From: Fodinicola acaciae
GTDB lineage: Bacteria; Actinomycetota; Actinomycetes; Mycobacteriales; HKI-0501
Reading direction: 5' to 3'
Assembly: GCF_010993745.1 (NCBI RefSeq)
Contig: NZ_WOTN01000004.1
Coordinates: 620,001 to 684,000 of the forward strand
DNA length: 64,000 nucleotides
Shown: positions 1 to 64,000 of the stretch, in pieces
How positions within the stretch are numbered: position 1 is the first letter of the stretch
How the letters are laid out: each line of letters starts with the position of its first letter
The notes under the pieces: model-generated
What the model was told of the DNA's origin: nothing
Databases searched by the model: none
The model's input: only the letters and a program-made list of their open reading frames with translations
Translations under genes and position numbers: made by a program

Positions 1-86
1 TCTTGCGGCTCGACAAAAAGTAAACGCTGGCGGCAGTACGGCCGGATTCTCTGCACTGGTTGACGAGTTGACCTCTCTTGGATCAA

Positions 87-133
87 GAGCGCGCCTGCGG
101 CGCGCTCGCCGCCGCCCGCCGCTGCGGGCGGCG
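87..133. repeat. Two tandem GC-rich hairpins
   Basis: The first hairpin has an 8-bp perfect stem (87-94 with 100-107, GAGCGCGC/GCGCGCTC) and a 5-nt loop. The second has a 10-bp perfect stem (110-119 with 124-133, CGCCGCCCGC/GCGGGCGGCG) and a 4-nt loop. No T-run follows on either strand. They could end transcription from a gene left of the window or be part of a mobile-element end. Confidence 0.5.
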
Positions 134-368
134 CTGGGGCGCCGTCCTCGGACGACCGTCGCCGCTCGCGCCACTGGCGCGCAAGATCACGTAGAGGCCA
201 GGCGTCAACGGCGGATCATGACCAGGTCGATGCCGAGCTGATCCAAGCCGCCGAGTCAGGCGAGATCGTGCAGCCGCGTCGTGCGTACTCGGGGGTCCTC
301 GCCGGCCCCCGAACCCCCTGGCGCCTCCGAGAAGCCCGGTACGGATCTGGCGGTACGCGGCACTGGCC

Positions 369-484
369 GGTCTTCCCGTCGACACCTCAAGGCATGCAGA
401 TCAGGTCTCCAGGGTCAACCGGTGAGGCGTTGGTTGACCCTGGAGACCTGATCTGCACGGGCTACGCCTGCCGACGGGAAGACC
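369..484. repeat. 116-bp interrupted inverted repeat
   Basis: The inner arms are a perfect 25-bp match (396-420 with 432-456) around an 11-nt loop. The outer arms are a perfect 13-bp match (369-381 GGTCTTCCCGTCG with 472-484). Between inner and outer arms the sequence does not pair. No gene overlaps it convincingly. Such a structure could be a strong terminator, a miniature transposable element or the end of an integrated element; the sequence alone does not decide. Confidence 0.7.
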
Positions 485-558
485 AACCAGCACACTCATG
501 ACGGGGAGCCGGCCGTGTCCTTTGCGTGCCCCTCACGTGCCCGGACTGGCGGTATCTC

Positions 559-588
559 ACGGGGAATGATCATGGTCGTACGGGGAAT
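559..588. repeat. Direct repeat ACGGGGAAT, 21-bp period
   Basis: ACGGGGAAT occurs at 559-567 and again at 580-588, two helical turns apart and about 60 bp upstream of the truncated tRNA. Tyrosine integrases of actinobacterial elements bind arm-type direct repeats beside the attachment core, so this spacing fits an old attachment site. No integrase gene is visible within the window. Confidence 0.35.
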
Positions 589-643
589 CCGTTACACACG
601 GCGAAATTCCTGGCTCACGCGGGTACGGAGCGTGAAGGCTCGT

Positions 644-688
644 ACCTTTGCAAGGCAGGGGTTAGGGGTTCAAGTCCCCTCATCTCCA
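644..688 (+). pseudogene. 3' half of tRNA-Ala(UGC), probable att core
   Basis: From the anticodon loop onward the sequence matches a tRNA-Ala: loop TTTGCAA with anticodon TGC at 649-651, 3' anticodon strand GGCAG, a 5-nt variable region, the T-arm AGGGG-TTCAAGT-CCCCT, and acceptor strand CATCTCC plus discriminator A at 688. The 5' half is missing: upstream sequence gives GTACC instead of the CTGCC needed for the anticodon stem, and there is no D-arm or matching acceptor strand. Integrating elements usually leave exactly a tRNA 3' end as the second attachment site, so this is read as attL or attR. CCA is not encoded. Confidence 0.7.
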
Positions 689-862
689 CTCGTTCCTTGG
701 CGTGGCGTGCTCGGCGGGCACGCCTTCGGGCTAGCGGAACATCGTTATTTTCCTGAGGGCGGAGCCCCCAGATCCCGCCCCGGGGGCGGGCCCGGACCCC
801 CATCCGTGTGGTCCAGTTTGGTTCGGGGGCTCTGCAGGTGTCCACGCTCCATGTCGTCGTTG

Positions 863-1405
863 TTAGTGGGCTGGTTCTGCCAGGTGGCCGAAGACCCAGG
901 TGCCGGGGGCCGTTGGGTCATCCTCGACCCAGAACTGGGTCCACAGCCGGCGAAACTCCTCGTGCGAGATGTGGCCATCGCCATCCAGGTCGAGGCGTTC
1001 GAAGATCTCGTCGGTGTCCGTCTCCTGGCCCGTCCAGGCTTCGACCAGCTGGCGATATTCCGAACGCGAGATCCGGCGGTCGCCGTTTTCGTCAATCGCC
1101 TCGAACATCGCGTCTGCGGTCGCGTTCACCGCGCCGGTCATGGTCGGCAACTGGTCGACCACCGCCATCACGTCGTCCAGCGTGACTCGTTCGCCGTTCT
1201 GCGCCGACGCACTCAGTGAGTCCCACCAGCCGAGCATGATCGAGCGCAGGTGCGCGTACTCGGCGGAGTCAGGCACCAGGCCGCGCAGCGACGTCCACCG
1301 CGCGGCCAACGCTTCGAAACTGTTTCTGGTCAGATAGCCGCGGTGCTCGTCGTCCATCGCGTCGAAGACACCACCGACCTTGCGGCGCTGGAAATCGCTC
1401 GCCAT
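863..1405 (-). CDS. EF-hand calcium-binding protein
   Basis: A 180-residue soluble protein with EF-hand loops. The two clearest are AIDENGDRRISRSEY in the middle and RLDLDGDGHISHEEF near the C-terminus, each with Asp/Asn/Gly at loop positions 1, 3, 5 and 6 and Glu at 12. A weaker loop near the N-terminus (DAMDDEHRGYLTRNSF) and a degenerate segment between suggest the four-hand layout of the calerythrin-like sarcoplasmic family found in actinomycetes, which is usually about 170-180 residues. It probably buffers or senses cytoplasmic Ca2+. No signal peptide or membrane segment is seen. It is a single gene, divergent from the next one. Confidence 0.9.
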   Translation of the reverse strand: MASDFQRRKVGGVFDAMDDEHRGYLTRNSFEALAARWTSLRGLVPDSAEYAHLRSIMLGWWDSLSASAQNGERVTLDDVMAVVDQLPTMTGAVNATADAMFEAIDENGDRRISRSEYRQLVEAWTGQETDTDEIFERLDLDGDGHISHEEFRRLWTQFWVEDDPTAPGTWVFGHLAEPAH

Positions 1406-1591
1406 GACCTCATCTCCTCACGTTATTGCGTGAGATTCTGATACGTCGAGCCAGCGTCGGCTCCAACTCGAGTTGGTCAGGCATTGAGGAGCGTACGGCT
1501 CGAAATTCGTGCATCCGACCGTTCCAGAGGCGAGACCCGGACGTCTGATCTGTTCAAGACGGCGACCGGGTGTGTGGTCAAGGATCGCTCC

Positions 1592-2473
1592 ATGACCATC
1601 GATCTGACCGCAGCCTCGGACTTCATGGCAACGCACGCGCGGCTCCTCGACCGGCGCCGCTATGAGCATTTGTTTGCCGGAGGTGACCCCGAAGCGGCTG
1701 TCGCCGCGCTGGAGGCATATCGGAACTCGGACGGTGGCTATGGCTGGGGACTGGAGCCGGATCTGCGTTCGACCGAGAGCCAGACCGGTGCGGCGTTGCA
1801 CGCTTTCGAGGTTTTCGCCGAAGCCGGACCGACTCCGCGAGCGGTGGAGCTGTGTGACTGGTTGGACACCGTCACGCTGCCGGACGGCGGTGTGCCGTTT
1901 GCCGTGCCGGTGCGCGATCCGGCCGGCTGTGCGCCGTTTTGGGCCGAGGCAGACTCGACCGTGTCCGCTCTGCAGATTTCCGCGATCGTGGCGGAAAAGG
2001 CGCACCTGGTCGCCGCGCACGATCCGGCGGTTGCCGGTCATCCGTGGCTGGCGCGAATCAGCGACTACTGTCTGTCCGAGATCCGCGAGCTCGATGTGCG
2101 ACCTTTTGCGCTGGTGCTCGCCTTTGCCGTACGTTTCCTTGAGGCGGCGCGAAAATCGTATCCGGAGGCGGACGCGCTTCTCGACCGGTTGAGCGCTTTT
2201 GTCCCGGCAGACGGCCTGGTGCCGGTCGCCGGCGGGGCGGAAGGCGAGACGATGCGTCCGCTGGATTTCGCTCCGCTGCCGGACGACGCGGCGCGCCGAC
2301 TGTTCTCCGCCTCGGTCATCGACGCTGACCTGCGCCGGCTCGCCGGTCTGCAACAGCCGGACGGTGGCTGGGTCGTCGACTATTCCAGCTATTCTCCGGC
2401 GGCGATGCTGGAATGGCGTGGCTATGTGACCGTCGGCGCGCTGTCGACCTTGCGCGCCAACGGACTGTGCTGA
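1592..2473 (+). CDS. Prenyltransferase/squalene-oxidase-repeat-like protein
   Basis: A 293-residue protein with alpha/alpha-toroid repeat features: DGGYGWGLEPDL near the N-terminus and QQPDGGWVVDY near the C-terminus resemble the QW-like repeats of terpene cyclases and prenyltransferase beta subunits. It has no DXDD or zinc-ligand motif that I can see, so a catalytic role is doubtful; such short actinobacterial relatives are usually left as repeat-containing proteins. The ATG at 1592 was chosen because AAGGA at 1580-1584 precedes it and the family similarity begins there; the frame is open upstream to 1484. It is convergent with the RidA gene, stop codons 3 bp apart. Confidence 0.65.
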   Translation: MTIDLTAASDFMATHARLLDRRRYEHLFAGGDPEAAVAALEAYRNSDGGYGWGLEPDLRSTESQTGAALHAFEVFAEAGPTPRAVELCDWLDTVTLPDGGVPFAVPVRDPAGCAPFWAEADSTVSALQISAIVAEKAHLVAAHDPAVAGHPWLARISDYCLSEIRELDVRPFALVLAFAVRFLEAARKSYPEADALLDRLSAFVPADGLVPVAGGAEGETMRPLDFAPLPDDAARRLFSASVIDADLRRLAGLQQPDGGWVVDYSSYSPAAMLEWRGYVTVGALSTLRANGLC

Positions 2474-2476
2474 GGT

Positions 2477-2860
2477 TTACGCCATCGCGATGGCGTCGAT
2501 CTCCAGCAGCCATGCGTCGGAGTAGATGTCACAGATGATGATCGTGACCGCTGGCCGATGCGCGCCGAGCACTTCCTCGCGGATGCGCGAATTCGCCTCG
2601 CGGTGCCCGCGGTCGGACAGGAAGGTGGTGATTTTCACCAGGTTTTCCAGGTCCATCCCGGCCTCGGTCAGGACTTTTCGGATGTTGTCCCACGTGATCC
2701 GGCACTGCGACTCGAAGTCGTCCGGCAGCTTGCCGTCCTCGTCGGCCCACGGCACCTGACCGCTGACGAAGACCGTACGCGTCGCGCCGGTCACCTCCGT
2801 GCCGTGCGTGTAGTTTCCGGTCGCCGCCGGCAGGCCAGCGGGGTCGAGCTGTCTGATCAT
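2477..2860 (-). CDS. RidA family enamine/imine deaminase
   Basis: A 127-residue protein of the RidA/YjgF/UK114 family, which hydrolyses reactive enamine and imine intermediates such as 2-aminoacrylate made by PLP enzymes. The C-terminal signature HRPAVTIIICDIYSDAWLLEIDAIA holds the conserved Arg and Glu of the active site. These proteins are trimers with the active site between subunits. The start at 2860 is preceded by AGGAA and gives the usual family length; an in-frame start further upstream would add 36 residues without family similarity. Confidence 0.85.
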   Translation of the reverse strand: MIRQLDPAGLPAATGNYTHGTEVTGATRTVFVSGQVPWADEDGKLPDDFESQCRITWDNIRKVLTEAGMDLENLVKITTFLSDRGHREANSRIREEVLGAHRPAVTIIICDIYSDAWLLEIDAIAMA

Positions 2861-3019
2861 CGGGATTCCTCTTAGCGTCGGGAGTCGCGCCTCTTCATAG
2901 CAGGCACATACGACGCCGGCGCTCGATTTTTTGGCCCCCGATACCAGCGTCCTTGCCACCACCGACAATTTCGGCGACCCTTCACGAAGCCGATGGGCTC
3001 AGGCGATCGCGGCGCTGGA

Positions 3020-3523
3020 CTAGCGGACCAGGCGGATTTTCGTGGTGCCGGTGTTGTCGGACTCGTCGAGCCGGGTCGCGCCGTCCGGAGCGAAGCCGGC
3101 CTGTTCGTAGAAGCGGATGGCGCGGACGTTGGGCTCGTACGCGTAGACGCAGATCGGGTCGAAGCCGCGCGCGTCGAGGTCGGCCACGGCCTTGCCGAAC
3201 AGGCCGCGGCCGAGGCCGGTGCCGATCAGGTCCGGCGAGATGTAGAGGCCGTAGACCTCCGCGGCCCGGCGGCCGAGGTCGGTGTCCTGGTCGGCGGGCC
3301 CGGTGCGGCAGAAACCGGTGACGGCCGAGCCGCTGTCCACGACCCACAGCCGGTGGTCGGGCGGCATGGTGCGTACGTATTCCGACCAGTCGGCGGCCTC
3401 CTCGTCGGGGTCCAGCGCGGCCAGCAGCTCGGCCGGCATGAAGCCGGCGTACGCCTGCCGCCACGCGTCGACCTTGAGCGCGCCGAGGTCCGGGCCGTCC
3501 GCGGTGCTGGCCATCCTGATCAT
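3020..3523 (-). CDS. GNAT family N-acetyltransferase
   Basis: A 167-residue GNAT acetyltransferase. The acetyl-CoA binding motif is YISPDLIGTGLGRGLF, followed by the typical EPNVRAIRFYEQAGF helix-strand of GNAT motif B. The substrate cannot be told; an amino group on a small molecule or a protein N-terminus is typical of the family. The ATG at 3523 is preferred because the GNAT fold begins there; the 63 in-frame residues upstream overlap the neighbouring gene and are low complexity. It lies on the same strand as the two genes to its right, with gaps of 67 and 40 bp, so co-transcription is possible. Confidence 0.85.
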   Translation of the reverse strand: MIRMASTADGPDLGALKVDAWRQAYAGFMPAELLAALDPDEEAADWSEYVRTMPPDHRLWVVDSGSAVTGFCRTGPADQDTDLGRRAAEVYGLYISPDLIGTGLGRGLFGKAVADLDARGFDPICVYAYEPNVRAIRFYEQAGFAPDGATRLDESDNTGTTKIRLVR

Positions 3524-3590
3524 GGTGGTCAACAGTAGGAAGTCACCGGTCGGGCGGCGAGCCCGGCCGGTGCGCGATGTGTCCCAGTCC

Positions 3591-4100
3591 TCAGCCGTCG
3601 GCGGCGGCCAGCTCACGCAGAGCGCGACCGGGCACGTCCGGATCGCAGCCGACCTTGGCCAGCTGAGCCCGGATCGCGTTGCGCGAGCGGCCGTGGATGC
3701 CGGCGAGCTCACAGATGAGCTCGGACGCCGGCGTGCTCTCCGGCTTGCTGAGCCAGCTCTCCCGGAGCTGACCGCTCAGCTCCGCCGTCCACGGCTGGAA
3801 GCTGTTGGCCGGACCGCCGGTCTGGCCGCGGCGCTTCGGCGGCTGCAGCTTGCCGAGGCCGATGAGCGCGCGGCGCAGCACCGTGCTGGCGTCGATCAGC
3901 GCGCCAGACGGCACCTGCAGCGTGCCTTCGGCGGCGAGCACGCCACCACCGTCGACGCCGCACAGCCGCAGCCGCACCACGCCGCTGTCATCGGTCTGCG
4001 CCTCCACCGCGTACGTCAGCTCGCCGACGCGGCACTCGTCCGTGTAGTTGATCTGCACCTTGTCCCTCCGAATCCTGGAGTAGAACGACAGTGCACCCAT
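3591..4100 (-). CDS. Unrecognised protein with C-terminal helix-turn-helix-like end
   Basis: A 169-residue protein that I do not recognise. The N-terminal half looks like a beta-rich domain (QINYTDECRVGELTYAVEAQ...), then a basic linker (QPPKRRGQ), then a helical C-terminus (ELICELAGIHGRSRNAIRAQ) that could form a helix-turn-helix. A DNA-binding role is therefore possible but unproven. It starts 40 bp after the R2-like oxidase gene on the same strand, so the two may be co-expressed. An in-frame start at 4220 is rejected because it would overlap the oxidase gene. Confidence 0.6.
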   Translation of the reverse strand: MGALSFYSRIRRDKVQINYTDECRVGELTYAVEAQTDDSGVVRLRLCGVDGGGVLAAEGTLQVPSGALIDASTVLRRALIGLGKLQPPKRRGQTGGPANSFQPWTAELSGQLRESWLSKPESTPASELICELAGIHGRSRNAIRAQLAKVGCDPDVPGRALRELAAADG

Positions 4101-4140
4101 CGTCACGACGACGTCCGACAGAAATCGCGACCACCGACTT

Positions 4141-5130
4141 CTACGACGAGCTTTCCAGCTGCGCGATTTCCGCGGCGTCCTCCTCGCCGAACTTGTCCTC
4201 GAGCGCCTCGGGGCTGGCATCGACGTCGATCTGCGCGAGCGGAGCGCCGCGAGCCGACTCGATGGCCCCCAACCGCCGTTGTACGCGGTCGGCAGCGTAT
4301 TTCATGGTCTCGTCCGGGTCGAGTCCGAACGGCGGCTCCTCGAACCGCTCGTTGCCGGCCTGGATGAGCTGCATCGCGTACGGCACCAGCTCGGCGAACC
4401 GCTCGCCGACCACGTCCCACATCTTGTCGTCGGCAGCCACGTGCCGGCGGCAGGTGAAGGTGCCCCAGGCCATGTGCCGGCGCTCGTCGTCACCGATCCG
4501 CTTGATCAGCTCGCGCATGCCGGGGAAGATGCCGAACTGCGTACACACCCGGTTCCACTGCCAATAGCCGGTCAGCGCCAGCGATCCCTCGATGACGTGG
4601 TTGTACGTGACGCTGGCGCGCACCTGGTTGCGCGGGCTGGGGTCGTCGTCCAGCGCGTGCAGGCACTCCGGCAGCTCCTCGTAGAACAGCTTCCGATAGC
4701 CGGGGTTGTCGGCGACCCAGGTGTGCAGGTCGTCGTACGCGTCGACGGCGTCCAGCCAGCGCCGGAAGACCTCCGTGTGCTTGGCCTCCTCGAAACAGAA
4801 CTGGGTCAGGTACATCTCGTCGGCGAGCCGGCCCTCCGCGGACATCGCCTTCATGAACGGCTGGATGTCCTCGGTCACCGCCTCCTCGCCGGCGATGAAC
4901 AGGGTCGCCAGGCTCAGCGTGCTGTCCTTCTGCACCTGCGTCAGGCCGTCGAAGTCGGCCTTTTCCCGACTGAAGTCGATATCGGCCGGGTTCCAGAACC
5001 TGGCGTTTCCCTTGACGAAAAGCCGCAGCGGGAACGAGTCCCAATTCAGTCCGCCACGTTGGATGGAGTGAAAGCCTTGTCGTTGGGTGGGGTGGTGGGA
5101 GGAGTGTGATTGCGTTGTCGGGTCGCTCAT
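4141..5130 (-). CDS. R2-like ligand-binding oxidase (Mn/Fe)
   Basis: A 329-residue member of the ferritin-like R2lox group, related to ribonucleotide reductase R2 but not a reductase subunit. The carboxylate/histidine metal ligands lie in [38 protein letters not shown] and [12 protein letters not shown]. The Val in EEAV and the Tyr in [10 protein letters not shown] are the pair that forms the Val-Tyr ether cross-link in characterised R2lox proteins. These proteins hold a Mn/Fe centre and bind a fatty-acid ligand; the physiological substrate is not settled. The divergent acyl-CoA synthetase next door fits a lipid role. No NrdA-type large subunit is in the window. Confidence 0.9.
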
Positions 5131-5224
5131 GGAGTCTCCCTGTCCGAATGACCTGGCTCACATCATTGACAAGTGGAGTGGTTTTGTAAAGGGTGACTGC
5201 GAGTCGACCAGAGTGAGGGGTGGC

Positions 5225-6778
5225 ATGCCTGATCACAATGCGGATCACAACCTGGCACGGCAGGCGGAGCGGCAGCTGGCGGCGATCGGTGACGGAGATT
5301 CGCTGTTTTTCGAGGGAAAATGGCACACCCGCGGCGGCATGGCCGACCGCGCGGCGCGGGTCGCGGCCGGGTTCGCCGGCCATGGCGTGGCGCCTGGCGA
5401 CCGCGTCGTCATCCTGATGGCCAACTGTCCAGAGGTGGTGATCAGCTACACCGCGCTGTTCCGTGCCGGTGCGGTGATCACGCCGCTGATCTTCCTGGTC
5501 ACCGTCGCCGAGCTGGCGCACGCGCTGGACAGTTCAGGTGCGGTCGCGGTGGTCACCACGCCGGAGTTCCTGGCCAAGGTCGGCGCCGCCGTACGCGCGC
5601 AGGTGCGGCCGTCGGTCAGGTTCGTGGCGGTCGTCGGCGACATCCCTGCCGACGTGCCGCCCGACCTGACGGTCGTCCCGTACGCGGAGCTGGAGGCGAA
5701 CGAGCCGGGGTCGATCGTCGACCGTGCCGATGACGACCTCGCCGCGCTGTTGTTCACCGGTGGCACGACCGGCCGCTCCAAGGGTGTGCCGCTGACCCAC
5801 GACAACCTGTTCTGGTGTGGTTCGGCCGGCCACCAGGCCTCCGATGTCGAAGGTGCCACCACCAGCCTCGTGCCGTTGCCGCTGGCGCACGCGTACGGCC
5901 TGCTGGTCACCTGCATCGGTACGCACACCGAAGAGCCAGGCAAGATGCTGCTGATGCGCTGGTTCGACCCGGCCGGCTGGCTCGACTTGGCCGCGACACA
6001 CAAGGCCAGCCGCGCGCCACTGGTGCCGTCAATGATCCAGATGTTGCTGGCGCAGCCGCTGGAGGATTACGACCTGAGCGCGCTGGTCAGCGTGTCCTCA
6101 GGAGCCGCGCCGCTGCCGGCCGGCGTACGCGAGCAGTTCGAGAAACGTGTGCCGTCGGCGCAGATCTACGAGGGTTACGGCTGCACCGAGTCGGCGTCGA
6201 TCATCTCCACCAACCCGTACGGACGGCGCAAGGTCGGCAGCGTCGGCCTGCCGATCCCCGGCTGCGAGGTGTCGATCCGCGACGACGACGATCGCGAGCT
6301 GCCGGTCGGCGAGGACGGTGAGATCTGCGCGAGGTCACCGGGGATCATGTCCGGCTACTGGCAGGCGCCGGACGCGACCGCCGTGACGGTGATCGACGGC
6401 TGGCTGCACACCGGCGACATCGGCCATGTCGACGGCGACGGCTATCTGTACGTGGTCGACCGCAAGAAGGACCTGATCATCCGCGGCGGCTTCAACGTCT
6501 ATCCGCGCGACATCGAGGACGTGCTGGTCACCCATCCGGCGGTGGCGATGGCGGCCGCGGTCGGCCGGCCGGACGACCGGCTCGGCGAGGAGGTGGTGGC
6601 CTTCGTGAGCCTGCGACCGGACGCGCAGGCGACCGAGGACGAGTTGGTCGCGTACGCGAAGGAACACATCGCGGCGAGCAAATATCCGCGGCAGGTCCGC
6701 GTGGTCGACCAGGTGCCGCTGACCAGCGTCGGCAAGCTCGACCGCAAGAAGCTGCGCCAGCTCGTACGCGAAGGCTAG
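5225..6778 (+). CDS. Long-chain acyl-CoA synthetase (AMP-binding)
   Basis: A 517-residue member of the ANL superfamily. The ATP/AMP loop is LLFTGGTTGRSKGVPLTHDN, the adenine motif YEGYGCTES, the hinge region HTGDIGHVDGDGYLYVVDRKKDLI, and the C-terminal catalytic Lys is in GKLDRKKL. It should activate a fatty or other carboxylic acid to its CoA thioester through an acyl-adenylate. The ATG at 5225 follows a purine-rich GAGGGG and begins the family similarity; an in-frame start at 5087 would overlap the divergent oxidase gene. The 94 bp before it serve both genes. Confidence 0.88.
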   Translation: MPDHNADHNLARQAERQLAAIGDGDSLFFEGKWHTRGGMADRAARVAAGFAGHGVAPGDRVVILMANCPEVVISYTALFRAGAVITPLIFLVTVAELAHALDSSGAVAVVTTPEFLAKVGAAVRAQVRPSVRFVAVVGDIPADVPPDLTVVPYAELEANEPGSIVDRADDDLAALLFTGGTTGRSKGVPLTHDNLFWCGSAGHQASDVEGATTSLVPLPLAHAYGLLVTCIGTHTEEPGKMLLMRWFDPAGWLDLAATHKASRAPLVPSMIQMLLAQPLEDYDLSALVSVSSGAAPLPAGVREQFEKRVPSAQIYEGYGCTESASIISTNPYGRRKVGSVGLPIPGCEVSIRDDDDRELPVGEDGEICARSPGIMSGYWQAPDATAVTVIDGWLHTGDIGHVDGDGYLYVVDRKKDLIIRGGFNVYPRDIEDVLVTHPAVAMAAAVGRPDDRLGEEVVAFVSLRPDAQATEDELVAYAKEHIAASKYPRQVRVVDQVPLTSVGKLDRKKLRQLVREG

Positions 6779-6903
6779 GAGTTTTGCCGGTTCTTGGCGC
6801 GCGTGAGCATCACGACGCCGAACACGATCGCGGCGACCACAAGGAGGCAGCACAGCGCGCCGCCACCGACCACGAGCAGATGCCAGGGTTGCAGATATGC
6901 CAC
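6775..6903 (-). CDS. 42-residue single-pass membrane protein
   Basis: A short reading frame from GTG at 6903 to TAG at 6775-6777, whose stop overlaps the convergent stop of the acyl-CoA synthetase. It codes for one hydrophobic helix (LLVVGGGALCCLLVVAAIVF) and a basic tail (LTRAKNRQNS). It is clearly related to the next small gene: both have a VVAAIV/VAAAIV core followed by a G-V-V-x-L run, an Arg-Ala pair and a short basic end. The two lie 10 bp apart on one strand. Function unknown. Confidence 0.55.
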   Translation of the reverse strand: MAYLQPWHLLVVGGGALCCLLVVAAIVFGVVMLTRAKNRQNS

Positions 6904-6913
6904 CCGGCACAGA

Positions 6914-7027
6914 CTACTTCCTGCTGTTGGCGCGTACGAGCAGAACGACACCGATCACGATCGCGGCGGCCACAGCCAGGCAGACCACGAGGCCGATGAG
7001 GATCAGCAACAGAGAGAGGACACTCAC
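6914..7027 (-). CDS. 37-residue single-pass membrane protein, paralogue
   Basis: Starts with GTG at 7027 and ends with TAG at 6914-6916. It is nearly all one membrane helix (VLSLLLILIGLVVCLAVAAA and on), ending in the basic tail VRANSRK. It resembles the neighbouring 42-residue protein, which points to a tandem duplication of a tiny membrane protein and makes chance open frames less likely. A TetR-type operator candidate lies 18 bp upstream between this gene and the divergent TetR gene, so it may be under that repressor. Function unknown. Confidence 0.55.
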   Translation of the reverse strand: MSVLSLLLILIGLVVCLAVAAAIVIGVVLLVRANSRK

Positions 7028-7044
7028 TCGGCTACCGTAGCGAG

Positions 7045-7060
7045 CTGACCAAGCGGTTAG
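7045..7060. promoter_or_regulatory. Candidate TetR operator
   Basis: CTGACC-AAGC-GGTTAG is a 6-4-6 inverted repeat with one mismatch, placed between the divergent mini-membrane genes and the TetR gene 10 bp upstream of its start. TetR-family genes commonly bind such a site in the divergent promoter and repress both sides. Confidence 0.45.
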
Positions 7061-7069
7061 GGTGTCGGC

Positions 7070-7654
7070 ATGTCAGCCGGAACCGTGCCGGGTAAGTCGA
7101 GCCGGCCGAGCCGTAAGGAGCAGATCCTCGAGATCGCTCTCGAGCTGTTCGCCACGCGCGGTTATCACGGCGTGGGGATGGACGACATCGGCACGGCCGC
7201 CGGCGTGACCGGACCCGCGCTCTATCACCATTTCGCCGGCAAGGAGGCGATGTTGTCGGCCGCGTTGATCCCGGTCAGCGAGGGCCTGCGGGACGGCGGC
7301 CGGGCTCGCCTGGACGCGCACACCGAGCCGGCCGACCAGCTCGCCGCACTCGTCGAGTTTCATGTCGCCTTCGCGCTGGAGCGGCCGGCGGTGATCCGGA
7401 TCCATTTCGGTGAGCTCGACCGGCTGCCGGACGAATCTCGCCGGATCGTACGGAAATCGCAGCGCGAGTATGTCGAGCAGTGGGTCGACGTGCTGACCCG
7501 GCTGCAGCCCGGACTCGACGCCGACACCGCACGCGTACGCGCGCAGGCGGCCTTCGGCCTGATGAATTCGACGCCGTTCCTGCGCTCGCAGCTGCCGCGT
7601 GAGCAGGTCGCCGGAGTTTTGCGTGACATGGTGCACCGGGCTTTGCGCGGATAG
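7070..7654 (+). CDS. TetR family transcriptional regulator
   Basis: A 194-residue TetR repressor. The DNA-binding domain is at residues about 15-60: QILEIALELFATRGYHGVGM, then DDIGTAAGVTGPALYHHFAG as helix-turn-helix. The rest is an all-helical ligand domain. It starts 43 bp from the divergent small membrane genes and ends 17 bp before the carboxylase-like gene, with which it may be co-transcribed. Many actinobacterial TetR proteins beside acyl-CoA genes respond to acyl-CoA; that is only a guess here. Confidence 0.9.
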   Translation: MSAGTVPGKSSRPSRKEQILEIALELFATRGYHGVGMDDIGTAAGVTGPALYHHFAGKEAMLSAALIPVSEGLRDGGRARLDAHTEPADQLAALVEFHVAFALERPAVIRIHFGELDRLPDESRRIVRKSQREYVEQWVDVLTRLQPGLDADTARVRAQAAFGLMNSTPFLRSQLPREQVAGVLRDMVHRALRG

Positions 7655-7671
7655 CTACTAGGCTCCGTCTT

Positions 7672-8973
7672 ATGTACGGATCGGTCCTGGTTGCCGACCG
7701 CGGCGCGGTCGCGGGTGCGGTCGTGCGCGCCGCGCGCCGGCTGGGGATCCGCACCGTCGCGATCCACGTCGCCGCCGACCGGCTCCGGCCGTTTGTCACC
7801 GAGGCCGACCGCGCCGAGCCGTTGAAAGGCGAGAAAACCAGCTCGTACGCGGAAATCGGCCAGATCCTCGAGGTCGCTCGGCGCCTCGAGGTGGACGCGA
7901 TCCATCCCGGCGGCTCGGTGTTGGCGGCCGATCCGGACGCGGCACGTGCCGTGCTGTCCGCCGGCCTCGGATGGATCGGCGCGTCGCCGCAGACTTTGGC
8001 CGGCACAAAGGACAAGGTGCGGTTGAGCCAGCTGGTCGCGGACGTCGGCGTGCCGGTGCCGGAGTCGTACGGACCAGTGTCCACTGTGGACGACGTGACG
8101 GTGAGCGCGGAGAAGCTCGGCTGCCCGGTGGTGCTCAAGGCGGTCGCCGGCCGCGACGGCGTCGGCATCGCGATCAGCGAGAAACCGGCCGAGCTGGCGG
8201 CCGCGTACGAGCTCGTGCGGCGGCAGCTGCCGGCCGGCGACGCGCGGATCCTGGTGCAGCGTTGTTATCCGCACGTGCGCCACATCGAGGTGCAGGTGCT
8301 CGGTCTGGCCGACGGCACGGTGCTCGCGCTCGGCGAGCGTGACTGCTCGGTGCAGCGGCGTTTTTCCCCGGTTTTCGCGGAAAGTCCGGCACCGTCGGTG
8401 CGGCCGGTGGTCCGCGAGGAGCTCATCGCCGCCGGTCTGCGGGCCGCCGAGGCGGTCGGCCTGCGCGGCGCCGGCACGGTCGAGTTTCTGTTGGCCGGCG
8501 AGGAATTCTATTTCTGCGAACTGCGACCGCAGCTGACCGCGTTCTGGTCGGTCACCGAGGAGCTGTTCGGCGTCGACCTGGTCGCCGCGCAGTTCCTGGT
8601 GGCCGCCGAGCACCTGCCGGGATTTGACCTGAGCGGTCTGGCGGCCCGCGGCCACGCCATCGGCATGCGGATGCTGGCCGAGGACCCGCGCCGGTTCTCG
8701 CCGGAGCCGGGTCCGATCGTCGACTGGACGGTGCCGGAGTGCGTACGCGTGGATGCCGCGTACGCGCCGGGCAGCGTGATCAGTGCCGACGACACGACGA
8801 TCGCCACGGTGGTCGCGCTAGCCGAGGATCGCGCGGCGGCGATCGCCCGCGCGCGGTCGGCGCTGCACGGCTTCCGGCTGACCGGACCGCGACACACCGC
8901 GGCGTACTTCGGCCGCCTGCTGGAAAACGACCGCTTCGTCGCCGGCCGCTACGACACGACGCTGCTGGCCTGA
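7672..8973 (+). CDS. Biotin-carboxylase-like ATP-grasp protein lacking catalytic residues
   Basis: A 433-residue protein with the full biotin carboxylase layout (N-domain, ATP-grasp, C-domain) but no biotin carrier domain. The fold signatures remain (GTKDKVRLSQLVADVGVPVP, VVLKAV, LGERDCSVQRR). Hallmark residues are changed. NRGEIA is DRGAVA, HPGYGFLSEN is HPGGSVLAAD and the glycine loop GGGGRGM is AGRDGVGI. Most strikingly, the catalytic strand ExNxRxQVEH is ELRPQLTAFW, so the metal Asn, the Arg, Gln, Val and Glu that handle bicarbonate are all lost. The intact homologue at 50978-52948 shows the contrast. It may still bind ATP or a partner; carboxylation looks impossible. Confidence 0.8.
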   Translation: MYGSVLVADRGAVAGAVVRAARRLGIRTVAIHVAADRLRPFVTEADRAEPLKGEKTSSYAEIGQILEVARRLEVDAIHPGGSVLAADPDAARAVLSAGLGWIGASPQTLAGTKDKVRLSQLVADVGVPVPESYGPVSTVDDVTVSAEKLGCPVVLKAVAGRDGVGIAISEKPAELAAAYELVRRQLPAGDARILVQRCYPHVRHIEVQVLGLADGTVLALGERDCSVQRRFSPVFAESPAPSVRPVVREELIAAGLRAAEAVGLRGAGTVEFLLAGEEFYFCELRPQLTAFWSVTEELFGVDLVAAQFLVAAEHLPGFDLSGLAARGHAIGMRMLAEDPRRFSPEPGPIVDWTVPECVRVDAAYAPGSVISADDTTIATVVALAEDRAAAIARARSALHGFRLTGPRHTAAYFGRLLENDRFVAGRYDTTLLA

Positions 8974-9007
8974 GGTCGTACGCAGCGCTAACGATCCGCC
9001 ACCGCAC

Positions 9008-9089
9008 CGCGAAACTGTCAGACCACCCTGCCAATCTGGGCCCCCACCCAGATCGGGTGGGGGGTGGGTTCGCGCGGGAAACTTAGATA
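9008..9089. repeat. Dispersed intergenic repeat, copy 1
   Basis: About 80 bp shared with 16561-16640, including the identical 20-mer CCAATCTGGGCCCCCACCCA. Both copies run CGCGAAACTGTC...TGCCAATCTGGG, then a C-rich/G-rich hairpin, then GTGGGTTCGCG and GGAAACTTA.ATA. In this copy CCCCCACCC (9041-9049) pairs perfectly with GGGTGGGGG (9055-9063). It sits in the 312-bp gap before the symporter gene. The rest of that gap shows no gene. Confidence 0.75.
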
Positions 9090-9285
9090 AGTAAAGCGAA
9101 ATTGACGATCGCGCGCGCGACCGGCCCGGCGCCTCGGGGAAAAGGACCCCCCGACACACAGTCTGCCACCGCGCACCGACACTTCCGGCGACACGGGACA
9201 TCGACCAACGCACGGAGTCGTACTAACCGTTAACCGGCATTAGGGTTGCCGGGGGTGGTTTCCCTCAAGTCGGGAGAGTGCGCTG

Positions 9286-10953
9286 GTGACCGAGCAACTC
9301 GCGATCGAACAGCTGGCCGTCAACGGCCTGGACTACGGCATCCTGGCGATCTACTTCCTGGTGGTGATCGCCATCGGCCTGCTGGCGCGCAGAGCGATCG
9401 CGACCAGCGAGGACTTCTTCCTGTCCGGCCGGTCGCTGCCGGCCTGGGTCACCGGCCTGGCCTTCATCAGCGCCAACCTGGGGGCCACCGAGATCCTCGG
9501 CATGGCCGCCAACGGCGCACAGTACGGCGTGTCGACCGTGCACTTCTACTGGATCGGCGCCGTGCCGGCGATGGTGTTCCTCGGCCTGGTGATGATGCCG
9601 TTCTACTACAACAGCAAGGTCCACACCGTCCCCGAGTTCCTGCTGCGCCGGTTCAATCGGCCGACCCACTTCTTCAACGCGCTGAGCTTCGCCGCCGGCA
9701 TGCTGCTGACCGCCGGCGTCAACCTGTACGCCCTCGGCATCGTGCTGCAGAGCCTGCTCGGCTGGCCACTGTGGATCTCGATCATCGTGTCGGCGCTGTT
9801 CGTGCTGGTCTACATCACCCTCGGCGGCCTGTCCGGCGCGATCTACACCGAGGTGCTGCAGTTCTTCGTGATCATCGCCGGCCTGGTGCCGATCGTCATC
9901 ATCGGCCTGGTCGCGGTGGGCGGCTGGGACGGACTGGTCGACAAGGTCAGCCACGGTACGTCGCTCGGCGCCGCCGCGTTCAGCCAGTGGGGTGGCACCC
10001 AGGTGGGCCATCCGACCAACCCGCTCGGCGACTGGATCGGCATCGTCTTCGGCCTCGGTTTCGTGCTGTCCTTCGGCTACTGGACGACGAACTTCTCCGA
10101 AGTGCAGCGGGCGCTGTCGGCCAAGGATCTCAGCGCCGCGCAGCGTACGCCGCTGATCGGCGCGTTCCCGAAGATCTTCATCCCGGCGCTGACCATCATC
10201 CCCGGCCTCATCGCGCTGGTCATCGTGCCCGAGCTGCAGAAGAAGGGCGCCGACTACAATTACGTGATCCCCGAGCTGATGGGCAAGCTGCTGCCAAACG
10301 GCGTGCTGGGGATCGCGCTGACCGGCCTGATGGCATCGTTCATGGCCGGCATGGCGGCCAACGTCAGCTCGTTCAACACGGTCTTCACGTACGACCTGTG
10401 GCAGCGCTATTTCGCCAAGGACCGGCCCGACCGCTATTACCTCAACGTCGGCCGGATCGCGACGGTGGCCGGCGTGATCATCGGTGTCGGTACGGCGTTC
10501 ATCGCGGCCGGCTTCAACAACATCATGAACTACATCCAGCTGCTGTTCTCGTTCTTCAACGCGCCGCTGTTCGCGACCTTCCTGATCGCGTTGTTCTGGC
10601 GGCGTACGACGCCGTGGGCCGGTTTCTGGGGACTGGTCAGCGGTACGGCCGGCGCCGGCCTCGCGCATTTCTACCTGACCGGCGTGTTCGGCACACCCTT
10701 GATCAACATCGAGTCGACGCAGTCGCAAAACTTCTACGGCGCCATCGCGGCGTTCGTGATCGACGCGATCGTGACGGTGATCGTCACCATGGTGACCAAG
10801 CCGAAGCCGGAGTCGGAGCTGCGCGGCCTGGTCTGGGGCCTGCCTGCCGAGCAGGTCGCGGCGCCGCGTAAACCGGCGTGGTGGGAGTCGCCGAAGCTGC
10901 TCGGATTCTCCGCGCTCGGCCTGACCGTCGTCCTGACGATCGTCTTCCTGTAA
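9286..10953 (+). CDS. Sodium:solute symporter (SSS family)
   Basis: A 555-residue integral membrane protein of the solute/sodium symporter family with about 14 hydrophobic helices. Family hallmarks are seen: DFFLSGRSLPAWVTGLAFIS near the N-terminus, the NLGATEILGMAANGAQYG segment of TM2, ITLGGLSGAIYTEVLQFF, and GLMASFMAGMAANVSSFNT in the core. The similarity is closest to the sugar (SglT-like) branch, so a sugar or polyol is the likeliest cargo, but this is inference. The GTG at 9286 is preceded by GGGAG. The small gene directly downstream is a usual companion. Confidence 0.88.
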   Translation: MTEQLAIEQLAVNGLDYGILAIYFLVVIAIGLLARRAIATSEDFFLSGRSLPAWVTGLAFISANLGATEILGMAANGAQYGVSTVHFYWIGAVPAMVFLGLVMMPFYYNSKVHTVPEFLLRRFNRPTHFFNALSFAAGMLLTAGVNLYALGIVLQSLLGWPLWISIIVSALFVLVYITLGGLSGAIYTEVLQFFVIIAGLVPIVIIGLVAVGGWDGLVDKVSHGTSLGAAAFSQWGGTQVGHPTNPLGDWIGIVFGLGFVLSFGYWTTNFSEVQRALSAKDLSAAQRTPLIGAFPKIFIPALTIIPGLIALVIVPELQKKGADYNYVIPELMGKLLPNGVLGIALTGLMASFMAGMAANVSSFNTVFTYDLWQRYFAKDRPDRYYLNVGRIATVAGVIIGVGTAFIAAGFNNIMNYIQLLFSFFNAPLFATFLIALFWRRTTPWAGFWGLVSGTAGAGLAHFYLTGVFGTPLINIESTQSQNFYGAIAAFVIDAIVTVIVTMVTKPKPESELRGLVWGLPAEQVAAPRKPAWWESPKLLGFSALGLTVVLTIVFL

Positions 10954-10966
10954 GGAGTCACCGCAG

Positions 10967-11221
10967 ATGGCAGACAACGAGAAACGCAGTGGCGCACATC
11001 GGCTCTTTGATCTGCGGCTGCTGATAAGCGCGCTCTTCGCCGTGTACGGCGTGATCCTCACGATCGTCGGACTGCTCGACGGTGCGGGGGAGCTCGCCAG
11101 GGCCCAGGGGATCAGGATCAACCTGTGGCTGGGCCTGGCGATGCTGGTCTTCGCCGGGCTCGTCTTCCTGTGGGCCCGGCTGCGACCCCTGAAGGCTCCG
11201 GAAAAACCTAACGACGGGTGA
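10967..11221 (+). CDS. Small two-helix membrane protein, symporter companion
   Basis: An 84-residue protein with two membrane helices (residues about 18-38 and 50-68) and charged ends. It begins 13 bp after the symporter stop with TAAGGAG as ribosome binding site, so both are made from one message. Small membrane proteins of this kind often follow SSS transporters in actinobacteria and are thought to be accessory subunits; no function has been shown that I can name. Confidence 0.75.
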   Translation: MADNEKRSGAHRLFDLRLLISALFAVYGVILTIVGLLDGAGELARAQGIRINLWLGLAMLVFAGLVFLWARLRPLKAPEKPNDG

Positions 11222-11348
11222 AGTCGCCGGCCTGCCAGAACGACACCCGCAGCGGCGGCTGGGGGTTGTAGTTGTGCAGCGTCCAGCGGTCGAACCGGCG
11301 GCCGATGGTCCGGGTCGCGTTGACGGCCCGGGTCAGGTGGCGGCGCAT
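11208..11348 (-). CDS. 46-residue basic protein of unknown function
   Basis: Runs from ATG at 11348 to TAG at 11208-11210. A strong AAGGAG lies 8-10 nt before the ATG, which is why the frame is accepted despite its size. The product is Arg-rich at the N-terminus (MRRHLTRAVNATRTIGRRFD) and ends with aromatic and charged residues. The gene overlaps the end of the convergent small membrane protein by 14 bp. A second in-frame ATG at 11375 would add 9 residues. No family recognised. Confidence 0.5.
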   Translation of the reverse strand: MRRHLTRAVNATRTIGRRFDRWTLHNYNPQPPLRVSFWQAGDFTRR

Positions 11349-11439
11349 GGGGTGTTCTCTCCTTGGATGGCTCATCGTGCTTCCACCTATTAAATCGTCT
11401 GAGCGGCCCGGTGTGTTTCCGCCGTGACCGTGAGTGCTG

Positions 11440-12702
11440 TCACGCGCTGGTGGTCACAGTACGGCCATTCGCCGCCTGGCGGCGCCGTTGGACGGGACCG
11501 GTCACCGCCAGATATCCGAGCAACAGCACCAAACCGCCGGCCAGGCAGCCGACCCACGGTCCGGCCGGTCCGACGGTGGTCAGCAACGCGGTGCCGGCGG
11601 CCGGCGCAAGGATCATCGACGAGGAGAAGCCGAGAGTGAACAGGGCCTGATAGCGGCCACGCGCCGCCGGCGGCGCCAGGTCGGCGATCAGCGCCTGGCC
11701 GAAGCCAGCCATGCCGATCTCGCCGAGCGTCCACACCGCGACGGTCCCGGCGTACGCCCAGTGGCTGTGCGCGAAACTCGTCAGCCCCAGGCCGGTCCCC
11801 ACCAGCAGGCCGGAAAACGCCATCACGGTGGTCGGCCGGAAGCGCTCGAGCCAGCGCGACGCGAATGGCTGCAAGAGCACGATCACCACACCGTTCACCG
11901 CGACCGCCGAGCCATACTGCGCAGCGGTCAGGCCGCTGGCGTGCATGGTGAGCGGCAGCGTCACGTACGCCTGCATGTACATCGTGGAATAGACCATCGT
12001 CAGGCCGACCAGCGTGACCAGCAGTGGGTCGCGCAGCGCGGTCAGATAGCCGACGGACGGCTCGTCGTCCTTTTTCTTCGCCGCGACGCCCGGCTTGACC
12101 AGGAAGAAGATCAGCGCGCCGAAGGTCAGGCAGGTCACCGCGTTGATGACGAACAGCAGGCCGAAACCGTGGCCGGCGATCCAGCCACCGCTCACCGCGG
12201 CGATGGAGAATCCGAGGTTGATGGCCCAGAACAGCAGGCCGTACGCGCGTGGCCGCAGCGCCAACGGCACGATGTCGGCGACCAGGGCGCCAGACGCGGG
12301 CCGGTAGAGATCCGCGGTGAGGCCGACCAAAAACGCCGCGACCGCGATCGTCACCGGCGTCGAGGCCGCGCCGAGTCCGAGCAGTGCCGCCGCCGACGCG
12401 ACCAGCGAGCCGGACAGTGCGACCCGCCGGTCGAACCGGTCGGCCAGGAATCCGCCGAGCAGCGGACCGGCCAGCGAGCCGGCACCGTAGACGACCATCA
12501 CCATGCCGGTCTGCGCGATCGTCAGACCGCGCGCGGTGCTCAGGTAGAGCGCGAGAAACGGCTCCACGAACGTGCCGAGCCGGTTGACCAGCACTCCGAC
12601 CCACTGCACCCAGAAGGCGCGCGGCAGCCCACCGTACGTGGTGGCCAGCACCCGGCGGATCCGGCCGGTCGGAGCCTGCGGAGGCGAGGAAGTCTGGGTC
12701 AC
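11440..12702 (-). CDS. MFS transporter
   Basis: A 420-residue major facilitator with twelve predicted helices. The loop 2-3 motif is GGFLADRFDRRVAL, matching the family G-x-x-x-D-R-x-x-R-R/K signature, and SLAGPLLGGFLA precedes it. Drug or metabolite export is the usual role of this branch. It begins with GTG at 12702, 71 bp from the divergent ArsR-like regulator, with an 18-bp palindrome between them, so it is a likely target of that regulator. Confidence 0.88.
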   Translation of the reverse strand: MTQTSSPPQAPTGRIRRVLATTYGGLPRAFWVQWVGVLVNRLGTFVEPFLALYLSTARGLTIAQTGMVMVVYGAGSLAGPLLGGFLADRFDRRVALSGSLVASAAALLGLGAASTPVTIAVAAFLVGLTADLYRPASGALVADIVPLALRPRAYGLLFWAINLGFSIAAVSGGWIAGHGFGLLFVINAVTCLTFGALIFFLVKPGVAAKKKDDEPSVGYLTALRDPLLVTLVGLTMVYSTMYMQAYVTLPLTMHASGLTAAQYGSAVAVNGVVIVLLQPFASRWLERFRPTTVMAFSGLLVGTGLGLTSFAHSHWAYAGTVAVWTLGEIGMAGFGQALIADLAPPAARGRYQALFTLGFSSSMILAPAAGTALLTTVGPAGPWVGCLAGGLVLLLGYLAVTGPVQRRRQAANGRTVTTSA

Positions 12703-12739
12703 GCGAAAACGTTGTCAGGCGTCGGCGGAATCGCCAACT

Positions 12740-12757
12740 GTTTAGCGTACGCTTAAC
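12740..12757. promoter_or_regulatory. Palindromic operator between MFS and ArsR-like genes
   Basis: GTTTAGCGTACGCTTAAC is an 18-bp near-palindrome with a perfect 10-bp core (AGCGTACGCT). It lies 38 bp from the MFS start and 17 bp from the regulator start, a natural place for autoregulation and co-regulation of the divergent pair. Confidence 0.5.
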
Positions 12758-12773
12758 GATGGAGGGTGTCCGG

Positions 12774-13778
12774 ATGCTCGAACTCGTCTTCACCGTGCCC
12801 GATCTTTCCCAGCTACGCTTCGCATACTCGCCGCTGTGGGAGCTGGTCGCGAGCTTTCGCGTGCTGTTCAGCCCAGCCCGGCACGCCCTGCACGCGCCGT
12901 GGATTTCGGAGGCTCGCCACGCGATCGCGCACAGCGATCTGGCGGCCTCCGCGGAGCTCGCTTTGATGCGTACGCTGGTGCCGGCGACCGGCTACATTCC
13001 GGATTTCCTGACGCCACCGCCGACCACTCCGCTGCCCAACCTTGAGGACGAGATCGCACTGCTGCTCGAGACGCCTATCGCGGTGATCCGGGAGGACCTC
13101 GAGCCGGTCGGCATGGCGCCTTATCAGCGCCGACCACGCGCGCGGATGGAGGAGAGCGTCGGCGCGTTCTATGACCAGCCGCGGCGTACGCTCCGACGGC
13201 TGGTCGGCGCGTTTCGCACGTACTGGGAGCTGGTGCTGGCGCATCACTGGCAGCGGATCAGGACCGTGCTCGACGCGGACCTGTCCTATCGCACCGGCCG
13301 GCTGGCTCGCGGCGGTCAGACCGAGGTGTTCGCCGATCTGCACGCGCAGATCGAGTGGGCCGACGGGGTGCTGCGGATCCACAAGAAGTACGCGACACGG
13401 GTGGAGCTGGCCGGTCGCGGGTTGGTGCTGGTGCCGAGCGTGATGGCGTGGCCGAGCGCGATGTTCATGCCGCCGCCGTGGCAGCCGACGCTGATCTATC
13501 CGGCCCGCGGCGTGGCGACGCTGTGGGAGGCCGGCAGGGTGGCACCGGACGGCCTCGCCCGACTGCTCGGCGAGACGCGCGCCAACCTGATGGTCGCGCT
13601 GGCCGGCCCGGCCTCGACCGGTGACCTCGCACGCCGGCTTTCGGTGACGCCGGCGGCGATCTCGCAGCACATCGGCGTGCTGCGCGACGCCGGCCTGGTG
13701 ACGACCGACCGGCGCGGCCGCGGCGCGCTGCACATGCGTACGCAGATCGCCGACGCACTCGTGGCCGCTGGCCAGTGA
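12774..13778 (+). CDS. DUF5937/ArsR-type transcriptional regulator
   Basis: A 334-residue protein. The N-terminal region begins MLELVFTVPDLSQLRFAYSP and continues PLWELVASFRVLFSP, which is the DUF5937 domain. The C-terminal 70 residues form a winged helix-turn-helix of ArsR type (GDLARRLSVTPAAISQHIGV, then LRDAGLVTTDRRGRG). No cysteine-based metal site is visible, so it probably senses an organic ligand. The ATG at 12774 was chosen because GGAGGG lies at 12761-12766; an earlier ATG at 12759 would put the binding site inside the gene. A paralogue is at 45467-46486. Confidence 0.85.
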   Translation: MLELVFTVPDLSQLRFAYSPLWELVASFRVLFSPARHALHAPWISEARHAIAHSDLAASAELALMRTLVPATGYIPDFLTPPPTTPLPNLEDEIALLLETPIAVIREDLEPVGMAPYQRRPRARMEESVGAFYDQPRRTLRRLVGAFRTYWELVLAHHWQRIRTVLDADLSYRTGRLARGGQTEVFADLHAQIEWADGVLRIHKKYATRVELAGRGLVLVPSVMAWPSAMFMPPPWQPTLIYPARGVATLWEAGRVAPDGLARLLGETRANLMVALAGPASTGDLARRLSVTPAAISQHIGVLRDAGLVTTDRRGRGALHMRTQIADALVAAGQ

Positions 13779-13794
13779 CGGCGGCATCGACTAT

Positions 13795-13812
13795 CCTTAA
13801 CGATCGTTAAGG
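13795..13812. promoter_or_regulatory. Perfect 18-bp palindrome before acyl-CoA dehydrogenase
   Basis: CCTTAACGATCGTTAAGG is a perfect palindrome ending 22 bp before the acyl-CoA dehydrogenase start. The same arms with a different 2-bp centre (TG in place of AT) stand at 49322-49339 before the acyl-CoA carboxylase gene. This is typical of a TetR-type operator for one regulon. Confidence 0.7.
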
Positions 13813-13834
13813 GCTGAGTCGACCTGGAGTGGCG

Positions 13835-14986
13835 ATGTCTGAGTACGGGCTGTCCGACGAGCACCAGGCGCTGGTCGCCGCCGTCCGCGAGTTCGCCACC
13901 GAGGTGATCGCGCCGCGGATCGGTGATCTCTATGTCAGGGAGGAGTTTCCGTACGACATCGTGCGGCAGCTCGGCGAGATGGGGATCTTCGGCCTGCCCT
14001 TCGGCGAGGAGTGGGGTGGCCAGGGCGGCGACTACTTCGCCTTCTGCTTGGCGATCGAGGAGATCGCACGCGTCGACTCGTCCGTCGCAGCGACGCTGGA
14101 GGCCGGCGTCGGCCTCGGCGCGATGCCGCTGCTCCGGCACGGCACCGACGCGCAGAAGAAGCAGTGGCTGCCGGACCTGGTCGCCGGCCGCAAGCTCGGT
14201 GCTTTCGGGCTGACCGAACCGGACGGCGGCTCGGACGCCGGCGCGACGCGTACGACCGCACGGCTCGATGGCGACGAGTGGGTCATCAACGGCTCGAAGG
14301 CCTTCATCACCAACTCCGGCACCGACATCACCAGCCTGATCACGGTCACCGCGGTGACCGGCCAGAAAGCCAACGGTGGCAAGGAAATCTCATCGATCAT
14401 CGTGCCGGCCGGCACGCCTGGCCTGACCGTCGCGCCGCATTACTCCAAGGTCGGCTGGTGCTGCTCGGACACGCACGAGCTCTCGTTTGACGACGTACGC
14501 GTGCCGGTGGACAACCTGCTCGGCGAGCGTGGCCGCGGTTATGCGCAGTTTCTGCAGACGCTGGACGAGGGCCGGGTCGCGATCTCCGCGCTGGCGGTCG
14601 GCCTGGCGCAGGGGTGTGTCGACGAGTGCGTACGTTATGCCAAGGAGCGCAGCGCTTTCGGCCAGCCGATCGGCAAATACCAGTCGATCGCGTTCAAGAT
14701 CGCCGACATGCAGACCCGCGCGCACGTCGCTCGTACGACCTACTACGACGCGGCTCGCAAGCTGCTCGCCGGCCAGGAGTTCAAGCGCGAGGCCGCCATC
14801 GCCAAGCTCTACAGCTCGACCATCGCGGTCGACAACGCGCGCGACGCGACGCAGATCCACGGCGGCTATGGCTTCATGAACGAATATCCGGTGTCCCGGA
14901 TGTGGCGTGACTCGAAGATCCTGGAGATCGGCGAAGGCACCTCCGAGGTGCAGCGGATGCTGATCGCCCGCTCGCTTGGACTCTGA
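13835..14986 (+). CDS. Acyl-CoA dehydrogenase
   Basis: A 383-residue FAD-dependent acyl-CoA dehydrogenase, the usual size for short or branched-chain enzymes. Family motifs are GAFGLTEPDGGSDAG (FAD contact), QIHGGYGFMNEYPVSRMWRD and IGEGTSEVQRMLIAR, the last holding the Glu used as catalytic base. It oxidises the alpha-beta bond of an acyl-CoA and hands electrons to ETF. A GTG two codons earlier is possible, but the ATG at 13835 is better spaced from GGAG. The operator shared with the carboxylase genes at 49.4 kb suggests a branched-chain (leucine or isoprenoid-like) degradation step. Confidence 0.9.
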   Translation: MSEYGLSDEHQALVAAVREFATEVIAPRIGDLYVREEFPYDIVRQLGEMGIFGLPFGEEWGGQGGDYFAFCLAIEEIARVDSSVAATLEAGVGLGAMPLLRHGTDAQKKQWLPDLVAGRKLGAFGLTEPDGGSDAGATRTTARLDGDEWVINGSKAFITNSGTDITSLITVTAVTGQKANGGKEISSIIVPAGTPGLTVAPHYSKVGWCCSDTHELSFDDVRVPVDNLLGERGRGYAQFLQTLDEGRVAISALAVGLAQGCVDECVRYAKERSAFGQPIGKYQSIAFKIADMQTRAHVARTTYYDAARKLLAGQEFKREAAIAKLYSSTIAVDNARDATQIHGGYGFMNEYPVSRMWRDSKILEIGEGTSEVQRMLIARSLGL

Positions 14987-15151
14987 TCATCCCAACATGT
15001 GGGAACGAATTTGAAGCCGGCAAAACTAGCTAAAAGGACATCCGGTCGGCCGTACGTTTTCGCAGGTCGTACCGGCGAAACGTGATGTAACGCACAGGTA
15101 GGGAAGTTTCGCAACTTACTGACAGTACGTAAATCGTTGCTGTTGCTTCGT

Positions 15152-15198
15152 GTTTACAACGTTTGTACCGTCCGCATTACGGACTCAAAGTTGTAAAC
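15152..15198 (+). promoter_or_regulatory. Nested stem-loops upstream of NlpC/P60 gene
   Basis: GTTTACAAC (15152-15160) pairs perfectly with GTTGTAAAC (15190-15198). Inside it GTCCG (15170-15174) pairs with CGGAC (15180-15184) around CATTA. The structure ends 30 nt before the start codon. It may be a regulatory leader or an operator. It does not match the c-di-AMP (ydaO) riboswitch that often controls such hydrolases. Confidence 0.4.
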
Positions 15199-15228
15199 CG
15201 GTCAAACGACCGAGAATGGAGAGCAACG

Positions 15229-15804
15229 ATGAGATCTACCCGGATCGCGCAGTCGTTGGCGATGGTCGGCGCGCTGGCGATGCTGGTGCTCAGCCTGACC
15301 GCCAACGCGGCCAGCGCCGAGCCGAACTGCGGCGTACAGGAACCGGGGGCCTCGCCGGCCGCCGAGAACCTGGTCAACCAGGCGTGCACCAAGATCGGCG
15401 TCGACTACTCGTGGGGAGGCGGCCACGGTGCGCAGCCCGGCGAGACGTTTGGCCTGTGCGATCCGGCCAACGGCGCGCCGAACGACTGTCACGTCAAGGG
15501 TTTCGACTGCTCCGGTTTCAGCCGGTGGGCCTACGCCGCGGCGACCGGCAACGACCTGCTGACCAACGGCACGGCGGCCAACCAGTACAGGATCCTCGGC
15601 AACGGGCCCGACATCCCGTTCGACCAGGTGAAGGCCGGTGACCTGCTCTACTACGGCTCCTCGGCGGGCGCCATCCACCATGTCGCGATAGCACTCGGCG
15701 GCGGTTACATCGTCGAGGCGCTGGAGTCCGGCACGAAGATCCACGTGTCCACGTCGTACGCCGGTCACAGCGATCTTTTCGCCGCCAAGCGGCCGCTGCC
15801 GTAA
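15229..15804 (+). CDS. Secreted NlpC/P60 cell-wall hydrolase, copy 1
   Basis: A 191-residue secreted protein. Residues 1-29 form a signal peptide (hydrophobic ALAMLVLSLTANAASA, cleavage after ASA). The rest is one NlpC/P60 domain: catalytic Cys in GFDCSGFSRWAY and catalytic His in HHVAIALGGGYIVEAL. It should cut peptidoglycan stem peptides. Four more cysteines (PNCGV, QACTK, LCDPA, NDCHV) probably form disulfides. The ATG at 15229 follows GGAGAG. A close paralogue follows 121 bp later, a tandem duplication. Confidence 0.9.
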   Translation: MRSTRIAQSLAMVGALAMLVLSLTANAASAEPNCGVQEPGASPAAENLVNQACTKIGVDYSWGGGHGAQPGETFGLCDPANGAPNDCHVKGFDCSGFSRWAYAAATGNDLLTNGTAANQYRILGNGPDIPFDQVKAGDLLYYGSSAGAIHHVAIALGGGYIVEALESGTKIHVSTSYAGHSDLFAAKRPLP

Positions 15805-15858
15805 TGATCTGACGCTTTTTCCGGATCCGGCGAAACTTTCCATTGCTCTTCCCGGGTG

Positions 15859-15868
15859 ACGTTTGTAC
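15859..15868 (+). promoter_or_regulatory. Motif shared upstream of both NlpC/P60 genes
   Basis: ACGTTTGTAC occurs at 15159-15168, 70 nt before the first hydrolase start, and at 15859-15868, 67 nt before the second. The surrounding sequence is not otherwise alike, so the conserved decamer at equal distance suggests a shared promoter element or regulator site. Confidence 0.4.
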
Positions 15869-15925
15869 TCTGCCGATCGGGCCCAAATCCGGCGTAATCG
15901 GGACTCTCCGGAAGGAGACCGGAAA

Positions 15926-16504
15926 ATGCGCAGACCTCGACTGTCCGCAGCCGCCCTGGCTCTACTGATGGCGGCGTTCTCCCTGGTCATCCTCAGCGCG
16001 CCGGCATCGGCGATGCCGGCGTGCGGGGTGCAGGAGGCCGGCGCGTCGCCGGCCGCGATCGACCTGGTCAACAAGGCGTGTACGAAGATCGGCGTGCCGT
16101 ACTCCTGGGGCGGCGGCCACGCGGCCTCCGGCCCCGGCGAGACGTACGGCCTGTGCGATCCGGCCAACGGCGCGCCGAACGACTGTCACGTCAAGGGTTT
16201 CGACTGCTCGGGCTTCGCACGCTGGGCCTACTGGGCCGCGACCGGCAGCGACATGCTCAACTCGACGTCCAAGGGACAGCTCAGCATCCTGACCAACCGC
16301 GGTTTCCCCAACATCGCACCGGCCAACGTGAAAGCCGGTGACTATCTGTTCTACGGCTCGTCGCCGAGCACCGTCCACCACGTCGCGATCGCGCTCGGTG
16401 GCGGCTACATCGTCGAGGCTCTGGAATCCGGCACCACGATCCACGTCTCCACCTCGTACGCCAACCACCGCGACCTCATCGCGGCCAAGCGGCCACTGCC
16501 ATAG
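15926..16504 (+). CDS. Secreted NlpC/P60 cell-wall hydrolase, copy 2
   Basis: A 192-residue paralogue of the preceding gene. The signal peptide covers residues 1-31 (ALALLMAAFSLVILSAPASA). The catalytic Cys is in GFDCSGFARWAY and the His in HHVAIALGGGYIVEAL; the four extra cysteines are kept. The mature parts are very similar, the signal peptides are not, as expected after an older duplication. AAGGAG at 15912-15917 supports the ATG at 15926. A clear terminator follows at 16515-16550. Confidence 0.9.
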   Translation: MRRPRLSAAALALLMAAFSLVILSAPASAMPACGVQEAGASPAAIDLVNKACTKIGVPYSWGGGHAASGPGETYGLCDPANGAPNDCHVKGFDCSGFARWAYWAATGSDMLNSTSKGQLSILTNRGFPNIAPANVKAGDYLFYGSSPSTVHHVAIALGGGYIVEALESGTTIHVSTSYANHRDLIAAKRPLP

Positions 16505-16514
16505 CGGCCCCACC

Positions 16515-16550
16515 AGGCCTCCTTGCGCGTCGGCGCAAGGAGGCCTTTTA
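16515..16550 (+). terminator. Terminator after NlpC/P60 pair
   Basis: AGGCCTCCTTGCGC pairs with GCGCAAGGAGGCCT across a 4-nt loop and is followed by TTTTA. It begins 10 bp after the stop codon. Confidence 0.85.
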
Positions 16551-16560
16551 CCCGCAACAG

Positions 16561-16640
16561 CGCGAAACTGTCGTACCCACTTGCCAATCTGGGCCCCCAC
16601 CCAGAACGGGCGGGGGTGGGTTCGCGTGGAAACTTACATA
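16561..16640. repeat. Dispersed intergenic repeat, copy 2
   Basis: Second copy of the element at 9008-9089. It lies between two convergent genes, directly after the terminator. The C-rich/G-rich hairpin is imperfect here (CCCCCACCC against GGGCGGGGG). Its presence downstream of both neighbours argues against a simple 5' riboswitch. Confidence 0.75.
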
Positions 16641-16651
16641 GTAGAAAATGA

Positions 16652-17185
16652 TCAATGCTTCCGGGCGCGATACGCGCGCGTCTTGGCGATGCTGCCGCAG
16701 CCGCGCACGCCGGGACCGCCGGAGTTCATCGCGCACCACGTGCGGCTCGCGTTTCGGGACGTGTCATAGAAAACCCACCGGCAGTCCGGACAGGCACGCA
16801 GCCGGTGCCAGTGACCGTCGGCAGCCGCGTTGATCGCCAGCGCCAACAGCTCGCCGGCCGCTCCGGCCGACACCGGCGCCAACTCGACCGGACGACCGTC
16901 CGCGCGTAACGCCGGCGCGAGTGGATGCCGCGCCAGTTGGCCGGCGAGCGAGACCGGATGTGTCTGACCGAGTGCCGCGCGCAGGTCGTCGCGAAGCGCG
17001 GTGAGGTCGGCGAGCGGTCCTGGCTTGCCGAGATCCGGAAACGTCGAGCGCCACGCGGCCGGATCCGCGACCAGGCCGGCCAGCCGGTCCTCGGCGACCC
17101 GACTTTCGTTCGGGATGACCCAGGTGTTCAGGAACGTCCTGACCACCTCGAGCCGACCCGGCGCCGCATCCATGTTCACCAGCAT
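16652..17185 (-). CDS. CGNR-type zinc-finger stress-response regulator
   Basis: A 177-residue protein with the ABATE-like N-terminal region and a C-terminal zinc finger of the CGNR family, thought to act as transcription regulators. The finger has CPDCRWVFYDTSRNASRTWC, as usual, but the second half reads CAMNSGGPGVRGCGSIAKTR. An insertion lies between the third and fourth cysteine, and CGSI replaces the name-giving CGNR. All four Cys are kept, so zinc binding should survive. It diverges from a glycolipid-binding-domain protein, a likely target. The start may also be the ATG at 17173. Confidence 0.75.
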   Translation of the reverse strand: MLVNMDAAPGRLEVVRTFLNTWVIPNESRVAEDRLAGLVADPAAWRSTFPDLGKPGPLADLTALRDDLRAALGQTHPVSLAGQLARHPLAPALRADGRPVELAPVSAGAAGELLALAINAAADGHWHRLRACPDCRWVFYDTSRNASRTWCAMNSGGPGVRGCGSIAKTRAYRARKH

Positions 17186-17251
17186 AGCCCTTGACCAGTG
17201 AACGTCAGGACGTCACCATCGATCCAATTAGCCGGTGAACATGGAGGACCG

Positions 17252-17848
17252 ATGGTGGACTTGGTGGCGTGGCGCGGTGTCGAACCGGAGCGCGCCGACG
17301 CGGCGGCAGTGACGTTCGGCCGACGGTCGTTGCGGGCCAGCGGCAGCAGCCTGACCAGGGAGGTCACCGTCACGTACGACCTGGAGACCGGCGATGGCTG
17401 GATCACCCGGCGAATGCGCGTACGGGTGAGCGCCAAGGACTGGTGGCGGTCGCTCGACCTCACCAGACACCAGGACGGCCAGTGGTCGGCGTTGGTCGAC
17501 GGCGAGAACGACGACCATCTCGGCCACGCCACGCTGGCCGACGGCCTCGACGCAGCGCTCGACTGTGACCTGCAGGAGTGCCTGCTGACCAACACCATGC
17601 CGGTGCTGCGCCACGACCTGCATCGCACCGCCGCGAGTGTCGACTTCGTGATGGCCTGGATCTCGGTGCCCGACCTGTCCGTACACGCGTCACCGCAGAC
17701 GTACGCCGGCGATGGATCGGCCGACGTGGTGTTCCGCAGTGGTGATTTCGTGGCAACCCTGAAGCTCGACGACGACGGCCTGGTGGTCGACTATCCGGGG
17801 CTTGGCAGCCGGATCTGGCGAGCCGCGACGGCAGGTGCCGCAGCGTAG
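17252..17848 (+). CDS. Putative glycolipid-binding domain protein
   Basis: A 198-residue soluble protein resembling the putative glycolipid-binding family (PF06475). It shows the typical run of strands with VTYDLETGDGWITRRMRVRV, the acidic DGENDDHLGHATLADGLDAA, and the CLLTNTMPVLR motif. The biological role of this family is uncertain. The ATG at 17252 is preceded by GGAGG. The divergent CGNR regulator starts 66 bp away, a common arrangement for a regulator and its target. Confidence 0.7.
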   Translation: MVDLVAWRGVEPERADAAAVTFGRRSLRASGSSLTREVTVTYDLETGDGWITRRMRVRVSAKDWWRSLDLTRHQDGQWSALVDGENDDHLGHATLADGLDAALDCDLQECLLTNTMPVLRHDLHRTAASVDFVMAWISVPDLSVHASPQTYAGDGSADVVFRSGDFVATLKLDDDGLVVDYPGLGSRIWRAATAGAAA

Positions 17849-17890
17849 CCTGGGACCGGTCGACCGGCAGGCGATTGTGAGGTGAGCGCC

Positions 17891-19033
17891 ATGGCTGAAC
17901 CGCGCACCACGGGAAACAGTGGTCGAAACCACCAAAACGGGGTCCTGCGCGCACTGCGCGCCGTCAACCGCGTGCTGCCGCACAATCCCGCCCGGTCCGG
18001 CTCCAACGGCGCCTCGCCGCCGGACCTGAAAAAGAAGCTGCCGGTCGTCGACTGTGGGCTGTACGTCGACGGACACCGCGTGAAAGGCCGGCCGGATTAC
18101 GCGGATGCGTTGCGTGAGGCCGAAAAACATCACAACGCCTTCGTCTGGCTGGGTCTGAAGGAGCCGACCGAGGAACAGATGCAGGAGCTCGCCGAGGTGT
18201 TCGAGCTGCATCCGCTGGCCGTCGAGGACGCGGTGACCGCACACCAGCGGCCAAAGCTGGAGCGCTATGGCGAGACGATGTTCGTGGTGCTGAAAACCGC
18301 GCGCTATGTCGAGCATCCGGAGCTCACCGCGACCAGTGAGGTGGTCGAGACCGGTGACGTCATGCTGTTCATCGGCCGGCACTTCGTCCTCACCGTGCGG
18401 CACGGCGACGCCTGTCACCTGTCGGGCGTACGCGCCGAGCTGGACCAGAGCGACGCCGACCTGCTCAGGCAGGGGCCGTGGGCGGTTTTCCACGCCGTCT
18501 GCGACAACATCGTCGACCGCTACCTCGAGGTCGCCGAGGCGATCGAGGACGACATCGACGAGATCGAGGCCGACGTCTTCACACCGGGCGCGACCGACGT
18601 ACGCCGGATCTACAACCTGAAACGCGAAATCATCGAGTTCAAGCGCGCGGTCGTGCCGCTGGCGCGGCCGTTGGACGCGCTCTACTCCGGCCGGATCGGT
18701 GGCGTACCACTGGAAATCCGCCGCTACATCCGCGACATCGCCGACCACGTCCGGCAGGTCACCGAAATGCAGATGGGTTTCGACGACCTGCTCAACTCCG
18801 CGCTGCAGGCCGACCTGGCGCAGATCGGTGTGCAGCAGAACAACGACATGCGCAAGATCTCGGCCTGGGTCGCGATGGCGGCGGTGCCGACCATGATCGC
18901 CGGCATCTACGGCATGAACTTCGACTTCATGCCGGAGCTGAAATGGCACTTCGGCTATTTCGCCGTGCTGCTGGTGATGGCCGCCGCGGTCGCGCTGATC
19001 TACTGGCTGCTCCGCCGCAGCCGCTGGCTGTAA
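17891..19033 (+). CDS. corA: CorA family magnesium/cobalt transporter
   Basis: A 380-residue CorA-type divalent metal channel. The long cytoplasmic N-domain and stalk helix are followed by two C-terminal membrane helices. The signature GMN is in IYGMNFDFMPELKWHFGY at the end of TM1, the selectivity site of the pentamer. The basic tail RRSRW is typical. A GTG at 17882 is an alternative start three codons upstream. A bidirectional terminator follows 2 bp after the stop. Confidence 0.92.
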   Translation: MAEPRTTGNSGRNHQNGVLRALRAVNRVLPHNPARSGSNGASPPDLKKKLPVVDCGLYVDGHRVKGRPDYADALREAEKHHNAFVWLGLKEPTEEQMQELAEVFELHPLAVEDAVTAHQRPKLERYGETMFVVLKTARYVEHPELTATSEVVETGDVMLFIGRHFVLTVRHGDACHLSGVRAELDQSDADLLRQGPWAVFHAVCDNIVDRYLEVAEAIEDDIDEIEADVFTPGATDVRRIYNLKREIIEFKRAVVPLARPLDALYSGRIGGVPLEIRRYIRDIADHVRQVTEMQMGFDDLLNSALQADLAQIGVQQNNDMRKISAWVAMAAVPTMIAGIYGMNFDFMPELKWHFGYFAVLLVMAAAVALIYWLLRRSRWL

Positions 19034-19035
19034 AA

Positions 19036-19084
19036 CCGCGGGGACTCCTTACGTGCACCAGCAGCACGTAAGGAGTCCCCGCGG
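19036..19084. terminator. Bidirectional terminator with 21-bp perfect stem
   Basis: CCGCGGGGACTCCTTACGTGC (19036-19056, 21 nt) pairs perfectly with 19064-19084 across a 7-nt loop. It separates the convergent corA and the alanine-rich protein gene. Its core CTCCTTACGTGC resembles the hairpin at 34793-34833. Confidence 0.85.
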
Positions 19085-19093
19085 ACAAGCGCC

Positions 19094-19828
19094 CTACTTG
19101 GTGGCTGAGGAGCCGCCGGTCGTACGCGACGACGCGGCGCGGTTGCGCGAGCCGTTGCTGGTCGCCTTCTCCTCGGTCTTCTCGTTGACCGCGGCGGCGG
19201 TCTTGTCGGCCGCCGACTTCGTCGCGTTGGCCGCGGTCTTGGCCGTCTCGGCGACCTTGTCAGCGGTCTTGTCGGCGGCTGAGGAGACCTTGGCCGCGGA
19301 CGCGGTGGCGACGTCGGCGACGCGCGTACGCACCGGCTCGGTCGGCGCGTCGTAGTCCTCCCAGCGCGGCTCCTCGTTACGCCGAGCGAGCAGGCCGGCG
19401 GCGGCACCGGCGATGGCGCCGACGGCGAGCGCGCCGATCACGAGCGGCCAGCGGCGGCGCGGCTTGTCGCCACGCAGCGCGAGCGCGGCCTCCTTCGCGC
19501 GGCGCTTGCCCTCGGCCGCGGCGACCTTGGCGTCCTTGCGGGCGCTCTTGACCTTCTTGCCGCCGGTCTTCTGTGCCTCGACCGCGGCCTCCACGATCGG
19601 AGCCAGGCTGGCCAGCGCCTTGTCGACGGTCGGCTTGACCGCCTCACGTGCCTGTCCGACCTTCGGCGCCAGTGCTTCGACGGCCGCCTGTGCCTTCGGT
19701 GCGAGCGTCTCCCTGGCCACCTCGGTGGCCGCGCCGGCGGCGTTGACCAGGTGGCCGATGCCTTCGCCGAGCTCGCTCTTTATCTCATCGGACGCCTTGG
19801 CGGCGGTCGCCTTCCTCCGGAAAGCCAT
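19094..19828 (-). CDS. Ala/Lys-rich membrane-anchored helical protein
   Basis: A 244-residue protein of low complexity. Residues 1-120 are Ala/Lys/Glu-rich helix (repeated APKAQAAVEALAPK-like segments), residues about 125-147 a membrane helix (WPLVIGALAVGAIAGAAAGL), and the C-terminal part Ala/Lys/Thr-rich with repeated ADKTADKVAETAKTA-like elements. This layout resembles YtxH-like and histone-like cell-envelope proteins in actinobacteria, but no family is certain. AAGGG precedes the ATG. It could bind nucleic acid or polyanions through its lysines. Confidence 0.7.
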   Translation of the reverse strand: MAFRRKATAAKASDEIKSELGEGIGHLVNAAGAATEVARETLAPKAQAAVEALAPKVGQAREAVKPTVDKALASLAPIVEAAVEAQKTGGKKVKSARKDAKVAAAEGKRRAKEAALALRGDKPRRRWPLVIGALAVGAIAGAAAGLLARRNEEPRWEDYDAPTEPVRTRVADVATASAAKVSSAADKTADKVAETAKTAANATKSAADKTAAAVNEKTEEKATSNGSRNRAASSRTTGGSSATK

Positions 19829-20049
19829 CGCTGCTCCCTTCGGTGTGGTATCGGTCTGCGTTGCAGTCTGTGATGATGCTCATCTTCCACCCAGTCACCG
19901 ACCGCCACCACACGGGGGAGTCGGGGCGGGCTGTCAGCGGGTGGGACAATGGAATGACTGGCAACGTGCTCGTTTGCCCAGTCCGTACGGCCCGACCAGC
20001 TGTCCGTCGGTTACGCAAACGAGACCGACGACACAAGGAGAGCAGACCG

Positions 20050-20592
20050 TTGGCCGAGGAACTCTACGCCACCCTGACCACGACATCCGGTCAGATCAGG
20101 CTCCGACTGTTCCCCAACCACGCGCCCAAGACCGTCCGCAACTTCGTCGAGCTCGCCGAGGGTTCGCGCGAGTGGACCGACCCGGCGACCAAGCAGAAGA
20201 CCAACCGCAAGCTCTACGACGGCACGATCTTCCACCGGGTGATCTCCGGCTTCATGATCCAGGGTGGTGACCCGCTGGGTCAGGGCTTCGGCGGACCCGG
20301 CTACCAGTTCGACGACGAGATCCATCCCGAGCTGCAGTTCAACCGGCCTTACCTGCTGGCCATGGCGAACGCCGGCATCCAGATGGGCCGCGGCACCAAC
20401 GGCTCGCAGTTCTTCATCACGGTGGGTCAGACGCCGCACCTGAACGGCAAGCACACGATCTTCGGCGAGGTCGCCGACGACGACAGCAGGAAGGTCGTCG
20501 ACGCCATCGCCACCACCCGCACCGGTGCCGCCGACCGTCCTGTCACCGAGCAGAAGATCGAGTCGGTGGTCATCGAGCGGGTGCAGAGCTGA
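20050..20592 (+). CDS. ppiA: Cyclophilin-type peptidyl-prolyl isomerase
   Basis: A 180-residue cytoplasmic cyclophilin. Active-site elements are FHRVISGFMIQGGDP, ANAGIQMGRGTNGSQFFIT and HLNGKHTIFGEV, with the catalytic Arg and the hydrophobic pocket Phe kept. It speeds cis-trans isomerisation at proline. The start is TTG at 20050, supported by AAGGAG 9 nt upstream; the frame is open further upstream, but without similarity. It is orthologous in position to ppiA in the origin-proximal cluster. Confidence 0.93.
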   Translation: MAEELYATLTTTSGQIRLRLFPNHAPKTVRNFVELAEGSREWTDPATKQKTNRKLYDGTIFHRVISGFMIQGGDPLGQGFGGPGYQFDDEIHPELQFNRPYLLAMANAGIQMGRGTNGSQFFITVGQTPHLNGKHTIFGEVADDDSRKVVDAIATTRTGAADRPVTEQKIESVVIERVQS

Positions 20593-20608
20593 CGACCAGG
20601 GTGCGCAG

Positions 20609-21496
20609 ATGACCATGCAACCGCCGGTCGGCAGTCCGCCGACCTGCTATCGGCACGGGTCGCGCGAGACGCACATCCGGTGTACCAGGTGCAACAAGCC
20701 GATCTGTCCCGACTGCATGAACGCGGCCTCGGTCGGCTTCCAGTGTCCCGACTGCGTACGCGAGGGCAACCGGACCAGCCGGCCGGGCCGCACGGTGTTC
20801 GGCGGCTCGATCGCCGGCGAGCGCGGCACGGTCACGTACGTGCTGATCGCGGTCAACGTCGCGATCTACGTGCTCAACCTGGTCTGGTCGCTGGCGCTCG
20901 GCGCGTCGCCGCAGCAGGTTGGCCAGATCGCGTACGGCGGCGGCGGTCCGGTCCTGCAGTTCTTCGCCACCGAGCCAAACGGTGTGGCCAGCGGTGAGTT
21001 CTATCGGCTGATCACCGCCGACTTCGTCCACATCGGCATCATCCACCTGGCGCTGAACATGTACGCGTTGTGGCTGTTCGGCCGGGAGACCGAGCGGCTG
21101 GTCGGCCGTTGGCGGTTTGCCGTGCTCTATCTGCTGGCCGGTCTCGGCGGCACGACGCTGATCTATCTGTTCGGCAGTGCCGGAGCCGGTGCGTCGGCGT
21201 CGATCTTCGGCCTGTTCGGCGCGTTGATCTTCTTCTTCCGCAAGCTGAGGGCCAACATCGGCGGCCTGGTCACGGTGATCGTGCTCAACCTGGTGATCAC
21301 GTTCGTGGTGCCGGGGATCTCGATCTTCGGCCACATCGGCGGCTTGGCCGCCGGCGCGGCACTCGGCCTCGGCCTGGCGTACGCGCCGCGCGGCCAGTGG
21401 CGGCTCCCGGTGCAGGTCGGCACGCTCGTCGGCGTGTTCCTCGTGCTGGCGGTGCTGGTCGCCCTTCGGACCGCCGCATACGGAGTGTTTGGCTGA
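20609..21496 (+). CDS. Rhomboid family intramembrane serine protease
   Basis: A 295-residue protein. Residues about 10-55 form a B-box-like zinc region (CYRHGSRETHIRCTRCNKPI, then CPDCMN...CPDC). Six or seven membrane helices follow. The catalytic Ser is in GAGASASIFGLFGAL (GxSx) and the catalytic His in FGHIGGLAAGAALG. It should cleave membrane proteins within the bilayer; substrates are unknown. The gene starts 16 bp after ppiA, so the two form an operon, and a terminator follows 13 bp after the stop. Confidence 0.9.
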   Translation: MTMQPPVGSPPTCYRHGSRETHIRCTRCNKPICPDCMNAASVGFQCPDCVREGNRTSRPGRTVFGGSIAGERGTVTYVLIAVNVAIYVLNLVWSLALGASPQQVGQIAYGGGGPVLQFFATEPNGVASGEFYRLITADFVHIGIIHLALNMYALWLFGRETERLVGRWRFAVLYLLAGLGGTTLIYLFGSAGAGASASIFGLFGALIFFFRKLRANIGGLVTVIVLNLVITFVVPGISIFGHIGGLAAGAALGLGLAYAPRGQWRLPVQVGTLVGVFLVLAVLVALRTAAYGVFG

Positions 21497-21509
21497 TCGC
21501 GCAAGCACA

Positions 21510-21542
21510 AAGGCCCCTGTCCCGATCGTGGACGGGGGCCTT
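21510..21542 (+). terminator. Terminator after rhomboid gene
   Basis: AAGGCCCCTGTCC pairs with GGACGGGGGCCTT (one G-T pair) across a 7-nt loop and is followed by TTTTCC. It also lies just after the convergent PH-domain gene and may serve both. Confidence 0.8.
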
Positions 21543-21547
21543 TTCCG

Positions 21548-21982
21548 TCAGCGTCCGGTCCGCAGGCTGGTCAGCTGGTCGGCCACGTCGGCACAGTCGG
21601 CGCCGAGCTCACCGGCGGAGAACAGGTGCAGTCGCTCGCCGGTGTCGATCTCCAGCGTCTCCGTACGCAGGCCGAGCCGCCGGCGTTCGTCGACGCGGAT
21701 CCGCTCGACCCGCGACCACGGCACGTCCAGATGGCCGCAGTAGCCACTCACCACGCGTACGCCGGCGCCGTCCGCGGACAGCCTGACCGGAGCCAGCAGA
21801 TCCCGCAACGCGTACGCGAGCAGCGCCGCTGTGCCGGACACGGTCAGGATCAGCGCGATCCGGTCGCCCCGGCCGAGCAACAGGCCGGTCGCGGCGAAGG
21901 CGACCGTGACGGCCGCCTTCAGCACCACGTAACGGGTCGGGACCCGCCACCGCGTCACGTTGTCCACACCGTCCTTTTCCAC
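21548..21982 (-). CDS. PH-domain membrane protein
   Basis: A 144-residue protein with two hydrophobic helices near the N-terminus (VLKAAVTVAFAATGLLLG and IALILTVSGTAALLAYAL) and a bacterial PH-like domain after them (VRLSADGAGVRVVSGYCGHL). It matches the position of the small membrane PH-domain protein beside crgA in other actinobacteria. The start is uncertain: GTG codons at 21982, 21967 and 21958 are all in frame, and DnaA-box-like sequences overlap this region. Function unknown. Confidence 0.8.
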   Translation of the reverse strand: MEKDGVDNVTRWRVPTRYVVLKAAVTVAFAATGLLLGRGDRIALILTVSGTAALLAYALRDLLAPVRLSADGAGVRVVSGYCGHLDVPWSRVERIRVDERRRLGLRTETLEIDTGERLHLFSAGELGADCADVADQLTSLRTGR

Positions 21983-21993
21983 ACTGTGGATAA
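21960..21993. promoter_or_regulatory. Three DnaA-box-like 9-mers
   Basis: TTGTCCACA (21960-21968) matches the high-GC actinobacterial DnaA box. TTTTCCACA (21975-21983) and TGTGGATAA (21985-21993, reverse complement TTATCCACA) are close or perfect matches to the general box. They cover the start of the PH-domain gene and face crgA. Three more lie at 22366-22488. Confidence 0.6.
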
Positions 21994-22029
21994 CGCCTGG
22001 GGAAAACTACATGACTGTGTTTTCGCGGC

Positions 22030-22299
22030 TCAACGCCACTGTGTGAGGACCCCGAGCGACACCACCAGCAGGCCGAAACCGGCCGCCAGGTTCCAGAACG
22101 TCCAGGCCGCGATCGGATACTGGCCCTGGGTCATGTAGTAGGTCACCAGCCAGGCGATGCCGGCCACGATGAGCACCAGCGCGGTGATCGGCACCCAGCG
22201 TGAGCTGGGCCGACGCTTCCTTGCGCGGGCCATCGCCGCCGGATTGGACTCCGTCGGCGGGGTGTAGACCTTCTTCTTGCGTACGCGGGACTTCGGCAC
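22030..22299 (-). CDS. crgA: Cell division protein CrgA
   Basis: An 89-residue protein with a basic N-terminus (VPKSRVRKKKVYTPP) and two membrane helices (WVPITALVLIVAGIAWLVTY and WTFWNLAAGFGLLVVSLGVL), ending TQWR. This is the standard CrgA layout and length. CrgA helps assemble the septal machinery and, in Streptomyces, delays FtsZ ring formation. GTG at 22299 is preceded by GGAG with good spacing. The frame is open further upstream but runs into the divergent DUF881 gene. Confidence 0.92.
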   Translation of the reverse strand: MPKSRVRKKKVYTPPTESNPAAMARARKRRPSSRWVPITALVLIVAGIAWLVTYYMTQGQYPIAAWTFWNLAAGFGLLVVSLGVLTQWR

Positions 22300-22365
22300 T
22301 GGCTTCTCCTCAGGCGGCACTCGCCAGCTAGCGTAGACAACAATCCGGGGCGATGAGGAGGCAAC

Positions 22366-22488
22366 GTGTCCACAGGTGGTGTCCGTGACACAAACGGGGA
22401 CACAGACGTGGACACGAACGCGGCCTCCCACTCGGTTGACCACACCTTGTCCACACCGGCCTCCACAGCGGCGTCCGGGTTGTCCACA
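22366..22488. promoter_or_regulatory. Further DnaA-box-like 9-mers inside DUF881 gene
   Basis: GTGTCCACA at the start codon (22366-22374, one mismatch), TTGTCCACA at 22447-22455 and TTGTCCACA at 22480-22488. All lie in the variable N-terminal coding region, where the codons Leu-Ser-Thr are under little protein-level constraint. Confidence 0.5.
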
Positions 22489-23253
22489 GGCCGTACGCGC
22501 AGTGCCGACCGGCGGGCCGAACGGCGCCGGCAGGCCCGCTGGGCCGTCGTCGTACCGGTCGTCATGGTCGGCGCCGGCATGCTCTTCGCGACCAGCGCGG
22601 AGACCGCCAACGGCACCGACCTGCGCTCCGGCCGCCAGCTCCAGCTCCAGCAGCTGATCACCGCGCGCAACAACACCGCCAACTCGCAGGAGGCCACAGC
22701 GCGCGAGCTGCGCCGGCAGATCCAGCTCGCCACCGCCGACCGCGCGCACAACGACGGCCGCATCGCTGCCGCCCAGTCTCAGGCCGACAAGCTCGACCAG
22801 CCGGCCGGCCTGTCCGCGCTGGCCGGCCCCGGCCTGACCGTCTCACTCAACGACGCGCCGCACACCGCCGACGGCCAGCTGCCGCCCGGCGCCACCGTCA
22901 ACGACGTGGTCGTGCACCAGCAGGACGTGCAGGCGGTGGTCAACGCGCTGTGGGCCGGCGGCGCGGAAGCGGTCAGCGTGATGGGGCAGCGGTTGATCTC
23001 CACCGGGGCAGTACGGTGCGTCGGCAACGTGCTGCTTCTGTACGGTCGTACGTACTCGCCGCCGTTCGTGATCACCGCGATCGGGCCACCGGAGAGGATG
23101 CGGGCCGCGCTGTCCAGCTCGCCCGCCGTTTTGGCGTTCACCCAGGCGGCCGCCGACTTCGGTCTCGGCTACCAGGTCAAGACCGAGACAGATGTGAAGG
23201 TGCCGGGCTACTCGGGCCAGGTGTCCCTGCCGCTGACCGGAGGAACCAGATGA
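22366..23253 (+). CDS. DUF881 family membrane protein
   Basis: A 295-residue protein. The first 60 residues are a polar, Thr/Asp-rich cytoplasmic tail, followed by a membrane helix ([20 protein letters not shown]), a coiled coil ([20 protein letters not shown] onward) and the DUF881 domain ([51 protein letters not shown]). DUF881 proteins lie beside crgA or division genes in actinobacteria and firmicutes; the role is unproven. GTG at 22366 follows GAGGAGG. Its stop overlaps the start of the sortase gene (ATGA). Confidence 0.88.
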
Positions 23254-24023
23254 CCGTGTATCGCAGCTCGGCTGCGTTCGGCGGAGATCCCTATAGAAAC
23301 CATGGCAACAACGACGACCGCCAGACCGGCGGCAGTCGCACGTACGGCCGACGCCGGCACGCCGCCGCGGCGCCGACGGTCGGCTCGGTCATCCGCACGA
23401 TCATCCGCGGCGCCGGCCAGACGCTGATCACTTTCGGTCTCGTGGTGCTGCTGTTCGCCGCGTACGAGGTCTATGGCAAGGCCATCCAGGTCAACGGCGA
23501 GCAGGACGTGCTCAACAACCAGCTCAACAACCAGTGGAAGAGCGGCCCGACGGCCAGCGCTCCGCTGTCCGGCAAGGCGATGGCCAGGCTGGTGATCCCA
23601 CGGCTGAACAAGCGCTGGGCCGTGGTCGAAGGCGTCACACCGCACGACATCAGGCTCTCGCCCGGTCACTATCCCAAGTCGCAACTGCCGGGCCAGCTCG
23701 GCAACTTCGCGGTCGCCGGCCACCGGATCGCGGCCATCTTCTACGACCTCGACCAGCTCAAGGATGGCGACGTGCTGGCCGTCCAGACCCGGACCGACTG
23801 GTTCATCTACAAGGTCAGCAGCACCGAGATCGTCAACCCGCACGAGGTGTCGGTCGTCGACCCCGTGCCGCACAAGCCGGGCGCCACGCCGACCCAGCGG
23901 CTGATCACGCTGACCACCTGCAACCCCAAGTGGGACAACTACGAGCGGCTGATCATCCACGGCACGCTGGCCCGCACCCAGCCGGTCTCGCAGGGTGACC
24001 CGGCCGAGATCGCGGGGGCCTGA
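23250..24023 (+). CDS. Class E sortase
   Basis: A 257-residue membrane-anchored transpeptidase. The N-terminal cytoplasmic part is followed by one membrane helix ([18 protein letters not shown]) and the sortase domain. Catalytic residues are the His in [12 protein letters not shown], the Cys in [14 protein letters not shown] and the Arg in YERLIIHG. The TLTTCNP form is typical of class E, which in Streptomyces prefers LAXTG sorting signals. The ATG overlaps the DUF881 stop, with GGAGGA upstream, so translation is coupled. Confidence 0.9.
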
Positions 24024-24024
24024 G

Positions 24025-24180
24025 ATGTACGGCTTCATCTGGCGCATCCTGCCCGGCGGCCTGCCCGGCAAGATCATCGGTTCGCTGGTCCTGGTCGCCG
24101 GTGTGGTGGCGCTGCTGTGGTTCGTCGTCTTCCCGTTGCTGGAGCCGCTGCTGCCGTTTGGCGACGTGACGGTGGGCTGA
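24025..24180 (+). CDS. 51-residue single-pass membrane protein
   Basis: Starts with ATG at 24025, 1 bp after the sortase stop, and ends at 24180. The product begins MYGFIWRILPGGLPGKIIGS and continues as a membrane helix (LVLVAGVVALLWFVVFPLLE). Small proteins with this WRxLPG pattern follow the sortase or trpG position in many actinobacterial crgA clusters. Function unknown; coupling suggests a link to the sortase. Confidence 0.75.
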   Translation: MYGFIWRILPGGLPGKIIGSLVLVAGVVALLWFVVFPLLEPLLPFGDVTVG

Positions 24181-24197
24181 CCCACCCCGGAGACCAC

Positions 24198-24230
24198 AGA
24201 GCCCCGCTGAGGCCATCTCAGCGGGGCTCT
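24198..24230. terminator. Terminator between sortase operon and pknB
   Basis: AGAGCCCCGCTGAG pairs perfectly with CTCAGCGGGGCTCT over a 5-nt loop. It separates the rightward DUF881-sortase operon from the leftward kinase operon and may act in both directions. Confidence 0.85.
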
Positions 24231-24245
24231 CGCGTACGGTGCGGA

Positions 24246-26018
24246 TCAGGCGCCGGCGGTGTTCTTCGTCGTGCCGGTCTGACCGGTCGTCGGTGATTGT
24301 GTCCCGCCGGGACCGCCGATGGTGATTCCGCCGTCGGTTGGACTCGTCGACGGACTCGCCTTCGGCTTGTAGCGATAGACCACGACGTTGACTGTCGAGC
24401 CGGATGCGGCCTTGGCACCATCGCCCGGGTCCTGCGACGCGACCGTGTTGTCCAGCGTCTGGTCGGTGGTGTCCTTGTAACTGGAGATGTGGAACTTGAA
24501 GCCTGCGCCGGTGATCTGGCTGCGAGCACTGTCCACCGAGGCACCGACGACGCCGGGCACCTGGACCTGGCCGCCGGACACGGTGATCGTCAGCGTGTCG
24601 CCCTTCTTCATCTTCGTCCCCGGTGCCGGGTCCTGCTTGACGATCGCGCCGGCCGGCTTGGACGAGGAGCTGTCGGTCTGCTGCGTGACGTTGATGCCGA
24701 GCGGATCGGCCCAGGCCTTGGCGTCGGCGAACTTCTTGTCGGTGAAGTCGGGCACGGCCTGCGAAGCCGGACCGCTGCTCACCGTCAACGTGCAACTGGC
24801 ACCCTTGCTCGCCGCGGCACCGGCGGGCGGATCCTGCCCGATCACGTTTCCGGATGCGATCGAGTCGTTCGGCGCGGGCTTTTCCTGGCATTTCTGGAAG
24901 CCGGCGCTCTGCATCTGCTGCTGCGCCGCCGCGACCGGCTGGTTCTGCACGTTCGGAGTCGTGGACTTGGAGTTGTTGAGCAGGAAGGTCGTGGCGAAGG
25001 CGGCGATCGCGAAGACCACGATGATCGCGATCACCACGCCGGTGATGATCAGGCCGCGGCGGCGCCTGTCTTCCTCCTCCGGCTCCACGCGGCGGTGGTG
25101 CTGCTGCTGGAGCGGCGGGGTGTTGATCAGCTGCGTACGCTCGTCGTCGCTCATCACCGGCGTCGCGGACACCGGCCGGCCGGCGGCCGCGCGGAGCAGG
25201 TCGGACCGCATCTCGGCGCCGGACTGATAGCGGTTGGCCGGGTTCTTCGCCATCGCCTTCAGCACGATCGCGTCGACGTCCGGCGTCACGTCCGGGTTGA
25301 GCTGGCTCGGCGGGATCGGGTTCTCGCGTACGTGCTGGTATGCGACCGCGACCGGACTGTCGCCGGTGAACGGCGGATGACCGATCAGCAGCTCGTAGAG
25401 CAGACAGCCGGTGGAGTAAACGTCCGATCGCGCGTCGACCGTCTCGCCGCGGGCCTGCTCCGGCGAGAGATACTGCGCGGTGCCGATCACCGCGGACGTC
25501 TGCGTCATGGTCGACGTGCCGCCGGCGACCGCGCGGGCGATGCCGAAGTCCATCACCTTGACCGAGCCGGTGGTCGTCAGCATCACGTTGGCCGGCTTGA
25601 TGTCGCGGTGCACGATGCCGTTGCGGTGGCTGAAGTCCAGCGCGGAGCACACGTCCGCGGTGATCTCCATGGCGCGCTCGGGCTGCAGCCGGCCCTCGTC
25701 GGCCAGCACTTCCTTGAGCGTGCGGCCCTCGACGTACTCCATGACGATGTACGGCAGCGCGACACCGTCGGCGTTGGTCTCCTCGCCGGTGTCGTAGACC
25801 GCCACGATCGCCGGGTGGTTCAGCGCGGCGGCGTTCTGTGCCTCGCGCCGGAAACGGGTCTGGAAACCCTGGTCACGCGCCAGGTCGGCGCGCAGCACCT
25901 TGACCGCGACATCGCGGCCGAGCCGCAGGTCGGTGCCGCGATGCACCTCGGCCATCCCGCCGTAGCCGAGGATCTCGCCGAGCTGATAGCGACCACCGAG
26001 CAGACGTGCCTCGGTCAT
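24246..26018 (-). CDS. pknB: Serine/threonine protein kinase PknB with PASTA domains
   Basis: A 590-residue receptor kinase. The kinase domain (residues about 8-270) has the glycine loop GYGGMAEVHRG, Lys in VAVKVL, HRDIKPANVM, the VMDFGIAR Mg motif and a Thr-rich activation loop (GGTSTMTQTSAVIGTAQYLS). A membrane helix (GLIITGVVIAIIVVFAIAAF) leads to three extracellular PASTA domains that bind muropeptides. It controls cell-wall synthesis and growth; FHA proteins and PstP of the same operon are its usual partners. ATG at 26018 is used because AGGTGGGG stands upstream; a GTG at 26033 is possible. The usual mycobacterial PknB has four PASTA units. Confidence 0.95.
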   Translation of the reverse strand: MTEARLLGGRYQLGEILGYGGMAEVHRGTDLRLGRDVAVKVLRADLARDQGFQTRFRREAQNAAALNHPAIVAVYDTGEETNADGVALPYIVMEYVEGRTLKEVLADEGRLQPERAMEITADVCSALDFSHRNGIVHRDIKPANVMLTTTGSVKVMDFGIARAVAGGTSTMTQTSAVIGTAQYLSPEQARGETVDARSDVYSTGCLLYELLIGHPPFTGDSPVAVAYQHVRENPIPPSQLNPDVTPDVDAIVLKAMAKNPANRYQSGAEMRSDLLRAAAGRPVSATPVMSDDERTQLINTPPLQQQHHRRVEPEEEDRRRRGLIITGVVIAIIVVFAIAAFATTFLLNNSKSTTPNVQNQPVAAAQQQMQSAGFQKCQEKPAPNDSIASGNVIGQDPPAGAAASKGASCTLTVSSGPASQAVPDFTDKKFADAKAWADPLGINVTQQTDSSSSKPAGAIVKQDPAPGTKMKKGDTLTITVSGGQVQVPGVVGASVDSARSQITGAGFKFHISSYKDTTDQTLDNTVASQDPGDGAKAASGSTVNVVVYRYKPKASPSTSPTDGGITIGGPGGTQSPTTGQTGTTKNTAGA

Positions 26019-26115
26019 GAGACGGCACCCCACCTAACACGCTGACCTGCGCAGGGGCTGCTGTGCCGCCTTGCTGGCACGTACATCTGCTTTCTTCCTG
26101 ACCTCTCTGGCTGCC

Positions 26116-27651
26116 TTAGCTCGTACTCGCCGAAGGCGTCGGCGACGGCGGTGTCGACGCGACGGGGGTGCATGTCACGGTAACGGTCTGGCCCTTGTAC
26201 GCCTGCCGCGGGTTGACGTCCAGGAAGGTGTTGGGCTTCGCGTTCGCCGTGCCGTCCTTGTCCACGCGGGTGGTGTTCAGGCCTTTCGCCTCGATGGCCG
26301 AGCGCGCGTCCGGACACGACATGCCCTGATAGGCGCCGGGGTCCAGGACGATCGGCTGTGGCTGCGGCTTGGTCGTACGGCCGGGGCTGCTCGGCGGCGC
26401 CGACGGTCCACCGGTCTGGCCAGGAGTCTGCGCGCCAGGAGTCTGCGACTGGCCGGCCGCGGTGGACTGGCTCGGCGACGGCGTCGGCGACGGTACGCCG
26501 CTGGTCGCGCCACCCTGCGGCGACTGGTCGAACTCGTTGCTGCCGCCGTCGGCCGGCGTCTTCTGCGCCACCTGCTGCGGCCGGTTGTTCATCGCGATCG
26601 CGTAGCCGGCGCCGACCATCAGCACCAGCGCCACGGCGGCCGCGATGCCGATCGCCAGCACGCTGCCGCGCCGGTGCGAGCGGCTCTGCCGGATCGTCGT
26701 GCCGAGCGCGGCCGCGTTGGCCATCGTCGGCGTGGCTGGCACGATCGTGCCACGGCCTGGCTTGGGGATCCGCGGCGTAGGAGCCTTGCCGGAGGAGGTC
26801 ACCACGCCGGACATCGCGGCGCGTGCGGCGCCGGCCAGTGCCTCCATGTCGGCATAGCGCGAGCCGGGTTCCTTCGCCATCGCGCGGGTGACGAGTGCGC
26901 GCGCGGCCGGTGGGATGTCCGACGGCAGGGCCGGCGGCTTGTCGCGCAGGTGGGCGAGCGCGACCCGCGTCGGGTTCTCGTCGGTGAAGGGCCGGCGGCC
27001 GGACAGGCACAGGTAGGCGACGACGCCGAGCGAGTACTGGTCGCTGGCCGGGGTCGCCTTCTTGCCGGCGGCCTGCTCGGGCGGCAGGTACGCGGCCGTA
27101 CCGAAGACCTGGCCGGAGGAGGTGATGTGGGTCGACTCGACCGTACGCGCGATGCCGAAGTCGGTGACCACGACGGTGTTGGCGCCGGTGGCCGGGTCGT
27201 GTTGGACCATCAGGTTCGCCGGCTTCACGTCGCGGTGCACGACACCGGCGCGGTGCGCGGCGTGCAGCGCCTCGGCGGTCTGCGCGACCAGCTCGAGGGT
27301 GGTGTCGACGGGCAGCTTGCCGACCCTGGCCAGCAGGTCGGACAGCGGCTCGCCGTCGACCAGCTGCATGACCAGGTAGGCCTGGGGTGGCCCGCCTTCC
27401 AGCTGCGTCTCGCCGTAGTCGTAGACCGCGGCGATGCCGGGGTGATGCAGCCGCGCCGTGTTGCGCGCCTCGGCGCGGAACCTGTCCACGAACCCTGGAT
27501 CGCTGGACAGCTGCGCGTGCATGATCTTCAGTGCGACGGACCGGCCGAGCACCTCGTCGTGTCCCCGCCAGACCTCGCCCATGCCGCCGACGGCAATGCG
27601 AGAGTCGAGCCGGTAACGACCGCCCAGTAACGCACCCATGGTCACATTCAT
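26116..27651 (-). CDS. pknA: Serine/threonine protein kinase PknA with one PASTA-like domain
   Basis: A 511-residue receptor kinase. Kinase motifs are AVGGMGEVWRG, VALKIM, HRDVKPANLM, VTDFGIAR and the activation loop ESTHITSSGQVFGTAAYL. After a Pro/Ser/Thr-rich linker and a membrane helix (LAIGIAAAVALVLMVGAGYA) comes an extracellular domain with MSCPDARSAIEAKGL and YKGQTVTVTCTP, which looks like one PASTA domain. Mycobacterial PknA lacks such a domain. The ATG at 27651 overlaps the pbpA stop (ATGA), giving coupled translation; ATG at 27639 is an alternative. Named by position in the operon. Confidence 0.9.
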   Translation of the reverse strand: MNVTMGALLGGRYRLDSRIAVGGMGEVWRGHDEVLGRSVALKIMHAQLSSDPGFVDRFRAEARNTARLHHPGIAAVYDYGETQLEGGPPQAYLVMQLVDGEPLSDLLARVGKLPVDTTLELVAQTAEALHAAHRAGVVHRDVKPANLMVQHDPATGANTVVVTDFGIARTVESTHITSSGQVFGTAAYLPPEQAAGKKATPASDQYSLGVVAYLCLSGRRPFTDENPTRVALAHLRDKPPALPSDIPPAARALVTRAMAKEPGSRYADMEALAGAARAAMSGVVTSSGKAPTPRIPKPGRGTIVPATPTMANAAALGTTIRQSRSHRRGSVLAIGIAAAVALVLMVGAGYAIAMNNRPQQVAQKTPADGGSNEFDQSPQGGATSGVPSPTPSPSQSTAAGQSQTPGAQTPGQTGGPSAPPSSPGRTTKPQPQPIVLDPGAYQGMSCPDARSAIEAKGLNTTRVDKDGTANAKPNTFLDVNPRQAYKGQTVTVTCTPVASTPPSPTPSASTS

Positions 27652-29105
27652 TGCTGCTTCGCCACCTCTACCGCGGCCTGCAGAACCTTTCCAGCCATCC
27701 CACTTGGGATCGAGCTCGAGCCACCGGCGTGATCCAGCACGACGGCGACGGCAGCGACCGGCTTGCCCTTGTCGATCGCATACCCGATGAACCAGGTCGT
27801 GTCCTCACCACCGTCACCGTTCTGAGCGGTGCCGGTCTTGCCCCCCACCGTGACGTCGGAGATCGCGGCGTCCTTACCCGTGCCGTGCGGTCCGACGACC
27901 GACTGCATCATCTGTTGAAGCGAGCCGGCGATCTGTGGGGTGATCGGCTGGCCGTACTGCTCCGGTGAGGTCTTGCCCAGCGACGACAGGTCCGGCCCCA
28001 GCACGTCGCTGACGAGGTACGGCTTCATCTCGATGCCGCCGTTGGCCACCGCGCCAGCGATCATCGCACCCTGAAGCGGGCTCATCCGGACATCTCGCTG
28101 ACCGATCGCGGACTGCGCGAGGGAGGGCTTGTCGGGAATGTCGCCGAGCTTGCTCGTCGCTGCATGGACAGAATCATTGGAGATATCGGCGCCAAAGCCA
28201 AACTGGTTGGCCTGATTGCGAATTTTGTCCGTTCCCAATGCCACCGCAAGTTGCGCATACGCGGTGTTACAGGACACTCGCAGTGCGTCGAGGAGTGTCG
28301 TGGTCTTGCCGTCGCCGGCGCAGGAACTGCCGTGGTCGTTCTTGATCGGCGTCGTCGTGCCCGGCGCGGTGTACGTCGTGCCGGACGGGATGGAGCTCTG
28401 CGGGTTGTAGCCGTTGGCCAACGCGACCGCCGAGTCGACGACCTTGAAGGTCGAGCCGGGCGGGTAGGTCTCGTTGGTCGCCTTGTTGCGGATCGGGTTG
28501 TTCGGATCCTTGATCAGCTTGTTGTACGCCGCGACATAGGCGTCGTAGTTGTGCGTGGCCAGCTGGTTGGGGTCGTAGGACGGACCGGAGACCATGCCGA
28601 GGATCGCGCCGCTGGTCGGGTCGAGCGCGACGATCGCGCCTTTCTGGTTGCCGAGCGCGTTGTAGGCGGCCTGCTGCACCTTCTGCCGTACGGTCGTCTG
28701 CACCGTGCCACCCTGCGCCTGCCGGCCGGTGACCAGGTCGGACAGCCGGCGGACGAACAGCTTGTCGGAGTCGCCGGTGAGGAACTGGTTCTGGTAGGCC
28801 TCCAGCCCGTACGGGTCGCCGGTCACCGGGAAATAGCCGGTGACCGCGGAGTAGAGGTTGCCGGCCGGGTATTTGCGCAGGTATTTCAGCTGGCCGGTGG
28901 TCGCCTGCGTGTCCGCGATGATCTGCCGGTCGCCGTTGAGGATCTGGCCGCGTTTGCGGTCGAAGTCCTGGATCTGCGTACGCCGGTTGAGCGGGTTGTT
29001 GCGGTATTCGCCGCCCTTGACGACCTGGACCCAGTTGAGGTTGAGGAACAGCAGGGTGAACAGCACCATCACGGCGACCGCCACCCGGCGCAGCGGAGCG
29101 TTCAC
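27648..29105 (-). CDS. pbpA: Class B penicillin-binding protein PbpA
   Basis: A 485-residue transpeptidase with an N-terminal membrane anchor (VAVAVMVLFTLLFLNLNWVQ) and a dimerisation region. Its three catalytic motifs are STFK in PPGSTFKVV (nucleophile Ser), SCN in RVSCNTAYA, and KTG in VGGKTGTAQ. It cross-links peptidoglycan together with the glycosyltransferase RodA, whose stop overlaps this start (GTGA). The GTG at 29105 is chosen for that overlap and for the family start; the frame is open further upstream inside rodA but without similarity. Confidence 0.95.
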   Translation of the reverse strand: MNAPLRRVAVAVMVLFTLLFLNLNWVQVVKGGEYRNNPLNRRTQIQDFDRKRGQILNGDRQIIADTQATTGQLKYLRKYPAGNLYSAVTGYFPVTGDPYGLEAYQNQFLTGDSDKLFVRRLSDLVTGRQAQGGTVQTTVRQKVQQAAYNALGNQKGAIVALDPTSGAILGMVSGPSYDPNQLATHNYDAYVAAYNKLIKDPNNPIRNKATNETYPPGSTFKVVDSAVALANGYNPQSSIPSGTTYTAPGTTTPIKNDHGSSCAGDGKTTTLLDALRVSCNTAYAQLAVALGTDKIRNQANQFGFGADISNDSVHAATSKLGDIPDKPSLAQSAIGQRDVRMSPLQGAMIAGAVANGGIEMKPYLVSDVLGPDLSSLGKTSPEQYGQPITPQIAGSLQQMMQSVVGPHGTGKDAAISDVTVGGKTGTAQNGDGGEDTTWFIGYAIDKGKPVAAVAVVLDHAGGSSSIPSGMAGKVLQAAVEVAKQQ

Positions 29106-30544
29106 AGCCGCACCACCTCGGTCTGCGCACTCTGCAGCTGGGTCGCCGGCGCGGCCGGCACGACCGGACGCCGGCCGGCGTCGGAGATCCGCAGCAGGAT
29201 GGCCACGAGGATCCAGCTTGCCAGCAGCGACGAACCGCCGTATGACAGCCACGGGGTGGTGATGCCGGTGAGCGGGATCAGGCCGGAGACGCCGCCGACG
29301 ATGACGAAGACCTGCAGGCCGATCGAGAAGGCCATGCCGCCGGCCAGCAGCTTGCCGAACGAGTCGCGTACGTCCAGCGCCGACCGCAGGCCGCGCAGGC
29401 TGATCAGCAGATAGAGCATCAGCACGCCGGTCATGCCGAACAGGCCGATCTCCTCGCCGATCGACGTGGTGATGAAGTCGCTGGCGGCCACCGGCACGAT
29501 CGTCGGATGGCCGGCGCCGGGGCCGGTGCCGAAGATGCCGCCGGTGCCGAAGCCGAGCAAGGACTGGACGAGCTGCAGGCCCTTGTCGGTGGGGTCGGCG
29601 AACGGATGCAGCCAGATGTCCACGCGCAGCTGTACGCGGCTGACCAGGGCCCAGGCCAGCACCGAGCCGCCGAGAAACAGCAGCAGGCCGATCAGCAGCC
29701 AACTGGTCCGTTCGGTGGCGATGTAGAGCATCGCGATGAAGATGCCGAAGTACATCAGCGAGGTGCCGAGGTCGCGTTCGAACATCAGCACCAGCAGCGA
29801 GACGGCCCAGGCGGTCACCACCGGTCCGAGGTCGCGGCCGCGCGGCAGGTCGATGCCGACGAACCGCTTGCTGGCCAGCGACAGCACGTCGCGCTTGCTG
29901 ACCAGATACGACGCGAAGAAGACCATCAGCGCCAGCTTGCCGAACTCACCTGGCTGGATGCCGCCGAGGCCGGGTAACACGATCCAGATCTTGGCGCCGT
30001 TGTTGCCGGGGTCGCTGATGCTGCCTGGCAGCAGTGCCGGCGCGATCACCAGCACCAGACCGACGATCCCCAGCGTGTACGAGTAGCGGGACAGGATCCG
30101 GTGGTCGCGGATCAGCAGCATCACCACGCAGAAGGCGGCGATCGCCACGATCGTCCAGATCACCTGCCTGGTGCCATTGCCGCCGTACATCGCCGGCTTG
30201 GAGGCCTGCGCCTTCACCGACTCCATGCCGAGCCGGTTGATGAACAGCACGCCGATGCCGTTGAGCAGCGCTACGCACGGCAGGATGACCGGATCCGCGT
30301 ACGAGGCGAAGAACCGGACGACCATGTGCGCGATCACGAACAAAACGGTCAGTGCGACCGGGATGTAGAGGCTGGAGCTGTCCACCTTGCTCTGCAGCGC
30401 GGCCTGGATGGCGGCCGACAGCGCGACCAGGATGACCGCCACGACGAGAAGCAGCACCAGCTCCGCGTTGCGGCGGGTCGGCGGCCGGCGCGCGGCTCGG
30501 CTCGGCTGGCTGGCTGCTGCCTGTGCGGCGGTCGGCGAGGTCAT
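29102..30544 (-). CDS. rodA: RodA/FtsW/SpoVE family glycosyltransferase
   Basis: A 480-residue membrane protein with about 12 helices, the SEDS peptidoglycan polymerase. Family signatures are GAKIWIVLPGLGGIQPGEFG, RDLGTSLMYFGIF, GHPTIVPVAASDFITTSIGE and TGITTPWLSYGGSSLLASWI. It makes glycan strands from lipid II with PbpA. Its ATG at 30544 overlaps the pstP stop (ATGA). A longer upstream frame exists but runs through pstP. Confidence 0.95.
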   Translation of the reverse strand: MTSPTAAQAAASQPSRAARRPPTRRNAELVLLLVVAVILVALSAAIQAALQSKVDSSSLYIPVALTVLFVIAHMVVRFFASYADPVILPCVALLNGIGVLFINRLGMESVKAQASKPAMYGGNGTRQVIWTIVAIAAFCVVMLLIRDHRILSRYSYTLGIVGLVLVIAPALLPGSISDPGNNGAKIWIVLPGLGGIQPGEFGKLALMVFFASYLVSKRDVLSLASKRFVGIDLPRGRDLGPVVTAWAVSLLVLMFERDLGTSLMYFGIFIAMLYIATERTSWLLIGLLLFLGGSVLAWALVSRVQLRVDIWLHPFADPTDKGLQLVQSLLGFGTGGIFGTGPGAGHPTIVPVAASDFITTSIGEEIGLFGMTGVLMLYLLISLRGLRSALDVRDSFGKLLAGGMAFSIGLQVFVIVGGVSGLIPLTGITTPWLSYGGSSLLASWILVAILLRISDAGRRPVVPAAPATQLQSAQTEVVRL

Positions 30545-31854
30545 CGTGGTCGGCAGGTCGAGTCGGCGGAGTTGCTCGGGCTGGCTGACGGGGTCGGCGA
30601 CGGGTTGGGGGATGGCTTGGGGGACGCACTGCCAGCGGGCCGGCTCGGCTCCGGCACCGGACACAGCGGCTTGAGGTTGTTGCGCAGCCGGTCCAGGATC
30701 GCCTGCGCGTCGCTCTCGTTCTGCGCGGTGATGCCTTCCTGCACCTGGCGGGCCGGCACCGGCAGCAGGTCGGACACCTTCAGGTCGCTGCGGCTGGCCT
30801 CCCTGGCCAGGCTGATGCCGGCGACCGAGCCGCGTACGCCGCGGAAGATCGCGACGTGGCCGTCCGAGGCGGCGCCGACGTAGTACTGCGCCTGCGTGTA
30901 CGTCCAGCCGCCGTAGCCGATGGCGACGACCACGATCAGCGCGGCCAGGATGAGCAGGGTCGTACGGATCCGGTGCCGCGGCGGCGCCGGCTCGTCGAAG
31001 TCCTCCGGCTCCTCCTCGACGTCGGTTTTCGGCCGGGCCAGCGCGGCGCGGCCGGCGGCGGAGTCGGGACTGGCGCCGGACTTGCGGCCGCGGTCGCGTG
31101 CCGCGGCGCCACCGACCACCGGGGCGTCGTCGCCGGTCTCCTTCTCCATGATGTCCGCGACGATCACGGTGACGTTGTCCGGAGCGCCGGCACGCAGGGC
31201 GAGCGCCACCAGGCGCTCGGCGACCAGCGCGGGCGTGTCCAGCGCCATCGTCTCGCTGATGGTGTCCTCGCTGACGACGACGGTGAGGCCGTCGCTGCAC
31301 AGCAGATAGCGGTCGCCGGGCACCGCCTCGCGCACCGAGAAGTCCGGGTCGACGTCGCGGCCGTCCAGCGCGCGGGTCAGCAGCGACCGCTGCGGGTGGC
31401 TGCCGGCCTCCTCCGCGGTGATCCGGCCCTCGTCGACCAGCATCTGCACGTACGTGTCGTCGCGGGTGATCTGGTTGAGCTCACCCTCGCGGAAGACGTA
31501 CGCGCGCGAGTCACCGACGTGCACCAGCGCGAGCCGGTTGCCGGAGAACAGCATCGCGGTGAGCGTCGTCCCCATGCCCTCCAGCGCCGAGTTGTCCTCG
31601 ACCGCGTGGCGGAGCTGCTCGTTGGCCTCGGCGACAGCGCCTTTCAGCGCGTCGACCAGGTCGGAGCCGGGTGCGTCCTCGTCCAGCGGCGCCAGCGCGG
31701 CTACGACGATGTTGCTGGCCACCTCGCCGGCGACCATGCCACCCATGCCGTCCGCCACCGCGAGCAGCCGGGGGCCGGCGTAGACCGAGTCCTCGTTGCC
31801 TTCGCGGATCAGCCCGCGGTCGGACTTGGCGGCGTAGCGCAGGGTCAGACTCAT
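30541..31854 (-). CDS. pstP: PP2C-type protein phosphatase PstP
   Basis: A 437-residue PP2C phosphatase that removes phosphate from PknA/PknB targets. Metal-binding and family motifs are RGLIREGNEDSVY, LAVADGMGGMVAGEVAS, VHVGDSRAYVF, YLLCSDGLTVVV and GAPDNVTVIVAD. A membrane helix (TTLLILAALIVVVAIGYGGW) near residue 310 leads to a short extracellular part with a Pro/Ser-rich end. No good ribosome binding site precedes the ATG; the start overlaps the stop of a 23-codon gene (ATGA), so it should be translated by coupling. Confidence 0.95.
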   Translation of the reverse strand: MSLTLRYAAKSDRGLIREGNEDSVYAGPRLLAVADGMGGMVAGEVASNIVVAALAPLDEDAPGSDLVDALKGAVAEANEQLRHAVEDNSALEGMGTTLTAMLFSGNRLALVHVGDSRAYVFREGELNQITRDDTYVQMLVDEGRITAEEAGSHPQRSLLTRALDGRDVDPDFSVREAVPGDRYLLCSDGLTVVVSEDTISETMALDTPALVAERLVALALRAGAPDNVTVIVADIMEKETGDDAPVVGGAAARDRGRKSGASPDSAAGRAALARPKTDVEEEPEDFDEPAPPRHRIRTTLLILAALIVVVAIGYGGWTYTQAQYYVGAASDGHVAIFRGVRGSVAGISLAREASRSDLKVSDLLPVPARQVQEGITAQNESDAQAILDRLRNNLKPLCPVPEPSRPAGSASPKPSPNPSPTPSASPSNSADSTCRPR

Positions 31855-31922
31855 GAGGCCGAGCCAGTCATCGTCGTCTGGTCGGTCTCAAGGCTGCGCT
31901 GCCTTTGGGAAGTCTGAGTCAT
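31851..31922 (-). CDS. 23-codon gene tiled between fhaB and pstP
   Basis: ATG at 31922 overlaps the fhaB stop and the TGA at 31851-31853 overlaps the pstP start, both in the ATGA form. The product is polar and Thr-rich (begins MTQTSQRQRSLETDQ). The 64 bp between fhaB and pstP are thus fully translated if ribosomes reinitiate at each overlap. It could be a coupling device with an unimportant product. It could also be a small kinase substrate: an acidic-Thr-Thr stretch like the one here is what FHA partners recognise after phosphorylation. No homologue recognised. Confidence 0.45.
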   Translation of the reverse strand: MTQTSQRQRSLETDQTTMTGSAS

Positions 31923-32392
31923 GACCTCAACTCGAGCGATGTGCGGCCGATGCGTACGACCGCACCTAGGGGGACTGGGGTCGGACCGGTGACCTTGGCG
32001 CGGTCGAGGTACGTCCCGTTGGTCGAGCCGACATCCTCCACCAACCACTGCCCGGCCCGGGGGATCAGCCTGGCGTGCCGGGTGGAGGCGTAGTCATCGG
32101 TCAACACCAGCGTTGAGTCGTCGGCGCGACCGATGGTGATGGGTGTGTCTCCTAGCGTGATGCGGGTGCCGGCGAGTGCGCCTTCGGTGACCACCAGCGT
32201 ACGTGCCGCCTTGCCGCGCCGGACTTTCGCGGGTCGCGTCGGCGCCGGCGGCAGCCCGCGCGGGCTGGCCACCAGCCGGCTCTGCCTGGTGCCGAACAGG
32301 TCACGCCGTACGACGCCGATCACCGCGAACACGAAAATCCACAGCAGTGCGAGAAACCCGAAGCGGGCGACGGCGAGTACGACCTCTGGCAT
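31919..32392 (-). CDS. fhaB: FHA-domain membrane protein FhaB (FipA)
   Basis: A 157-residue protein with an N-terminal membrane helix (FGFLALLWIFVFAVIGVV) and a C-terminal FHA domain that binds phosphothreonine: TIGRADDSTLVLTDDYASTR, HARL and EDVGSTNGTYLD hold the conserved Gly-Arg, Ser, His and Asn contacts. In mycobacteria FhaB links PknA signalling to FtsZ/FtsQ at the septum. It starts 14 bp after the fhaA stop. Confidence 0.93.
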   Translation of the reverse strand: MPEVVLAVARFGFLALLWIFVFAVIGVVRRDLFGTRQSRLVASPRGLPPAPTRPAKVRRGKAARTLVVTEGALAGTRITLGDTPITIGRADDSTLVLTDDYASTRHARLIPRAGQWLVEDVGSTNGTYLDRAKVTGPTPVPLGAVVRIGRTSLELRS

Positions 32393-32406
32393 GACCGCGA
32401 TTGTCC

Positions 32407-33240
32407 CTAGGAGTCCAGACGCAACGTCAGGGTGGTCGTGCCCACCTGGATGACGTCACCGGGCTGCAGTGCCACCGCGTTGATCCGCGAGCCGTTCACC
32501 GCGGTGCCGTTCGTCGAGCCCAGGTCGGTGATGACCACCCGCGATCCGTCGAAGTCGAGCCGCGCGTGCTGCCGCGAGATGCCGACGTCGGCGATCCGCA
32601 CCTGGGCCGCCTCACCGCGGCCGAGCACGGTTGAGCCGATGGACAACGAATACTGCCGGCCGTCGGTGGCCACCAGCCGCGCCGTGGCCCCCACCGGCTG
32701 GCCGTAGCCGTAGTCGTTCTGCGGTGGCGCCGGGCTGTACGGCTGCGCCGGCCCCCCGGACGACTGCGCCAGCGAGGCCGGCGGCACCGGCCCGGTCGGC
32801 GCGTACGGCGGCGGACCGCCATAGCCTCCGCCGTACTGCTGCTGTGGCGGCGGCTCCGGCTCGACACTGCCGGTGTAGACCTCGCTCACCACCCGGAACA
32901 TGCCGGTGTCCAGCCCGTCGCCACGCTCGATCTCGACGATCACGTCGCCGTAGACCGTCCACCCCTGCTCGCCGATGAACTCGGCCTGCGCCTGCGCCAG
33001 CTCCTGCGCCAGTGCGGCCGCGTACTGCTCCAGCCGGTCATGGTCCGACGCGGAAAGGTCGATGATGTAGCGGTTCGGCACCAGGGTCCGGCCACCGCCG
33101 AGGATCGACCGGTGCGCGTCAGCCTCCCGCTGCATCGCGCTGGCGATCTCGACCGGGTGCACGACACCCTTGAAGACCTTGGCGAAAGCCCCCTCCACCA
33201 AGCCCTCGAGCCGCTTCTCGAAGCGCTGCAGCACCCCCAC
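32407..33240 (-). CDS. fhaA: FHA-domain protein FhaA
   Basis: A 277-residue cytoplasmic protein. Residues 1-125 are the DUF3662 domain (MGVLQRFEKRLEGLVEGAFA and on), followed by a Pro/Gln/Gly/Tyr-rich linker and a C-terminal FHA domain (STVLGRGEAAQVRIADVGIS, RQHARL, DLGSTNGTAVNG). In mycobacteria FhaA binds the phosphorylated pseudokinase MviN and restrains peptidoglycan synthesis. It is the first gene of the seven-gene operon and faces the tRNA-Leu 98 bp away; the operon promoter should be in that gap. Confidence 0.93.
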   Translation of the reverse strand: MGVLQRFEKRLEGLVEGAFAKVFKGVVHPVEIASAMQREADAHRSILGGGRTLVPNRYIIDLSASDHDRLEQYAAALAQELAQAQAEFIGEQGWTVYGDVIVEIERGDGLDTGMFRVVSEVYTGSVEPEPPPQQQYGGGYGGPPPYAPTGPVPPASLAQSSGGPAQPYSPAPPQNDYGYGQPVGATARLVATDGRQYSLSIGSTVLGRGEAAQVRIADVGISRQHARLDFDGSRVVITDLGSTNGTAVNGSRINAVALQPGDVIQVGTTTLTLRLDS

Positions 33241-33338
33241 GTTCGCCCTCCCGATTATTGACCAGGAGTGATGGTATCTGGACCGGACACCGCCGTCAGG
33301 CCCGCACTGACCTCCGTGCTACCGTTGTGCAGCACCGA

Positions 33339-33424
33339 GGGCAAGTGGCGGAATGGCAGACGCGCACGGTTCAGGTCCGTGTGTCCGAAAGGACGTGGGG
33401 GTTCAACTCCCCCCTTGCCCACCA
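33339..33424 (+). tRNA. tRNA-Leu (anticodon CAG)
   Basis: 86 nt including encoded CCA. The acceptor stem GGGCAAG pairs with CTTGCCC (discriminator A, then CCA). The anticodon stem is CACGG/CCGTG with loop TTCAGGT, anticodon at 33372-33374. A long variable arm (TGTCCGAAAGGACG) marks a class II tRNA, and the T-arm is GGGGG-TTCAACT-CCCCC. A short hairpin (33419-33441) overlapping the 3' end may help termination. A leucine tRNA at this point beside fhaA is also found in mycobacteria. Confidence 0.95.
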
Positions 33425-33678
33425 GAAACACCTTCTGGTGGACCACCCTCGAGGCGAAGTCGTCGTCCTGGTCACGACGGCTCCGTCCGGACGCGGCCGC
33501 GCTGTGACGCGGATCGAGAGTCACGTCACACCTCCGTCACGCTCCGCCGGGTTGGGGTTGATCCTGCCGTGTGGACGACCGGTTTAGCTAGGTCGAAACA
33601 GACTCCGCAGGTGGCCATCCACAGACGCAAAGGTCAACGAGAGGCTGAGGGATTCGGTTCCGGGGGCCAATCCGGCGG

Positions 33679-34065
33679 CTAGTCCAGTGGCTCCGGCTCG
33701 GGACGTGAGTCGTACGCCTGCCTGGCCACGTCGATCTCCGGCACGTGCTCCTCGGCCCATTGCGCCATCGTGCCGACGACGTCAAGCAACGTCGCCCCGA
33801 GCGGGGTCAGCGTGTATTCGACCCGCGGCGGCACCACCGGATAGACCGTACGGCGGACCAGGCCGTCTCGCTCCAACGTGCGCAACGTCACGGTCAGCAT
33901 CCGCTGGCTGATGCCGTCGATCGACTTCTTCAGGTCGCCGAAGCGCATCGTCTGCTCGCCGAGCATGGAGATCACGTAGATCGACCATTTGCTGCCGATC
34001 CGGCCGAGCACCTCGCGCGCCTTGCAGTTGGTCGTGTACGGCGGCCCGGTGACGGGTGCGGCCAT
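33679..34065 (-). CDS. HxlR family transcriptional regulator
   Basis: A 128-residue winged-helix regulator of the HxlR type. The signature is CKAREVLGRIGSKWSIYVIS followed by RFGDLKKSIDGISQRMLTVT and LRTLERDGLVRRTVYPVVPP. A single Cys near the N-terminus (TTNCKA) is where redox-sensing members have their reactive residue. ATG at 34065 has GGAGGTAACC just upstream. It diverges from a YceI gene with several AGAAC-type half sites between, so it probably controls both. Confidence 0.9.
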   Translation of the reverse strand: MAAPVTGPPYTTNCKAREVLGRIGSKWSIYVISMLGEQTMRFGDLKKSIDGISQRMLTVTLRTLERDGLVRRTVYPVVPPRVEYTLTPLGATLLDVVGTMAQWAEEHVPEIDVARQAYDSRPEPEPLD

Positions 34066-34130
34066 TGGTTACCTCCGTGTGCCTGAGGCAGGGAAAAGTG
34101 CCGTCTTGCCAGTGCCATCTCCAGGTTCCT

Positions 34131-34195
34131 ACAGTTCGTGGTGGTTCTCAATAGGAACTGTGAAACCAATCAGAACTGAAGCAACTATCAGAACC
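34131..34195. promoter_or_regulatory. Half-site cluster between hxlR-like and yceI-like genes
   Basis: ACAGTTC (34131-34137) is inverted at 34155-34161 (GAACTGT), GGTTCT at 34143-34148 is inverted at 34190-34195 (AGAACC), and CAGAACTG recurs at 34171-34178. The region is notably AT-richer than its surroundings. It fits binding of the HxlR dimer in the divergent promoter. Confidence 0.5.
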
Positions 34196-34216
34196 AAATG
34201 AACAGGAGAAAGCGCG

Positions 34217-34777
34217 ATGACCTCGTCGACCGTGGAGATTCCCGGCTACGTGGCGGGCAAATGGGTGATCGACCCGGTGCACTCGCACGTCGGGTTCTCG
34301 GTACGCCACATGGCCGTCAGCAAGGTGCGAGGCGAGTTCAAGACCTTCTCCGGTGAGATCGTCACGGCGGAGAACCCGCTCGAGTCGACCGTCACCGCGA
34401 CCGTCGACCTCGGCTCCATCCACACCAACCAGGAGCAGCGCGACGCACACCTGCGCTCCGCCGACTTCTTCGAGTCGGACAAGCACCCCAACCTGACCTT
34501 CCAGTCGACCTCGGTCCGGCGGGACGGCGACGACTTCGTCGTCACCGGTGACCTGACCATCAAGGGCATCACCAAGTCCGTCGACCTCAAGCTCGAGGTC
34601 AACGGCTTCGGCCCCAGCCCGCAGGGCACCGCCGCCGGCTTCACCGCCACGACCGAGATCGACCGCCGCGACTTCGGCGTCAGCTTCACCGGTGCCGTCC
34701 CCGGCACCGACGTGCTGATGGTCGCCAACAAGGTCACCGTCACGCTTGAGATCGAGGCCTCCCTCCAGGAGGGCTGA
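34217..34777 (+). CDS. YceI family polyisoprenoid-binding protein
   Basis: A 186-residue lipocalin-like protein of the YceI family, whose members bind polyisoprenoids or other long lipids in a beta barrel. Markers are WVIDPVHSHVGFSVRHMAVS near the N-terminus, LRSADFFESDKHPNLTFQST in the middle, and TTEIDRRDFGVSF near the end. No signal peptide is present, so it is cytoplasmic, unlike E. coli YceI. AGGAG precedes the ATG. A terminator follows. Confidence 0.9.
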   Translation: MTSSTVEIPGYVAGKWVIDPVHSHVGFSVRHMAVSKVRGEFKTFSGEIVTAENPLESTVTATVDLGSIHTNQEQRDAHLRSADFFESDKHPNLTFQSTSVRRDGDDFVVTGDLTIKGITKSVDLKLEVNGFGPSPQGTAAGFTATTEIDRRDFGVSFTGAVPGTDVLMVANKVTVTLEIEASLQEG

Positions 34778-34792
34778 CCGCGTACGACCGCA

Positions 34793-34833
34793 AGGGCCTT
34801 CCTACGTGCGCCAGGCACACGTAGGAAGGCCCT
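34793..34833. terminator. Bidirectional terminator
   Basis: AGGGCCTTCCTACGTG pairs perfectly over 16 bp with CACGTAGGAAGGCCCT across a 9-nt loop. It lies between the convergent yceI-like and pntB genes. The stem shares the CCTTACGTGC-like core with the corA terminator. Confidence 0.82.
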
Positions 34834-34845
34834 GCGGCGTTTTGT

Positions 34846-36252
34846 TCAGAGCGACTTGACGGACGCCACGACCTTGCTCAGCGACTCCTTCGCGTCGCCG
34901 AAGAGCAGCATCGTCTTCGGGTCATAGAGCAGCTCGTTCTCGATGCCGGCGAAGCCCGGCCGCATCGACCGCTTCAGGAAGACGACCTGCTGCGCCTCCT
35001 CGACCTCCATGATCGGCATGCCGTAGATCGGCGCGTTCGGGGTGGTCTTGGCAGCCGGATTGACCACGTCGTTCGCGCCGACCACCAGCGCCACGTCGGC
35101 GGTCTTGAACTCCGGGTTGACCTCGTCCATCTCCTTGAGCACCTCGTACGGCACGTTCGCCTCGGCCAGCAGCACGTTCATGTGGCCCGGCATCCGGCCG
35201 GCGACCGGGTGGATGCCGTAGAGCACCTCGGTGCCGCGTGCCTCGAGCAGGTCGGCCAGCTCGCGGATAGTGTGCTGCGCCTGCGCCACGGCGAGGCCGT
35301 AGCCCGGCACGATGATCACCTTGCGCGCGTAGCCGAGCAGAATGGCCACGTCCTCCGGGCTGCCGGACCGTACCGGCCGGTCAGCGCCGCCGCCGGCGGC
35401 ACCGCCGGTGGCCGGCCGGAACGCGCCGAACAGGATGCTGGTCAGGCTGCGGCCCATCGCGGCTGCCATCAGCCGGGTCAGGATCGTGCCGCTCGCGCCG
35501 ACCAGGGTGCCGGCGACCAGCAGCAGCGTGTTGGACAGCACATAGCCGCTCGCCGCCACGGTGAGGCCGGTGAAGGCGTTCAGCAGTGAGATGACGATCG
35601 GCACGTCCGCGCCGCCGACCGGCAGCACGAACAGCACACCGACCGCGAGCGAGACCAGCGCGAGCAGGCCGAGCAACAGGCCGCTGGAGCCACCGGTCGC
35701 GCCGACGACCACCGCGCCGACGGCGAGCCCGATCGCGGCGACCAGCGAGACCCCGAAGACATACTGTCCGCCGGGGAAGGTGACCGGCCGGGTCGTCATC
35801 AGCTCCTGCAGCTTCGCGTAGGTGATGACCGAGCCGGAGAACGAGACCGTGCCGACCAGCACCGTGAACGCGCCGGCCGAGGCCGCGATGGCGGCGACCG
35901 CGCCGGTGCCGTGTGCGCTGTCGGTGAGCTCGAGGCCGGCGACCAGCGCGGCCGCGGCGCCACCGACACCATTGAAGAGCGCCACCAGCTGCGGCATCGC
36001 GGTCATCGCGACCTTGCGCGCGGTCGGTACGGCGATGACGGTGCCGACCGCGATCGCCAACACGATCAGCGGGACGTTCTTCAGGTCGGCGGAGAAGAAG
36101 GCGACCAGCGTGGCAACGATCGCGCCGGCCGCGCCGATCAGGTTGCCGCGCCTGGCCGTACCAGGAGCCGACAGGCCCTTCAGCGCGATGATGAAGCAGA
36201 TCGCCGCGACCAGGTAGATGAGTGCCGTGACCGGCGGAGAGAGCAGGTTCAC
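34846..36252 (-). CDS. pntB: NAD(P) transhydrogenase subunit beta
   Basis: A 468-residue subunit with about nine membrane helices in the first 270 residues (domain II) and the NADP(H)-binding domain III at the C-terminus (VIIVPGYGLAVAQAQHTIRE, HPVAGRMPGHMNVLLAEANV, DVALVVGANDVVNPAA). It couples hydride transfer from NADH to NADP+ with inward proton flow. Third gene of the transhydrogenase operon; its start overlaps the stop of the middle gene by 4 bp. Confidence 0.95.
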   Translation of the reverse strand: MNLLSPPVTALIYLVAAICFIIALKGLSAPGTARRGNLIGAAGAIVATLVAFFSADLKNVPLIVLAIAVGTVIAVPTARKVAMTAMPQLVALFNGVGGAAAALVAGLELTDSAHGTGAVAAIAASAGAFTVLVGTVSFSGSVITYAKLQELMTTRPVTFPGGQYVFGVSLVAAIGLAVGAVVVGATGGSSGLLLGLLALVSLAVGVLFVLPVGGADVPIVISLLNAFTGLTVAASGYVLSNTLLLVAGTLVGASGTILTRLMAAAMGRSLTSILFGAFRPATGGAAGGGADRPVRSGSPEDVAILLGYARKVIIVPGYGLAVAQAQHTIRELADLLEARGTEVLYGIHPVAGRMPGHMNVLLAEANVPYEVLKEMDEVNPEFKTADVALVVGANDVVNPAAKTTPNAPIYGMPIMEVEEAQQVVFLKRSMRPGFAGIENELLYDPKTMLLFGDAKESLSKVVASVKSL

Positions 36253-36551
36253 GCTTCCTCCCGCTTCTTCGCCGGCTGGCGGCCCTTGAACATCTCGAGC
36301 ATCCGGTCGGTGACCACGAAACCGCCGACCATGTTGACCGTCGCGAGGACGACCGCGACCAGGCCGAGGATCAGCGTGATGGTGTTGGTCGTCTTGCCGG
36401 TGACCACGATCGCGCCGACCAGGATCACGCCGTGGATCGCGTTCGCGCCGCTCATCAGCGGAGTGTGCAGGGTGGTGGAGACCTTGGAGACCACTTCGAA
36501 ACCGACCACGACGGCCAGTACGAAGAAGGTGAGCAGGGTGACGCCGTCCAT
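36249..36551 (-). CDS. pntAB: NAD(P) transhydrogenase subunit alpha, membrane part
   Basis: A 100-residue protein with three to four helices (LTFFVLAVVVGFEVVSKVS, LHTPLMSGANAIHGVILVGA, TLILGLVAVVLATVNMVGGF) and a basic end. It corresponds to the membrane portion of E. coli PntA, which in many actinobacteria is a separate subunit. It starts at 36551, sharing one base with the stop of the upstream gene. Confidence 0.93.
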   Translation of the reverse strand: MDGVTLLTFFVLAVVVGFEVVSKVSTTLHTPLMSGANAIHGVILVGAIVVTGKTTNTITLILGLVAVVLATVNMVGGFVVTDRMLEMFKGRQPAKKREEA

Positions 36552-37681
36552 CAGCCGTTGTCCCCCTCGATCTGCTGCCGGGTCGGTTCGTGCCGGATGG
36601 CGCCGTCGTGGGTCAGACAGGCCCCGGCGACCACCTCGTCGTCGAAGTCGATGTCCAGCTTCTCCTCCTTGACCAGGAGCTTGAGCAGCTCGGTGACGTT
36701 CTTGCCGTACAGCCGGCTGGCGTCCACCGGCATGGTGGAGCTGGCGTCCGCCATCCCGACCAGCGTCGCGCCGCCGACCCGGATGTCCTTGCCTGGCACC
36801 GATCCCTCGACGTTGCCGCCGGACTCGGCGGCCAGGTCGACGACCACGGAGCCGGCCGCCATCTGTTCGAGCATCGCGGTGGTGACCAGCCGCGGCGCCG
36901 GACGGCCGGGCACGGCCGCGGTGGTGATGAGCACGTCCGCCTTGGCTATGTACGGTGTGAGCAGCTCCTGCTGCCGCTTGGCGCGGTCCTCGGTCATCTC
37001 GCGTGCGTAGCCGCCGGCGCCTTCGATCGCCTCCAGCTCCAGCTTGATGAAGGTGGCGCCCATCGACTTGACCTCGTCCGCGGAGGACGGCCGCACGTCG
37101 TACGCCTCGACCACCGCGCCGAGCCGCTTGGCGGTGGCGATCGCCTGCAGACCGGCGACGCCGGCGCCGAGCACCAGAGCGCGAGCCGGTGGGATCGTGC
37201 CGGCGGCGGTCATGAACAGCGGAAAGAACTTTGGCAGCCGCATGGCCGCCTCCAGCACGCAGCGATAACCGGCCACCAGCGCCTGCGAGGTGAGCGCGTC
37301 CATCGACTGCGCTCGCGAGATGCGCGGCACCAGCTCCATCGAGAATGCGGTCACGCCGGCGGCGCGCAGCGCCTTCACACCGTCGGGCTCGGCCGACGGT
37401 GTCGCGAAACCGATCGTCACGGCGCCTTGGCGCAGCTGGCCGATGTCGTCCGGCTGGAGCGGTCTGACGTGCAGGACCACGTCGGCGTCTGACAACGCGC
37501 TGCCGGTGACCACGGTCGCGCCGGCTTCGGCGTACGCGTCGTCAGGAGCGAGCGCCTGGACCCCGGCCCCCGACTCGATCACCACGTCGAAGCCCAGCTT
37601 GACCAGCGGCTCGACCTGAGAGGGGAGCAGCGCGACGCGGCGTTCGCCTGGCCTGCTCTCTTTTCGTACGGCGAGTCTCAT
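36551..37681 (-). CDS. pntAA: NAD(P) transhydrogenase subunit alpha, NAD-binding part
   Basis: A 376-residue soluble subunit resembling alanine dehydrogenase. Markers are VRKESRPGERRVALLPSQVE, the NAD-binding Rossmann motif ARALVLGAGVAGLQAIATAK and AYDVRPSSADEVKSMGATFI, then VLITTAAVPGRPAP and VVVDLAAESGGNVE. It binds NAD(H) on the cytoplasmic face. First gene of the three-gene operon; a TetR gene on the same strand ends the cluster upstream. Confidence 0.95.
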   Translation of the reverse strand: MRLAVRKESRPGERRVALLPSQVEPLVKLGFDVVIESGAGVQALAPDDAYAEAGATVVTGSALSDADVVLHVRPLQPDDIGQLRQGAVTIGFATPSAEPDGVKALRAAGVTAFSMELVPRISRAQSMDALTSQALVAGYRCVLEAAMRLPKFFPLFMTAAGTIPPARALVLGAGVAGLQAIATAKRLGAVVEAYDVRPSSADEVKSMGATFIKLELEAIEGAGGYAREMTEDRAKRQQELLTPYIAKADVLITTAAVPGRPAPRLVTTAMLEQMAAGSVVVDLAAESGGNVEGSVPGKDIRVGGATLVGMADASSTMPVDASRLYGKNVTELLKLLVKEEKLDIDFDDEVVAGACLTHDGAIRHEPTRQQIEGDNG

Positions 37682-37748
37682 GTCGGAACCGTAGAGGACG
37701 AGCCGGCCGTACGGGGGAGTTAATCGTCACACAACTCGCGGCGTTTCC

Positions 37749-38378
37749 TCAGTTGACAGCGTGCCGCAACGGAACACTCGGATGCAGGCCATCCAGGATC
37801 CGCCGGACGATCCGACCGCACTCGGCGCGCACTCGCACCTTGTCCTCCGGCGGTGCCTCCACCAGGGCGCGGCACGCTCCGTAGAGCAGGCCAAAGACGA
37901 TCTGTGTCGCGGTCGGCAGTGGCACCGCCTCGACCTCGCCGGCCTCAATCAGCAGCTTGATAAACGCCTCGGTGAGACCGTACGCGTGCTGTTCCTCGAG
38001 CTGCTTCCACTTGTTCCAGCCGAGCGCGACCGGGCCTTCCTCCATGACCAGCCGGCTGTAGACCGGGTCGGCGCAGAAGTCGAGGAACGCGTCGAGACCG
38101 GCCATCGACGCGTGCCAGGCGTCCGGCGCGCTGGTGGCGGCCGCGGTGACCGCCGCCTTCATCGCCGTCTCCTGCAGCTCGACGACCGCCTCGAAGAGGG
38201 CCTGCTTGCCGGTGAAGTGGTGATAGACGGCGCCGCGGGTCATCCGGGTGGCTCTGGCCACGTCGTCCAGCGAGGTCTGGACGTAGCCGTGCTCGGCGAA
38301 CAGGTTGGTCGCCGACTCCAGCAGAGCCGCGCGCGTCGCTTCCGAATACTCCTCGCGGCGGCTCTTGATGGTTGACAT
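37749..38378 (-). CDS. TetR family transcriptional regulator
   Basis: A 209-residue TetR repressor. The DNA-binding domain is ALLESATNLFAEHGYVQTSL then DDVARATRMTRGAVYHHFTG. The ligand domain has a Trp-rich centre (LGWNKWKQLEEQHAYGL). It diverges from a small gene and the P450 gene; an inverted repeat at 38393-38422 lies in the 64-bp gap, so it most likely represses the P450 unit and itself. Confidence 0.9.
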   Translation of the reverse strand: MSTIKSRREEYSEATRAALLESATNLFAEHGYVQTSLDDVARATRMTRGAVYHHFTGKQALFEAVVELQETAMKAAVTAAATSAPDAWHASMAGLDAFLDFCADPVYSRLVMEEGPVALGWNKWKQLEEQHAYGLTEAFIKLLIEAGEVEAVPLPTATQIVFGLLYGACRALVEAPPEDKVRVRAECGRIVRRILDGLHPSVPLRHAVN

Positions 38379-38392
38379 ACGCCGAGTCTAAG

Positions 38393-38422
38393 ACATACTC
38401 AGAGTACGTACCCAGAGTATGT
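38393..38422. promoter_or_regulatory. Candidate TetR operator for the P450 unit
   Basis: ACATACTC (38393-38400) is perfectly inverted at 38415-38422 (GAGTATGT) with a 14-bp centre containing a further AGAGTACGTA. It lies in the divergent promoter between the TetR gene and the P450 operon. Confidence 0.6.
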
Positions 38423-38442
38423 GACCGACTTGGAGTAGGCCG

Positions 38443-38916
38443 ATGACCGGTTGGCAGCAGGTGCACCGCCGCACCGACCTGCTGAACGCGGTGCTGGAGC
38501 ACGTGTCCCGCACCGGTTCGCCGCAGGTCCCGGCCGCGTACCTGACCGAAATCGACGACGAGTTCGGCGGGCTCGACGACTTCCTGCTCGCCGTGCACCA
38601 GCGCTGGTCCACCGCCTTCGCGGCGCGGCTCGACGCGGTGTTGGAGGAGTCTCCGGAGGATCTGCCGGCGGCCCTCGCACGACTGCACACCGACTTGGCG
38701 GCGGTTCGTCCGGCGCTGCGCGCGGTGCTGGACAACTATCACGACAACAAGGCGTTGGCCGCCGCCGAGGACCGGCAGTGGCGGCAGCTGGTGGCGGCCA
38801 CCGGCGTACGCGTACCAACCCCGGAGCCAGTCCTGCCGGCCGAGCCCACGGAGTCAGGATGCTTCGTGTTGCGGTTCGTGAACTGGCGGATCCGCCGGGT
38901 CCTCGACATGGCCTAA
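38443..38916 (+). CDS. TetR-like protein with reduced DNA-binding region
   Basis: A 157-residue all-helical protein. TDLLNAVLEHVSRTG at the N-terminus resembles TetR helix 1, and DFLLAVHQRWSTAFAARLDA resembles helix 4 and the start of a TetR ligand domain. The helix-turn-helix between them is shortened to SPQVPAAYLTEIDDEFGGL and lacks the usual Gly-Val-Ser and Tyr-Phe-x-x-Lys residues. It may have lost DNA binding and act as a partner of the divergent TetR protein or as a ligand binder. It lies 19 bp before the P450 gene. Confidence 0.55.
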   Translation: MTGWQQVHRRTDLLNAVLEHVSRTGSPQVPAAYLTEIDDEFGGLDDFLLAVHQRWSTAFAARLDAVLEESPEDLPAALARLHTDLAAVRPALRAVLDNYHDNKALAAAEDRQWRQLVAATGVRVPTPEPVLPAEPTESGCFVLRFVNWRIRRVLDMA

Positions 38917-38935
38917 ACCCGAAACGGGAGGCGTG

Positions 38936-40150
38936 ATGACGCAGACCGAGCTCATGTTCAACCCGTTCGAACCAGGCTTCACCGCCAATCCGTATCCGCA
39001 GCTCACCGCCATCCGCGAGCGGCTGCCGGTGCACGAGCATCCGCTCGGCTTCTGGTTGCTGACCCGGCACGGCGACGTGTCCGACCTGCTCAAGTCCAAA
39101 CACTCCGTCGAGGAGCACCGGATCAGCACCGGTGCGATGGCGGAGATGTATCGCCAGCTCGACGGCGACGAGGCGCGCCGTGCGGTCGGACTGTCGATGC
39201 TTGACCGCGACGCGCCGGACCACACGCGGCTGCGCAAGCTGGTGGTCAAGGCCTTCACCATGCGGACGATCGAGGCCCTCGCGCCTCGGGTCACCGAGTT
39301 GGTCGACCAGGCCCTCGACCGCCTCGCCGCCGCCGGCGGCGGTGACCTGGTCACCGAGCTGGCCTTTCCGCTGCCGTTCACGGTGATCTCCGAGATGATG
39401 GGGATGCCCGACACCGACCACGTACGACTGCGCGAGCTGACCGGCACGCTGGTCCGTTCGCTGGAGCCGGTCAACGACCCCGACGTACTCGCCGCGATCG
39501 CCGACGCCGACCGGCAGATCACCGCGCTGACCGTCGACGCCATCGAGTGGAAGCGGCGCAATCCGGCCGACGACCTGCTGACCGCGCTGATCGCCGCGGA
39601 GGACGGCGGCGACCGGCTGTCGGAGGAGGAGCTGGTCAGCCAGGTCGTGTTGCTCTACGTGGCCGGCCACGAGACGACCGTCAACCTGATCGCCAACGGC
39701 ACGTTGGCCCTGCTGAACGATCCCGCGCAGTTCTCGCTGCTGGCATCGCGTCCCGACCTGGACGCCAACGCCGTCGACGAGCTGCTGCGTTTCGACCCGC
39801 CGGTGCAGATGTCGCGCCGCGTCACGCTTGAGCCGTACGAGGTCGGTGGTCATGTCATTCCCACCGGCTCGGCGGTCATCGTGAGCCTCGCCGCCGCGAA
39901 CCGCGATCCCGCTGTTTTCGGTGACAACGCCGACAATGTCGACGTCGAACGCGCGAACGCTCGTCACCACGTCTCCTTCGGCGGCGGCATCCACCACTGT
40001 CTCGGCGCCGCGCTCGCGCGGCTCGAGGGTCGGATCGCGATCGGCCGTCTGGTGCGCCGTTTCCCCGACCTCCGGCTGGCCGGTGAGGTCAGCTGGAACG
40101 GCCGCATCAACCTCCGCGGCCCGGCGACCCTCCCGGTCGCCACCAGCTGA
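38936..40150 (+). CDS. Cytochrome P450
   Basis: A 404-residue soluble bacterial P450. The heme-binding loop is FGGGIHHCLGAALARLEG with the Cys thiolate ligand; the I-helix is VAGHETTVN; the ExxR pair and following segment read DELLRFDPPVQMSRR. It needs ferredoxin and reductase, neither of which is in the window. The substrate is unknown. ATG at 38936 is better spaced from GGGAGG than the GTG one codon earlier. A complex hairpin follows 6 bp after the stop. Confidence 0.92.
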   Translation: MTQTELMFNPFEPGFTANPYPQLTAIRERLPVHEHPLGFWLLTRHGDVSDLLKSKHSVEEHRISTGAMAEMYRQLDGDEARRAVGLSMLDRDAPDHTRLRKLVVKAFTMRTIEALAPRVTELVDQALDRLAAAGGGDLVTELAFPLPFTVISEMMGMPDTDHVRLRELTGTLVRSLEPVNDPDVLAAIADADRQITALTVDAIEWKRRNPADDLLTALIAAEDGGDRLSEEELVSQVVLLYVAGHETTVNLIANGTLALLNDPAQFSLLASRPDLDANAVDELLRFDPPVQMSRRVTLEPYEVGGHVIPTGSAVIVSLAAANRDPAVFGDNADNVDVERANARHHVSFGGGIHHCLGAALARLEGRIAIGRLVRRFPDLRLAGEVSWNGRINLRGPATLPVATS

Positions 40151-40155
40151 CTCAC

Positions 40156-40222
40156 GCCGGATGCACGCATGGTGGCCATGCGCTCGTCCAACGCACGCAT
40201 GGTGGCCATGCGCGCATCCGGC
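40156..40222 (+). terminator. Complex hairpin with duplicated 21-bp unit
   Basis: The 21-bp unit GCACGCATGGTGGCCATGCG(C) occurs at 40163-40183 and 40193-40213; each is nearly self-complementary. The outer arms GCCGGATGC (40156-40164) and GCATCCGGC (40214-40222) pair perfectly, so the whole 67 bp can fold as one long hairpin or two small ones. Its place after the P450 stop suggests termination. Confidence 0.6.
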
Positions 40223-40250
40223 ACCTGCCGCTGGGTCGGCTGAACGGCGT

Positions 40251-40285
40251 ACGGCCGGCCGTGACATATGTACCGGCCGGCCGGT
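40251..40285. promoter_or_regulatory. Paired GGCCGGCC palindromes before membrane-protein genes
   Basis: ACGGCCGGCCGT (40251-40262) and ACCGGCCGGCCGGT (40272-40285) are perfect palindromes with centres 22 bp apart, about two helical turns. The sequence between contains CATATG. They end about 78 bp before the chosen start of the membrane-protein pair and could be a double operator. Confidence 0.35.
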
Positions 40286-40362
40286 GCCGTTGGACATGCG
40301 TGTCGACGGCTGCCGGAGCGCAGAGTCGGGTGGTCCGATCCACACTTCTCAGGCAGGTCGAC

Positions 40363-41361
40363 GTGCGTACTCTCCGCCGCATCGCGCCAGCGCTGCTGCT
40401 CCTGTTTCTCTCACCGTTGGTGGCCGAGTTCCTGCTCGGCGACATCCCGGTCACCAAGGTGGCGTTCCTGCTGTTCTTCCTCCCGATGTACGGCTGCGGC
40501 GCGATCCTGGTCAGGGAGATCGTCCGGCGTACGGGTCGCGGGTGGCCGACGATGCTGGTTGCGGCGCTGGCCTACGGCGTGCTGGAGGAAGGCATCGTCA
40601 CGATGTCGCTGTTCAATCCGCACTACGCCGGCGAGCATCTGCTCGCGTACGGCCTGATCCCGGCGATCGGCATGTCGCCGGTCTGGACGATCTACGTGCT
40701 CAGCTTGCACGTGGTGTGGAGCATCGGCACGCCGATCGCGATGGCCGAGGCGGTCGCCGGTGACCGGCGTACGACGCCTTGGCTCGGCAAGGTCGGGGTT
40801 TCCGTCGTCGCCGCGTTCTTCGTGGTCGGCGTCGTGGTCACCACGGCCAGCCAGCTCGCCACGGAGAAGTTCGTCGCGGCGCCGGGACAGCTGATCGGCG
40901 CGGCTGTCGCGTTCGTGGTGTTGATCGTGCTCGCGGTGTTCCTGCGTCCGGTCGCCGCATCGCGGACTGGCAACGCGCCGAGTCCGTGGCTGGTCGGCGT
41001 CGCCGGCACGGCGTTCGCGTTGGTGTTCCAGCTCTTCGACCGATACGGCCAGGCCGTGCTGCCGGCCTGGCTCACCACGGTCGCGCAGGTCCTCCTGTGG
41101 GCCGGTTTCCTGACCATCGCGGCGATCTGGTCGGCGCGTGGCGGATGGGACGGCCGGCACGTGCTGGCGCTCGCGACCGGCGCGATCCTCAACTACGGCT
41201 GGATCGGCGTGCTTCGAGTCGCGACCGGCGGTGTCATCAAGCCGCTGCAGGTGACGCCGGCCGACCTGGTCGGCCAGGTCATCCTGGTGCTGCTCATGCT
41301 CGCCGTGATCGCCTGGGGGTTCCGCCGCCAGGCGGCGGCGCGCGAGCTGGTGGCGGCATGA
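40363..41361 (+). CDS. Polytopic membrane protein, copy 1
   Basis: A 332-residue protein with eight or more hydrophobic helices, beginning PALLLLFLSPLVAEFLLGDI. Its most conserved-looking segment is ALAYGVLEEGIVTMSLFNPH followed by IYVLSLHVVWSIGTPIAMAE. The paired Glu and the later His recall CPBP (CAAX-like) intramembrane proteases, but the EExxxR pattern is not met (EEGIVT), so protease activity is doubtful. The GTG start at 40363 has AGGCAGG upstream; earlier in-frame starts lie in the palindrome region. The next gene is a paralogue, overlapping by 4 bp. Confidence 0.65.
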   Translation: MRTLRRIAPALLLLFLSPLVAEFLLGDIPVTKVAFLLFFLPMYGCGAILVREIVRRTGRGWPTMLVAALAYGVLEEGIVTMSLFNPHYAGEHLLAYGLIPAIGMSPVWTIYVLSLHVVWSIGTPIAMAEAVAGDRRTTPWLGKVGVSVVAAFFVVGVVVTTASQLATEKFVAAPGQLIGAAVAFVVLIVLAVFLRPVAASRTGNAPSPWLVGVAGTAFALVFQLFDRYGQAVLPAWLTTVAQVLLWAGFLTIAAIWSARGGWDGRHVLALATGAILNYGWIGVLRVATGGVIKPLQVTPADLVGQVILVLLMLAVIAWGFRRQAAARELVAA

Positions 41362-42395
41362 AGCGGCTGGGTCCGGTCGCCGTCCTGTTCTTCCTGGCGC
41401 CGCTGGTCGCCGAGTTCCTGCTTGGCAACGTGCCGGTCACCGCGTTCTTCGCGTTGCCAGCCCTGGCGTTGCTCTACGGTTCCGGCGCCATCCTGATCCG
41501 CGAGGTGGCGCGGCGCAGCGGTCGCGGCTGGACGGCGATCGTGGCGTTCGGCATCGCGTACGCGCTGGTCGAGGAAGGCATCGCGACACAGTCGCTGTTC
41601 GACCAGCACTACGTCGGCCTCGACCTGCTCTCCTACGGTTTCGTCCCGGCGATCGGCACAGCCGGCCCGTGGCTCGTCTACATGCTCGGCGTACACGCCG
41701 CGTGGAGCATCGCGATTCCGATCGCGCTGACCGAAACCTTGTTCGCAAAGCGCGGCGACCGGCCCTGGCTGGGGGCGATCGGCCTGGCCGTGACAGCGGT
41801 GCTGTTCGTCCTCGGCATCGCTCTGACCTGCTGGTTCTCGATCAGGAGCTCGTCGCCGCAGTTCGTCGCGTCGGCGGCACAGCTGGCCGCCGCGGTGGTC
41901 GCGGCGGTCGCCTTCGTCGTCCTCGGTTTTGTCGTACGACCGCCACAAAAGCCGACGACCGCGGTGGCGCCGCGTCCGTGGCTGGTGGCGCTGGCGACCT
42001 TCGCCGCTGGCTCGGTTTTCCACCTGGCGATCCGCTTCGGACCGTACGTTGTCCCGGCGGCGGTGGAGGTCGCGGTGGCCACCGTGGTCGGCTTCGCCGC
42101 GGTCGCGCTGATCGCCTGGTGGTCGAGCCGGCCCGGCTGGTCCGCCGGTCACCGGCTCGCCGCGGCCGCCGGTGGGGTGGCCGTCTACTGGTGGGTCGCG
42201 CCGCTGCTGCTGGCGCAGGGTGGCATCGCCAACCTGATCGGCTGGGGTGTGCTGGCGCTGTCTTCGTTGGTGTTGCTGGTGTTTCTCGGCAGAAAGAGTC
42301 AGCTGTTGGGCACCGGCAGCGCGGCCAGCTCCGGGATGGCGCGAGCGGCCAGCTCCAGATATTCCGGGTCGCGCTCGATGCCGACGCTGCGATAG
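41358..42395 (+). CDS. Polytopic membrane protein, copy 2
   Basis: A 345-residue paralogue of the preceding protein: FLAPLVAEFLLGNVPVTAFF, IREVARRSGRGW, YALVEEGIATQSLFDQHYVG and LGVHAAWSIAIPIALTET match it position for position. The ATG at 41358 overlaps the previous stop (ATGA). The last 32 or so residues, after the final membrane helix, are encoded in DNA that overlaps the convergent methyltransferase gene by 97 bp, and they are of low complexity. Either the overlap is real or a recent mutation removed an earlier stop. Function unknown. Confidence 0.65.
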   Translation: MKRLGPVAVLFFLAPLVAEFLLGNVPVTAFFALPALALLYGSGAILIREVARRSGRGWTAIVAFGIAYALVEEGIATQSLFDQHYVGLDLLSYGFVPAIGTAGPWLVYMLGVHAAWSIAIPIALTETLFAKRGDRPWLGAIGLAVTAVLFVLGIALTCWFSIRSSSPQFVASAAQLAAAVVAAVAFVVLGFVVRPPQKPTTAVAPRPWLVALATFAAGSVFHLAIRFGPYVVPAAVEVAVATVVGFAAVALIAWWSSRPGWSAGHRLAAAAGGVAVYWWVAPLLLAQGGIANLIGWGVLALSSLVLLVFLGRKSQLLGTGSAASSGMARAASSRYSGSRSMPTLR

Positions 42396-43219
42396 CCGAC
42401 CGCGGACGCGGCGGCCAGCGTCGATCCGGAGCCGGCGAAGGGGTCGAGCAGCACACCGCGACCGAGCGGCAGCATCGCGCGTACGACCGCGCGCAGGAAC
42501 GCCTGCGGTTTCAGGCTCGGATGCGGTGCGATCCGCCGCTCGACCGGCCGCGTCGGCGACGAGGGGATCACGTCGCCAAACGGCCGGTCCGGCCCGGTGC
42601 GGCGCAGGCCGCCGGTGCCCCAGCGGCGCAGGTTTTCCGCGACCGTGCCGGAAAACGGCTCGCGATAGAGCAGCCATGGCTCCCACATCGACCGCGGCAT
42701 CACGGTGACATCGGAAAACTCCTGGTGCGCGTTTTTCGGCCGGTCGCCGCCGCGCATCGTCATCACCAGCCGGACGATCTCGGCGCGCCGCTCCAGACCG
42801 GCGTCCTCCAGTGCCGCGCTGACCACATACGACAACAGCGGATTGGCCGCCACCAGCACGTGTGCTCCTGGCACCAGCACCGGACGCAGCGCAGCGGCCC
42901 AGTCGTGGAAGAAGCCATACATCGCGGCTCGGTCGGTGCGGTCCAGCGTGGTGAAGCGCGGCAACGGAGAGCGCCGGCTGCCGTTCAGCGTCGGTGGAAT
43001 GCGCCAGACACCGCCATAACCGCTGCGCAGTTTCGCCTGCTCGGTCTCGCTGTATTCGACGATGCCGTACGGCGGATCCGTGACCACCGCGTGAATGCTG
43101 CGCGGCTCGCGCGTGCGCAACCAGTCCAGGCAGTCACCGGCGTAAAGGCTCGCCTCACCGGCGCGGAAGACCGGTGGCGCGTACGCATCGGTGACATCCA
43201 CCTGGCGAGCGTGCCACAA
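42299..43219 (-). CDS. DNA methyltransferase (N4-cytosine/N6-adenine, beta class)
   Basis: A 306-residue DNA amino-methyltransferase. The catalytic motif IV is VVTDPPYGI near residue 48, before the AdoMet motif I at the C-terminal end (LDPFAGSGSTLAAASAVGYR, then SVGIERDPEYLELAARAI). That order (IV before I) defines the beta class. No restriction endonuclease gene lies beside it, so it is an orphan that may act in regulation or phage protection. It begins 12 bp after an SDR gene, an unusual operon partner. The start (TTG at 43219) is uncertain; GTG at 43201 is possible. Confidence 0.85.
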   Translation of the reverse strand: MWHARQVDVTDAYAPPVFRAGEASLYAGDCLDWLRTREPRSIHAVVTDPPYGIVEYSETEQAKLRSGYGGVWRIPPTLNGSRRSPLPRFTTLDRTDRAAMYGFFHDWAAALRPVLVPGAHVLVAANPLLSYVVSAALEDAGLERRAEIVRLVMTMRGGDRPKNAHQEFSDVTVMPRSMWEPWLLYREPFSGTVAENLRRWGTGGLRRTGPDRPFGDVIPSSPTRPVERRIAPHPSLKPQAFLRAVVRAMLPLGRGVLLDPFAGSGSTLAAASAVGYRSVGIERDPEYLELAARAIPELAALPVPNS

Positions 43220-43231
43220 CGAACCGGAAAA

Positions 43232-43993
43232 CTAGAACTGCACGCCGCGTGTCAGAGCGCCGTCGACCACCAGGTTCGTGCCGGTGACGAAGCTCGCCGC
43301 CGGACTGGCCAGGAACACCGCGGCCCTGGCGATCTCCTCCGGCCTGGCCATCCGGCCGGTCGGGTTCAGCGCGAGCGCCTGCGCGAACAGCTCCGGGTTG
43401 TTCTGCTCGATGTTCTGCCAGACACCGCCGTCGAAATAGGTGTTGCCCGGCGAAACGCTGTTCGCGCGGATGTTCCGGCCGGCCAGCTGATAGGCCAGGC
43501 CCTGCGTGTAGTGGATGATCGCGGCCTTGCCGGCGCCGTACGATCCGGCGGCGAAGTCGACCTCGCGGCCGGACACGCTGGCGATGGTGACGATCGACCC
43601 GGCCGGGCTCTTCTCCAGCTCCGGCATGGCCGCCGACACCAGGCCGACCGTGCCGAGAATGTCCGTACGCAGCGTCTGTTCCCAGGTCTCCAACGTGTCG
43701 CCGATGGCCAGTGCGCTCACGTTGGCGATCACGATGTCGACGCCGCCGAACTCCGCCGCGACCTCGGCGACCCAGGTGCGCAGCGCCGCGTTGTCGGCGA
43801 TGTCCAGCACCTTGCCGCTCACCGAAGCTCCGCCGGCGCGCAGCGTCTTGGTCGCGTCGGCGACATCGGCCTCGGTGCGCGCGCAGAAGGCGACCGACGC
43901 ACCTTCGGCGGCCAGCGTGTCGACGATGGCTCTGCCGATGCCCTTCGTGCCACCGGTGACGATTGCGCGCGATCCACTCAGCCCGAGGTCCAC
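43232..43993 (-). CDS. Short-chain dehydrogenase/reductase
   Basis: A 253-residue classical SDR. The NAD(P) site is IVTGGTKGIGRAI, the structural NVS (VIANVSAL) replaces the common NNAG, the catalytic Ser is in TIASVSGRE and the Tyr-Lys pair in YGAGKAAI. C-terminal ASFVTGTNLVVDGALTRGVQ is typical. It reduces or oxidises a hydroxyl/keto group on an unknown substrate. It lies 10 bp after the amidase gene and 12 bp before the methyltransferase gene on one strand. Confidence 0.9.
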   Translation of the reverse strand: MDLGLSGSRAIVTGGTKGIGRAIVDTLAAEGASVAFCARTEADVADATKTLRAGGASVSGKVLDIADNAALRTWVAEVAAEFGGVDIVIANVSALAIGDTLETWEQTLRTDILGTVGLVSAAMPELEKSPAGSIVTIASVSGREVDFAAGSYGAGKAAIIHYTQGLAYQLAGRNIRANSVSPGNTYFDGGVWQNIEQNNPELFAQALALNPTGRMARPEEIARAAVFLASPAASFVTGTNLVVDGALTRGVQF

Positions 43994-44003
43994 GCCGCTC
44001 AGC

Positions 44004-45092
44004 CTAATCCGTCAGATCGAGAGGCGTACCTGGTCGAAAGGGCTGCAGACCGGCCGCTCGCAGCTCCTCGGCGCGGCCGCGCAGGTGGTCGTGCATTCCC
44101 TGGTACGACTGTGCCGGTGGCAGCAGCCGCTTCTCGATCTTCACCACAGCGCTGTAGTTGGTGTCGACGACGTTGGCCAGCGGCGCCAGGCTGGTCTGGC
44201 TGATCAGCTGATAGCTGTCCATCGGCGTGAGGCCGTAGAGCGCGCTGATCCAGTCGACCATGTCGGCCTGCGCGATCCGCCAGGCGTCCTCCAGCGGCCG
44301 CGCCGAGCCGACCACCATCAGCGCGTCGTCGGTCTCGACCCGCGGCCAGGTCGGCGGCGCGCCGCCTTTGATCAGCTCGACGATGATCGTGCTGTTCATC
44401 GCGCCTTCGACCGCGGTGCCGCAGGCCTCGCCCTCGCCCTGCCGATAATGACCGTCACCGATGGAAAACAGCGCACCTTCGACGTTCACGCCGAAATACG
44501 CGGTCGCGCCAGCGCGCATCTCGGGAGTGTCCATGTTGCCGCCGTACGAGCCGGGGACCAGGGACGTGCGCACCTCGCGAGCCGGCGGTGCCACCCCGAC
44601 CGTGCCGAGCATCGGACTCATCGGCAGGTCGAGTTCGAACTGGCTGTTGACCGCGCTGAACCGGACCACCCGCCGCTCCAGGTCGGCCTGATAGATCCAG
44701 GTCTGCTCCGGCAGCGGGTCCTGCAGCGTGGGGTTGAGCGGCGTACTCGTCATGCCGCCGAAGTTCTGGATCGCGCTGGACACACCCCAGTCGCGCGCTG
44801 GCGTCAGGTCGACGATGTGCAGAGCGAGCGTGTCGCCCGGCTCGGCGCCGGTGACGTAGAACGGACCCGTCTGCGGGTTGACCGCGGTCATGTCGAGCTT
44901 TTCGCTCGGCCGGTCCTCGACGGTCTGCAGGCGTCCGTTGAACGCGTCCTCGCTCCAGAGTCTCAGCACGCTGCCCGGCGACACGTCCATCACCGGCTTG
45001 GCGCCGCCGAAGGTGTACGCGTACTGATCCGCGTTTGGCGTGAACTCGATGATGTCCGTGCTCGCTCCGCCGTTGACTCGGTCCACCCGCAT
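44004..45092 (-). CDS. Acetamidase/formamidase family protein
   Basis: A 362-residue hydrolase of the FmdA/AmdA family, which splits formamide, acetamide or related short amides to acid and ammonia. Signatures are GDTLALHIVDLTP, the glycine-rich SYGGNMDTPEMRAGATAYFG and GDGHYRQGEGEACGTAVEGA. First gene of the amidase-SDR-methyltransferase row. A DUF5937/ArsR regulator diverges 374 bp away and may control it. Confidence 0.85.
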   Translation of the reverse strand: MRVDRVNGGASTDIIEFTPNADQYAYTFGGAKPVMDVSPGSVLRLWSEDAFNGRLQTVEDRPSEKLDMTAVNPQTGPFYVTGAEPGDTLALHIVDLTPARDWGVSSAIQNFGGMTSTPLNPTLQDPLPEQTWIYQADLERRVVRFSAVNSQFELDLPMSPMLGTVGVAPPAREVRTSLVPGSYGGNMDTPEMRAGATAYFGVNVEGALFSIGDGHYRQGEGEACGTAVEGAMNSTIIVELIKGGAPPTWPRVETDDALMVVGSARPLEDAWRIAQADMVDWISALYGLTPMDSYQLISQTSLAPLANVVDTNYSAVVKIEKRLLPPAQSYQGMHDHLRGRAEELRAAGLQPFRPGTPLDLTD

Positions 45093-45466
45093 TCCGACCG
45101 CGTCCCTTCTCGCGATGACCTCGCCACGGCGCGGCCGGTGAGCCGGCCGAGGCGAATTGACACGCTTTGTGCCCGTGTTGCTACGGGCTGCCTAGACTGT
45201 GCCAGACCATCCGGGTGATCCGCATCCTTCTTCCCGGTATGGATCTTCGCCCAAAGTTTATGGTCAGTGGTCTTTTCATTCGGTCGCGGGGCTCAACCTG
45301 CGTAAACGCCGCGAAATCCGGAGGAGTGCCGGCTAACGGAAAAGCCGCCGTTCGCGATGTGGCCGATTCGTTACCGCCGGCGCCAGTGCATTTGCACGTG
45401 CACGTGATGTTGGCGTCGATTTCGGCCACCCGGGCGGTGTTTTCGGCTCGGCCTGAGCAGACTGTG
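45093..45466. other. 374-bp divergent intergenic region
   Basis: No convincing gene. It separates the amidase operon from the DUF5937/ArsR gene. TTGACA at about 45158 and TAGACT at about 45191 look like promoter parts but are not correctly spaced with each other. Near the regulator, GTGCATTTGCAC (45386-45397) and the perfect palindrome TGCACGTGCA (45393-45402) overlap, a plausible operator. Confidence 0.4.
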
Positions 45467-46486
45467 ATGGTGATCCGGATCGTCCTGCGGCCGCGGACCG
45501 TGGCGCACACCCGCTTCGTGGTGTCGCCGCTGTTCGAGCTGTCGACTCTGCTGTTGACGATCGCGAAGGCGCGCGCCGGCACACCACCGCATGGCACGCG
45601 GATCCGGCGATACGTCGAACGCGCTCATCGGGCCATGGCCGACCGCCGGCTCGCCGTGCTCGACGCGTTGGCGACACCGCCGTATCTGCCGGACTTTCTG
45701 TGGCCTCACCCCGAAGATGCCGAGCCCGATCTGGCTGTGGCGCTGCGCCAGGTCGCCGAGGCGTCGGCGCAGCGCGTACGCGCCGAGATGGAGATCGTCG
45801 TGCACGGCCGGCCGGTCGCCAACCTCGCCGGTCATCCGCTCGCGGCCGTACTCACCGACGCGTTGGCGAACGGAGAACCGGCGTTCGCCAGACAGGTGGC
45901 CGACGAGCTGCGGCAGTTGTGGCGGGCGGTGTTGGCGACCGAGTGGAACGCCGTTCGCCGCGAGCTGGAAGCGGACGTGCAACGGCGTGCCGGTGTGCTC
46001 GCGCGACGCGGCGTGGCCGGCCTGCTCGGCAGCCTCAACTCGCAGATCAGCTGGCATGACGACGAGGTGCACGTGGCCTCGCCGTACGAGGTGACGGTCA
46101 CCTGGGGTGACGCACTGTTGCTGGCGCCGACCGCGACCGCCGACCGTGTCGGCATGCTCGTCGACCCGGTCAGCGAGCCGTCGCGGCGGCCGCCGATGCT
46201 CGTCTATCCCATCGAGACCGAGGAAAAACCGGCCGTCGAGCCGGCCGGCGACAGCCTGCTCGGGGTGACCCGCAACGCGCTGCTCACCGATCTCGCGGCG
46301 GCGCGTACGACCACCGAGCTGGCTCGCCGCCATCACCTCACACCGAGCGCGGTGTCCTATCACCTGTCGATCCTGCACCGATCCGGGATGGTGAGCCGGT
46401 CGCGGATCGGGTCTGGTGTCTACTACCAGCGCACCGAGCACGGCGAGGCCGTGTTGTCGGCTATTGGCTCAGGAACTGGTAAATAG
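45467..46486 (+). CDS. DUF5937/ArsR-type transcriptional regulator, paralogue
   Basis: A 339-residue paralogue of the protein at 12774-13778. The N-terminus (MVIRIVLRPRTVAHTRFVVS, PLFELSTLLLTIAKA) matches the DUF5937 start there. The C-terminal winged helix is TTELARRHHLTPSAVSYHLS then ILHRSGMVSRSRIGSGVYYQ. The ATG at 45467 was chosen by comparison with the paralogue; the frame is open 100 codons upstream and no clear ribosome binding site is seen, so the start is uncertain. It overlaps the convergent hydrolase gene by 26 bp. Confidence 0.8.
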   Translation: MVIRIVLRPRTVAHTRFVVSPLFELSTLLLTIAKARAGTPPHGTRIRRYVERAHRAMADRRLAVLDALATPPYLPDFLWPHPEDAEPDLAVALRQVAEASAQRVRAEMEIVVHGRPVANLAGHPLAAVLTDALANGEPAFARQVADELRQLWRAVLATEWNAVRRELEADVQRRAGVLARRGVAGLLGSLNSQISWHDDEVHVASPYEVTVTWGDALLLAPTATADRVGMLVDPVSEPSRRPPMLVYPIETEEKPAVEPAGDSLLGVTRNALLTDLAAARTTTELARRHHLTPSAVSYHLSILHRSGMVSRSRIGSGVYYQRTEHGEAVLSAIGSGTGK

Positions 46487-47804
46487 CGTCGCGCCCGGCC
46501 GGGCTGGTGGCGCGTGACATCACCGAGTGCCCGGCACCCGGCACGATCACGATCCGCGGATGCGCGATGGTTTTCGCTTCCGCGTAAAGCCATTCGTACG
46601 GTGTGGACAGGTCGCGATCGCCGCCGAGCAGCAGCGTCGGCACGTCCGGCATGCGACCGTTTCGTTGCGGCACCGGCGATTCCGGCCAGTAGAGGCAGGT
46701 GAGCAGGACCCCGTTGGTGGCCGCCGTCCGCCGGTCGTACGGATAGACCGCGGACTCCGGCAGCCGCGCCGCCGCGGCATTGACCGTCAGCTGCCGTACG
46801 GGCAGTGGCGCGTGTGCGGTGATCCATGGCCAACGCAGATCGCCACACAACGTGCTCGCATGGAGTCCCTGGCTCAGCTCCTCCGGCGGCGTAGCCTGCT
46901 TCACCCCCTGGATCCAACCGTCCAATGTGGACGAGTTGCCGGTTCTGGCCTGGTGGATGGCTTCCGGCGCACCGGCGTAGGTCGGGTCGACGATGCCCCA
47001 GACCGTCAGCGCGTTGAGGATGTCGGAGCCGTCGGTCCGTGCGCGTACCACCGCGGCGAGGTCCGCGACCGGGTCGCTCGGACACGTGCGCGTCTGGCAG
47101 ATCGCGCGCAGCACGCGACCGGTCGCCTTCATCGGTGTCGTCCACAGCGGCTCGTCGCCGTCGTGCGGCACCACCGAGTCGAGGATCAGCTTGGCGACAT
47201 TGTGCGGATGCGCGATCGCATAGTGCTCCGCCGTGTAGGTGCCGTACGAGACGCCGTCGAGCACCACTTTGTTGGCACCCAAGGCTTTTCGCAGCTGGTC
47301 GAGGTCGGCGACCGTGTCGCTGGTGGTGTAGAAACGACGGTCGGGTCCGATGATGCCGGCGCAGTCCTCGACCGCTTTCCTCGTCGGCATCGCGAGATCC
47401 GTCGATCCCATTTCCGCCTGGAGTCGCGGACAGTTGAGCGCATTGGCGCCGGTGCCGCGCTGGTCGAACATCACCAGCCGATAGTCGCCGAGGATCGGCT
47501 GGAGTTTCGGTGCCAGCCTTGGCAACAGCGACACGCCCGGCTGGCCGGGACCGCCGGTCAGCAGGATGAGCGTGCCTTTCGGCGCCTTGACGTTGTCGGC
47601 CGCCGCGACCTGCAGGTCGAGCGTCCGGCCGCGCGGGCTCCGGTGGTCGAGCGGGACCGTCAGCGTCGAGCAGGTGTAGCCGGTCATGCCCGGACACGGA
47701 TGCTGGCCGGTCAGGCCCTGCGCCGGCGGCGCGGCCGCGACCGGTCCACCGGTGGCGACCAGCGCGGTCGCCACCAACGCGGAGATCTTCCAACGCGTAC
47801 GCAT
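46461..47804 (-). CDS. Secreted alpha/beta hydrolase (tripeptidyl aminopeptidase-like)
   Basis: A 447-residue secreted hydrolase. The signal peptide covers about residues 1-25 (ISALVATALVATGGPVAAAP). The alpha/beta-hydrolase oxyanion motif is LLTGGPGQPG, the strand MFDQRGTGANALNCP follows, the nucleophile elbow is LDGVSYGTY with Ser, the acid is in LLGGDRDLSTPYEW and the His in VPGAGHSVMS. The C-terminal TAP-like region matches proline iminopeptidase/tripeptidyl aminopeptidase relatives of Streptomyces. It probably trims peptides outside the cell. Confidence 0.85.
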   Translation of the reverse strand: MRTRWKISALVATALVATGGPVAAAPPAQGLTGQHPCPGMTGYTCSTLTVPLDHRSPRGRTLDLQVAAADNVKAPKGTLILLTGGPGQPGVSLLPRLAPKLQPILGDYRLVMFDQRGTGANALNCPRLQAEMGSTDLAMPTRKAVEDCAGIIGPDRRFYTTSDTVADLDQLRKALGANKVVLDGVSYGTYTAEHYAIAHPHNVAKLILDSVVPHDGDEPLWTTPMKATGRVLRAICQTRTCPSDPVADLAAVVRARTDGSDILNALTVWGIVDPTYAGAPEAIHQARTGNSSTLDGWIQGVKQATPPEELSQGLHASTLCGDLRWPWITAHAPLPVRQLTVNAAAARLPESAVYPYDRRTAATNGVLLTCLYWPESPVPQRNGRMPDVPTLLLGGDRDLSTPYEWLYAEAKTIAHPRIVIVPGAGHSVMSRATSPAGRDAIYQFLSQ

Positions 47805-47883
47805 GGACGCATTACACGGTCACCGACGCCGCCACGCCAGACGATTAAACGAGATTCAAATCCGGCCGCCGCCCACGCCGCCC

Positions 47884-47914
47884 GACGACGCAATCGGATT
47901 ACGATTGCGTCGTC
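47884..47914. terminator. Hairpin upstream of hydrolase gene
   Basis: GACGACGCAATCG pairs perfectly with CGATTGCGTCGTC over 13 bp with loop GATTA. No T-run follows on either strand. It lies between two same-strand genes and may end the message from 48070-48408 or act as an operator for the hydrolase. Confidence 0.5.
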
Positions 47915-47991
47915 TGTTGGTGGCTGACCTGCGGTTTCGCCTCGTCGGTGACAATCGGGCGCCGGCTTGGCCGTCCGAATGCGACTTTCTT

Positions 47992-48005
47992 GCCGGTATA
48001 CCGGC
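47992..48005. promoter_or_regulatory. 14-bp perfect palindrome
   Basis: GCCGGTATACCGGC is a perfect palindrome in the 265-bp gap between the hydrolase gene and the DUF2568 gene. It may be a binding site for a dimeric regulator; nothing else supports this. The rest of the gap shows no gene. Confidence 0.3.
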
Positions 48006-48069
48006 GGGTAGCGGTCAAGAAGGCGGCAAGCGGACAATCGCCCAGCCGCGCAGGGCAAACAGACGGCGC

Positions 48070-48408
48070 CTAGCGATCGGTGTAGTGCTTGTACGCGCCG
48101 CTGGCCAGGGCGACGACACCGAAGAGCAGCGCCAGCCAGCCCTGACCGATGAAGGCCAGCGCGGCCACCGCACAGCCGAAGATCACCGCCTCGACGACGA
48201 TCCGGCCAGGCAGCGACAGCGGCATGGTGGCCTTCGGCGAGCAGAACATGGCCCACGCGACGATGGCCGCCAGCGGCAGCACCGCCGCCAGTAACCAGCC
48301 GAGTACGCCTTGGATCAGCGCGAAGCCAGCCAACCCCAGCGACACGAACGCGCAGATCTCCAGAACAGCGCGAACCCCGGGGTTGACCTTGGCTACGAAC
48401 GCTTCCAC
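48070..48408 (-). CDS. YrdB/DUF2568 family membrane protein
   Basis: A 112-residue protein with four membrane helices (AVLEICAFVSLGLAGFALIQ, LLAAVLPLAAIVAWAMFCSP, IVVEAVIFGCAVAALAFIGQ, LALLFGVVALASGAYKH), matching the YrdB family. The central AIVAWAMFCSPKA and the following P-L-x-L-P-G-R segment are family hallmarks. Function unknown. GTG at 48408 is chosen from the family start; no ribosome binding site is visible. It lies 37 bp after the F420 enzyme gene on the same strand. Confidence 0.8.
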   Translation of the reverse strand: MEAFVAKVNPGVRAVLEICAFVSLGLAGFALIQGVLGWLLAAVLPLAAIVAWAMFCSPKATMPLSLPGRIVVEAVIFGCAVAALAFIGQGWLALLFGVVALASGAYKHYTDR

Positions 48409-48445
48409 AAAAGAAAGATTACTCGGACCCGGCTGGCGGCCGGGA

Positions 48446-49252
48446 TCAACCAGCCAGACCCTTGTTCTTCTCGTCGCGCCAGGCAACCCACTCACGCAGC
48501 GGCGCGAGATCATAGTCCGGACCGCTGATGGCGATGGTGAACAACCTGGTCCCGAGCGCGTACGTACGCTCGCCGACACCGCCGGGCTCGCCGTGCCGGT
48601 TCGTCCCGACGGAGCGCTCGATCTCGGCCGGGTCGCGGCCGATGGCGGCGCAGTGCTCGTCGAGGATGCGGTGCTTGCGCTCGATGACCTCGGCGTCGCC
48701 GAAGCCGTGCCAGATGTCGGCGTGCTTGGCGACCAGCCGCAGCGTCTTCTTCTCGCCGCCGCCACCGATCAGCACCGGCAGCTTGCGGGTCGGCGGCGGG
48801 TTGAGCTTGCCGAGCCGGCTCTCGATCCGCGGCAGCGCCTCGGCCAGGTCGTCCAGCCGGCCACCTGCGGTGCCGAAGTCATAGCCGTATTCGTCGTAGT
48901 CGCGCTCGAACCAGCCCGACCCGATTCCCAGGATCAGCCGGCCGTTGGAGATGTGGTCGACGGTGCGGGCCATGTCGGCCAGCAGCTCCGGATTGCGATA
49001 GGTGTTGCAGCTGACCAGCGCGCCGATCTCGACGCGGCTGGTCGCCTCGGCCCAGGCGCCGAGCATCGTCCAGCACTCGAAGTGCTTGCCGTCCGGCTCA
49101 CCGGTCAGCGGAAAGAAATGGTCCCAGTTGAAGGCGATGTCGACACCGATCTGTTCGGCCTCGGCCACCGCGCGACGGATGCTGGCGTAGTCGGCGTGTT
49201 GCGGCTGCAGTTGTACGCCGATGCGTACCGGATTGGTGTAGGTGTTGGTCAC
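48446..49252 (-). CDS. LLM class F420-dependent oxidoreductase
   Basis: A 268-residue luciferase-like (TIM-barrel) oxidoreductase of the F420-dependent type: VRIGVQLQPQHADYASIRRA, AFNWDHFFPLTGEPDGKHFE, the SCNTYRNPELLADMARTVDH strand and LILGIGSGWFERDYDEYGYD. Such enzymes use reduced deazaflavin to reduce or oxidise varied substrates; the substrate is unknown. GTG at 49252 has no ribosome binding site but a TAGGCT box just upstream, so a leaderless message is possible; an ATG at 49288 is in frame. Confidence 0.85.
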   Translation of the reverse strand: MTNTYTNPVRIGVQLQPQHADYASIRRAVAEAEQIGVDIAFNWDHFFPLTGEPDGKHFECWTMLGAWAEATSRVEIGALVSCNTYRNPELLADMARTVDHISNGRLILGIGSGWFERDYDEYGYDFGTAGGRLDDLAEALPRIESRLGKLNPPPTRKLPVLIGGGGEKKTLRLVAKHADIWHGFGDAEVIERKHRILDEHCAAIGRDPAEIERSVGTNRHGEPGGVGERTYALGTRLFTIAISGPDYDLAPLREWVAWRDEKNKGLAG

Positions 49253-49321
49253 GGAACTTGAGCCTATGCCTGTCCAGCGCGATCGCATCCTGTCTGGTTG
49301 GCCACGACGGGCCGGCGACGG

Positions 49322-49339
49322 CCTTAACGTGCGTTAAGG
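49322..49339. promoter_or_regulatory. 18-bp palindrome before acyl-CoA carboxylase
   Basis: CCTTAACG-TG-CGTTAAGG, perfect 8-bp arms, ends 33 bp before the carboxyltransferase start and 70 bp from the divergent F420 enzyme gene. It has the same arms as the site at 13795-13812. Confidence 0.7.
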
Positions 49340-49372
49340 TGAGCGCAGCCACGACGTACGAGAGGAGCGGCC

Positions 49373-50971
49373 GTGCCTGTCCTGCGCTCTCAGGTGGACC
49401 CTGCCTCGCAGGTCTTCCGGGACAACCGGACCGCGCTGCTGGCCATGATCGGCGAGATGGAGCGCCAGCAGGCCCTCGCGGTCGCCGGCGGCGGCGAGAA
49501 GTACGTGCAACGCCACCGTGACCGCGGCAAGCTGCTGGCGCGCGAGCGGATCGAGTTGCTGCTCGACCGGGACTCGCCGTTTCTGGAGCTGTCCGCGCTG
49601 GCCGCGTGGGGGACCGAGTTCACCGTCGGAGCCAGCGTGGTGACCGGCATCGGCGTCGTCTCCGGCGTCGAGTGCGTGATGATCGCGCACGATCCGACCG
49701 TACGCGGCGGCACCATGAACCCGATCTCGGTGCGGAAAATCCTCCGCGCGATGGAGATCTCCCGGCTCAACCGGCTGCCGCTGATCAACCTGGTCGAGTC
49801 CGGCGGCGCCGATCTTCCCAACCAGCGCGAGGTTTTCGTCCAGGCCGGCCGGATCTTCCACGACCTGACCGACCTGTCGGCCAAGCGCATCCCGACCATC
49901 GCGCTGGTTTTCGGCAACTCCACCGCCGGCGGCGCGTACGTGCCGGCGATGTGCGATTACGCCGTACTTGTCAGCAACCGCGCCAAAGTCTTCCTCGGCG
50001 GCCCGCCGCTGGTGAAGATGGCGACCGGCGAGGACTCCGACGACGAGTCGCTCGGCGGCGCCGACATGCACTCGCGGATCTCCGGCCTGAGCGACTACTT
50101 CGCGGTCGACGAGTTCGACGCGATCCGGATCGGCCGGCAGATCGTCGCCGATCTCGGCTGGCGAAAGCTCGGTCCGGGACCGTCACGACCGGCCACGGAT
50201 CCGTTGTACGACCCCGAAGAACTGCTCGGCATCACCTCGGCCGACTTCCGCGTGCCGTTCGACCCGCGCGAGGTGCTCGCCAGGGTCGTCGACGGATCGG
50301 TTTTCGACGAATACAAACCGACATACGGCACCAGCCTGGTCACCGGCTGGGCCGCCGTGCACGGCTATCCGGTCGGTGTGCTCGCCAACGCGCGTGGCGT
50401 GCTTTTCAGCGAGGAAGCCAAGAAAGCCTCCGAGTTCATCCTGCTCGCCAACCATTACGACACGCCGCTGGTCTTCCTGCAGAACACCACCGGCTACATG
50501 GTCGGAAAGTCGTACGAGCAGGGCGGGATCATCAAGGACGGCGCCAAGATGATCAACTCGGTGGCCAACAGCGAGGTCCCGCACCTCACCATCAACATCG
50601 GTGCGTCCTTCGGCGCCGGCAACTACGGCATGTCCGGCCGGGCGTACGACCCGCGGCTGATGTTCGCCTGGCCCAACTCGCGGCTCGCGGTGATGGGTGC
50701 GCAGCAGCTGGCCGGTGTCATGTCGATCGTCGCGAAGAATGCCGCGGAGGCGACCGGAAAACCGTTCGACGCGGAGGCCGACGACAAGCGGCGGCGCGCG
50801 ATCGAGGAGCAGATCGAGCGTGAGTCGCAGGCGATGGCGGTCACCGCGCAGCTCTACGACGACGGCATCATCGATCCGCGCGACACGCGTACGGTGCTCG
50901 GCATGGCGCTGTCGGCCGTGCACTCGGCACCGGTGCAGGGAAGTCATGACTTCGGCGTCTTCCGGATGTAG
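49373..50971 (+). CDS. Acyl-CoA carboxylase, carboxyltransferase (beta) subunit
   Basis: A 532-residue carboxyltransferase. It has the N-terminal KLLARERIELLLDRDSPFLE, the substrate-binding NLVESGGADLPNQREVF, VFGNSTAGGAYVPAMCDYAV, and the second-half FLQNTTGYMVGKSYEQGGII and NIGASFGAGNYGMSGRAYDP with MFAWPNSRLAVMG. It moves CO2 from biotin to an acyl-CoA. The sequence is nearest the methylcrotonyl-CoA type (AccD2/AtuC-like) rather than acetyl/propionyl. GTG start with AGAGGAG upstream. Six base pairs separate it from the biotin carboxylase gene. Confidence 0.88.
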   Translation: MPVLRSQVDPASQVFRDNRTALLAMIGEMERQQALAVAGGGEKYVQRHRDRGKLLARERIELLLDRDSPFLELSALAAWGTEFTVGASVVTGIGVVSGVECVMIAHDPTVRGGTMNPISVRKILRAMEISRLNRLPLINLVESGGADLPNQREVFVQAGRIFHDLTDLSAKRIPTIALVFGNSTAGGAYVPAMCDYAVLVSNRAKVFLGGPPLVKMATGEDSDDESLGGADMHSRISGLSDYFAVDEFDAIRIGRQIVADLGWRKLGPGPSRPATDPLYDPEELLGITSADFRVPFDPREVLARVVDGSVFDEYKPTYGTSLVTGWAAVHGYPVGVLANARGVLFSEEAKKASEFILLANHYDTPLVFLQNTTGYMVGKSYEQGGIIKDGAKMINSVANSEVPHLTINIGASFGAGNYGMSGRAYDPRLMFAWPNSRLAVMGAQQLAGVMSIVAKNAAEATGKPFDAEADDKRRRAIEEQIERESQAMAVTAQLYDDGIIDPRDTRTVLGMALSAVHSAPVQGSHDFGVFRM

Positions 50972-50977
50972 GAGCCT

Positions 50978-52948
50978 GTGGTGATTCAGAAAATCCTCGT
51001 CGCCAACCGCGGTGAGATCGCCGCGCGGGTGATGCGTACGGCCGCCGGGCTCGGCATCCGCACGGTCGCCGTGTTCTCCGATCCGGACGCCGAGGCGCCG
51101 TTCGTCGCACAGGCCAACGAGTCCGTACGGCTGCCGGGTGCGAGTCCGCGCGAGACCTATCTCGACGCCGACAAGGTCATCGCCGCCGCGCTGGCGACCG
51201 GCGCCGACGCGATCCACCCCGGTTATGGCTTCCTCTCGGAAAACGCTGGTTTCGCCAGGAAATGCGAGCAGGCCGGCCTCACCTTCATCGGTCCGCCGGC
51301 GAGCGCGATCGACGCGATGGGTTCGAAGCTGACCGCCAAGAAGCTGATGGCCGACGCCGGTGTGCCGGTGCTGCCGAGTGCGGAGGTCGACGGCGACACC
51401 GATCTTGCCGCGGTGGCTGCCAAAATCGGCTTTCCAGTGCTGGTCAAGGCGGCTTTCGGCGGCGGCGGCCGGGGCATGCGGATCGTACGCGAGGAGGCCG
51501 GGCTGGCCGACGCCGTCGAGCGCGCCACCAGCGAGGCGGCATCGGCATTTGGCGACGGCACGGTTTTCATCGAACGTTACCTCGACGCGCCGCGGCACAT
51601 CGAGGTGCAGATTTTCGGCGACACCTCGGGAAATGTCGTGTCGCTGTTCGAGCGCGAGTGCTCGATCCAGCGCCGCTATCAGAAAATCATCGAGGAGTCG
51701 CCGTCGCCGGCGGTCGACGACAAGCTGCGCGCGCAGCTCGGCGAGGCGGCGGTCGCGGCCGGCAAGGCGATCGGTTACGTCGGTGCCGGCACGGTCGAGT
51801 TCGTCATGGACCAGGCCGGCGAGTTTTTCTTCCTGGAGGTCAACACGCGGCTGCAGGTCGAGCATCCGGTCACCGAGCTGGTCACCGGCCTCGATCTGGT
51901 GGCGCTGCAGATCCGGGTCGCCGAAGGTGCACCGCTGCCGGCCGAGGTGACCGACGCGACGATCACCGGCAGCGCCATCGAGGCGCGGCTCTATGCCGAG
52001 GACGTGCCGGCCGGGTTCCTGCCCTCGACCGGCACGCTGCACGTCTTCGAGGTGCCAGACGGTCCCGGCGTACGCGTCGACAGCGGCGTGCGGACGGGGT
52101 CGGTCGTGTCGGTGCATTACGACCCGATGCTGGCCAAGGTCATCGCGTACGGCCGTGACCGCGCCGAGGCCGCGCGCCGGCTCGCGACCGCGCTGGCCGA
52201 CGCGCGCGTCCACGGCGTGACGACCAACCGTGACCTGCTGGTCGCCATCCTGCGGGACGACGAGTTTCTCGCCGGCCGCATCGACACCGGCTATCTGACG
52301 CGCCACGATCCGGCCCAGCTCGGCGCGCAACCGGGCGGCCTCGATATTCTTCGCACGCATACGGTCGCCGCCGCGCTGGCCGCCGAGGCCGGTCGGCGCG
52401 GCCGGGCGACGGTGCTGCCGGCCGTGCCGTCCGGCTGGCGAAACGTACCGACACAGTCTCAACTGGTGGGATATCGGCTCGGTGTGACGGTCGTCGAGGT
52501 CGGTTACCGGTTTGGTCGCGATCGGCTCCACGTGACGGTCGACGGCGAGCCGGTGGACGTACGGCTGCACGCGGCGTCCGCGACGACCGTCGATCTGGAG
52601 CTGTCCGGCGTACGGCGGCTGGTCACCATCCGCCAGGTCGACGGCACGTCCTATGTGGACAGTGTGCTCGGCTCGACCGCGCTGGTGGAAACGCCGAGAT
52701 TCCCGGATCCGGAGGCCGCCGAGCACACCGGCTCGCTGCGCGCGCCGATGCCGGGGTCCGTGCTGCGGGTGCTCGTCGCGACCGGCAGCGCCGTCCGTAA
52801 AGGGCAGCCGCTGCTCGTGCTGGAGGCAATGAAAATGGAGCACACGGTGGCCGCGCCAGCCGACGGTGTGCTGACCGAGATGTCGGTGTCCACCGGTCAG
52901 CAGGTGGACACCGGTCAGGTGCTCGCCGTGGTCGGCGACACCGACTGA
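50978..52948 (+). CDS. Acyl-CoA carboxylase, biotin carboxylase/BCCP (alpha) subunit
   Basis: A 656-residue subunit. The biotin carboxylase domain is complete (NRGEIAARVM, HPGYGFLSENAGFA, GGGGRGMRIV, ERECSIQRRYQK, EVNTRLQVEHPVTE). After a BT-like linker comes the biotin carrier domain with LEAMKMEHTV holding the biotinylated Lys. With the preceding beta subunit it forms an acyl-CoA carboxylase, probably of the methylcrotonyl type used in leucine or isoprenoid breakdown. TAGGAG precedes adjacent GTG codons at 50978 and 50981. Confidence 0.92.
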   Translation: MVIQKILVANRGEIAARVMRTAAGLGIRTVAVFSDPDAEAPFVAQANESVRLPGASPRETYLDADKVIAAALATGADAIHPGYGFLSENAGFARKCEQAGLTFIGPPASAIDAMGSKLTAKKLMADAGVPVLPSAEVDGDTDLAAVAAKIGFPVLVKAAFGGGGRGMRIVREEAGLADAVERATSEAASAFGDGTVFIERYLDAPRHIEVQIFGDTSGNVVSLFERECSIQRRYQKIIEESPSPAVDDKLRAQLGEAAVAAGKAIGYVGAGTVEFVMDQAGEFFFLEVNTRLQVEHPVTELVTGLDLVALQIRVAEGAPLPAEVTDATITGSAIEARLYAEDVPAGFLPSTGTLHVFEVPDGPGVRVDSGVRTGSVVSVHYDPMLAKVIAYGRDRAEAARRLATALADARVHGVTTNRDLLVAILRDDEFLAGRIDTGYLTRHDPAQLGAQPGGLDILRTHTVAAALAAEAGRRGRATVLPAVPSGWRNVPTQSQLVGYRLGVTVVEVGYRFGRDRLHVTVDGEPVDVRLHAASATTVDLELSGVRRLVTIRQVDGTSYVDSVLGSTALVETPRFPDPEAAEHTGSLRAPMPGSVLRVLVATGSAVRKGQPLLVLEAMKMEHTVAAPADGVLTEMSVSTGQQVDTGQVLAVVGDTD

Positions 52949-52956
52949 AAGCGTCG

Positions 52957-52999
52957 GAAAGCCTCTTCACGGTGCGACGTTGACCGTAAAGAGGCTTTC
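52957..52999. terminator. Terminator after carboxylase operon
   Basis: GAAAGCCTCTTCACGGT pairs with ACCGTAAAGAGGCTTTC with one mismatch over an 8-9-nt loop, 8 bp after the stop codon. It also faces the leftward small gene at 53068-53223. Confidence 0.75.
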
Positions 53000-53067
53000 G
53001 TAAATATGCGCTGATGCCGGACTGGTTCACGCGCGCGGTGACGCCTGGAACGCGCCACCGGCAGTCG

Positions 53068-53223
53068 TCAGACCAAGCTGGAGAGGAAGTTCGCCAGGCC
53101 GTTGCCGACGTTGGCGATCCCCGAACCGATCGCGCTGACCGCGTCGGCCGCCGCGTTGGGCCGGGTGGCGACCCAGAAAACCAGCAGGATGATGATCCCG
53201 TAGGTCAGAACCTTCTTCAGCAT
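53068..53223 (-). CDS. 51-residue membrane protein
   Basis: ATG at 53223, with GGAAGG about 9 nt upstream, to TGA at 53068-53070. The product is a membrane helix followed by a short amphipathic part: it begins MLKKVLTYGIIILLVFWVAT, continues RPNAAADAVSAIG and ends ANFLSSLV. Small proteins of this pattern (basic start, one helix, Arg-Pro, then Gly/Ala-rich helix ending in Phe-Leu/Phe-Phe) are widespread in actinobacteria but uncharacterised. TTGTTC and TACACT about 60-90 nt upstream could be its promoter. It is transcribed toward the carboxylase terminator. Confidence 0.7.
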   Translation of the reverse strand: MLKKVLTYGIIILLVFWVATRPNAAADAVSAIGSGIANVGNGLANFLSSLV

Positions 53224-53417
53224 CGTCTCGGGCCTTCCCGGGTTCGACTGTCACACAAACTGCAACGCTCAGTAACCACTGGAGAGACCTAGTGTAACGG
53301 ACTTCTCCTTTTATGGAACAAGATCTTCTCGGCCATTATCTGACCGCACTTGTTGTGCATGTGCATCAGGATACGAGTGTCCGGTTTGCCTGACCAGAGG
53401 CAAGGCTAAGGTGGCCA

Positions 53418-54074
53418 TTACTCTTCTTCGGGGAGCACCTGGATCTCGATCGGTCCGACCGGCACCAGCGGCACGGTCGGCATCGGCCCGACGGTGAATC
53501 CCGGCAGCTCGACAACGGCTCCCTGCGGATAGGCGGCGGACGGCCCGAGCGCCAGCACGTACTGCTCGCCGCCGGCGTGATAGACCCATCCCGGCCGCAT
53601 GTCGACCGGCAGGGGTGGCGGTCCGCCGGCGGGGCTGCCCGGCATCGCGTACGACGGCGCACCGGAGACCGGCGGCTGCAGCGCGGAGGAGTTGTATGCC
53701 TGCGCACGCGCCAGGGCGCTCGCGCCGCGCCAGGTCATCGACGACTGGTTGCGCGTACGGTCCTCGGACGACTCGGCGATCCGGCTGCTGATGAACAGCA
53801 AGAGGATGATCAGCACGATGCCGGCCGGAATGGCCGCGGTCAGCGCGATCGCCAGGTTGCTGGTGCCGTTGAGATAGAAGCCGAGCGTCACCGCGGCGAA
53901 GGCACCGCCGACCACCACCGCGACCGCCGAGAGCGCGCCGACCAGCGCGTGCCGGCGGCGCTGTCGCTGGTCGGCGTGTGCGGTGATGGAGCCGCGCAGG
54001 ACACCGGTCGGATACGCGAGCGCCAAGCCGCCGGCGGCGAACACGATCGCCACCGCCGCCAAGACGAAGTCCAC
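53418..54074 (-). CDS. Membrane protein with Pro-rich cytoplasmic tail
   Basis: A 218-residue protein with three membrane helices in the first 120 residues (FVLAAVAIVFAAGGLALAYP, ALVGALSAVAVVVGGAFAAV, TAAIPAGIVLIILLLFISSR) and a Pro/Ala-rich tail ending in an acidic VLPEEE. No family recognised. GTG at 54074 is preceded by GGGAGGACG with good spacing; an earlier in-frame start at 54158 has no similarity support. Confidence 0.65.
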   Translation of the reverse strand: MDFVLAAVAIVFAAGGLALAYPTGVLRGSITAHADQRQRRRHALVGALSAVAVVVGGAFAAVTLGFYLNGTSNLAIALTAAIPAGIVLIILLLFISSRIAESSEDRTRNQSSMTWRGASALARAQAYNSSALQPPVSGAPSYAMPGSPAGGPPPLPVDMRPGWVYHAGGEQYVLALGPSAAYPQGAVVELPGFTVGPMPTVPLVPVGPIEIQVLPEEE

Positions 54075-54176
54075 CAGCGTCCTCCCGGAATGCGCCGACC
54101 CGCTGTCGGTCCGACGATATCGACCGACTACGGCTGGTGACTCGGCGCATCGCCACAAATGGCCGCACGGATGACC

Positions 54177-55316
54177 TCAGATTCGCGGCGGACGCCAATC
54201 CAGGAGACCGTCCATCGGACGGCCGTTGAGCCGCGGTGGCAGCTTGCCGGACAGCCGGAAGACGCTGTCCCTGACGCGTACGCCGAGTGGCGACGACAGC
54301 CCGGCGACCAGGCCGAGCTGTCGAGCCGTACGCGCCACCGCGAGCGTCCGTGGCCGGCGCGCTCTGCTGTAGGCGGCCAGACCGCGGCGGACGTCGTACG
54401 CGCGCAGGTGGTGCGCGAGCACGACCGCGTCCTCGATGGACTGGCATCCGCCTTGCCCGAGGTTTGGCGTCATCGCGTGCGCCGCGTCGCCGAGCAGCGC
54501 CACCTGGCCGATGCAGAAGGCCGGCAGCGGCGCGGCCAGCTCGTACACGTCGTGGTGCTGCACGTCCTCGGCCGCGGCGATCAGCGCGCCGACCGGCTCG
54601 TGCCAGCCGGCGAAGCGACGCCGCAGCTCCGCCCGCGGATCGGCGTAGGTGCGGCCCGGCCGCGCGTTGAAAACCGCGAAGGCGTACACGTCGTCGCCGG
54701 CCATCGGCATGATGCCGAAGCGCTCGCCGTTTCCCCAGGTCTCCGCCGCCACCAGGTCGACGCCAGGCATTCGGGCGAGCCAGCGGAAGGCGCCATAGCC
54801 GGCATATGTCAGGCCGGGATGCTGCGGAAACAGCAACCGGCGCAGCACCGAGTTGGCGCCGTCGGCCGCCACGACCAGGTCGGCGGTGAGGTCGCCGTCG
54901 CTGGTGACCAGCCGCGGACCGGCGGTGGCGAGCGCGATGCCTTCAACGGTCGTGTCCAGCCGCAGGTCGGGCACGCCCTTGGCGAGCACGTCGATCAGGT
55001 CCGACCGGCGCAGCAGCAACAGGCCCTCGCCATGCCGCTCGATGAGGTCGCCCATGCCGGCCCTGGTGAGCCACTCGCCGTCGGGCAGCCGGATGCCGCT
55101 GTTCAGATCGGGGGCGCCGAGCGCCCTGATGTCGTCGCCGATGCCAAGCGTGTCGAGCGCGCGCAATGCGTTTGGCGCCAGCGAGATCGCGAAGCCGGCC
55201 GGCGTCAGAGCCGGTGCCTGCTCGCACACGGTCACGTCCCAGCCGGCCTTCGTCAGCGCCACCGCGGCCGTCAGGCCACCGATGCCGCCGCCGGCGATGA
55301 CTGCTTTCCTCGTCAT
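54177..55316 (-). CDS. FAD-dependent monooxygenase, copy 1
   Basis: A 379-residue group A flavoprotein monooxygenase. FAD motifs are AVIAGGGIGGLTAAVALTKA at the N-terminus, DLVVAADGANSVLRR (DG motif) and VALLGDAAHAMTPNLGQGGC (GD motif). It hydroxylates an aromatic or similar compound with NAD(P)H and O2. It is a clear paralogue of the next gene, 54 bp upstream on the same strand. The ATG at 55316 is preceded by GGGGAG. Confidence 0.88.
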   Translation of the reverse strand: MTRKAVIAGGGIGGLTAAVALTKAGWDVTVCEQAPALTPAGFAISLAPNALRALDTLGIGDDIRALGAPDLNSGIRLPDGEWLTRAGMGDLIERHGEGLLLLRRSDLIDVLAKGVPDLRLDTTVEGIALATAGPRLVTSDGDLTADLVVAADGANSVLRRLLFPQHPGLTYAGYGAFRWLARMPGVDLVAAETWGNGERFGIMPMAGDDVYAFAVFNARPGRTYADPRAELRRRFAGWHEPVGALIAAAEDVQHHDVYELAAPLPAFCIGQVALLGDAAHAMTPNLGQGGCQSIEDAVVLAHHLRAYDVRRGLAAYSRARRPRTLAVARTARQLGLVAGLSSPLGVRVRDSVFRLSGKLPPRLNGRPMDGLLDWRPPRI

Positions 55317-55370
55317 TCCTTCTCCCCGTTCCTCACCGTACTGACGAGGCCGCAACGGCCCGTGTGACAG

Positions 55371-56480
55371 TCACGGACGCCAGTTGTGAAGCGATACGAG
55401 CGCGCGGTCGGTCACCGAGGCCGGCAGGATGCCGACCAGCCGCATCGCGCCGGTGCGCGCGATGACCGCCAGCGGCGAGGACACCTGGCCGAGCCGTGCC
55501 ATCTGTCGCGACTGCCGCATGATCGACACGGTCCGCTTCAGCCGCGCGCCCGTGTAGGCCGGCAGACGTCCGCGCACGTCCGCGCCGGTCACCGTACGTG
55601 CCAGCACCACGCCGTCCTCGATCGCCTGGCAGCCGCCCTGGCCGAGGTCCGGCGTCATCGCGTGCGCCGCGTCGCCGACGAAGGCGACCGGACCGGCGTG
55701 ATAGGCCGGCAGCGGTCTGGCCAGGTCATACACGTCGTGCTGCAGCACGTTGTCGGCCACCTCGATCAGCTGCGGGATCGGGTCGTGCCAGTCGCCGAAG
55801 CGCCGCTTGAGCTCGCCGCGCGGATCGTCGTACGCGCTGCCGGCCGGCATGTTGAAGGCGGCGTAGGCATACACCTCGTCCGGCGACATCGGCACGACAC
55901 CAAACCGCGCGCCAGGGCCCCACGACTCGCTCGCCGCCATGCCGGCCGTGTCGTACGGCGCGGTCAGCCGCATCGCGGTGTAGTCGGCATAGCGCAGCCC
56001 CGGATGGCCCGGAAACAGCAGCGTACGCAGCATCGACCGCGCACCGTCTGCGGCCACGATCAGGTCCGCGGTGATCTCGCCCCGGCTGGTGACCAGCCGG
56101 CCTGGCCCGCCGGCGGTCATCGTCACACCTTCGACGGTCGTGCCGAGCCGAAGGTCGGCGTCTTTTGGCCGTAGGACGTCGATCAACGCGCTGCGATGCA
56201 GCACGAGGACACCGGATCGGTCGTCCACGCGTACGAGATAGCGCCCGTCAGCCGTACGCAGTCCGCCGGTCGCCTCCGGCACGCCGAGTGCGCGTACGTC
56301 ATCGCCGAGGCCGATGGCATCCAGCGCGTGCAGTGCGTTGGCGGTCAACGCGATCGCCGTACCGACCGGCGCCAGCTCTGGCGCCTGTTCGCAGATCGTC
56401 ACGTCCCAGCCGCGACTGACCAGTGCCGATGCGGCGGTGAGGCCCCCGATCCCGGCTCCGGCGACTACAGCAGTGGCCAC
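55371..56480 (-). CDS. FAD-dependent monooxygenase, copy 2
   Basis: A 369-residue paralogue with the same motifs: AVVAGAGIGGLTAASALVSR, DLIVAADGARSMLRTLLFPG and VAFVGDAAHAMTPDLGQGGC. The two proteins are alike throughout, including NALHALDAIGLGDDVRALGV against NALRALDTLGIGDDIRALGA, so they arose by tandem duplication. It starts with GTG at 56480, 61 bp from a divergent TetR gene; two identical operators lie between, one only 11 bp from this start. Confidence 0.88.
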   Translation of the reverse strand: MATAVVAGAGIGGLTAASALVSRGWDVTICEQAPELAPVGTAIALTANALHALDAIGLGDDVRALGVPEATGGLRTADGRYLVRVDDRSGVLVLHRSALIDVLRPKDADLRLGTTVEGVTMTAGGPGRLVTSRGEITADLIVAADGARSMLRTLLFPGHPGLRYADYTAMRLTAPYDTAGMAASESWGPGARFGVVPMSPDEVYAYAAFNMPAGSAYDDPRGELKRRFGDWHDPIPQLIEVADNVLQHDVYDLARPLPAYHAGPVAFVGDAAHAMTPDLGQGGCQAIEDGVVLARTVTGADVRGRLPAYTGARLKRTVSIMRQSRQMARLGQVSSPLAVIARTGAMRLVGILPASVTDRALVSLHNWRP

Positions 56481-56490
56481 AGCACACCTC

Positions 56491-56534
56491 CTCTACAGCC
56501 GTAGAGTAGCAGCGGTTCCTCTACATTGGTAGAG
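56491..56534. promoter_or_regulatory. Double TetR operator CTCTAC-N4-GTAGAG
   Basis: CTCTACAGCCGTAGAG (56491-56506) and CTCTACATTGGTAGAG (56519-56534) are two 6-4-6 palindromes with identical arms, centres 28 bp apart, in the divergent promoter between the monooxygenase and TetR genes. Confidence 0.8.
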
Positions 56535-56541
56535 TTTCGTT

Positions 56542-57141
56542 GTGCCACGGTCCCGCGATGTCCGCATGCGTACGATCGCCGACGCGGCGATCGACGTGCT
56601 CGCGACCCAGGGGGCGCGTGGCCTGACGCATCGCGCGGTCGACGCGGCCGCCAGCCTGCCGCCCGGCTCGACGTCCTATTACCTGCGCACGCGCGAGGCA
56701 CTGCTGCAGGCGGTCGTCGACCGGATGGTGGAGCTCGACCAGGGCGAGGTCGGCATCGCCGACCTGCCGGCCGACATTTTCGCGGCATCCCGGGCGATCG
56801 CCGCGATGTTGACGGATTTCCTTACCAGCTCTCGAAAACGTACGCTGGCGCGCTATGAGCTGTCGCTGGAGGCCAGTCGTTATCCGGCGTTGCACGCGAC
56901 CGTCGTCAACGGCGGGCAGGGCCTGCGCGACCTGGCCACCGCATTGTTGGAAAAGCTGGGCTCGACCGATCCGCGGCGGCACGCCAGAGTGATGGTCGCC
57001 TTCTGCGACGGCATGCTTTACGAGACGCTGATTGGGGCCGGTTCCGGTCATCTGCCGACCGAGGCGGAGTTGGTCAGCGACGTTCGTGAGCTATTGACCG
57101 CTATGTGCTCGCCGGCCGGCCTTGACGACGCGCCGCGTTGA
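56542..57141 (+). CDS. TetR family regulator of the monooxygenase pair
   Basis: A 199-residue TetR protein. The DNA-binding region is MRTIADAAIDVLATQGARGL, THRAVDAAASLPPGSTSYYL with the typical YYLxTREALLQAVVD after it. The start is GTG at 56542, 7 bp after the second operator, so binding would block its own transcription as well as that of the monooxygenases. The inducer is probably the monooxygenase substrate. Confidence 0.9.
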   Translation: MPRSRDVRMRTIADAAIDVLATQGARGLTHRAVDAAASLPPGSTSYYLRTREALLQAVVDRMVELDQGEVGIADLPADIFAASRAIAAMLTDFLTSSRKRTLARYELSLEASRYPALHATVVNGGQGLRDLATALLEKLGSTDPRRHARVMVAFCDGMLYETLIGAGSGHLPTEAELVSDVRELLTAMCSPAGLDDAPR

Positions 57142-57195
57142 CCGGCAAAGTCCTCTGAGAACGTTACCAGACTCTGGTGACCGCCTGGAGGAACC

Positions 57196-58338
57196 GTGTG
57201 GACAACCCTCGCCAAACCCCTGCTCGCCGCCGGGCTCGGCCTCGCGCTGACCGCCAGCGTCGCCGCGCAACCGGCTTCGGCCAGCACCGGCGACGCCGAC
57301 CGTGCTGTCGCGTCGTATTCGGCGCTGACCGCGTACTTCGGCACCGACAAGGGTCTTTTCCTTGAGTCGTACCCGAATCCGAGCACCAACAACCCCTATT
57401 CGTACGTCTGGCCGTACTCGCAGGCCACCATCGGCGCGCTGAACCTCGCCGGCATTCCCGGTCTGGGCCGGCGGTTTGCCGGGGAAGCGGACAAGAGGCT
57501 GGCGAATTACGCGCCATACTGGAACGCCGGCACCACACCGCCCGGCTATGACTCCTACGTCCGGCCGCCGCTCGGCCAGGGTGGCGACAAGTTCTATGAC
57601 GACAACGAGTGGATCGCGCTGTCGTTGATCCAGAATTTCAAGCGTACCGGCGACTGGCGGTCGCTCTCGCGCGCCGAGCAGATCTTCCAGCTGGTGACTT
57701 TTGGCTGGGACACTGACACATCCCATCCGTGTCCCGGCGGCGTCTACTGGACGCAGGCGCCGTGGAGCCAGGACCGCAACACGGTGTCGAACGGGCCGGG
57801 CGCCGAGGTCGGCCTGCATCTCTATCTGCTGACCGGCAAACGCTCGTATCTGGAGTGGGCCAAGCGGATGTACGACTGGACCAACGGCTGCCTGCTCGCG
57901 CCGAACGGGCTTTACTGGGACCACATCGATCTGGCCGGCAAGATCGAGAAGACGCAGTGGAGCTACAACCAGGGCGTGATGCTCGGCGCGAGCACGCTGC
58001 TCTATCTGGCCACGCACGACCCGGCATACCTGAAGAACGCGCAGTCGATCGCCGCCGCTGCCCTGAAGTTCTACGGCGATTTCACCGGGCAGCCGTCGGA
58101 ATTCAACTCGATCTTCTTCAAGAACCTGCTGATTCTCGACGCCGTAAGGCACGATCCGGCCTATCGTGCCGCTATGGCCGCGTACGCGGAGAAGGTGTGG
58201 AACACCGACCGCGACCCGGCGACCGGACTTTTCCGGTTTGACGGTGACAAACCGGTGACGCTGCTGCAGCAGGGGTCGATGGTGCAGACGTACGCGCTGC
58301 TCGCCTGGCCGCGCGGGTCGTACCTGAAACTGGCCTGA
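57196..58338 (+). CDS. Secreted GH76-type glycoside hydrolase
   Basis: A 380-residue secreted protein. The signal peptide is residues 1-30 (LLAAGLGLALTASVAAQPASA). The catalytic part is an (alpha/alpha)6 barrel of the GH76 alpha-1,6-mannanase type, with the paired acids in KFYDDNEWIALSLI. Other typical segments are GGVYWTQAPWSQDRNTVSNG and YWDHIDLAGKIEKTQWSYNQ. It probably cuts alpha-mannans of fungal walls or of the cell's own lipoglycans. GGAGGAACC precedes the GTG at 57196. A short palindrome (57166-57178) sits just upstream. Confidence 0.85.
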   Translation: MWTTLAKPLLAAGLGLALTASVAAQPASASTGDADRAVASYSALTAYFGTDKGLFLESYPNPSTNNPYSYVWPYSQATIGALNLAGIPGLGRRFAGEADKRLANYAPYWNAGTTPPGYDSYVRPPLGQGGDKFYDDNEWIALSLIQNFKRTGDWRSLSRAEQIFQLVTFGWDTDTSHPCPGGVYWTQAPWSQDRNTVSNGPGAEVGLHLYLLTGKRSYLEWAKRMYDWTNGCLLAPNGLYWDHIDLAGKIEKTQWSYNQGVMLGASTLLYLATHDPAYLKNAQSIAAAALKFYGDFTGQPSEFNSIFFKNLLILDAVRHDPAYRAAMAAYAEKVWNTDRDPATGLFRFDGDKPVTLLQQGSMVQTYALLAWPRGSYLKLA

Positions 58339-58348
58339 CTTATCGGGA

Positions 58349-58383
58349 CGAATGAGGCGCGGGCTTGACTCGCGCCTCGTTCG
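58349..58383 (+). terminator. Terminator after GH76 gene
   Basis: CGAATGAGGCGCG pairs with CGCGCCTCGTTCG over 13 bp with one T-G pair and a 9-nt loop, starting 10 bp after the stop codon. Confidence 0.75.
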
Positions 58384-58486
58384 AGGCCAAGCTGTCGCCG
58401 ACTATTGCGGGGAAACCCTGTTGTTTTTCCGCGGTTTTCAGTCCGGTTGGGGACAGAAGTCCTCCTACACAACGGTGTGAGGGTTG

Positions 58487-59161
58487 ATGACCAGTTCGGC
58501 ATCGAAGGCGATGCTGCGGCGTTCGGCCGCGCTCGTCCTGGCGGCGGGCGCACTGACGCTCGGCGTGTCGTCCGCCGCGTACGCGACGCACGGCGACAAC
58601 GGCACGGTGAAGATCCACGAGACCGGCACGCCGGTGCCGGATCGCAACAACGAGCCGCACGTCTGCGGTTTCTATCTCGACGCTTTCGGCTTCGACAAGC
58701 CGCAGGCGGTGAGCTGGAAGATCGAACAGCAGGCGCCGACCAAGGGCACCAACAGCAAATCCGGCACCATCACGCTGGTCTCCGGGGCCGGCCGTACCGA
58801 CGACATTTCGTTGCCGGACGGTCATTACAAGCTGACCTGGAACTTCGCCGGCGAAAATGGCGAGGGCAAGCACAAGACCTTCTGGGTCGAGTGCGAGAAG
58901 CCCACGCCGCCTTCGCACCACCCCAAGCCGTCGTGCTCGCCGAGCGCGTCGGCATCTGCTTCGCCGTCCGCCTCGCCTTCGCCCTCGCGGAGCTCGTCGA
59001 CGGCTCCGGTCGTCAACCCGAGCACGACCGAGGCGTCGACCAGCGGCTCGCTTCCGGTGACCGGCACCTCGCTGCCAATCCTCATCGGCGCGGCCGTCGC
59101 GATGATCGCCGCCGGCCTGACCCTGGTCCTCGTACTCGGCCGCCGCCTCCGCCGCTCGTAG
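58487..59161 (+). CDS. LPVTG-anchored secreted surface protein
   Basis: A 224-residue exported protein. The signal peptide ends near residue 33 (AALVLAAGALTLGVSSAAYA). A folded domain of about 110 residues with two cysteines (HVCGFY, WVECEK) follows, then a Pro/Ser-rich wall-spanning linker (SPSASASASPSASPSPSRSS), the sorting signal LPVTG, a membrane helix (LIGAAVAMIAAGLTLVLVLG) and the tail RRLRRS. It should be attached to peptidoglycan by a sortase. TTG at 58484 is an alternative start one codon earlier. Binding partner unknown. Confidence 0.85.
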   Translation: MTSSASKAMLRRSAALVLAAGALTLGVSSAAYATHGDNGTVKIHETGTPVPDRNNEPHVCGFYLDAFGFDKPQAVSWKIEQQAPTKGTNSKSGTITLVSGAGRTDDISLPDGHYKLTWNFAGENGEGKHKTFWVECEKPTPPSHHPKPSCSPSASASASPSASPSPSRSSSTAPVVNPSTTEASTSGSLPVTGTSLPILIGAAVAMIAAGLTLVLVLGRRLRRS

Positions 59162-59167
59162 CTCTCA

Positions 59168-59225
59168 CGAACTCGACGTTTTGGTCCTCGACACGCCGTG
59201 TTAAAGGACCAAAACGTCGAGTTCG
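59168..59225. terminator. Bidirectional terminator with 21-bp perfect stem
   Basis: The 21-nt arm at 59168-59188 (CGAACTCGACGTTTTGGTCC and one more base) is perfectly inverted at 59205-59225. The 16-nt loop itself holds ACAC/GTGT. It follows the LPVTG gene by 7 bp and ends 3 bp before the leftward frame that stops at 59228, which suggests the original leftward gene ended there. Confidence 0.82.
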
Positions 59226-59227
59226 CG

Positions 59228-59490
59228 TTATCGGCTGGGCCGGTGCGGCTCCTGGCGCGGCTGCGGATTGTTCGGCCGCAGGTCTGGCCGCGGCTGCTGT
59301 TGCCGCCCACCCGCGGCGGCCCGCTGCTGCAACGCCCGAGCCTGAGCCGCCCGCGCCCGCGCCGCCAGGTCATCCGGCAACGGCTCGCCGGCCGGTGGCT
59401 GCGGATCGGCGCCGGTCGTACGCTGCTGCAGCTGGCCGGTCACCGCGTCGAGGCGGCCATCCTGAAGCAGCTGGTGAGCCTGCACGTCGC
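59228..59490 (-). pseudogene. Out-of-frame C-terminal part of the coiled-coil protein
   Basis: In a different frame from the coiled-coil gene, an open stretch from about 59490 to TAA at 59228-59230 reads EVRDVQAHQLLQDGRLDAVT and continues Gln/Arg/Pro-rich with good codon use. If one G were inserted in minus-strand GCGAAG|TACGCG (about 59491-59496), the frame of the coiled-coil gene would run into this tail. The terminator begins directly after it. A one-base deletion, or a sequencing error, is the simplest explanation. Confidence 0.55.
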
Positions 59491-60270
59491 GTACTTCGCT
59501 TGCGCCAACACAGCACGCGCGTCCGCCGTACTCGCCTGCTGGCCAACCGTCTGAAGCTGTTCCCTTAGCTGCTGGTGTTGCTGATCGCTGTTCTGCGCAT
59601 GCGACACCAACTGCTGGATCATCGCCTGTTGCTGCTGAACCATCGCACGATCCTGCTGCCGCTCCACCTGCAGCTGCTGAATAACTTGTTGTTGCTGCTG
59701 GATCGTCTGTTGTTGCTGCTGATTTGCCGACTCCAGTGTTGAGAGGCGTTGTTCTACCTGTGGGTCAGTCCTGTTCGCCTGCAGTTGCTGGACTGCCGTT
59801 TCCAGGTTGCCGAACCGGTTGTTGAGAACGCCGATGCGAGTGTTAGCCCGAGTGGCCTGCTCGTTGGCTTTGGTCGCCGATTTCTCAACCTGCTCGAGCC
59901 TTTCCGCCGGATCAACCTCAGGCGGATCATTCCGGTGTCGATAGCGATCAATCGCCTTCCATGCACCGACTCCCAGTGCGATACCGGCAGCGACGACCCC
60001 CATGCTGCCAATATCGCCGGCTTTCTGTGCAACGTTTTCACCGAAGTAGGTCATGTTGCCGACAAGCGCAGCTGTCTGTTCACTGACGAACAGTTTCACG
60101 GGTGACTGCGCGGCGAATGTCGCGATCCCGGTCGCGATCGTTGATGCGGCTTTTGCTGGAACGTCGAGAGCGGATCGTACGATCGGACGATCGCGCAACC
60201 AGCGTTGCCAGGCTCGGAAAGACAGGCTGCCGAGTCCGCTGTTGCGATTGCCGAACCGCAAGTGGCTCAT
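59440..60270 (-). CDS. Membrane protein with Gln-rich coiled coil, probably frameshifted
   Basis: A 276-residue protein in its present form. Residues about 90-112 form a membrane helix (GSMGVVAAGIALGVGAWKAI). From about residue 125 a long coiled coil follows (EQVEKSATKANEQATRANTR, then runs of Gln such as ESANQQQQQTIQQQQQVIQQ). The last 15 or so residues, after AVLAQAK, look out of frame: the neighbouring frame continues convincingly to 59228. The intended product would be about 340-350 residues. ATG at 60270 overlaps the stop of the upstream gene (ATGA). No family recognised. Confidence 0.6.
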   Translation of the reverse strand: MSHLRFGNRNSGLGSLSFRAWQRWLRDRPIVRSALDVPAKAASTIATGIATFAAQSPVKLFVSEQTAALVGNMTYFGENVAQKAGDIGSMGVVAAGIALGVGAWKAIDRYRHRNDPPEVDPAERLEQVEKSATKANEQATRANTRIGVLNNRFGNLETAVQQLQANRTDPQVEQRLSTLESANQQQQQTIQQQQQVIQQLQVERQQDRAMVQQQQAMIQQLVSHAQNSDQQHQQLREQLQTVGQQASTADARAVLAQAKYATCRLTSCFRMAASTR

Positions 60271-60860
60271 GTTATGTCCAGATATCCAGCACCTGCGGTG
60301 AGGATTGCGGGGATCGTCGCTGCGAACAAGATGCCGAGTTCGTTGGTCGACATCGGTGCGTTTCCACGGTGCTTGCTGTAGTCCCGGACGCTGTCCCACA
60401 GGGATGGAAACCGGATGGAGCCAGACCACAGGACGAAGAGATCGTGCTGCAGGGTCAGAACGACCTCGTTGCCGACTGCCACCTTGAACATCGACGGATC
60501 CTCTGGCGTGTTGCCCACCCCGGTCGCTGTGGGGTGCAAGTTGTGTCGTTTGAGGAAGTCGACGGACGAGCGTTCAGTTTCGTCGTACTCGACGAGGAGT
60601 CCGCCTTTGATCAGCTCGTCCAACATGCTTGCGTCGACGCTCGCGTTGGCTGCGAGCTGTTCGAGATGCTGCCGCGTGAATCGGAGCTCACGGTGCGCGT
60701 CAGGATCGCCGAACGCGAGCGACCAGAGCCGGCTCGCTGGTTCGCTCAGCTTTGCCTGATCGCGCGCGACAAGCACTTCGAAGTATGCGGGCTCGTCCTG
60801 CTCGTCGATGGGGTGGCGGACACCCATGGGGTAGCCGACCGGGACGATGATCTTTGGCAC
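60267..60860 (-). CDS. Unrecognised protein, possible winged helix
   Basis: A 197-residue protein of unknown family. Residues 45-95 (FTRQHLEQLAANASVDASML, DELIKGGLLVEYD) look like a winged helix-turn-helix. The next part has a pattern of short strands (HPTATGVGNTPEDPSMFKVA, VVLTLQHDLFVLWSGS) and the C-terminus is hydrophobic (ILFAATIPAILTAGAGYL). It lies between the XRE regulator gene (57 bp upstream) and the coiled-coil gene (4-bp overlap), so the three form one operon. Confidence 0.6.
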   Translation of the reverse strand: MPKIIVPVGYPMGVRHPIDEQDEPAYFEVLVARDQAKLSEPASRLWSLAFGDPDAHRELRFTRQHLEQLAANASVDASMLDELIKGGLLVEYDETERSSVDFLKRHNLHPTATGVGNTPEDPSMFKVAVGNEVVLTLQHDLFVLWSGSIRFPSLWDSVRDYSKHRGNAPMSTNELGILFAATIPAILTAGAGYLDIT

Positions 60861-60917
60861 GTGTGTCTCCCCGCTCGTGAGTCCTTGCGTACGGCCATCG
60901 TAGTGGAGTTGGCCCCG

Positions 60918-61793
60918 TCAGCGGTCCCTCTTCGCGACATCTGTGGACAACTCGGTCGCCGCGGCCAGCAGCATGTCGTTGGTCTCTGCGGGGCTGAGAG
61001 CCATCTCGTTGCAACTTGACAGCAGCCGGCGATACGGCTCGATCTCCTTTTCCTTGTCCAAATACAGATCACCGGTCAGAACTTCCACGAACACCGTCGT
61101 CGGTTCGCTGTTCTTTGGAAATTCGAGGACGCGGAACGACGGCGTCATCGACGAATGTTCTCCGGCCGAGAACGGAATGATCCGCAGGGACATGTTGCCG
61201 CGAGCGTTGATTTCGGCCAGATATTTGAGCTGCTTGGCCATGACATCCCGGCCGCCGACCGGCCGACGGATCACTGCCTCGTTCAGGAACCACTCATGGC
61301 GTACGCCGTCTTTTTCCAGCAATTTCTGTCGCATCATTCGTACCTCGGTCAAACGCCTGACCTCGTTCGGCGTGAGCGTTACCGACGTGTTCATGATGGC
61401 CGTCGCGTATTCACAAATCTGCAAAAGGCCCGGCACGAGTTCCGAGCTGTATTCGTGGATGTAGGTTGCCGTCTCCTCGAGGTCGATGAAGATGATGAAC
61501 CATCGAGGAATCACGTCACCATAGCTGTGGTACCAGCCTTTGGTTTTGGTTTCCCTGGCGAGTGCCTTCAACGCCTCGGTCAGTTCCTCCGGCGCGCCGT
61601 ACACCTTGCACATGGCCTCGACGTCGAAGACGCGCATGGCGAACTCGCCGCGTTCGATACGCCAGATCTTCTGGCGCGACCACTCCAGGTCCTGCGTGAC
61701 GGCCTCGATCGTCAGCTGCGCCGACTCGCGCAGCAGCCGCAGCTCGCGTCCCAACCGGCGGCGCGGGACGGTCGATCCCTGCTCACTCGCCAT
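60918..61793 (-). CDS. XRE family regulator with DUF5753
   Basis: A 291-residue regulator. The N-terminal Cro/C1-type helix-turn-helix is RRLGRELRLLRESAQLTIEA, VTQDLEWSRQKIWRIERGEF. The remainder is DUF5753 (IIFIDLEETATYIHEYSSEL, VPGLLQICEYATAIM, LRIIPFSAGEHSSMTPSFRV). Such proteins are abundant in actinomycetes and often pair with small DUF397 proteins; none is next to it here. ATG at 61793 follows AAAGGGTGAG. It is the first gene of the leftward operon and diverges from the small Cys-rich gene. Confidence 0.88.
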   Translation of the reverse strand: MASEQGSTVPRRRLGRELRLLRESAQLTIEAVTQDLEWSRQKIWRIERGEFAMRVFDVEAMCKVYGAPEELTEALKALARETKTKGWYHSYGDVIPRWFIIFIDLEETATYIHEYSSELVPGLLQICEYATAIMNTSVTLTPNEVRRLTEVRMMRQKLLEKDGVRHEWFLNEAVIRRPVGGRDVMAKQLKYLAEINARGNMSLRIIPFSAGEHSSMTPSFRVLEFPKNSEPTTVFVEVLTGDLYLDKEKEIEPYRRLLSSCNEMALSPAETNDMLLAAATELSTDVAKRDR

Positions 61794-61986
61794 GGTTCTC
61801 ACCCTTTGATGTTGCACGTCGATACGTCGTCGTTCACCGCTGGTGCAACGTCATCCGATGGCCGGGATGTAACACTCTTATCCCTATAAATGGAACGTTG
61901 CGTACAAAAGTTATAGCTGGTTCGATCCGAGTTACGCAAAGCAGTGGCGCGGCTCGGGAGGGTAACCACAGCTGAGCGGGGAATCG
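61794..61986. promoter_or_regulatory. AT-richer divergent promoter region of the island
   Basis: GTTGCAC (61811-61817) is inverted at 61843-61849 (GTGCAAC). Further GTTGCG and GTTACGCA elements occur at about 61897 and 61931. The stretch around 61870-61915 is clearly AT-richer than the window average and has promoter-like TTGTAC and TATAGGGAT on the minus strand. It probably serves the leftward XRE operon and the rightward small gene. Confidence 0.5.
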
Positions 61987-62205
61987 GTGTTGCCACCGGA
62001 GTTCGACCGCGAGGTGGAGTTGCTGCGGGTGCACCTGCCGCAGTGGCCGTGCGGACAAAGCAGCTTCTGCAAGGCATGTGGCTGGTCCTGGCTGCGGGCA
62101 CCGCTGTCCAGCGGAAAAATCGTGGCGGGCTGCCGTTATCGGCGCGCGGCGTTGCAGGTTTTGGAGGACTGCGGCGTGCTGCCGGACTCGGTCGTCATTC
62201 GATGA
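61987..62205 (+). CDS. 72-residue Cys-containing small protein
   Basis: GTG at 61987 to TGA at 62203-62205. The product has a short Cys cluster (WPCGQSSFCKACGWSW) and a fourth and fifth Cys further on (VAGCRYRRAA, LEDCGVL), so a zinc site is possible. It begins MLPPEFDREVELLRVHLPQW. The stop overlaps the next start (ATGA). Small Cys-rich proteins of this kind accompany XRE/DUF5753 regulators in actinomycetes; the function is unknown. Confidence 0.65.
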   Translation: MLPPEFDREVELLRVHLPQWPCGQSSFCKACGWSWLRAPLSSGKIVAGCRYRRAALQVLEDCGVLPDSVVIR

Positions 62206-62876
62206 CGGATACGCAACTCCGCTGGCAGTCGGCTCGCGACGCCTGGCAATGGGCCGACGAGATCGACAAGACGCGAGCGATGCTGGAGGCGGTCGGCAGT
62301 CGGTACGCGACACGTACGGCCGCGCCCGGTTATCTGCTGACGACCGCTCGCGATCTGCTCGGGGAATGCGCAGAGCGTGAGGTCACGGATCCGTGGGAGG
62401 TGTGGAGTCGCCGGGTCGGTGTCTATCTGGGTCTGGTCTTAGGCCAGTTTCTTTACGACTGGTGGCAGCACAAGCGTCTGACGATGCTCGATGTCACTGT
62501 CAACCCGTTGGTCATTTTGCTGGTGTGGCTTGGGTACGTCTTCTTCCACCGACGACGGACGAAGTTGTCGCGTCGTCGTGAGTTGAGCCGAGGACGTACG
62601 ACCACGTCGCCTTACGACAAAGCGCGTGATCACGAGTTGGTGGACGATCCGAGTCCTGAGCTGACCGTCGCGTACGCCGGATGGCGTGCCGGAGCACTGG
62701 CGCAGTCGATGCGCATTCTCCTGCAAGAAGACCGCCTCGCGGCGGCACGCGTGCCGATCGCGTACGAGGACGACGTGTGTGTGGCGGCCCTCTATCTGAC
62801 CGGTGCGACGGAGTTGCTGAAAGGCCTCAGCGACTACGTGGAAGGCGAGAAAAGCGTGGCCAACTGCGGTGAATAG
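62202..62876 (+). CDS. Unrecognised membrane protein of the island
   Basis: A 224-residue protein. A helical soluble N-terminus (DTQLRWQSARDAWQWADEID) is followed by two close hydrophobic segments (VGVYLGLVLGQFLYDWW and VNPLVILLVWLGYVFFH) forming a hairpin. A very basic stretch (RRRTKLSRRRELSRGR) and a helical C-terminal domain come after. No family recognised. The start overlaps the stop of the Cys-rich gene, so translation is coupled. Its end overlaps the convergent ROK gene by 43 bp. Confidence 0.6.
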   Translation: MTDTQLRWQSARDAWQWADEIDKTRAMLEAVGSRYATRTAAPGYLLTTARDLLGECAEREVTDPWEVWSRRVGVYLGLVLGQFLYDWWQHKRLTMLDVTVNPLVILLVWLGYVFFHRRRTKLSRRRELSRGRTTTSPYDKARDHELVDDPSPELTVAYAGWRAGALAQSMRILLQEDRLAAARVPIAYEDDVCVAALYLTGATELLKGLSDYVEGEKSVANCGE

Positions 62877-64000
62877 GCCCCGTGCAGGACGAGTGCGGCC
62901 GCTCCACGCGCTCCGGCGTCCTCGCCGATCAGCGACGGCTCGACCTCGACTTTCCGTGCGTGGCGCGCGATGCTGCGCGCGTTGACGGCCTCGGCGATCG
63001 CGGCACGATAGGGCTCGACGACATACCGTACGCCTTTGCCACCCAACACGATCCGGTCCACGTCGACCACGTTCACCAGCGTCGTCGCGGCGATCGCGAC
63101 CTTCGCCGCGGCGCGCTGGATGACCTGGCGCGCGACCGGGTGGTCGGCCATCGCGGCGCGGCAGATCGTCTCGTAGTCGGCGAACTCCTTGGTCGGCTCC
63201 AGGGTGAGATCCAGCGAGGCCGACCGTTTTTCCAGCAGAGTGGCGGTTTCCGCGACGATCGCATGTGGACGGACGTACGCCTCGAGGCAGCCTTTGTTGC
63301 CACAGAAGCAGTCCGCTCCGTTGGGTGCGACGACGACGTGGCCAAACTCGCCGGCGTTGCCGGAGTTGCCGCGCCAGGCCTGGTCACCGAGCAGCAGACC
63401 GCCACCGACGCCGGTCCCGAAGTAGAGAAAGGCAAAACTGCCGGTACGCGCACCACCGGCACCGGCCCATCGTTCGCCGATGGCGGCGGCCGTGGCGTCG
63501 TTGTCCAGCGCGACCGGCACGCCGAACTCGTCCTGCAGGTAGGCGACCAGTGGCACCTCGTGCCAGCCAGGCAGGTTCGGCGGCGTCAGCACCAGGCCGC
63601 GGCTGAAGTCCAGCGGCCCCGGACAGGCGACGCCGAGACCGAGCAGCCGGTCGACCGGGATCTCCGCCTTTCCCAGCAATCCGCGTACGGTCTGCGCCAC
63701 CTGGCGGACGACCTGGTTGGCGCTCGGATTGCGTGGCGTGCGGCGGTGCACCGTGCCACGCACGTGGCCGTCCAGGTCGGTCGCCACCAGCGTGATCGTG
63801 TCCGGGTCGATGTGGATGCCGACCGAGAAGTACGCGGTCGGGTTGGTGCGCAGCAGGATCCGCGGCTTGCCGCCGGTGGACGCGGCGCGGCCGGACTCGG
63901 TCACCAGGTCCTCGTCCAACAGCTTGCGGACGATGTTGGACACGGTTTGCGCGGAAAGTCCGGTGGCCGCGGCGATTTCGACGCGGCTGACACCCTCCGG
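62834..64000 (-). CDS. ROK family transcriptional repressor (5' end beyond window)
   Basis: At least 388 residues, cut by the right edge. The N-terminal helix-turn-helix is visible (RVEIAAATGLSAQTVSNIVR), so the missing part is short. The ROK sugar-kinase-like domain has the ATP/phosphate segment YFGTGVGGGLLLGD and the zinc-binding FGHVVVAPNGADCFCGNKGC with LEAYV after it. Such repressors (NagC/XylR type) sense a sugar. An in-frame GTG at 63943 is not the real start, because the DNA-binding domain lies upstream of it. Confidence 0.88.
   Translation of the reverse strand, partial: PEGVSRVEIAAATGLSAQTVSNIVRKLLDEDLVTESGRAASTGGKPRILLRTNPTAYFSVGIHIDPDTITLVATDLDGHVRGTVHRRTPRNPSANQVVRQVAQTVRGLLGKAEIPVDRLLGLGVACPGPLDFSRGLVLTPPNLPGWHEVPLVAYLQDEFGVPVALDNDATAAAIGERWAGAGGARTGSFAFLYFGTGVGGGLLLGDQAWRGNSGNAGEFGHVVVAPNGADCFCGNKGCLEAYVRPHAIVAETATLLEKRSASLDLTLEPTKEFADYETICRAAMADHPVARQVIQRAAAKVAIAATTLVNVVDVDRIVLGGKGVRYVVEPYRAAIAEAVNARSIARHARKVEVEPSLIGEDAGARGAAALVLHGAYSPQLATLFSPST

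Follow-up and report, generated by a model that had tools for sequence, protein, structure and literature searches.

A probable reduced-form WhiJ/BldB-type regulatory locus of Fodinicola acaciae and the multicopy P2–P3 gene pair next to it

Fodinicola is a soil and root actinomycete, and a five-gene island in the genome of F. acaciae raises the question of what a regulator controls when, among the five proteins, it alone is recognized by Pfam, NCBIfam and PADLOC. The island occupies positions 59228–62876 of the window, i.e. the 64 000-nucleotide stretch of DNA analyzed here (contig 4, positions 620001–684000, of a genome of 8,860,993 bases in four contigs), the right edge of which lies 1.1 kb past the island. 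The published assembly of F. acaciae GKU 173, which this genome matches, is a hybrid of PacBio and Illumina data (4 contigs, 8.86 Mb; PMC7232338). In the sequence and the list of open reading frames, three genes (P1, P2 and P3) read leftward and two (P4 and P5) read rightward (Table 1). ATGA overlaps join P2 to P3 and P4 to P5, and the P1–P2 gap is 57 nt, which bears out the description, in an earlier note on this DNA, of a divergent island held together by overlaps and short gaps. The AT-richer promoter region claimed in that note is also present, as a 193-bp intergenic region with 53.9% GC, and so is the base usage unlike that of the neighbours: the GC content of the island, 0.605, falls at about the 3rd percentile, the mean of the window being 0.677, and the GC3 of P1, P2 and P5 is 0.74–0.79 compared with 0.86 for the flanking genes. 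This low GC is no sign of recent import, because P2 is low in GC in most of the sister loci too; recent horizontal acquisition, as a reading of the low GC, was rejected, given that the orthologous island and most of the sister loci share the low GC. The inverted repeat next to P3 is probably the transcription end for this gene; nowhere else in the genome does the 16-bp core of the repeat form an inverted pair. Elsewhere in the window (24246–33240), the translations reveal an apparent cluster of PknA/PknB kinase, PBP, RodA-like, PP2C and FHA genes.

Table 1. Features of the island and its surroundings, in window positions
Feature	Positions	Strand	Description
Inverted repeat	59168..59225	.	perfect 21-bp repeat between convergent genes, without T tract
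P3, 3′ part	59228..59485	-	other frame (...QAHQLLQDGRLD...); aligns with C-terminal third of uninterrupted L054 P3
P3, 5′ part	59440..60270	-	weak hydrophobicity in the N-terminal region; Gln-rich coiled coil; start inside ATGA overlap with P2
P2	60267..60860	-	197 aa; member of a multicopy family without match in Pfam or NCBIfam; residues ~40–92 possibly a winged-helix core
P1–P2 spacer	60861..60917	-	57 nt; matches DUF397–P2 spacer of L054
P1	60918..61793	-	XRE (HTH_31) + DUF5753 regulator, WhiJ/Sco1979-like, 291 aa; Pfam, NCBIfam
Divergent promoter/operator region	61794..61986	.	conserved block GTTATAGCTGGTT, three GTTGC/GCAAC elements
P4	61987..62205	+	72 aa, Cys-cluster (CxxCGW..GC); first (variable) gene of divergent operon
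P5	62202..62876	+	224-aa helical protein, hydrophobic hairpin in the middle; translationally coupled to P4

The regulator P1 is of the WhiJ type, a known kind of switch for development or antibiotics. The XRE/DUF5753 assignment made at the outset is confirmed by Pfam, in which the longer, 299-aa frame matches HTH_31 in the N-terminal part (4.4e-17, residues 21–83) and DUF5753 in the C-terminal part (2.4e-48, residues 110–283). The same family includes the regulators of the Scr1/Scr2 and SCO1979/1978 XRE–DUF397 pairs of Streptomyces coelicolor (PMC10364602, PMC6262351), from which the window locus differs in that P1 scores 234 bits with the NCBIfam Sco1979 model, under the equivalog cut-off of 350, is not followed by an adjacent DUF397 gene, and is accompanied by the extra genes P2–P5. 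An unfiltered profile search detected no DUF397 directly after P1 or anywhere else in the window, so the lack of this partner, already remarked on, is real for this locus, although it is not a characteristic of such loci: in 9 of the 10 XRE–P2 loci found in two Fodinicola species, a DUF397 gene lies between XRE and P2, and the window is the exception. The orthologous island of F. feengrottensis (L054), which encodes a P1 orthologue 59% identical to that of the window, has DUF397 at L054:6737–6934, and eight further XRE–P2 loci carry one as well. With DUF397 present in the sister species and absent only in the window, secondary loss is the simplest account. The P1–P2 spacer points in the same direction: by manual count, 37 of its 57 bases are the same, in an ungapped alignment, as those of the DUF397–P2 spacer of L054, a likeness which suggests that DUF397 was probably deleted in the window lineage.

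P2 belongs to a multicopy family. The search of its own genome yielded 13 loci (14 matches), i.e. 12 paralogous loci besides the window, and that of F. feengrottensis yielded 12 matches, among which the L054 orthologue is 68% identical; 7 of the 12 P2 proteins tested have a reciprocal-best partner in the sister species, with 56–84% identity. Close relatives of P2 were found in Fodinicola alone, and a contig search with a narrower P2 alignment matched just F. feengrottensis. Across the class, at least 2 of 395 genomes are positive with the P2 profile when the best 8 candidates per genome are scored, a depth at which distant relatives may escape, and weak relatives, often in tandem, occur beyond the genus in other families of the order. 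Pfam gave no match above chance for 16 P2 proteins, the P2 profile had no match in a sequence search of the PDB, and no P2 was found in plasmid or phage records. The winged helix that had been suggested for P2 is not established by these searches or by structure prediction, the AlphaFold model built from four sequences having a pLDDT of 50, with residues ~40–92 alone predicted fairly, and finding no Foldseek match at E below 0.1. A faint internal repeat (E 0.002–0.004, probability 14%) carries no weight in the conclusions. As a separate observation, remote P2-like proteins stand in tandem in another family of the order (L066:3117–9957; also L065, L069 and L073); their neighbours in L066 are a 142-aa coil protein, a Dynamin_N GTPase and a protein with a YwqJ-deaminase domain, and those in L069 and L073 are similar.

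The family is tightly bound to P3. In all 24 loci examined in the two Fodinicola species, P2 is followed by a P3-type gene, mostly through the 4-nt ATGA overlap, and the distance matrices of the two proteins are correlated across 18 loci (r = 0.65, Mantel P 0.0002), a value that shared species history can inflate. The P2–P3 pair is new to the databases searched and is present in about a dozen copies per Fodinicola genome. Sister-locus genes were called with a simple codon-score caller, and the F. feengrottensis HKI 0501 genome, a draft, is 74% complete and has apparent frameshifts. The association with regulators is looser. At 7 of the 13 P2 loci of the own genome, a DUF5753 gene is found within 2.5 kb (chance probability 6e-10), and across both genomes XRE is directly upstream, in the same direction, at 10 of the 24 loci; on the P2 tree, the loci with an XRE neighbour are scattered, with at least five forced changes. 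About half of the P2–P3 loci are without XRE; the module thus does not depend on being regulated by XRE. The co-occurrence of the five families elsewhere, a prediction of the earlier note, therefore holds in part: P1, P2 and P3 recur together at these 10 loci in two species, and P5 at 6 of the 10, but P4 is absent from L054. That orthologous island includes DUF397, an uninterrupted P3, a relative of P5 and the same ROK-type neighbour as the window, at 86%. At another locus (L015:2354–9437), P2 and P3 stand in a row between the genes for an XRE–nSTAND1–WD40 protein and for an AspBHI/Mrr-type nuclease, possibly as a defence-like locus.

The sequence at 59228–60270, taken at first for a single P3 gene, consists of two overlapping frames, 59440–60270 and 59228–59485. 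The P3 of L054 (L054:5073–6086) is one frame of 337 aa, so the window P3 has a one-base frameshift, near 59485–59525; this shift may be an error of the hybrid PacBio/Illumina assembly instead of a real deletion. Programmed frameshifting was rejected, with no slippery heptamer seen by eye at 59485–59525 and the L054 gene uninterrupted. Of the membrane-anchored, Gln-rich coiled coil originally proposed, the Gln-rich coiled coil stands, whereas the frame is split in two and the anchoring is weak: a single segment reaches a Kyte–Doolittle hydropathy of 1.53, which hints at membrane association. A typical P3-type protein combines a basic start with one or two stretches of weak hydrophobicity, a coiled coil and a tail rich in Pro and Gln; those of L010/L011 and their orthologues lack any hydrophobic segment above the cut, and in L016 and L017 the partner of P2 is a different coil protein that clearly spans the membrane.

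Given the P3 frameshift together with the missing DUF397, the window copy may not work fully, and these same two losses raise the possibility of a decaying remnant, non-functional since DUF397 was lost and P3 truncated. Decay also affects sister loci, P5 being split over frames in L009 and an ATP-grasp gene fragmentary in L013. As a description of the window locus this is nevertheless unlikely: P1, P2, P4 and P5 remain open frames, the truncated P3 still has its N-terminal part and the greater part of the coil, and a one-base assembly error (PMC7232338) may explain the frameshift. Furthermore, P1, P2, P3 and P5 are under purifying selection (dN/dS 0.18–0.64, with 0.18 for P2 and 0.12 for a flanking gene; some dS values are near saturation), which for P1 and P2 has acted since the species split, as an average over the whole branch.

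The divergent region and the genes across it offer clues to what P1 may switch. A 13-nt block, GTTATAGCTGGTT, is common to the intergenic regions of the window and L054, and none of 500 shuffles gave an exact match as long; each species has three GTTGC/GCAAC elements (joint shuffle P 0.0002, for a motif chosen post hoc). A sigma-70 promoter scan found none, and the direct repeat CGNNCTCAAC of WhiJ9 was not found in the intergenic region of either the window or L054, so the region does not have a WhiJ9-type operator, although operators may differ between paralogues. P4 and P5 have no fitting Pfam or NCBIfam family. The coupling of a Cys-cluster protein to a membrane hairpin protein, as first described, is borne out by their ATGA overlap and by a hydrophobic core in P5 that is clearer than that of P3; the AlphaFold model of P5 from a single sequence (pLDDT 47) is too poor to use. 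P5 is found across the XRE promoter in six loci (the window, L054, L055, L060, L009 and L061) and has no relatives in this position at the other P2 loci examined. Frameshifts in L054 and L009 imply that some P5 copies have decayed or carry draft errors. The gene before P5 varies: the place is taken by P4, by a TIGR04187-like ATP-grasp or by a protein of 100/101 aa, or is empty. P4 has two relatives in its own genome (~35% identical over nearly the full length), which lie in regions containing genes for GntR-type regulators, and it was either gained in the window lineage or lost in that of L054. The proteins in the place of P4 in L055 (L055:7640–7945, 101 aa) and L060 (L060:3178–3480, 100 aa) are 59% identical and belong to no family. 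P4-like Cys-cluster proteins are encoded at L097:5242–5505 and L098:5536–5829, near GntR-type regulator genes in apparent integrative-element regions.

The best explanation, with a probability of roughly 0.6, is that the island is a reduced-form WhiJ/BldB-type regulatory locus that controls a new membrane-associated P2–P3 module. By analogy with WhiJ9 and iosA, P1 would most likely bind the 193-bp divergent region and control both the P1–P2–P3 and the P4–P5 operons, its normal modulator, the DUF397 protein, having apparently been lost at the window locus. The soluble P2 would assemble with P3, a membrane-associated coiled-coil scaffold, as one unit, each of the dozen or so P2–P3 copies probably having its own set of partners, and a second membrane component, P5, would be under the control of P1.

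The genes that share the surroundings of P2 suggest another role, namely that P2–P3 is an accessory module of RiPP biosynthesis, in which the precursor peptide is recognized or carried by P2 and the machinery is held at the membrane by P3, with the modifying enzyme lost or exchanged in the window copy. A P2 locus lies within 2 kb of each of the three SAV_5884-like (TIGR04187-like) ATP-grasp genes of the genome (chance probability 4e-7) and of two of the eight long LanB genes (chance probability 0.002); none of the three ATP-grasp genes reaches the curated cut-off of that family. In L009 and L061, an ATP-grasp takes the place of P4. An FxLD precursor (L017:7233–7601) scores above the TIGR04363 cut-off and, by eye, has a near-identical core in L016:7035–7199; these cores, PCSTNDGCAxSCASxCASRG, lie beside LanB and a P2 paralogue. 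As in FxLD lanthipeptide clusters, L016 and L017 thus combine P2 and a membrane coil protein with precursor and LanB, whereas the window has neither precursor nor LanB. The presence of DUF397/DUF5753 genes near graspetide clusters is stated in the cited portions of published work (PMC13097080, PMC8939145), and a TIGR04187-like ATP-grasp is likewise divergent from XRE–DUF397 in L009, L018, L061, L064 and, in fragmentary form, L013; the window, in contrast, has no ATP-grasp and no recognized precursor, and those portions do not name P2, P3 or P5. The contig of the window encodes no such ATP-grasp, with no TIGR04187 match, and no LanB, and no precursor was recognized beside the ATP-grasp genes, the sole graspetide-leader-like motif found around the loci, PLxxRGM, being in the L055/L060 protein of 100/101 aa. 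Nor is an RRE fold supported for P2: its profile gave nothing against eight LanB proteins (best probability 2%), its model finds no fold match, and the strict RRE element order was not seen in it, at the low confidence of that model. The link of P2 loci to peptide modification is a statistical association, and ATP-grasp and LanB may simply have the same regulators as P2–P3; a RiPP accessory role is possible, on balance doubtful. A broader version, quite improbable as a whole, would make P2–P3 an undescribed peptide-handling module that serves ATP-grasp as well as LanB pathways under the control of WhiJ/BldB regulators, with P2 a new peptide-binding protein (RRE-like or tandem winged-helix) and P3 a membrane scaffold; Fodinicola would then have a dozen parallel peptide-signal circuits, the one in the window with the zinc-finger-like P4 in the place of the enzyme.

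Phage response and a toxin-like function, two of the three roles proposed at the outset, converge on a conflict system, with XRE as antitoxin or regulator and P3 or P5 as a membrane-acting effector. XRE–DUF397 pairs have indeed been proposed as toxin–antitoxin systems (PMC2701414), P3 and P5 evolve fast, and P2–P3 in L015 is preceded by an nSTAND1–WD40 protein and followed by an AspBHI/Mrr-type nuclease. Yet 14 XRE–DUF397 pairs were non-toxic in S. coelicolor tests (PMC10364602), and in the window the supposed toxin, DUF397, is gone while P1 is kept, which leaves the toxin-like role with no direct support. As for phage, the PADLOC matches are limited to weak coiled-coil hits of P3 and short HTH hits of P1, none of relevance to known defence systems, P2 is absent from the phage and plasmid collections, and orthologues in the sister species exist for most copies of P2 (7 of the 12 tested with a reciprocal-best partner above 55%), which is not the pattern of mobile genes. 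A conflict system is accordingly very unlikely. The third proposed role, developmental or signalling, fares best of the three because P1 is WhiJ-type and is placed divergently like whiJ9 and iosA (PMC10294661, in the part cited), and the locus may thus have a signalling role.

The closest known system is whiJ9-bldB9-iosA of S. venezuelae, in which, according to the cited part of the published account (PMC10294661), the WhiJ9 regulator acts on the divergent gene iosA. Both there and in Fodinicola, a WhiJ-kind XRE gene adjoins a target that resembles nothing known, paralogous copies are numerous in each genome, and DUF397 is the partner, in Fodinicola at the sister loci. The window differs in lacking both DUF397 and the CGNNCTCAAC repeats, in having P4–P5 instead of IosA as candidate targets, and in carrying P2–P3 downstream of the regulator, an arrangement that does not appear in that part of the account. 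The XRE–DUF5753/DUF397 loci are numerous in actinomycetes, and for the question of what they switch, the P2–P3 family offers concrete candidate targets. The P2–P3 loci with and without the regulator, DUF397 or a modifying enzyme amount to a natural experiment, in which comparison of the window locus, without DUF397, with its DUF397-containing sister could show the effect of DUF397 on its regulator.
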